Below are positions 1 through 21,473 of a stretch of 21,473 nt of DNA, one piece after another. Source of the stretch: a virus; the IMG/VR virus record IMGVR_UViG_3300009706_001346, positions 1-21,473 of that record. The stretch is one strand, 5' to 3'. Position numbers and translations under genes: made by a program. The notes beneath the pieces were generated by a model. It worked only from the letters and a program-made list of their open reading frames with translations. It had not been told where the DNA came from and did no database searches. The first letter of the stretch is position 1; every line of letters begins with the position of its first letter.

Positions 1-138
1 GCATCAACCAAGATCGTTGAGTCGTAGGCTTGGACATTCACCCCAATGTCAGCATCAACCAAGATCGTTGAGTCGTAGGCTTGGACATTCACCCCAATGT
101 CAGCATCAACCAAGATCGTTGAGTCGTAGGCTTGGACG
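1..138 (-). repeat. 51-bp tandem repeat in tail-fibre gene
   Basis: Two identical 51-bp units (1-51 and 52-102) are followed by a third that matches for about 36 bases before diverging. Each unit is 17 codons, so the reading frame is kept. On the minus strand a unit encodes VQAYDSTILVDADIGVN. The array continues off the left edge, so the copy number is unknown. Confidence 0.9.
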
Positions 139-983
139 TCGGTGCCGATCGCGAGGCCAAGCGTTGTGCGTTGTGCGCCGGCATTCGCGTCGTCAAGGAT
201 CGCTTCGCCGGCTGTTGTGATTGTGACCGCTGAAGTTACGCCGCCCGTAACCTTCAGGAGTCCCGAGTATGAACTAACGTCAGCTTCCAATCCGCCGTGT
301 TCATGAGCCACTGTTCCGCTGGTAATTTCGCTGCCTGCATGGTTGTGTGACACCTCGGCAAATGTTCCGCCGCTCGACAGGTCGGTGTCCCGGTCGCCCA
401 TCGTCAGGACGCGAGTCGTCCCAGTCGTGAGTCCATCGGCCTCGACGCGAACCAGCTTCGTTGCATCCACGCTACCTTTAACGAGCGATGTCGTGTCAAC
501 AACCGGAAGGGTCGCGGCAATCCCGAGTGCGTCACTAATGCCTCGCAAATGTGCCGTGAGATGATTGACGTCAGACGCCTCGGCCGGAGTTGTAGCCGGC
601 GTGTAGCTCGCTGGCGTGTAGTCAATGCCGAGGTGGTCACCGTTAATTTCATCCGAGCCACCCAAGACATGCGCGGCAGTGTGGGCGGTTGACGCAGCAC
701 CAATTGTGGTTCGCACGGCACCGGCATTCACGTCGTCCAGAATCGTCCGTGCGAAAGCCGTTAAGCCCGTTGCGGTTGCTGCCGAACCCGACGTAAAGTA
801 GACCATCGTGTCGGTCGCTGGTGTCACCCCAGTACGAATATACGTGAGGGGATTACCGAGCAACGCCGTGACGGTCGCTGCCTTCGATGCTGGCGTCCCG
901 CCTGGCGTATCGACGACGTACAATAGGTCATCAGTCGACGGGGATGTCAATAAGGTTAGCGCGGTCAGCTTCGCCTCGGCCAT
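1..983 (-). CDS. Tail-fibre-like protein, C-terminus missing
   Basis: The frame is open from an ATG at 983 to the window edge (327 codons), so the 3' end is missing. The start has a good ribosome site (GAGGAG, five bases before ATG). The N-terminus (MAEAKLTALTLL) leads into Ala/Thr/Gly-rich sequence with the motifs ILDDVNAGAVRTTIG and ILDDANAGAQRTTLG, then the tandem VQAYDSTILVDAD repeat. Repeats of the VQAYD type are common in the shafts of phage tail fibres and collar-like fibres, which is the main reason for the call. It is the most downstream gene seen in the virion operon, where receptor-binding proteins often lie. The receptor-binding tip would be in the missing part. Confidence 0.75.
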   Translation of the reverse strand, partial: MAEAKLTALTLLTSPSTDDLLYVVDTPGGTPASKAATVTALLGNPLTYIRTGVTPATDTMVYFTSGSAATATGLTAFARTILDDVNAGAVRTTIGAASTAHTAAHVLGGSDEINGDHLGIDYTPASYTPATTPAEASDVNHLTAHLRGISDALGIAATLPVVDTTSLVKGSVDATKLVRVEADGLTTGTTRVLTMGDRDTDLSSGGTFAEVSHNHAGSEITSGTVAHEHGGLEADVSSYSGLLKVTGGVTSAVTITTAGEAILDDANAGAQRTTLGLAIGTDVQAYDSTILVDADIGVNVQAYDSTILVDADIGVNVQAYDSTILVD

Positions 984-985
984 GA

Positions 986-1135
986 TTACTCCTCAAAGTC
1001 GATACGATTACCGTCTTCCATCAACAATGCAAAGCTGTCCTCAAGCAAGAGAACGCCATCCGCGCCTTCGCCATCATCAGAACCGAAAACTGCACTGTCG
1101 CCACCCAAACCGGAGTTACCAGAAATACCTGCCAT
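986..1135 (-). CDS. Small acidic virion-associated protein, 49 aa
   Basis: A 49-codon frame from ATG at 1135 to TAA at 986-988, ending two bases before the tail-fibre start. The N-terminal half is Gly/Ser/Asp-rich (MAGISGNSGLGGDSAVFG). The C-terminal half carries LLLEDSFALLMEDGNRIDFEE. Leu-Leu-Leu-Glu-Asp-rich tails like this recur in small phage structural proteins. The ribosome site (GGGTGAG) sits very close to the ATG and is weak, so the gene may depend on translation of its upstream neighbour. The stop region carries the GAGGAG used by the next gene, which supports an operonic arrangement. Function is unknown. Confidence 0.65.
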   Translation of the reverse strand: MAGISGNSGLGGDSAVFGSDDGEGADGVLLLEDSFALLMEDGNRIDFEE

Positions 1136-1149
1136 AGCTCACCCGTTTT

Positions 1150-1497
1150 CTATACACTCTGGACGTTGAGTTCGCCATCCGCCCCGCCATCGGCAAGCGT
1201 AATGACACACGCCTCGTTTGGCGTCTGGGCGTTGTGAATTCCACCACCCGGATAGTTCGCAAAAGGGATGAACCCAACACCCGCGTCAGTGATCTTGACT
1301 GACCACTTCGTCACGCCACCGAAAGCAATCGTGAGGCCGCCTCCGGTCGGCGCGGCCGCGTAAGACCACTGCAAGGACTGGATGACGTGGTACTCGCCGA
1401 CAGTAGATGCTCCCAACGTGATTACCGTTGGGTTCCCACTGGCAATCTGGTCGGCAGAGTTGGTGACGATCGCTTCGTCGTTGGCTTGGAGTAGCAT
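1150..1497 (-). CDS. Small beta-rich structural protein, 115 aa
   Basis: ATG at 1497 preceded by AAGGA eight bases upstream. The protein is rich in Gly, Ala, Thr and Val, with short hydrophobic stretches alternating with turns (for example TGGGLTIAFGGVTKWSVKI), suggesting a compact all-beta fold. There is no signal peptide or membrane segment. It lies between two other beta-rich proteins in the tail end of the virion operon, so a minor virion role (fibre base, decoration or tail component) is likely by context. I do not recognise a specific family. Confidence 0.7.
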   Translation of the reverse strand: MLLQANDEAIVTNSADQIASGNPTVITLGASTVGEYHVIQSLQWSYAAAPTGGGLTIAFGGVTKWSVKITDAGVGFIPFANYPGGGIHNAQTPNEACVITLADGGADGELNVQSV

Positions 1498-1554
1498 TGT
1501 CGAAGTCCTTGCAGTACGTCAGACACAGGTAACGAAACGGCGAAGCGGGGGTTC

Positions 1555-2307
1555 TTACAATGCGTCAGGGACGAGCGCGGAGATATCGGCACCGAGTTTC
1601 GTTTGGCCAGTTACGATCCAGCCGTTCGTTTCGACGTACCGGCAGGTGTAATACGCATCCTGCGTCAGTGCGAGTTCGTTTGTTGCGCCGACCGTGACGT
1701 CATTGACCGTGTGGGCCGCGACGGCAGAGATCAGTTCGCAGGCGGCACCCAAGACGTGAATCTGGATGACGTCACCAACAGTTGCGGCCGGCAGGCTGAT
1801 CTGCTTGGTTGCGCCGTTGCTGGTTGCCGTGACGTTTTTTGTACCCTGAGTGATGAGACCTGTGGTTCCACCACCAACTGTCGCCGTGATGGCTTCGGTG
1901 CCGTGATCCTGGACGCCATTGGCGTAGACGGTGGTCGGCGAAACGCCGGCCACACCGTCAGACTTAAGGACTCGCCAAGCGAATGCGGTTGTGCTGATTG
2001 CGACGGAAACGAACTGGACGAAAGAGCCAGCGGTCGTGAACGTCAGTGTCGTTGAACCCGCAGCGTCGAACGCCGTGGCTGGAGTGATGGCAACGTCACC
2101 ACCATCAGTCATGAAACATATCTCTAGCATCTCGCCGGCCACCTCGGGGTCGGAAAGAACGCGAGTCTCCGAACCGGCAGAGATAAGTTGCAGAACCATC
2201 CCCGAACCTTGGGGAGTGATCGTGCCGGCATCGCCCGGATCGTCCAGTCGGCCGTGTAACTTGAGTGCTTCTCGGTGACGAATGAACCATTGGCTGGGGT
2301 TGGACAC
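1555..2307 (-). CDS. Beta-rich virion structural protein, 250 aa
   Basis: The start is GTG at 2307, eight bases after AAGGAG, and that ribosome site overlaps the stop codon of the preceding gene. The N-terminal region contains RLDDPGDAGTI, then GAGSETRVLSDPEVAGE-like strands, a segment found in phage structural proteins as a repeated beta domain (from memory). The C-terminal half (about residues 125-250) reads like a second beta domain with two adjacent Tyr (AYYTCRY) and a GWIVTGQTKLG strand. Thr, Ala, Gly and Val dominate throughout. Position next to the adaptor-like gene suggests a tail or neck component. Exact role unknown. Confidence 0.72.
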   Translation of the reverse strand: MSNPSQWFIRHREALKLHGRLDDPGDAGTITPQGSGMVLQLISAGSETRVLSDPEVAGEMLEICFMTDGGDVAITPATAFDAAGSTTLTFTTAGSFVQFVSVAISTTAFAWRVLKSDGVAGVSPTTVYANGVQDHGTEAITATVGGGTTGLITQGTKNVTATSNGATKQISLPAATVGDVIQIHVLGAACELISAVAAHTVNDVTVGATNELALTQDAYYTCRYVETNGWIVTGQTKLGADISALVPDAL

Positions 2308-2319
2308 GGCTACTGCTCC

Positions 2320-4185
2320 TTAAAGTGATGTGTTGTCGAATGAAATTGTGTTGCCGTCGCGAATGTACTGGCCATCGCTGTTTATCGTGCTGGGGTCGCG
2401 ATTTCGCCCAAGTCGAGCGGGGGCCATTTCCGCCTGATCCATCTCGATCGAGGCCGCCATCAACTCGCGAAACCGTCCGGCTTGCGACTTGTCGACCAAC
2501 GAGATGCAACTTGCGAGTATTGTTTCTGAATGCTCAGAACCGCAGTAAGGAAATTCGCCGGTCAGTAATTCGACGGGGTCCACTTTGCAGCGATAAGTCA
2601 GCAAATAAACGTCATCGGGAGGCGGCCAAAAGAAGACTTCCCATCGCCTGCCGGTTGCAGCCACTAACGCCTTCGGTCTGAGTGAAGCGTATCGTGGCTG
2701 GTCGGTGGTTTCCCACCCCTGATACATCGAACGGATCCGGTTGTCGGGAATGATTTCGATCGGGCGATCGAGACCGTTGACTCCCGGCTGAAATGTGAAT
2801 GTCTGCGGGGCACTGAAGCCAGCAAAGTCACTCTCTAAGTCGTACTTCGTCTGCTGGACAATATAGGTCGTTAAGGCTGCGGAATCGGCCGCATCGGTCG
2901 TGTCCTCAAGTGTGACTTGCGTATTGCTTTCCCGCGTGTCGATCGCATAGGTGGTCCCGGAGATAACGATCTCGCCGCTCGCTGCCCATGTTGGGAATGT
3001 ACCGTCCACTGTGAGCGTGACGACGCCCGAGACGATCGTAACTGTTCCGGTTGAATAGGACGCCTTGGTCGACAATTCTTTCACCGGACGCATAAACGAC
3101 CACAGATGCGTCTTGTGCATCCCGTCTTGGGCCGGCATGTAGAACTGCTTCAGCCCACGCTGAATGAATGAATTGACGCGACGTTCGGTGTTGTGACCCC
3201 AAGTCTTGGCGTTCGCGCCAACATTGAGTGCGACACCAACCTCTTGTGCCAACCAATCGTAGGATCCGATTGTGACGGCCGTATTTCGGTAACTCTTGCC
3301 GTCGATGCGGCTGGCTCGCTTATCGATTTGCACAGAAGCGGCCATTCGGGCTTGGAATGCAGCCCCATGAACGCCCGATGTGCCGTCGACCTTGATCTCC
3401 GCTGCGGCCAAGCACGACTCAAGGATTGTGTCTGAGTGCGCCAACCCACCGAGCGGATACTTGTTCGTCGGCGTCATCTTGCTGGGGGCGATTTTGTAGC
3501 TGTACTCGGCGACGTATGTGGCATCTGGTGTGGGGTAAAAGATTGCCTCGAATCGCTGCCCGTCCGTCTGGTCAATCGCCTTTGGTCGAGTAGCAACGTA
3601 TTGGGGAGCGCCCGTCACGTTGTCCTGTGCCCGCATGGCTTGCAGTTCGGGCACCGACACAATTTGAATAGGTTCCTGAATGACGCCCACCCCATACGTT
3701 ATGTGCGACAAAACCTGATCGAAATTGTCTGGCAGATCGTAATCGAACCCTTCCGCCACAGTGAGGCTTAACGCCGTGGCCGGATTCAGGAACGACCAGA
3801 CATAAGGCGTCTTGTGTTCTGAGTTCTCGCCCATCGGCACCGGGGCGTAGAAGCTCCGCTGGCCGGACTTGATGCAGTCTGTGACCGCATCGTAGCCGGG
3901 TTCTTCGGTTTGGAGTAGGACGTAGGCTGTGGGGCCGGCATCCGTTACAGATGTGTCGTCGAGCGTGATGGCTGTATCGCCACCGCGAGAAGCGACTGTG
4001 TAGCCCACGCCGCCGAGATCCACTGTGCCAGCCGCCGCCCACGTCGGGAACGTACCGCCCGTAAGCGTGACGACCCCTGACGATATGGCAAAAGTGCCAG
4101 CCGAGTAGGTGCGACCGAGACCGAGAAGTCGCATGACGTCTCGGCAGCATGTCGCATAATCAACGGATAGTGTGGACTCAGCCAA
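2320..4185 (-). CDS. Head-tail adaptor-like protein with internal duplication
   Basis: The start is TTG at 4185, five bases after GGAGGT, overlapping the end of the upstream gene by 8 bases. The 621-residue protein contains two copies of an adaptor-like unit. Copy A has RSFYAP (110-115), HKTPYVWSFLNP (124-135), YDLPDNFDQV, APQYVATRPKA (193-203) and SDTILESCLAAAE (251-263). Copy B has KQFYMP (346-351), HKTHLWSFMRP, a QPRYASLRPKA match and SETILASCISL. This pattern (FY.P, WSFL.P, P.Y.A.RP, then a helix with CLAAAE) resembles podovirus-type head-tail adaptors or tail tubular proteins that connect portal to tail. Each copy also carries a small beta module (SGVVTLT at 36 and 386, then GTFPTWAA). 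Assignment is by pattern and gene order; a structural comparison is needed for certainty. Confidence 0.65.
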   Translation of the reverse strand: MAESTLSVDYATCCRDVMRLLGLGRTYSAGTFAISSGVVTLTGGTFPTWAAAGTVDLGGVGYTVASRGGDTAITLDDTSVTDAGPTAYVLLQTEEPGYDAVTDCIKSGQRSFYAPVPMGENSEHKTPYVWSFLNPATALSLTVAEGFDYDLPDNFDQVLSHITYGVGVIQEPIQIVSVPELQAMRAQDNVTGAPQYVATRPKAIDQTDGQRFEAIFYPTPDATYVAEYSYKIAPSKMTPTNKYPLGGLAHSDTILESCLAAAEIKVDGTSGVHGAAFQARMAASVQIDKRASRIDGKSYRNTAVTIGSYDWLAQEVGVALNVGANAKTWGHNTERRVNSFIQRGLKQFYMPAQDGMHKTHLWSFMRPVKELSTKASYSTGTVTIVSGVVTLTVDGTFPTWAASGEIVISGTTYAIDTRESNTQVTLEDTTDAADSAALTTYIVQQTKYDLESDFAGFSAPQTFTFQPGVNGLDRPIEIIPDNRIRSMYQGWETTDQPRYASLRPKALVAATGRRWEVFFWPPPDDVYLLTYRCKVDPVELLTGEFPYCGSEHSETILASCISLVDKSQAGRFRELMAASIEMDQAEMAPARLGRNRDPSTINSDGQYIRDGNTISFDNTSL

Positions 4186-4948
4186 CGGCTACCTCCAGAT
4201 TCATGTCGACAAGCGGAGGGGCGTCATCTGGCGACTTGCGAACGTGACCCAAGTCGACGATCCGATACGCCTTGTCATCCTCATTGAAGTGGATCCTGGC
4301 CTTGCCGGCGCTGTCGCCACCGAGGACCAACACAAGTTCCCCGTCAGCCTGTTCTTGGCCGGGCACCGCAACCATGACCCTTGTGCCCACCTCAACTTCA
4401 CTCCAGAGCATTTGGGCTTGATTCGGCGAAGGTCGCGGCGCGGCCGGCTCGTCACTCAATGACTCGTCGCCAGTGAGTTCAGGTTCCGGCTCAAGTTCTT
4501 CGGCCGTAACTTCTGTGGTTGTGAAGGTCTCGACGACCAGTGGTGCCGGTGGCTGGGCAGGAATATCGAGACTGACGAAATCTGCATCCACATCAGTCTC
4601 GGGGTTCGAGTCGCCCTGAATGGAGATTCGCAGTAGCCCGAACGACAAGCCTTTGTGCGGAAAGACGAACGTGCCTACGAGTTGTTGCGTTCCACTCTGG
4701 TACAGAATTGGAGTTCCCGGCTCCACGTCGTCCCATCCCGAAACCTGATCGGGCGACAATTCGACAGCGCCCGATTCGACGGCGATTGTGATGAGCGCAC
4801 CGTAGTGGTGCGGTGCCATCGGGCCGGAACTTCGGCGTTGCCATGCCTTGAAGTACAGCTTGGCTTTATCGGTGACCGACTGTGGAAGTTCTCCCGTGCA
4901 ATTGCAGAGTAATTTCAACTCTGCAATGTCTTGTGCGTGTAGTTCCAT
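4178..4948 (-). CDS. Virion-operon protein with acidic Pro/Glu linker
   Basis: An in-frame ATG exists at 4963, but only the ATG at 4948 has a ribosome site (GCGGGGA, about seven bases upstream), so I start there (256 aa). The N-terminal part (MELHAQDIAELKLLCNC) is helical with a Cys pair. The middle is a roughly 60-residue Glu/Pro/Thr linker (TTTEVTAEELEPEPELTGDE). The C-terminal 75 residues look like a small beta barrel (WSEVEVGTRVMVAVPG, ELVLVLGGDSAGKARI). It is the first gene after the intrinsic terminator at 4971-5012 and overlaps the adaptor gene by 8 bases. I do not recognise a family; a neck or tail role is only suggested by position. Confidence 0.65.
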   Translation of the reverse strand: MELHAQDIAELKLLCNCTGELPQSVTDKAKLYFKAWQRRSSGPMAPHHYGALITIAVESGAVELSPDQVSGWDDVEPGTPILYQSGTQQLVGTFVFPHKGLSFGLLRISIQGDSNPETDVDADFVSLDIPAQPPAPLVVETFTTTEVTAEELEPEPELTGDESLSDEPAAPRPSPNQAQMLWSEVEVGTRVMVAVPGQEQADGELVLVLGGDSAGKARIHFNEDDKAYRIVDLGHVRKSPDDAPPLVDMNLEVAVG

Positions 4949-4970
4949 CGAAATTCCCCGCATAAAACTG

Positions 4971-5012
4971 AAAACAAGAAAACGGGGCGGCGGGAATTAC
5001 CCGCCGTCCCGT
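4971..5012 (-). terminator. Intrinsic terminator after lectin-like gene
   Basis: Read on the minus strand, ACGGG, one mismatch, CGGCGGG, a five-base loop (TAATT), then CCCGCCG, a mismatch and CCCGT, followed directly by a T-rich tract (TTTCTTGTTTT). That is 12 base pairs with one internal mismatch plus a U tract. It sits 13 bases after the stop of the gene at 5025, separating capsid genes from tail genes. It would make head protein more abundant than downstream products unless read through. Confidence 0.85.
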
Positions 5013-5024
5013 CAGTTAGAGTTA

Positions 5025-5777
5025 CTAGGAATCGAATTCTTGGGCACAACTGTACCAGTCGATGTGGGTGATCGGATCGGCTGTTCCGTCCGACTGACAC
5101 ACGAACGACGGCTTCATCCCGACGATCGGAATGTTCGCAGTCGCCACGTTGATGCCTGTGGTGGCGATCTTCGCGCCGTCCACATACCACTCGACCTTGT
5201 CGATCCCGGTGACCTTGAATCCCAGCTTGACCCAAGTGCCATCAACGAGAGTGTTGGTGGTAACGCCCGTGTGGGCCGCCGAAGCATTCTCGGAGTTTCC
5301 GAGCAGGATCATGTTGTCGGTGATCGATCCGAAACCAATGTGGTTAGCGGACGTGTTTGCGCTACCGGCGATGATCGAGGTGTCGTATTCCGACAACCCA
5401 ACAAAGAACTCCGGGCCAGCCGACGCAACATCGACTACCTTCAAGCGAGTTTCAAACCAGATGACACTGTCAGCCTTGGGCGTAATGAACGACCCAGTTG
5501 CGCCAGCGGTCTGGACGTTGGCACCCTGAGTCACTGTCGAACTGGCACAGTCGAGAAGGGCAACGCCGCCAATGGCGTCGTCCAGAGCGAAAGTACCGGA
5601 CGAACCCGCTTGGGTCGTAAGATACCGTTCGGCCAGAAGATCCTCAGTGAAATCGTCCTCAATGAGAACGCCACGAACGAAATCGTCTTTGATTTCGAGT
5701 CGCGGGCAGCCGTGCCACAAGTTATTGGAGCGACCGCGACCTTCGCCGTCCGAGTCGCTGAATTTTACGATGGTCAT
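5025..5777 (-). CDS. Lectin-fold-like virion protein
   Basis: ATG at 5777 preceded by GGAGGG about six bases upstream. After a short N-terminal acidic region (about residues 1-45), the sequence resembles the concanavalin-A-like or LamG jellyroll found in phage head and tail accessory proteins: IWFETRLKVVDV (about 105-116), EFFVGLSEYDTSI, NHIGFG, GTWVKLGFKV and KVEWYVDGAKIATTGI, the last matching the WYVDG strand typical of the fold. It lies directly after the major capsid gene and before a strong terminator, a common place for decoration proteins or head fibres. The ligand, if any, is unknown, and catalytic activity is not suggested. Confidence 0.7.
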   Translation of the reverse strand: MTIVKFSDSDGEGRGRSNNLWHGCPRLEIKDDFVRGVLIEDDFTEDLLAERYLTTQAGSSGTFALDDAIGGVALLDCASSTVTQGANVQTAGATGSFITPKADSVIWFETRLKVVDVASAGPEFFVGLSEYDTSIIAGSANTSANHIGFGSITDNMILLGNSENASAAHTGVTTNTLVDGTWVKLGFKVTGIDKVEWYVDGAKIATTGINVATANIPIVGMKPSFVCQSDGTADPITHIDWYSCAQEFDS

Positions 5778-5836
5778 AATTGACCCTCCTGATCTTTCTT
5801 AATTGACAGAACAAAACAAAACGAAACGAAGCGGAC

Positions 5837-6895
5837 TCAGGCGACGTGGAGAACGAAGTTTTGGCGTCGGTCATTGCACCGCAGGTTGCAGGAAGAATCA
5901 ACATGCACGACGCGGACGTTGTGCTGGTTGTCCTTCTTCTGCGGCTTGGTCCGAACCATGTCCTTACCCTTCAGGAAAGCAAAGTCCATCGTATTCCAAT
6001 TCACGCCGTAGAGCGGATTGGCCGAGTCGTATCCGTCCTGCGTGGAGTGGGTCAGTTCGGGAATCCACTGCAAGGGAACACCCTTGAATGTTGGACGACC
6101 TTTGGCACCTGTTCCCGCGAGGTCCGACAGGTTGTCGTTTCGCGCGTCGAGGAACTGCTGGGCCGCTTCGTAGACCGAGTAGGTCGTGTAGAACATCCAG
6201 TCTGGGTCGCCGCCGCCGTTCTGCGGGAACTGATGCGGTGACTCGAAGTGCGTAAACTCAGTTGCCTTAAGCCACTTGGAAATCAGGTCGTTCCGCGTCA
6301 CTGAGACATACGCACCGGAGTAGTTCGACCAGTTGATATACGTTCCGGTCGAGACGCCACCCGCACCGGCAGCGAAACCACTCGGGTCGCCACCATTGAA
6401 GCCGACCGTCGCGTTCTTCTGCAACCAAAACGGGATGCCGGAGAGCGGACGTTTCGCCAAGGTTGAGGATGAGGGGGCCGACCAGAATGCCGACTCCAAA
6501 CCCTCGTAGAGATTCGAGTACATCGAATGCTCTCGCATGACAATCAGATCGATGATAATCTCGCGATTGCCCCCTTGGAATTCCTCCTCGTTAATATCAT
6601 AAACATAATTGCTGGTCGCGATCGCCCAGGGCTGCTCGGCACCGACCGCCAAGTTCTTCACATCGTACTCGTCGACCGAGTACAGGTTCGTCCAGCGAAA
6701 CGCATCCGTGTTCGAGACTTGGAGTTTCCAAGTCTGCTTCGGAGTCGCCTTCGTTGGCGCTTTTTTGGCTTTCAGCCATCGCGATGCAACGGAGTATCGC
6801 TGGTTGTTGAGACTGAGGTCGACCCACTTCGCACGGTCGGCCTTATTGTAGGTCAGTTCGACAAGGTCGTCGATTGCGTCGGGCATGAGGCCCAT
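5837..6895 (-). CDS. Major capsid protein
   Basis: ATG at 6895 has AAAGGTG seven bases upstream and encodes 352 residues. Recognisable landmarks of a phage coat-protein family, from memory, are SGIPFWLQKN and GFNGGDPSG near the middle, YINWSNYSGAYVSV, NDNLSDLAGTG, RPTFKGVPLQWIPEL, NPLYGVNW, and a C-terminus with QHNVRVVHVDSS, then NLRCNDRRQNFVL. These fit an HK97-like coat protein in a group common in environmental podovirus-like phages. Its place between a scaffold-like gene and a decoration-like gene agrees. No separate prohead protease is visible in the window, so any maturation cleavage would need another gene or does not occur. Confidence 0.85.
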   Translation of the reverse strand: MGLMPDAIDDLVELTYNKADRAKWVDLSLNNQRYSVASRWLKAKKAPTKATPKQTWKLQVSNTDAFRWTNLYSVDEYDVKNLAVGAEQPWAIATSNYVYDINEEEFQGGNREIIIDLIVMREHSMYSNLYEGLESAFWSAPSSSTLAKRPLSGIPFWLQKNATVGFNGGDPSGFAAGAGGVSTGTYINWSNYSGAYVSVTRNDLISKWLKATEFTHFESPHQFPQNGGGDPDWMFYTTYSVYEAAQQFLDARNDNLSDLAGTGAKGRPTFKGVPLQWIPELTHSTQDGYDSANPLYGVNWNTMDFAFLKGKDMVRTKPQKKDNQHNVRVVHVDSSCNLRCNDRRQNFVLHVA

Positions 6896-6929
6896 GATTA
6901 AGCACCTTTCTTATTGATGCACACCAGCG

Positions 6930-8198
6930 TTAGGGAAGGTTGTTGTCGTTGAAGAACGCGACAAAGTCGGGGTCGTCAGCGAAGTCGCCATCCCACGGAA
7001 CATCTTCCCGAGCGGTCGTTGACTGCCCGGAACCCATGATTCGCTTGTTCTGCTTTTTCACGGACGCCGTAACGGCCGTTCGTTGCTGGTGCGCGATTTG
7101 ATTAGGAAATGCCAACTGGAGAGATCGTTGAACGAGTTCCGCGTTCATGTCCGATGGCCGGTTGGTCGAATAAAGACCAGCCTGCAATGACATTGCTTCG
7201 CGGTACAACAACTCAAAATTCGCGTTCTGTTCTTCGGTGGCGGTTTCGCCATCTCCAAACAGTTCGGTCTGATCGAGTTGATTTACTCCTTCAAAAAACT
7301 GATCCAATTCGGCATTGTTTTTAACTTGCTGATCTTGCTCCTCACGACCAATAACGTGATCGTAAACAGCCTTTAGGTCACCCTGTTGCTGATCGAACCT
7401 CGATTGCATCTCCCTCTGAGCGGCGTCTTGTGCCACTCGGTTGGAGTACATATCCGTCAGTTCAGCCAGGATGGATTCGTCATGGCCGTCTTCCCGAAGT
7501 GCCTGTATTCTCGCCGCGAACTCCGGCTTTGATTCCGGTTCAACGCCTTGAGGTGCAGGTTGGCCTGCGGGATTAGGCTGTTGTTGTTGTTGCTGCTGCT
7601 GCCACTGTTGTTGCTGCCACTGTTGTTGCTGCCACTGTTGTTGCTGCCACTGTTGTTGCTCTGGCGTTAGCTGCTGCTCTGGCGTTAGCTGCTCCTGCTG
7701 TTGCTGCTCCTGCTGTTGCTGCTCAGGATTAACATCGGGCGGTAATTGTTCTCGACCGACGTTCGCTAACGCCCGGTCTTGAAGTGCCAACGCCCGCTCA
7801 AACTCTTCAACGCTCTCGAATCCGGCCACCTCGTCGGCAGCCATTCCTCGATCTTGCGCCAAGGACAGAATCTTCTGCCCCTCTTCGCTGACTTCAGCGG
7901 CGGGAGTTGTGTCGGCGGAAGTTTCATCGCCAACAACAGGTTTGTTGCCCCCTACTTCGCCGGCCGGACTTTCATCGGCAGACTTAGGGGACGTTTCTTT
8001 TGGTTCTGGAGTCGAATCCGGTGTATTTTCTGAATCAGGACTGGTGCCCAGTTCCGCTTCAGGCTCGGGTTCACCGCCCGGCCCATCGCTGGAAAAGTAG
8101 TGGTCGACCGCGGACGCACTTGCATCGTGTTCGACGGCAGCCGAACCAACCTCGGCCTCGTTACCAGCTTCTTCTTGTTTGATCGGTTTCAAAAACAT
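6930..8198 (-). CDS. Scaffold-like protein with Gln-rich repeat tract
   Basis: ATG at 8198 follows the upstream TAG with no gap (TAGATG) and has a GGGGGG tract about nine bases upstream. The 422-residue protein is highly acidic and Pro/Ser/Thr-rich for the first 110 residues. A helical stretch follows (SLAQDRGMAADEVAGFESVEEFERAL, in two parts), then a Gln-rich tract (about 155-215) with four WQQQQ units. The C-terminal helical part (about 225-390) is charged. Composition, length and the place immediately before the major capsid gene are those of an internal scaffolding protein, though sequence similarity is not expected to be diagnostic. The last residues, DFADDPDFVAFFNDNN, form an acidic-aromatic tail that could contact the coat protein. 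Confidence 0.7.
   Translation of the reverse strand: MFLKPIKQEEAGNEAEVGSAAVEHDASASAVDHYFSSDGPGGEPEPEAELGTSPDSENTPDSTPEPKETSPKSADESPAGEVGGNKPVVGDETSADTTPAAEVSEEGQKILSLAQDRGMAADEVAGFESVEEFERALALQDRALANVGREQLPPDVNPEQQQQEQQQQEQLTPEQQLTPEQQQWQQQQWQQQQWQQQQWQQQQQQQQPNPAGQPAPQGVEPESKPEFAARIQALREDGHDESILAELTDMYSNRVAQDAAQREMQSRFDQQQGDLKAVYDHVIGREEQDQQVKNNAELDQFFEGVNQLDQTELFGDGETATEEQNANFELLYREAMSLQAGLYSTNRPSDMNAELVQRSLQLAFPNQIAHQQRTAVTASVKKQNKRIMGSGQSTTAREDVPWDGDFADDPDFVAFFNDNNLP
7577..7732 (-). repeat. In-frame short tandem repeats encoding Gln tract
   Basis: On the plus strand, the 15-mer GCCACTGTTGTTGCT is repeated exactly four times (7601-7660). It is flanked by TTG/CTG triplets and by a second repeat around CTCTGGCGTTAGCTG (two copies). 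On the coding strand this gives WQQQQ units and LTPEQQ units. All period lengths are multiples of three, so copy-number changes keep the frame. Confidence 0.9.
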
Positions 8199-8561
8199 CT
8201 ACCGTTTCCCCCCTTGTTCGACGAACTCCCCGCCAACTTTCCGGTACTGACCGCTGCGTTCGCTGGTGACATCCACCAAACCTCGCGCGTTCAAGTATTT
8301 GGTCTTGCTACCAGGGCTATTAAATTCTGCGGCTCCGTCCCGTCTGATCTCTACGCCGACAAGCCCCTTGTCGCGGCACCATGCGGCATGCTCTGATGCC
8401 TGGTGCGGCATGACGCCGGACGACAGCGACTCGTGTCCCGTTCCCCAATAAGTCTCATGGCCGCCCGGCGTCTTCCGGTCGGCAATAATGTTCTTGATCC
8501 CATCTGCTCCACGCAGAAACTCTTCTTGGCTGATCTCTTTTCCGTGGACGATGTATTTCAT
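8199..8561 (-). CDS. Conserved small phage protein, 120 aa
   Basis: The frame is open upstream to a GTG at 8627, but the ATG at 8561 (MKYIVHGKEIS) overlaps the previous gene's stop as ATGA and is the better start. No strong ribosome site is present, so translation is probably coupled. Features are ISQEEFLRGADGIKNI, then GHESLSSGVMPHQASEHAAWCRDKGL and RDGAAEFNSPGSKTKYL (given in parts). The motif ESLSxGVxPxQ followed by RDGxxxFxSxxxKxxY occurs, from memory, in a small protein encoded between portal and scaffold genes in other podovirus-like phages. Its function has not been assigned to my knowledge. It ends exactly where the scaffold-like gene begins. Confidence 0.7.
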   Translation of the reverse strand: MKYIVHGKEISQEEFLRGADGIKNIIADRKTPGGHETYWGTGHESLSSGVMPHQASEHAAWCRDKGLVGVEIRRDGAAEFNSPGSKTKYLNARGLVDVTSERSGQYRKVGGEFVEQGGKR

Positions 8562-8740
8562 TTTGGGCGTCGATTCATTGTGCAGTTGCGGCAAAAGCTG
8601 TAGTTCTTCCGCGTCCCCTCGGGGCACGATTCAATTGGGAACCGCTTGCCGCATTTTATGCAATTCTTCTCGTAGGCGCGGGATGTCGTAAGTTTTCCGA
8701 TCACGGCACCCGTCACTGCGTAGACTGTCGTTGTTTTCAT
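8558..8740 (-). CDS. Small zinc-ribbon protein, 60 aa
   Basis: ATG at 8740 overlaps the portal stop by four bases (ATGA) and follows a GGGGGG tract about six bases upstream. The product starts MKTTTVYAVTGAVIG and contains two Cys pairs, CIKC (about residues 27-30) and CRNC (about 51-54), with one more Cys between, in the arrangement of a zinc ribbon. The basic tail (TMNRRPK) could bind nucleic acid. It sits between portal and the next gene with overlaps on both sides, so it is made with the head proteins. Its role is unknown. Too short for most gene finders when the longer upstream reading (to 8944) is chosen. Confidence 0.75.
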   Translation of the reverse strand: MKTTTVYAVTGAVIGKLTTSRAYEKNCIKCGKRFPIESCPEGTRKNYSFCRNCTMNRRPK

Positions 8741-10620
8741 TGCATGCCCCCCTGCTGCTGCTCTTGGCCCTGCTGCTGACCGGCGCTCGCCAAGAGCGAC
8801 TGCTGATTCTGGACTCGCTGCGCATCCGGCGTCCCGCCCGTCGATACACTCTTTCTGACGTATTCGCGGCTGGTATTGGCCGGCATACCCGGCGCGTTGC
8901 CTTCCGGTGTGGTTGGCTCGTAACCGTCGTCGAATGTGATCCACCGCTTGATCCGCGGCATATCGGCCATGTCTGCGTAGTCTTCGACGATCGCCTTGAA
9001 GTCGATCGATCCGCCCTGTGCCCGAATCTCTTCTCGTAACGGGAGTGCGAGATCCCGCAAGAACGCGGTCAAACTCTGCATCCGCTCGGTTGGCGACTTA
9101 TACGCCATCGAGTACGGCTCGACCTTGAAGTTGTACTGTAGGTAGTCGCCCTCGCGTTCCCCTGGCGTCCACGAAGCATCGATGGGGAGATCGATTCCGC
9201 TTTCGTGCCGCTGGCCAGGAATCTCCTTGACTGCATCCACCCACAGCATCCAGCCAATATCACTCATGATATTGGCCGTGAAAGCGACCACATGGTACTG
9301 CATCTTAGCTTCACGCTTCGACACGGCACCGTGGATCAGCTTATCTTGCCCAAGGGTGTCCGACTGCGGTCCAAGGCCGGCCATCGCATCGAGATTACCG
9401 GCCATCCGGGAAAATGTGCCGTCGATGTTCGAGAAGAACGCGAGGTCGGTTTGGTCAACGCCGGCAAAGTGAATCTCCTTGACGGAGTCGATGTCGCTCA
9501 CCTTTATCATCTCATTATTGCCAGCCGACTGGATCTGCTGTGCGTCCTGCCCGTCCCCGCGGTAGGCCGTGACTGTCTTTGAATCGCGTGAGTTGCGGGA
9601 TTGCTTCCGCATGATCGAGTTCATCAGGTCGTGCAGCCCCTTGAGGTTCTGCGCGGGTGAACTCGGCATGATGTTGTCTGGAACATCCGAGAATGACAAC
9701 AGATGGAATGGCCCACCCTCGGGTCCGTCCCACTTTTCAATGAGCAATGGAAGCAGCCCATCCTCACCGGCATCCGAGAATACGCACCACTTGCCCTCAC
9801 GGGGCAGCCACACATCCATCAGGTTGACCATCGGGCTGGTTTCGTCGTGATCTACGTTCGCCTGTGTCATTTCGCTGACTGGATCGGCACCCTCGTGTCG
9901 CTGGTCGCTGTCCCATTTGCTGCTGGATTTCAGTTTTTCTACGTTTTCCTTGAAATCATCGAACCGCATGTCCCCCTTCACATCTTCAAGCGGAACCCGA
10001 TATTCATGGACTGCAAACTCGATCTTCTCCCATGACGTTGCACGGGTATCGAAGATGAAGTCGTCCAGTGAGACTCGCGCCAACATCGGCCGGCCGGGGT
10101 CCACCCAGATGTTTGGCTCGATCCCGCCAGCTTGGGCTTCTCTGTACTGGTCCCATACGCCCTGCGGTGCGCCTTCCCACGGTTCGGTGGGCATGTCGGG
10201 GTTTGGCATCTCGATCGGCTTACTCGGTGCGAGGAACACTTTGGCAATGCCGACCGAAAAGAACGCATCGAGAACAATCATTCGCAGCGATTCTTCGATG
10301 TGAATCTCCGCGATGTGGTTGTTGACTGCCGTCTGGAACGTCTTTGAGAATCGGTAAAGGCTGTCTTGTGCTGTTGTGATGAGGACACGGGGGCGCTCGG
10401 CAGCGAGCGAAAACGTGTAAGTATTCGCAGTCAAATTTAACATATTGACGAGAACTTCACGCACCTTGCTGTCGCCATCGCCATCCGAGTCGCCCCAGTG
10501 CGAACCCACGTACTCTTCGATGAGTTTCTTTCGATTCTCACAGAATGGCCGTAGCGTCTTCCGGGACGTTCGGATCGCCCTCGCAAGTTTTGAACGGTCG
10601 GATTTTTTGAGTGGATTCAT
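8737..10620 (-). CDS. Portal protein
   Basis: A 627-residue frame from ATG at 10620. The length, the gene order (terminase, small gene, portal, scaffold, coat) and internal features fit a podovirus-type portal: helical N-terminus with RPFCENRKKLIEEYVGSHW, VLVNMLNLTANTYTFSLAAERP, a central region with NLKGLHDLMNSIMRKQSRNSRD (in parts), and a C-terminal Gln/Gly-rich tail (SAGQQQGQEQQQGGMQ). This ring would sit at the capsid vertex and dock the terminase. The ribosome site is weak (GAAG at a distance), and a run of nine or more C residues lies just upstream in the leader. A 45-bp conserved block lies about 40 bases upstream and is a likely promoter. Confidence 0.85.
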   Translation of the reverse strand: MNPLKKSDRSKLARAIRTSRKTLRPFCENRKKLIEEYVGSHWGDSDGDGDSKVREVLVNMLNLTANTYTFSLAAERPRVLITTAQDSLYRFSKTFQTAVNNHIAEIHIEESLRMIVLDAFFSVGIAKVFLAPSKPIEMPNPDMPTEPWEGAPQGVWDQYREAQAGGIEPNIWVDPGRPMLARVSLDDFIFDTRATSWEKIEFAVHEYRVPLEDVKGDMRFDDFKENVEKLKSSSKWDSDQRHEGADPVSEMTQANVDHDETSPMVNLMDVWLPREGKWCVFSDAGEDGLLPLLIEKWDGPEGGPFHLLSFSDVPDNIMPSSPAQNLKGLHDLMNSIMRKQSRNSRDSKTVTAYRGDGQDAQQIQSAGNNEMIKVSDIDSVKEIHFAGVDQTDLAFFSNIDGTFSRMAGNLDAMAGLGPQSDTLGQDKLIHGAVSKREAKMQYHVVAFTANIMSDIGWMLWVDAVKEIPGQRHESGIDLPIDASWTPGEREGDYLQYNFKVEPYSMAYKSPTERMQSLTAFLRDLALPLREEIRAQGGSIDFKAIVEDYADMADMPRIKRWITFDDGYEPTTPEGNAPGMPANTSREYVRKSVSTGGTPDAQRVQNQQSLLASAGQQQGQEQQQGGMQ

Positions 10621-10657
10621 GTGGTTTCTTCGGGGGGGGGCGATTCTCGAATTTACG

Positions 10658-10702
10658 AAACCCCTACATAACTAATCAAGAAAAAGTTGGAGTTTGCGTT
10701 GT
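10658..10702 (-). promoter_or_regulatory. Conserved 45-bp block upstream of portal gene
   Basis: This block starts right after the stop of the gene at 10708 and ends about 38 bases before the portal ATG. It matches the block at 13140-13184 in 26 of the first 28 positions and in the last eight (plus strand TGCGTTGT), with identical spacing. On the minus strand the core reads CTTGATTAGTTATGTAGGGG. The AT-rich element ending in TAGGGG resembles phage single-subunit RNA polymerase promoters, but a sigma-factor promoter or operator is also possible. Confidence 0.65.
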
Positions 10703-10707
10703 AAATT

Positions 10708-11295
10708 TTACAAGTTTTCTGAAATTAACTGCTTTTCGAGTTCATCGAGGATCGCAAATTGCCTTCTGTGGTCGTCCTCAAACGCCTGCTTGTCGTTTGA
10801 TTTCTTTTTCTTCTCCGCGTAATGCTTTGCGCAGATGTCCATAAACTTCACTGGTGCCTTGTCTCGGCCGTAATCCAAGAAATACCAAGCAGAACTCGAC
10901 GGTGCGTCCTTGATCTTCACCAGCATGTTGCCGATGTTTTCAAACGCCCACTCAAGGTCGGAGTCCCAGTCGGAATCCCCCTTGTTTCTGGCCAAGGCGT
11001 CGACCTGTATGTCTGTGAATCCGCTGTTAAGTTGAGGGGGGTTCTCGGCCACTTCCTTCTCGACTTTCTCTTTGATGTCTGGGTAGGGATGCTTGCGGGT
11101 GGGCTTTCCGGCTGGGAAATAGCTCGATGCCACCGCGAACGCCTCGTCCTCTGAGCATTTCAGTTCTGCCTGGATACGAAGCCTGACTTCCTTGAATTCG
11201 AGCCATCGGCCATCGGCTCGCAATCTCAGGAAGAACGCATGTTTCGACTCTTCTTTTTGGTTACCAGCGATAATCGCCTCCAGTCTTCGCGGCAT
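10708..11295 (-). CDS. Terminase small-subunit-like protein
   Basis: I choose ATG at 11295 (MPRRLEAIIAGNQ), which overlaps the terminase large-subunit end by 35 bases; an upstream TTG at 11328 is possible. No clear ribosome site precedes either, so coupling is likely. The N-terminal 60 residues are helical (RWLEFKEVRLRIQAELKCSEDEAF, in parts). The central motif LEWAFENIGN, then DAPSSSAWYFLDYGRD and FMDICAKHYAEKKKK, matches a pattern (WxxENL, DAPSxxAWxLLxWAR, F...K) that I recall in small phage proteins next to large terminases. A small terminase or terminase accessory role is therefore plausible. The gene lies downstream of the large subunit rather than upstream, the reverse of the usual order. 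Confidence 0.6.
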   Translation of the reverse strand: MPRRLEAIIAGNQKEESKHAFFLRLRADGRWLEFKEVRLRIQAELKCSEDEAFAVASSYFPAGKPTRKHPYPDIKEKVEKEVAENPPQLNSGFTDIQVDALARNKGDSDWDSDLEWAFENIGNMLVKIKDAPSSSAWYFLDYGRDKAPVKFMDICAKHYAEKKKKSNDKQAFEDDHRRQFAILDELEKQLISENL

Positions 11296-13117
11296 TGAGT
11301 TTGTCTCGTGCGGCGAAGCGATGCCCAACGGTTTCCCGCTTGGGTGGCTCCTTTTTACCCTTCACCTTGATGACTTCTGAGTCCTTCACGCCCAGCCATC
11401 CGCAGGCGGCGGCGATCGCGACGTCTCCGTGTGTCATGCCCTTATCTGCGTTGCTTTCGGAGTTTTTGGCCCCGGCGTGGAAGATTCTCCCGTTCGATCC
11501 CATCTCATATTCCAACATCTCAGTCAGGATCGTTTCCGATCGGATGACAACCTGCATCATTCGCATCGAGTCCTGCAGCGAGCCGAGGATCACCGTTCCG
11601 CTGTCTTGGTTCTGATAGCCGTATTTCTTGGTCTTTTTCTCACTTCCAAGCTGATCTCGGCCCTGCCGGTACATATTGTGGTAGCCCTCTTGTGCGAGGA
11701 CTTTCATGAATTGAAGGCCCGGCCCATTACATTCGGGGACCAGAAACGCCTCGTGGAACCATTTGCAGACGCCGATCGTGAATCTCGCGAACTCTTCCGG
11801 CGACATGGATCGGGTGGTGAACTGCCCAACCTGCTCGTGGGTGATCCTGTCGAAAATGACGAGTGCCGAGTTACTGGCGTATGCGCCGCCTGTTCCAGCC
11901 GCAATGTCTGCCCCAATAGAGAATTCCGAATGGGCCGGCCGGACCCCGTCAAATGGGCACCACAGCTTGAATTGACCATTCGACACGGTCGACCAAGTGG
12001 CCTCGAAGTCCATAGCATCAACTCCCAATCGACCAACGACGAACGGGTCAAGGATGTCGTCGGCCATGACCCGAGCGATCACCGTCTCATCGGCGAACCT
12101 CTCTGCCGAGCCGTGGAAGTCGATGTCGAGTTCCTGGGCAATCTCGACCGGGCTGTTTACTCGATCGCACTGCTTGTCGTACCAAGTCGATCTTGGGTTT
12201 CCCCGCACGAATTTCAGTTGGGTGAAGTCGTAATCGTCCTTCCAGTCGTAATCTTCCGGTAGTGGCACCTTCTCGCCGCCAATGTCCTTGTAGAGACCGA
12301 TCCGCTTGTCTGGATGCTCAGACCAGTGCAGGAACACCTTCTCAACGTCCTTGTTTCGGACCTTCAGATAGAAGGGTCCACCAACGCCAAACCTGCCATT
12401 TGGCGTTGAATTGAAGATCCGGCAGCGGGTCACGTCGCGAGTCGAGGTGAAAATCTTGGCCGCACCAGGCATCTTTGAAGTTTCATCCATCAGGATGGCT
12501 GTTCGCCTGTCACCCGTCGCCATATTGTCGACAGTCGCTTCACCGTCGAATGCACTGTTATTGTCGAGGTTTTTGCAATGTTTCTGCCGGCGTTCCATGT
12601 TCGGAAGCATCCAGATCGGTGTGTGTTTCCACCAGAAATCTAGCTTTTTGAACAGTGCTTTTTCACTCTTTCCGTCGACTAATTCCTCTTTTTCGGATGT
12701 TAGCAGGAATAGCTGATTCGAGTGGAACCGCCATCGATGCTCCAAAACGATCAGGCACATCCACGACGCCCCCATGTCCCGGCTCTTGGGGACTGCCACG
12801 TCATCGATGCCGATCAGGCTCTGTAGCCGGGGAATCTCCCGCTCTTGGTAGCCGTAAGGGATAAATGGCCGCAGCGGGTGATCTGGATGCTCTTTCGGGT
12901 TGAGGGTCCAACCGAACACCGCGGTCGAGAAAAGGATGTCCCGTGCGCAGATAATCCAGATTTCACGGGCGAACTCGGGATTTTCGTACCCAAGTTTGAG
13001 TATCTTGCGGCGAAATCGCAGGTTTCCCGCCAGATCCTTCGGGACCAGGTTCTGGTAATACCAGTCGGTCGGACCCAGCGGGCACTGGCTTTGTAGGTTT
13101 GTCGACTTCCAGTCCAA
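11261..13117 (-). CDS. terL: Terminase large subunit
   Basis: The start is TTG at 13117 with GGGGA eight bases upstream; no in-frame ATG fits better. The 618-residue DNA-packaging motor shows a Walker A variant PKSRDMGAS (110-118), Walker B AILMDE (D211, E212), and a coupling motif FNSTPNG (235-241). The C-terminal nuclease has IGADIAAG (D404), VPECNGPG (E462) and HGDVAIAAACG (D565), giving the three acidic residues expected of an RNase H-like nuclease. It would translocate DNA through the portal using ATP and cut concatemers. It is the first gene of the leftward virion operon, about 25 bases downstream of the 45-bp promoter-like block. Confidence 0.92.
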   Translation of the reverse strand: MDWKSTNLQSQCPLGPTDWYYQNLVPKDLAGNLRFRRKILKLGYENPEFAREIWIICARDILFSTAVFGWTLNPKEHPDHPLRPFIPYGYQEREIPRLQSLIGIDDVAVPKSRDMGASWMCLIVLEHRWRFHSNQLFLLTSEKEELVDGKSEKALFKKLDFWWKHTPIWMLPNMERRQKHCKNLDNNSAFDGEATVDNMATGDRRTAILMDETSKMPGAAKIFTSTRDVTRCRIFNSTPNGRFGVGGPFYLKVRNKDVEKVFLHWSEHPDKRIGLYKDIGGEKVPLPEDYDWKDDYDFTQLKFVRGNPRSTWYDKQCDRVNSPVEIAQELDIDFHGSAERFADETVIARVMADDILDPFVVGRLGVDAMDFEATWSTVSNGQFKLWCPFDGVRPAHSEFSIGADIAAGTGGAYASNSALVIFDRITHEQVGQFTTRSMSPEEFARFTIGVCKWFHEAFLVPECNGPGLQFMKVLAQEGYHNMYRQGRDQLGSEKKTKKYGYQNQDSGTVILGSLQDSMRMMQVVIRSETILTEMLEYEMGSNGRIFHAGAKNSESNADKGMTHGDVAIAAACGWLGVKDSEVIKVKGKKEPPKRETVGHRFAARDKLNAAKTGGDYRW

Positions 13118-13139
13118 TGCACAATTCCCCGGTTAAACA

Positions 13140-13184
13140 AAACCCCTATATTACTAATCAAGAAAAAAACGGGAAATGCGTTGT
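13140..13184 (-). promoter_or_regulatory. Conserved 45-bp block upstream of terminase gene
   Basis: Second copy of the block at 10658-10702. On the minus strand the core reads CTTGATTAGTAATATAGGGG, followed by TTT, with ACAACGCA 14 bases upstream of the core, exactly as in the other copy. It ends about 23 bases before the terminase TTG start. Sequence between the two conserved segments differs but is also purine/pyrimidine-biased. Confidence 0.65.
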
Positions 13185-13242
13185 GATTTGTTGGAATTTC
13201 TAAAAGTTTTCAGTAGAATGCTTGTGTTCGTGTTAGTTTCAA

Positions 13243-13309
13243 CGTCGGCCCCGGTGATAATTCTTGGTGCAGCTATGCGCCCACTATCACGAACGAGCCG
13301 GGGCCGACG
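13243..13309. promoter_or_regulatory. Inverted repeat upstream of serine recombinase
   Basis: CGTCGGCCCCGG (13243-13254) and CCGGGGCCGACG (13298-13309) are perfect 12-bp inverted repeats. A second inner pair, GTGATA (13254-13259) and TATCAC (13285-13290), is nested inside. The element ends 21 bases before the recombinase start. It could be the recombinase's own crossover or accessory site, a regulator binding site, or a leader hairpin. There is no T tract, so a terminator is unlikely. Confidence 0.7.
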
Positions 13310-13330
13310 ACCACACAGAGGGGAATGGGA

Positions 13331-14110
13331 ATGGAAGAAGCGATCATCTATGCTCGGGTTTCACCGAAACCGGAGCATAAGAAGGACAGGTGCGAGTCAA
13401 TCGACACTCAGATTGAGGGGTGCCAGGCTTACTGCCAGTCTTACCAAATGAACCCGTCAGTGATCCTGCGTGATCCTGGGGTTTCCGCCAGAAAGAATCA
13501 GCTTCTTGACCGCCCCGAAGGCAGGAAGATCATGACGCTCGGCTACAGGCACATCGTGGTCCTCAAGCTGGATCGCATGTTTCGCAGCACGGCTGACGGA
13601 CTCCTGACCATCAAGGAGTTTCACAGGAGGGGAATCACGCTGCATTTAGCCAACGAATCAGGAGTGTCCCTCACATCGAACACGGATGAGGGGTACTACG
13701 TTCTCACGATGCTTCTTGCCCGTGCAGAATACGAGGCCGCGAAAACTGGTTCCACCACCGCCCACGCACTGAATCGAATCCAAAAGCAGGGTCGGATTGT
13801 GAGCCGGTCGTGCCGGTACGGGTACAGGGAAATCGAAAGCAAAGGAGCCGACAATAGGAGGAGGTTCGAGCGGTGCGAAGAGGAGCAATTCTATGCCGAC
13901 TACATTGAGGAAATGAGAGGCGAAAAGATCGGCGCTACTTGGACTGAGGCTTCGGACAGAATGAACCGGGAAGGACTCCTCTTGCGAGGCGCGAGATGGA
14001 ATCGTCATAAGACGACGAGGTTTTACAAGTCCGTTCGCAGGTTCAAACTCGAAGGCGATGAACTTGTGGAGACGATCAAGCATGTAAACGAAACGGAGCC
14101 GATCGCATGA
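13331..14110 (+). CDS. Short serine recombinase
   Basis: GAGGGG at 13318-13323 is one base from the first ATG (13325) but seven from the second (13331), so I use 13331 (259 aa). The resolvase catalytic domain begins IIYARVS (nucleophile Ser11, Arg9), then DTQIEGCQAYC, a KLDRMFRSTADG motif with the active-site arginines, and LARAEYEAAKTG leading to the long helix. The recombinase domain follows (RYGYREIE, then ATWTEASDRMNREGLLLRG and W.RHKTTRFYKSVRR). The usual zinc-ribbon and coiled-coil tail of large serine integrases is absent, making it short for that class. It could integrate or excise a phage or invert DNA. It is the first gene of a rightward cassette and overlaps the next start by ATGA. 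Confidence 0.88.
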   Translation: MEEAIIYARVSPKPEHKKDRCESIDTQIEGCQAYCQSYQMNPSVILRDPGVSARKNQLLDRPEGRKIMTLGYRHIVVLKLDRMFRSTADGLLTIKEFHRRGITLHLANESGVSLTSNTDEGYYVLTMLLARAEYEAAKTGSTTAHALNRIQKQGRIVSRSCRYGYREIESKGADNRRRFERCEEEQFYADYIEEMRGEKIGATWTEASDRMNREGLLLRGARWNRHKTTRFYKSVRRFKLEGDELVETIKHVNETEPIA

Positions 14111-14340
14111 ATCGACGTGAATTTATCGGAACGACTGCGGTGGGATTGGTCGCCGGCAAGATGCCTGTGGATGTGGTCCCACTGCCGGTCAAGGACATGA
14201 CATACATGGGGTCCGCAGTCTGCGTCTTCCCGTCCGACGACGGACCATACGCCGAATGGATCTCGGTCAATTTCCAACCAACAGCAAACGAAATGAAACC
14301 GATCATCGCGTCCCTGAATAAAGTGAAACTGAGACCATGA
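14107..14340 (+). CDS. Small protein with twin-arginine-type leader
   Basis: ATG overlaps the recombinase stop (ATGA). The 77-residue product begins MNRREFIGTTAVGLVAGKMP, which matches the twin-arginine export pattern (RREFxG plus a hydrophobic stretch), although the hydrophobic stretch is short. The middle carries MGSAVCVFPSDDG, shared with the next protein, followed by PYAEWISVNFQPTANE. No catalytic motif is visible. If exported by the Tat system, the mature part would be only about 55 residues and would have one Cys. The leader may instead be a captured fragment of a host gene. Function unknown. Confidence 0.65.
   Translation: MNRREFIGTTAVGLVAGKMPVDVVPLPVKDMTYMGSAVCVFPSDDGPYAEWISVNFQPTANEMKPIIASLNKVKLRP
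14204..14244 (+). repeat. 41-bp direct repeat, copy 1
   Basis: Identical to 14458-14498 over 41 bases, and encodes MGSAVCVFPSDDG in the same frame of its gene. The last 7 bases also belong to a 15-bp repeat (CGACGGACCATACGC, 14238-14252) found again at 14366-14380. Confidence 0.92.
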
Positions 14341-14618
14341 AATCACCAGCCGAATTTAGAGTCATCGACGGACCATACGCAGGTAGGAATCTTGAGTCTC
14401 ACCCGCAGACACTCGGCCTGATGGTGCCGCCAGTCGAATTACCATTCCTTGACCCCAACATGGGGTCCGCAGTCTGCGTCTTCCCGTCCGACGACGGAGA
14501 AAATTGCCTCACTTCAAATTACTCCCTCGACCTCGAAATGGGGACTGCGAAGTGGAGAGGGTTTGGTGTCGTGGGATTGGAAGTTGATTTGTTTGAAGAT
14601 GGGGAGGATTTCGGATGA
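14337..14618 (+). CDS. Small protein sharing segments with its neighbour
   Basis: ATG overlaps the preceding stop (ATGA). The 93-residue product starts MKSPAEFRVIDGPYAGRN, a pattern seen in small phage proteins (from memory, FRVIDGPYAG). Two parts are shared at the DNA level with the upstream gene: DGPYA and MGSAVCVFPSDDG. The order of these parts is reversed compared with the upstream gene, so segments were copied between them rather than the whole gene being duplicated. The C-terminus (VVGLEVDLFEDGEDFG) is acidic. Function unknown. Confidence 0.7.
   Translation: MKSPAEFRVIDGPYAGRNLESHPQTLGLMVPPVELPFLDPNMGSAVCVFPSDDGENCLTSNYSLDLEMGTAKWRGFGVVGLEVDLFEDGEDFG
14458..14498 (+). repeat. 41-bp direct repeat, copy 2
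   Basis: Exact copy of 14204-14244, 254 bases downstream and inside the next gene. The absence of any silent change suggests a recent copying event or active gene conversion. Confidence 0.92.
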
Positions 14619-14734
14619 AAACAGATGAGAGGTTTCCGTGGTGGATGTTCGTCGCACTCGCGGTGTGGCTTGCAGCGCCTACAATTTTCCGCCAGTACCA
14701 CCACGAGAAAAAGGATACGACCGATGGCGAGTGA
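14615..14734 (+). CDS. 39-residue single-pass membrane protein
   Basis: ATG overlaps the previous stop (ATGA), with GGGAGG about ten bases upstream inside the previous gene. The product starts MKTDERFPWW, then has a hydrophobic helix (MFVALAVWLAAPTIF, about residues 11-25) and a charged, His-containing tail (RQYHHEKKDTTDGE). A positively charged flank after the helix is consistent with one membrane span. Small membrane proteins in phage cassettes can be holins, superinfection-exclusion factors or regulators; nothing here distinguishes these. It overlaps the next gene by 11 bases. Confidence 0.6.
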   Translation: MKTDERFPWWMFVALAVWLAAPTIFRQYHHEKKDTTDGE

Positions 14735-14909
14735 AAAGAAGCACTACGAAATACCCAAATGTGACCTGCTAACCTGCCCTAAGTGCAATTACACCGGCTC
14801 CGTCTTTGACGACTTCGACAACCTTGGAGCGTCAGGCGAGACCAACGTATTCTGCAATCGGTGCAACTCTGAGTTTAACCCAGATACTGGTGATGTGGGA
14901 GCAGATTGA
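14724..14909 (+). CDS. Small zinc-ribbon protein, 61 aa
   Basis: I start at ATG 14724 (MASEKKHYEIPK), inside the end of the preceding gene; the frame is open further upstream but that part is the shadow of the membrane-protein gene. Two knuckles, CPKC (about residues 18-21) and CNRC (about 45-48), frame a classic zinc ribbon, with CNYTGSVFDDFD and ETNVFCNRCNSEF as strands. A third Cys precedes. Such ribbons bind nucleic acid or proteins. It is one of at least four small Cys-pair proteins in this window. Function unknown. Confidence 0.7.
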   Translation: MASEKKHYEIPKCDLLTCPKCNYTGSVFDDFDNLGASGETNVFCNRCNSEFNPDTGDVGAD

Positions 14910-14912
14910 ATC

Positions 14913-15116
14913 ATGAACCCAGGCGACCGAGTCCAACTACGCAATGCCCTCGTAACAGTCACAGGTGGCTCACACGGCGCTGGGACCGAATACACAGTCT
15001 GGCGGCGGTTCGAGACAAGTCGGGGCGACAGGCTGGCTCTGATGGACGGTGACCGGATTGTGCTGCCTTGTGTTCCGGTGGAGCAGGTTGAGTCGGTGTT
15101 GGGAGTGGGTTCATAG
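14913..15116 (+). CDS. Small SH3-like protein, 67 aa
   Basis: ATG three bases after the previous stop. The sequence MNPGDRVQLRNALVTVTGG, then TEYTVWRRFETSRGDRLALMDGDRIVLPCVP (in parts), has the Gly-Asp-x-Val turn and alternating strands of a small SH3 or KOW-like barrel, as in proteins with a GDRV start. There is no membrane or catalytic motif. It is the last gene of the rightward cassette and its final codons overlap the end of the HNH gene on the other strand by six bases. Fold is an inference from pattern only. Confidence 0.65.
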   Translation: MNPGDRVQLRNALVTVTGGSHGAGTEYTVWRRFETSRGDRLALMDGDRIVLPCVPVEQVESVLGVGS

Positions 15117-15446
15117 CTTATCTTTCAGCAAGGCGTTCCAGTACAAAACCGTCGCCCGAACGTGTGGATTGAATCGACGCCAATTCCCAAGATGCCCGAA
15201 CAACTGGTGACAACTCTTGATGCCGTACTTCCCGCCCTCGCACAGTGCCATCAGATTATCCGGCTCCAACTCAAACTCCGGTGCGATCGAAAACGGGACG
15301 ATGTGGTGGGCTACGAGGTAGTTCCTTCGCTCACAGATCGCACACACCCGCCCCTGTAGGAAATTGTCGCGAACGCCCCGCCATTTGGAACTGCGGGCGT
15401 GGTGGCCGTCCTTGAGCCTGTCAGTGACATCACGCCAGCGGCTCAT
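15111..15446 (-). CDS. HNH endonuclease
   Basis: ATG at 15446 with GAGGG about eight bases upstream gives a 111-residue protein. It has the zinc pair CAIC (about residues 36-39), LVAHHIVPF with the catalytic His pair (about 46-47), EPDNLMALCEGG with the central Asn, and KSCHQLFGH completing the second metal pair and HNH signature. Basic N-terminal sequence (DGHHARSSKWRGVR) probably contacts DNA. Free-standing HNH proteins act as homing endonucleases or, next to terminase, assist packaging. This one is distant from the terminase gene and converges on the recombinase cassette, so a selfish or homing role is at least as likely. Confidence 0.85.
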   Translation of the reverse strand: MSRWRDVTDRLKDGHHARSSKWRGVRDNFLQGRVCAICERRNYLVAHHIVPFSIAPEFELEPDNLMALCEGGKYGIKSCHQLFGHLGNWRRFNPHVRATVLYWNALLKDKL

Positions 15447-15567
15447 GCGATCGCCCTCTGATTCACTTTACCACCGCAGATGAGGAAGCAGCCCAGGCGG
15501 GGACCAAGGGAATGGGAACCTCGATACCCGCCCAGACATACCCCTCAAGTCACGCTGTATTTTAGCC

Positions 15568-15780
15568 GACCGCAGGTCCAGGTCTCGTCATTCCCCGCAG
15601 ACGCAGTTGAATGAAGACTGCGTCTGCGGGTCGAGCGGATAGGCCGGAGTTGCGGTACAGCCAATCCGCCGTGACGATAAGGCCGGCACCGCGACAATAG
15701 GCACCCCACCTTCTTCCACGGATCAGGAAAGGAATGAAAACCTGATCCGCTGAGAACGTGCGGTTTGCCCGCCGCAGGCG
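15568..15780 (+). ncRNA. Candidate structured RNA with multiple hairpins
   Basis: Bounded by two of the mini-hairpins (15568-15578 and 15770-15780), this 213-base stretch holds a perfect 14-bp stem (15594-15630), a 9-bp stem with a symmetrical A-A mismatch (15635-15644 with 15660-15669), and a perfect 9-bp stem CGGATCAGG/CCTGATCCG (15719-15749, 13-base loop). Hairpin density is far above what is seen elsewhere in the window. Strand is not certain, because perfect stems form on both. No promoter is evident. It could equally be DNA-level structure. Confidence 0.4.
15594..15630. other. Perfect 14-bp hairpin
   Basis: CCCGCAGACGCAGT (15594-15607) and its exact complement (15617-15630) flank the nine-base loop TGAATGAAG. 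It has no adjacent T tract on either side, so it is not a standard intrinsic terminator. It may be an RNA element, a protein-binding site or a replication hairpin. Confidence 0.85.
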
Positions 15781-15796
15781 TCAGCGCCCCCCAAAA

Positions 15797-15884
15797 CCCC
15801 GCGACACGGCCTAATGGGTAAGGCAATATGCGAGGTTTCAGGCACTTCGCCACGCCTCATTTCCGCCGTATGGGAGCAGCGGGG
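15797..15884 (+). other. Possible tRNA remnant
   Basis: GGCCTAATGGGTAAGGC (15808-15824) is a near-perfect tRNA D-arm. CCCCGC (15797-15802) and GCGGGG (15879-15884) could form a distal stem 88 bases across. No convincing anticodon arm or TTCGA-type T-loop is present, so at best this is a decayed gene. Confidence 0.25.
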
Positions 15885-16026
15885 AGTGCGTCAGCGAGAG
15901 TGTGACAATTGTGGTGCGTGCGATCTACTTCATCGGTTTGCTCCATGTGGAAAGGACTGCGAGACGAAGATGCGGATCACCCCCTCTCATGCTCACCGCA
16001 GGTGCGTGGCCTAAGAAGGTCTGATT

Positions 16027-16287
16027 CTAACTGCTCGCCGCAGGCGGATCAACATCACGCAGCTTCTCGATTTCCTCATTCCTACGCCTGTGCATCACTT
16101 CGAGGTTATAGCCGAGAATGTCCGTGTCAGGATTCTCCCTTATCTCCTGGTCGCTGATTAAACTCTCCTGCGTGAACTTCTCGTCCTGCACTTTCGTCAC
16201 CCACAGGATGCGGAGAGTGCCGCTATTCACTGCGAACGACAACTCTTCGCCAGGCCACAGGTCCGCGACGGCTTCATTAACTGTCAT
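16027..16287 (-). CDS. Hypothetical protein, 86 aa
   Basis: ATG at 16287 follows GGGGAG by seven bases, a good ribosome site. The sequence MTVNEAVADLWPGEELSFAV (start) continues with a beta strand GTLRILWVTKVQ, then a long polar helix (NLEVMHRRRNEEIEKLRDV). No motif is recognised. Its C-terminal codons contain one of the mini-hairpins (16036-16046), encoding the Pro-Pro-Ala-Ala tail, and the tRNA-like gene lies 22 bases upstream on the same strand, so the two may be cotranscribed. Isolated among non-coding sequence. Confidence 0.65.
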   Translation of the reverse strand: MTVNEAVADLWPGEELSFAVNSGTLRILWVTKVQDEKFTQESLISDQEIRENPDTDILGYNLEVMHRRRNEEIEKLRDVDPPAASS

Positions 16288-16309
16288 GATTCAACTCCCC
16301 ATTCCTGAA

Positions 16310-16434
16310 ATCCCCGGCAGGACTCGAACCTGCATGTCTGTCATCAGCAACTACATCTAGATTCGTTGCAGGGTAAGACTTTTTCCTCGCGTCGATCAAT
16401 CGCAAGAGCGTCTAGCCAATTCCGCCACGGGGAC
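16310..16434 (-). tRNA. Leu-type tRNA-like gene with aberrant centre
   Basis: On the minus strand the acceptor GTCCCCG pairs with CGGGGAT across 125 bases. TG and a Leu-type D-arm follow (GCGGAATTGGCTAGACGC), and the 3' part has a canonical T-arm GCAGG-TTCGAGT-CCTGC. The centre is abnormal: a hairpin CTTGCG/CGCGAG with a nine-base loop, a 16-base linker, a second hairpin GCAAC/GTTGC with a 13-base loop, and a short ATG/CAT variable-type stem. No standard seven-base anticodon loop can be placed, so the anticodon is not assigned. CCA is not encoded. It may be a disrupted tRNA, one with an inserted element, or a tRNA mimic. Confidence 0.55.
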
Positions 16435-16480
16435 ATGACCGCGGCTTTAGCCCACCGCAGGTGTGTGTTGTACCAAGAGA

Positions 16481-16651
16481 CCTGAGCATACTCAAGCACA
16501 TTTGAGTGCATTTGAGTGGACTCAGGGAATCCTGCGGAGCAAAGCGACGGAAAGCGACGAACAAAGCGACGGAAACCGACGGAAAGGGGCGGAAAGGGGC
16601 GGAAAGGAGTGAAAGCTGACCGCAGGTCCCAAACTACCTAAGCTACCTAAG
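16481..16651. repeat. Iteron-like cluster, candidate replication origin
   Basis: Three arrays lie side by side. CATTTGAGTG occurs twice in tandem (16499-16518) inside an inverted CCTGAG/CTCAGG pair (16481-16486 and 16521-16526). About eight units of a 10-12-mer based on GGAAAGCGAC run from 16536 to 16620, nearly all purine at the right end. CTACCTAAG occurs twice in tandem (16634-16651). AT-rich sequence with T-runs follows (16658-16704). Repeats next to an AT-rich stretch are the usual layout of an iteron origin, but no initiator gene is seen nearby. Confidence 0.5.
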
Positions 16652-16705
16652 TCCACATGCTATTTTTCCATTTTACCCAGAGTCACATTGGTATTTTTGT
16701 ATTGA

Positions 16706-16731
16706 GTGGGGGGGGTAACTAGACCCCCCAC
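16706..16731. other. G-run hairpin
   Basis: GTGGGGGG (16706-16713) pairs with CCCCCCAC (16724-16731) around a ten-base loop. Another seven-G run follows at 16744-16750. It closes the AT-rich stretch beside the iteron-like cluster. No T tract follows on the plus strand. Confidence 0.7.
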
Positions 16732-16777
16732 GGCCGCGAGGACGGGGGGGTTCGGTTCAGTTTTCGTGGCATCGTTC

Positions 16778-16812
16778 GATCGCGCGATCCTTTTTCTTTC
16801 CCGATCGATCGG
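16778..16812. promoter_or_regulatory. Two 12-bp perfect palindromes
   Basis: GATCGCGCGATC (16778-16789) and CCGATCGATCGG (16801-16812) are both perfect dyads, separated by an 11-base pyrimidine tract. They share GATCG-type half-sites. A dimeric DNA-binding protein or a modification-rich site is possible. Confidence 0.55.
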
Positions 16813-17438
16813 CCACCTTCCTCGTTCGTTTCGCTCATGCGCTCAAAATCGTGCTGTATCCGCAGTAAAACGGCACATGCGAGAGCCCTAGTGGCCACTT
16901 GCGCACAAAATTGGGTGCATCATATTGATTTGATAGCGGCGGAGTGCGATGTAGATATGATCGGTCGTTTGTGGACCCAGGTTTCGCGCCGGAATTTTTT
17001 TTGGGAGTTGCCTCTCACTTCACATCATGCTCGTGCTCGTCGTGCTCTCGCTTCTTGTCGTGGCCATGCTTGTCGTCGGCCATCGTGTCGAGCACCGGCA
17101 TGCAGGTCGTGATTGCTGGCGTCGTGCTCGACTCGTGCTGGCTGGCGTTGGCCTGTCCTTTTACTACGTCTCGATATCGCAGGCCAATCGCGTTGGCGTC
17201 GCCTTTGGCCAATGGAGCGTGAATCGGCTGAATCGTGCTGATTCGGTGTTTTGGTGGCGCGCGCGGAGAAAACGTGGCTCTGGTTGCGATCCTAACGGCC
17301 TGCGATTAGTGCGCGCGAGGGATTGATCGCGTGTTCGTGGCCTAAATTACTTTGAATAAATTATGGATTAGCGTCCGGTTTGGGGTGGTATTGATATGGA
17401 TTGGATTTGCGAAGGGCGATACAGTGTGTATCGGCTGT

Positions 17439-17454
17439 CCTGAAACCCTGAAAC
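17439..17454 (+). repeat. CCTGAAAC repeat, two copies
   Basis: Two tandem copies of the 8-mer CCTGAAAC lie just upstream of the ribosome site of the gene at 17467. The same 8-mer recurs after that gene. Confidence 0.9.
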
Positions 17455-17466
17455 CGGAGCCACGGT

Positions 17467-17775
17467 ATGAAATGCCACGACCGAATAGTGCGTCTTGCCG
17501 AAACTGTCGGAGCAAGCTTAGACCATGAACGCGACTACAATCTGATCGTGGATGCCCCAGCCGGGTACGTGTGGGATGACAACTTCTGTAGCACGCTGTG
17601 TGAAGCAGCTGAATGTTACGGGCAGACGTGGCACACTGATGCCTGCAACGAACTGGCTAGCCGAATGCGAATGGGTCTTACCAAATGTGACCCCCAACAA
17701 TCAGCCGAAATTGCTTACGACCGGGACGAGTTGTGGACCGCTCCCGCCGACGCACCTGAAACCCTGAAACCCTGA
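17467..17775 (+). CDS. Cys-containing hypothetical protein, 102 aa
   Basis: ATG preceded by GGAG seven bases upstream. The protein (MKCHDRIVRLAETVGASLDH at the start) has an acidic character, a GYVWDDNFCSTLCEAAECYG stretch with three spaced Cys, and a C-terminal acidic part ending DAPETLKP. The last codons are made from the CCTGAAAC repeat, suggesting that the repeat was added across the stop region. YVWDDNF is reminiscent of small phage proteins with no assigned role. No clear fold; the Cys/His content hints at metal binding but does not form a standard pair pattern. Confidence 0.65.
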   Translation: MKCHDRIVRLAETVGASLDHERDYNLIVDAPAGYVWDDNFCSTLCEAAECYGQTWHTDACNELASRMRMGLTKCDPQQSAEIAYDRDELWTAPADAPETLKP

Positions 17776-17786
17776 AACCCTGAAAC
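17755..17786 (+). repeat. CCTGAAAC repeat, four copies
   Basis: Four exact tandem copies span the 3' end of the gene at 17467 and the start of the gap before the next gene. A fifth unit decays into CCTTCTGAAGG, whose AAGG forms part of the next gene's ribosome site. Confidence 0.92.
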
Positions 17787-17808
17787 CCTTCTGAAGGAGA
17801 CGAGACCA

Positions 17809-18390
17809 ATGGCAGAGAACACGAGTACCGTTGAGATGAAAGACTTGCGAGTCGTTGCGATCCGCCAACATCCGCGAGTCGGGCGTGGATCCTGCACTGT
17901 GATTGACGAGTGTTACAGTGACGGCGAACTGATTGAGGCATTAGATGCGCAGTGTATCGAGACGGTTGAATTAGCGGTGCTGTGGAGCATGCATCGCGAA
18001 GAGACTGTCTTGTACGATTCGGCTGAGAAGCGATGGGGTGAGGATAACGACTCGCAATTGCTCCGACTGGAATCTTGGCTTGCGGCGAATGAGCGCGACG
18101 ACGAGATGTTGGTTCATACGGTTGCAGCGGCAGACAAGGCTGAGCGATATCGGACTAAGGCAGACAAGGCCGATACGCGAGTCGTCCGACTCAATGCGAG
18201 AGAATTGCAGTGGCGCGACCGAATGATTGTGGCCGCGAACAAACACGTTGAGTGCGCGGCATGCTCGGCTTGGGAGGATGGCATCGCAATCAATTGGTGT
18301 TGGGGAACGGATACCGACTCGGTGGACTACGCTGCATGTTTCATTGCCGGTATGCGTGAAGTGCTGCCTCTCGTGACTGAATCTGAGTAG
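17809..18390 (+). CDS. Hypothetical protein, 193 aa
   Basis: ATG nine bases after AAGGAG, in the leader GAGACCAATG that is also seen before the gene at 18470. The N-terminal 60 residues look like a mixed domain (LRVVAIRQHPRVGRGSCTVI, then SDGELIEALD). A helical, charged central part runs from about 75 to 140 (AAADKAERYRTKADKADTRVV). The C-terminus has HVECAACSAWEDG and CWGTDTDS, with four Cys. The long charged helix may form a coiled coil. The phrase SDGELIEALD is frequent in small phage proteins, but I cannot name a function. The gene ends just before a strong terminator. Confidence 0.75.
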   Translation: MAENTSTVEMKDLRVVAIRQHPRVGRGSCTVIDECYSDGELIEALDAQCIETVELAVLWSMHREETVLYDSAEKRWGEDNDSQLLRLESWLAANERDDEMLVHTVAAADKAERYRTKADKADTRVVRLNARELQWRDRMIVAANKHVECAACSAWEDGIAINWCWGTDTDSVDYAACFIAGMREVLPLVTESE

Positions 18391-18400
18391 AACGCGCAAT

Positions 18401-18439
18401 CCAACGGCCACAATCCGTGGCCGTTGGTTTGTTTGTTTT
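18401..18439 (+). terminator. Intrinsic terminator
   Basis: CCAACGGCCAC (18401-18411), a five-base loop AATCC, then GTGGCCGTTGG (18417-18427), all 11 pairs perfect, followed by TTTGTTTGTTTT. It ends the transcript of the two genes at 17467 and 17809 and implies a new promoter or readthrough for the gene at 18470. Confidence 0.93.
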
Positions 18440-18469
18440 CCAGTCCGTGCTGACCAAGTGGAGAGACCA

Positions 18470-19771
18470 ATGACCAAGCCGTGTAAGGCCGCGCGCAAGC
18501 GCGTCGTAATGTCAAGGATTAAATTGCTACACGCGATGCGACGAGTCGCAGCTGCAGAACCAAGGGAGTGTCGACGGGCCGGGTATGAGGCAATTGAACG
18601 GGCCGTGAGAAACAATGTTAAACGTCATTACCTTGCCGACTCTGAGGATTCGCCGGGACGCAAGGTATCGTATACGCGAAGCGATGCGGGGACGTATGAC
18701 ATAGACAAGCGAATGCGGACGACGTTGGGTCGCTACATCGGGCGACAACTGGATGTGCGGATCTGTTTGGGTGATGCTGAGATTGCGCGGTACTGCCAAG
18801 CGGTTGGCGCGTTGTTGTGCGATGTGGTTGAGGGATTCGCGGTCGTGAGTGGCGCGGCAATCCGAAATTTCTACCGGGACATTCCAATCCCCGGTAGTTG
18901 CATGTGCGGCGGTGCATCTCGCTACACGCAAGTCTATGCCGACAATCCGTCTGTTGTCGAGATGTTGACGTATGACGACGGCAAAGATCTCAAGGCGCGA
19001 GCGTTGCTGTGGACGGCGCGGTGTGGAACCAAGCTAATGGATAGGATCTACCCCAACAGCGGTTACCATGTCGACCTGATGCATCGTTGGGCGAGCGCGA
19101 ACGGGTATCTGATCCGCGAGCACAACAGCCTACCAAGCGGGCCTGTCAATTTCGGCGGGACCAGCACGGAGTTCAACGTTGAACTCCGACACAATGGCGA
19201 AGTGCCTTATTTTGACTCATTTCACCGAGGCGATCATGACGCGAGATGCCTGTGGTTGTCGACACGGACGGGGGAGTACGAATTTGAATCGACGAGTGGC
19301 AGATTGCCTAACGGGGGTGAACCCTGCGGCGATTGTGGCGACGTTCGGGACGAAGACGATTTGTACGCGATCAACGACGACGGGCATCGCGTTTGTCATG
19401 CGTGCTGGACCGATTACAGGTCGTGCGCAAGGTGCGAATCGATGCATTTTTGCGATGATATGGTCGCGGTGGATGGATGCGACAATGACTGGTGCGAATG
19501 GTGTGCAGAAAACTACGCTGATCGTTGCCATGTGTGCGCGGATCACGTCACAGAGACTGTAACGCCAGCCGACTCGTGTGACGAATACTGCGAGCATTGC
19601 GCGGACCGGCATCTGACCGATTGCGATCAATGCGGTGAACGTCTTGCGGACGACGATAGCATCGCCACGACGGATGGCGACGGGACGATTTGCGTTGATT
19701 GCAATCGCGAGAATTTGATTGAAGCCGACAACGAAACCGAAACCGAAAACGAAAGCGAAGTGACATTATGA
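18470..19771 (+). CDS. Multi-zinc-finger phage protein, 433 aa
   Basis: ATG at 18470 is a few bases after GGAGAG; an upstream GTG at 18458 overlaps that ribosome site and is less likely. The first 270 residues contain GSCMCGG (142-148), VYADNPSVVEMLTY, then ARALLWTARCGTKLMDRIYPNSG (176-198, in parts). This SCM, YxxNP, RALLW and DRIY series occurs, from memory, in an uncharacterised family in other phages. Residues 286-411 hold eight CxxC pairs: 286/289, 309/312, 319/322, 342/345, 353/356, 374/377, 385/388 and 408/411. Their regular spacing fits four two-pair zinc fingers. The tail is strongly acidic (ADNETETENESE). It overlaps the peptidase-like gene by ATGA. Role unknown; RNA, DNA or protein binding is possible. 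Confidence 0.8.
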   Translation: MTKPCKAARKRVVMSRIKLLHAMRRVAAAEPRECRRAGYEAIERAVRNNVKRHYLADSEDSPGRKVSYTRSDAGTYDIDKRMRTTLGRYIGRQLDVRICLGDAEIARYCQAVGALLCDVVEGFAVVSGAAIRNFYRDIPIPGSCMCGGASRYTQVYADNPSVVEMLTYDDGKDLKARALLWTARCGTKLMDRIYPNSGYHVDLMHRWASANGYLIREHNSLPSGPVNFGGTSTEFNVELRHNGEVPYFDSFHRGDHDARCLWLSTRTGEYEFESTSGRLPNGGEPCGDCGDVRDEDDLYAINDDGHRVCHACWTDYRSCARCESMHFCDDMVAVDGCDNDWCEWCAENYADRCHVCADHVTETVTPADSCDEYCEHCADRHLTDCDQCGERLADDDSIATTDGDGTICVDCNRENLIEADNETETENESEVTL

Positions 19772-20607
19772 ATCTCAAAAAATGCTTGTTGGCGGATAGC
19801 GATACGTTGTCCGCGATGGGAACAACCATCGAGACAGAGCACGGCCCATTGACGCACATCGACAACGATGGGAGCGTGCTGGCGGTTTGCCATCGTGACT
19901 GGGTCTACTGGGAGCGCAAGCCTAAGATCAGTTCCGGCGCGGTTGCCAAGTGTCCGCAACTGGATGATCGCTTAGGATTACATGCGGTGTTGAATGTGTT
20001 GCCCAAGCGATTGCGAAAGATGGGGTCTAAGGTGCGGTTTGATATCCTCATTACCGACTCTGAAGAGATTGGCCAATCGACTGCGCAGTATTTCCAGCCG
20101 GAAGATTTTGGCGTCGAGTCGGACCGGTACAATTGGCTGTTTCAATTTGATCGGGCTGGTAGCGATGCGGTGATGTACGACTACCACACCAAGGCTAATG
20201 TCAACCGCCTTGAGGACGTTGGCTACAAGGTCGGCCACGGTAGCTTCACTGACATTTGTTACTTGGAGCAATTGGGTGTTGCGGGCTGGAATCTGGGGAC
20301 GGGATACCATCGGCAACATACCAAAGACTGCTATGCCGACTTGGGGGAGTTGTCGAATTCGGTGGGCAAGTTCGCGAAGTTCATTGACCGGCATGCAGGC
20401 GAAAGAATCGAGCACGTTGAGACCGCGAAAGGGCAGGCCGGATCGACCGATCCTTGGGGTTACAATTATTGCGAGAACGAAGCAATCAGTACGATCTACT
20501 GTGACGTTCGTGAGATATCGTTCCCGATCTGCGCGGCGTGTAATCATGAGGTAGTTTATTCAGACTACCAATGCCCCAACTGTGGCTCTGACTTGTGCTA
20601 CGGGTAA
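19768..20607 (+). CDS. Probable zinc exopeptidase with C-terminal zinc ribbon
   Basis: ATG overlaps the previous stop (ATGA). The 279 residues show, in order, the hallmarks of M20/M28/M42-type metallopeptidases: a His-x-Asp (H30, D32), LDDRLG (D66, D67), LITDSEEIG (E99, E100), FQFDRAGSD (D128), GSFTDICYLEQLGVAGWNLGTGY and then HRQHT (H181/H184). These are the expected metal ligands and general base, in the expected order, in a compact version lacking a lid domain. A C-terminal zinc ribbon adds CAAC and CPNC. It would act in the cytoplasm, trimming peptides or a specific protein. The substrate is unknown; coupling to the multi-zinc-finger gene suggests they work together. Activity should be tested before it is assumed. 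Confidence 0.65.
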   Translation: MNLKKCLLADSDTLSAMGTTIETEHGPLTHIDNDGSVLAVCHRDWVYWERKPKISSGAVAKCPQLDDRLGLHAVLNVLPKRLRKMGSKVRFDILITDSEEIGQSTAQYFQPEDFGVESDRYNWLFQFDRAGSDAVMYDYHTKANVNRLEDVGYKVGHGSFTDICYLEQLGVAGWNLGTGYHRQHTKDCYADLGELSNSVGKFAKFIDRHAGERIEHVETAKGQAGSTDPWGYNYCENEAISTIYCDVREISFPICAACNHEVVYSDYQCPNCGSDLCYG

Positions 20608-20610
20608 GAC

Positions 20611-20660
20611 TCGGCCCACGACCAACCCCGCCTAGCAAGCGGGGCGCATCGTGTGGCCGA
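20611..20660 (+). other. Nested 50-base stem-loop after peptidase gene
   Basis: TCGGCC and CACGA on the left pair with TCGTG and GGCCGA on the right, enclosing CCCCGC-CTAGCAA-GCGGGG. In total 17 pairs are interrupted by a four-by-four internal loop and a single-base bulge. There is no T tract, so it may stabilise the upstream mRNA 3' end or regulate the next gene rather than terminate. Confidence 0.75.
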
Positions 20661-20698
20661 TGTAGGCCGTCTGTTCCCTTGATTGGAGATTGAAGCCG

Positions 20699-20959
20699 AT
20701 GAAGCATTCAGATTGCGGTGGGGATGCCGTGTTGCCTCAACCAGAGGCCGTCAATGGGGTCGTGTGTTGTTCAGCGTGCGGACACGACGATCTAGTCGTT
20801 GGTATGTCGGTTTGCTGTTACGGCGGTGTGAGGCCGGACGGGAATGGTGGCCTTGAGGGGCATGGCTGCGATCCAGACTGGTCGACTTGCGACGAATTCC
20901 GATTGTTCTGCCCTTCGTGTGGCGTCGACTTTGAATGGGGGGGGATGGATATCGTTTGA
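20699..20959 (+). CDS. Cys-rich zinc-binding-like protein, 86 aa
   Basis: I use ATG at 20699 (MKHSDCGGDAV), ten bases after GGAG; a TTG at 20690 is too close to the ribosome site. The protein has eleven Cys, with CSAC (in VVCCSACGHDD) and CPSC (LFCPSCGVDFEW) forming a likely zinc ribbon. Between them are CCYGGVRPDG, GCDPDW and a lone Cys, which could form a second site. Eleven Cys in 86 residues suggests a metal-bound fold in the cytoplasm. It is a separate gene from the peptidase, set off by the nested stem-loop. Function unknown. Confidence 0.7.
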   Translation: MKHSDCGGDAVLPQPEAVNGVVCCSACGHDDLVVGMSVCCYGGVRPDGNGGLEGHGCDPDWSTCDEFRLFCPSCGVDFEWGGMDIV

Positions 20960-20980
20960 ATGGGGCCGGTTCGCGAGGCG

Positions 20981-21138
20981 AGTCGAGAAACTGCTGATGA
21001 GAAACTGCTGACAAAAAAGGAGACCATGAGATGGCCACAGAAAACAGGGGATGTTACACGAGTCGAGAAACCGCTGATGAGAAACTGCTGATGAGACTGA
21101 GAAGAAACCGCCGTCGAGAAACCGCTGACAAAAAAGGA
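20981..21138 (+). repeat. 14-bp leader repeats
   Basis: GAGAAACYGCTGAY occurs at 20985, 20999, 21065, 21079 and 21116, with a degenerate sixth near 21103. Two arrays end in GCTGACAAAAAAGGA, which supplies a ribosome site before ATG at 21031 and again before ATG at 21148. So a whole leader, including the ribosome site, has been duplicated. Confidence 0.88.
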
Positions 21139-21147
21139 ATCGAGACA

Positions 21148-21473
21148 ATGAAAAAAGCGACCACATTTGAAGAGTTCGTGAGTTCGGGAAAGTACGTCCA
21201 GCGGCTGGCCAATATTCCGGCACTGTCGGATATTGGCGAGGAGGCTTTCAGGAGCGGGCGAGTCTACGATTATGATATGTTCGCGGCTGACGGGCGGGAC
21301 AAGGATGGAAACCTTATCCTATCGGCGGTTGTCGGAAACGAAGAGTACGAAGGGTTGCGGGATTGTGAGTATGCACTTTGGCAATTCGCGGTTGAGGAGG
21401 GATATGTCCCGATCACTGCCGAAAACCGATACCGGCTCTACCGGATGAACGCCGGAGGGTACTGGCGGCTGGA
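21148..21473 (+). CDS. Hypothetical protein, C-terminus missing
   Basis: The frame is open to the window edge. ATG at 21148 (MKKATTFEEFVSSGKYVQRL) has AAGGA about ten bases upstream. An in-frame ATG at 21031 also has AAGGAG eight bases upstream and would add 39 residues, but these are encoded by the 14-bp repeats and are very basic, so I prefer 21148. The visible 108 residues contain DYDMFAADGRDKDGNLILS and CEYALWQFAVEEGY, with many Tyr, Glu and Asp. No family is recognised. The 3' end lies outside the window. Confidence 0.7.
   Translation, partial: MKKATTFEEFVSSGKYVQRLANIPALSDIGEEAFRSGRVYDYDMFAADGRDKDGNLILSAVVGNEEYEGLRDCEYALWQFAVEEGYVPITAENRYRLYRMNAGGYWRL

Follow-up and report, generated by a model that had tools for sequence, protein, structure and literature searches.

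The question raised by this locus is whether a zinc-rich protein and a small metallopeptidase encoded by overlapping viral genes form one functional unit and, if so, what such a unit would act on. The window analysed is the whole of a 21.5-kb contig (21,473 nucleotides) from an uncultured virus, and the two genes, here termed P1 and P2, are listed with their features in Table 1. The original prediction placed proteins of 433 and 279 residues here, joined by an ATGA overlap, and the open reading frames agree with it. The TGA stop of P1 is at 19769–19771 and the ATG of P2 begins at 19768, so the ATGA (sequence ATTATGAATC) is common to both genes. A GGAG is located 6 nt 5′ of the P1 ATG; a GTG four codons upstream is a possible alternative start, less likely than the ATG. 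No sigma-70-like promoter was found on the + strand after the hairpin that precedes P1.

Table 1. Features of the P1/P2 locus, with positions in the window
Feature	Position	Strand	Remarks
Terminator-like hairpin, 11-bp stem and T-rich tail	18401..18437	+	Consensus match only; strong, ~33 bases upstream of P1
P1	18470..19771	+	433 aa; probable GNAT-like 'SCM' domain, then four double-CxxC zinc repeats
SCM domain of P1, residues ~118–282, likely GNAT-like fold	18821..19315	+	AlphaFold model, fold matches, conservation in 41 homologs
Eight CxxC in four ~33-residue repeats of P1, residues 286–411	19325..19702	+	Model confidence low in this region
ATGA stop/start overlap, P1/P2	19768..19771	+	
P2	19768..20607	+	279 aa; predicted compact co-catalytic zinc exopeptidase with C-terminal zinc ribbon
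P2 catalytic core, residues 1–212	19768..20403	+	Predicted ligands H42, D67, E100, D128, H184; general base E99
P2 zinc ribbon, CAAC...CPNC, residues 255–272	20530..20583	+	CxxC-x10-CxxC at 255/269; model poor here

The ordered motifs of M20/M28/M42 peptidases attributed to P2 at the outset are real, and consist of HxD (42/44), DD (66/67), EE (99/100), D (128) and H (184). Across 16 aligned sequences of the P2 family, H42, D44, D66, D67, E99, E100, D128, R129 and H184 are invariant, which includes all five predicted metal ligands and the catalytic Glu. The family profile matches Peptidase T (E 4e-23) with the same residues aligned. The AlphaFold model of P2 has a mean pLDDT of 80, with the core mostly above 90. 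Foldseek matches it to tripeptidase/PepT, M42 and DapE folds (E 1e-7 to 3gb0), and the best VIA structure comparison is with 3rza (Z 19.9, rmsd 2.9, 206 residues); among the 50 VIA matches listed, Z is 16.6–19.9 over ~190–212 residues of the core alpha/beta fold. A predicted fold that lacked the metallopeptidase core or its ligands would have spoken against the assignment; both are present. Motifs and model together identify P2 as a putative clan-MH (M20/M28/M42) co-catalytic metallopeptidase core.

The core appears to be a reduced one. The spacing is 25 residues from H42 to D67 and 56 from D128 to H184, and the core has no insertion. Most matched chains are 330–470 residues long and align to P2 residues 1–217; P2 therefore corresponds to their catalytic core alone, lacking both the M20 lid and the PDZ-like insertion of M42. 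Compared with PepT/tripeptidase (M20B) and the M42 tetrahedral aminopeptidases (3rza, 3gb0, 1y0r), P2 has the same fold, the same HxD...DD...EE...D...H order and a predicted two-metal site, but its core is about 212 residues, it adds a zinc ribbon and identity is only 12–19%. Pfam scores for P2 fall below gathering thresholds (M42, 22.4 vs 23.2 bits; M20, 12 vs 24.6). The M28 family gives no match to P2 and weak matches to its relatives, and the single-domain core of P2 fits M28. P2 is classed as a clan-MH core, is assigned to neither M20 nor M42, and represents a known kind of peptidase in a new, reduced form.

The zinc ribbon ascribed to P2 is also found, and several P2 relatives likewise terminate in zinc ribbons. 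In one relative (L088:106-1611), the peptidase chain itself bears a C-terminal extension with a DnaJ-like CxxCxGxG zinc finger. Relatives occur in Enterococcus, Lactococcus, Bacillus, Brevibacillus and Vibrio phages, several of them annotated 'peptidase', and P2 matches the phage peptidase families phrog_34186 (1e-8), phrog_4191 (2e-8) and phrog_21791 (3e-5). It shares its ligands with members of these families such as Drulisvirus KpV74 gp10, Vibrio VP93 gp7, Enterococcus H1_6 and Lactococcus P087 gp23, but is shorter, with about 20–26% identity. It should be pointed out that a peptidase in a phage had initially been considered unexpected. That view does not hold, because such phage peptidases are already annotated in many genomes, and the gene is conserved in KP34-like and PhiM1-like phages.

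The closest relatives of P2 are encoded by two contigs, L076 (50% identity) and L088 (39%). Both contigs are truncated upstream of the peptidase, and strict orthologs of the P1/P2 pair were therefore not recovered. Short tandem-like repeats are present at the L076 contig end (L076:1-150), where the P1 gene would be expected. IMG/VR scans with P1 or P2 as single-protein queries gave no matches, and searches for degenerate patterns of either protein in 84,980 prokaryote genomes gave no relative, a result that weakly suggests that the P1/P2 forms are phage-borne.

The pairing of the two genes is a stronger part of the observation than the peptidase itself. A zinc-finger gene with an SC(M/H) motif (SC partner) abuts or lies near the peptidase gene in Klebsiella/Escherichia Drulisvirus-like phages, Vibrio VP93-like phages, one Enterococcus phage and a number of large phages known from uncultured sequence. 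Coupling of the peptidase to a zinc-rich partner is thus seen in relatives, whereas adjacency in no relative would have counted against it. When the Drulisvirus/Vibrio partner family is the query, the peptidase is directly downstream in all 18 of 18 loci, overlapping or at most 20 bases off; a tblastn search with VP93 gp6 reaches 291 phage records. With the peptidase as query, a 'W.SC(M/H)' zinc-finger gene abuts it in five loci (L078, L080, L081, L083, L084) and is at most 1.6 kb away in L079 and L082. A search of the whole records of L078–L084 (30–182 kb) located all detected SC genes inside the 10-kb neighbourhood of the peptidase. The L077 peptidase, with 34% identity to P2, is overlapped by an upstream 333-aa gene having 'GSCLR...ARAFLL' and five CxxC, and in Enterococcus H1 the peptidase is flanked on both sides by SC proteins.

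The P1 family itself is less strictly tied to the peptidase. With this family as query, a same-strand peptidase abuts or nearly abuts in five distinct contigs (six loci: L018, L024, L026, L035/L036, L056), where about 1.2 contigs would be expected by chance on either strand at one gene per kb. About 30 of 36 distinct P1-type contigs have no adjacent peptidase, and the link is therefore frequent, not obligatory. No SC partner was detected beside the peptidase in Lactococcus P087-like phages, Bacillus BcoS-136 or Brevibacillus Jenst. These solitary peptidases raise the question of whether P2 is a general aminopeptidase that recovers amino acids from the peptides left when host proteins are degraded, with P1 a zinc protein that is unrelated to it or only loosely linked. 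Clearing of peptides is the known task of PepT and M42 enzymes, and this too favours such a salvage role. The ATGA-type coupling and the repeated finding, in unrelated phages, of SC zinc proteins right beside the peptidase argue the other way, and peptide salvage seems an unlikely explanation. No description of a pair made up of such a peptidase and a GNAT-like zinc protein was found in the part of the literature covered by the search.

P1 has no Pfam match. Its SCM/RALLW/DRIY domain, noted at the outset as unassigned, can now be modelled. A four-sequence alignment with huge-phage proteins led to 44 IMG/VR loci, and the domain was then delimited in 55 open reading frames. In 41 proteins the invariant positions are Y135, S143-C144-M145, Y156, R177, W181, D191-R192-Y194, P246 and D249. 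Conservation this strict would fit a binding or active site better than a scaffold. The AlphaFold model of P1 is confident across most of residues 80–240; over residues ~118–282 the mean pLDDT is about 65–95 per 10-residue block and is mostly above 80 for 121–240. Among the 50 PDB matches listed by Foldseek, all are to the GNAT superfamily or to FemX, with a best E of 0.028 and a probability of 0.96. FemX is a GNAT-fold aminoacyl transferase. In the Foldseek viral list, the close matches are to unnamed or uncharacterised phage proteins only. The VIA comparison again matches GNATs (highest Z 8.9, 109 residues), close to a level common among unrelated folds. Because these scores are modest, the fold is graded only as likely GNAT-like.

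The predicted topology resembles that of GNAT acetyltransferases such as 1bo4 and RimI, but the cofactor site differs. The Q/RxxGxG/A acetyl-CoA pyrophosphate loop after strand 4 is found in none of 41 SCM-domain members, and a GNAT Pfam match is likewise absent from the family; the invariant SCM, R and DRY are present instead. Use of acetyl-CoA by P1 is doubtful because of the missing loop, and a role as an acetyltransferase was not adopted on this ground.

All eight of the regularly spaced CxxC pairs noted earlier in P1 are found, at residues 286, 309, 319, 342, 353, 374, 385 and 408, with step lengths that alternate (23/10/23/11/21/11/23). When the 150-residue C-terminal part with its 19 Cys was shuffled 20,000 times, at least eight CxxC arose in 0.02% of cases, regular spacing not counted. 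Since each repeat carries two CxxC pairs, the eight knuckles most likely represent four 4-Cys zinc sites, and eight separate zinc fingers were dropped in favour of four two-knuckle repeats. The C-terminal fingers of some P1 homologs give Pfam matches of the DnaJ-central, BSD2 and LIM types.

Are P1 and the other SC partners one family? The KP34/KpV74 gp09-gp10-type pair and VP93 gp6-gp7 resemble P1/P2 in that an SCM-motif CxxC-finger protein is directly 5′ of the peptidase. Compared by eye, the P1, Drulisvirus and Enterococcus/large-phage types have their features in the same order. SC(M/H) comes first and is followed by three strands, of which the second contains R and the third ends with an aromatic motif (DRIY, RAYG or GYPY); a helix and the CxxC fingers come last. 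An hhalign comparison of the P1 family with the Drulisvirus SC protein gives P 0.0038 with SCM in register; with the full-length protein it ranks first of 33 control families, at only P 0.028. Plain HMMER searches found no link between the P1 domain and the SC proteins of Drulisvirus or Enterococcus, and no significant domain match came from hhalign when the alignments were thin. KpV74 gp09 and VP93 gp6 differ from P1 in being ~650–720 aa, of which a large N-terminal part is unrelated. The case for homology of the P1 domain with the Drulisvirus SC protein is built on these profile values, the in-register SCM and synteny; homology between the P1 family and these partners is only suggestive, with common descent regarded as probable.

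The reading preferred here, to which we would give about an even chance, is that P1 and P2 are one translationally coupled functional unit that trims a chosen polypeptide. P2 would be an active two-metal aminopeptidase-type enzyme cut back to the PepT/M42/M28 superfamily core, its active site left open by the absence of a lid or oligomerisation insertion. P1, presumably in physical contact with P2, would provide the choice of substrate. Its zinc repeats, being LIM/DnaJ-finger-like, may bind the polypeptide, and the GNAT-like SCM domain may hold or chemically modify the N-terminus without acetyl-CoA. In the course of infection P2 would then trim one particular protein of phage or host, or be prevented from doing so.

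When this would take place is indicated by annotated relatives. KP34-like phages conserve the peptidase gene ahead of the primase (PMC4411677), and in PhiM1-like phages it belongs to the conserved core genes before the primase, called the early gene region, where it (IPR007484) is the only assigned function (PMC6115819). This placement suggests that the relatives act early during infection, and by analogy P1 and P2 may share that timing. In KpV74 and VP93 the pair is located among early/replication genes. Perhaps the pair serves counter-defence or host shut-off, removing N-terminal residues from a single host protein early in infection and so inactivating it. The position of the peptidase gene in KP34-like and PhiM1-like phages fits this, as does the resemblance of the zinc repeats to protein-binding fingers; no defence-related neighbour was identified, however, and the proposal, a special case of the coupled unit, is rather improbable in this specific form. 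The same early neighbours in KpV74 and VP93 weigh against a part in the virion or its assembly, in which P1 and P2 would process one of the structural proteins of the phage or P1 would be such a protein itself. One Vibrio phage record (H77) does label a gp6 homolog 'putative structural protein', but in the window a long distance separates P1 and P2 from the head-gene cluster, which is on the opposite strand, and a virion or assembly role is very unlikely.

A variant of the coupled unit is an N-terminal editing system. P1 would be a GNAT-fold transferase that tags N-termini from a donor other than acetyl-CoA, e.g. aminoacyl-tRNA, the donor used by Aat, ATE1 and FemX, and P2 would remove residues or the tag. 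This is a long shot. If true, an N-terminal editing pair would decide what becomes of selected proteins in the infected cell. Hundreds of sequenced phages carry such peptidases under the bare annotation 'peptidase', and the zinc-rich partner that recurs beside them, its GNAT-like core strictly conserved, hints at a two-protein machine that is common. The pair is open to direct testing in Klebsiella, Vibrio or Enterococcus phages, and its substrate would tell its function.

Several other genes in the window are of interest. The gene 3′ of P2 (20690–20959, + strand) encodes an 89-aa Cys-rich zinc-ribbon-like protein (CSAC...CPSC), and zinc proteins therefore cluster at this locus. A 68-aa product with two CxxC pairs (14703–14909, + strand) shows a weak likeness to small phage zinc-ribbon families. 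A serine-recombinase-like integrase/invertase (13325–14110, + strand; phrog_95, 7e-27) adjoins the terminase, which suggests a temperate virus, and an HNH endonuclease (phrog_589) is encoded at 15111–15446 on the − strand. Between the capsid-like and portal-like genes is a 422-aa protein (6930–8198, − strand) with long glutamine-rich repeats of WQQQQ units, perhaps a scaffold.
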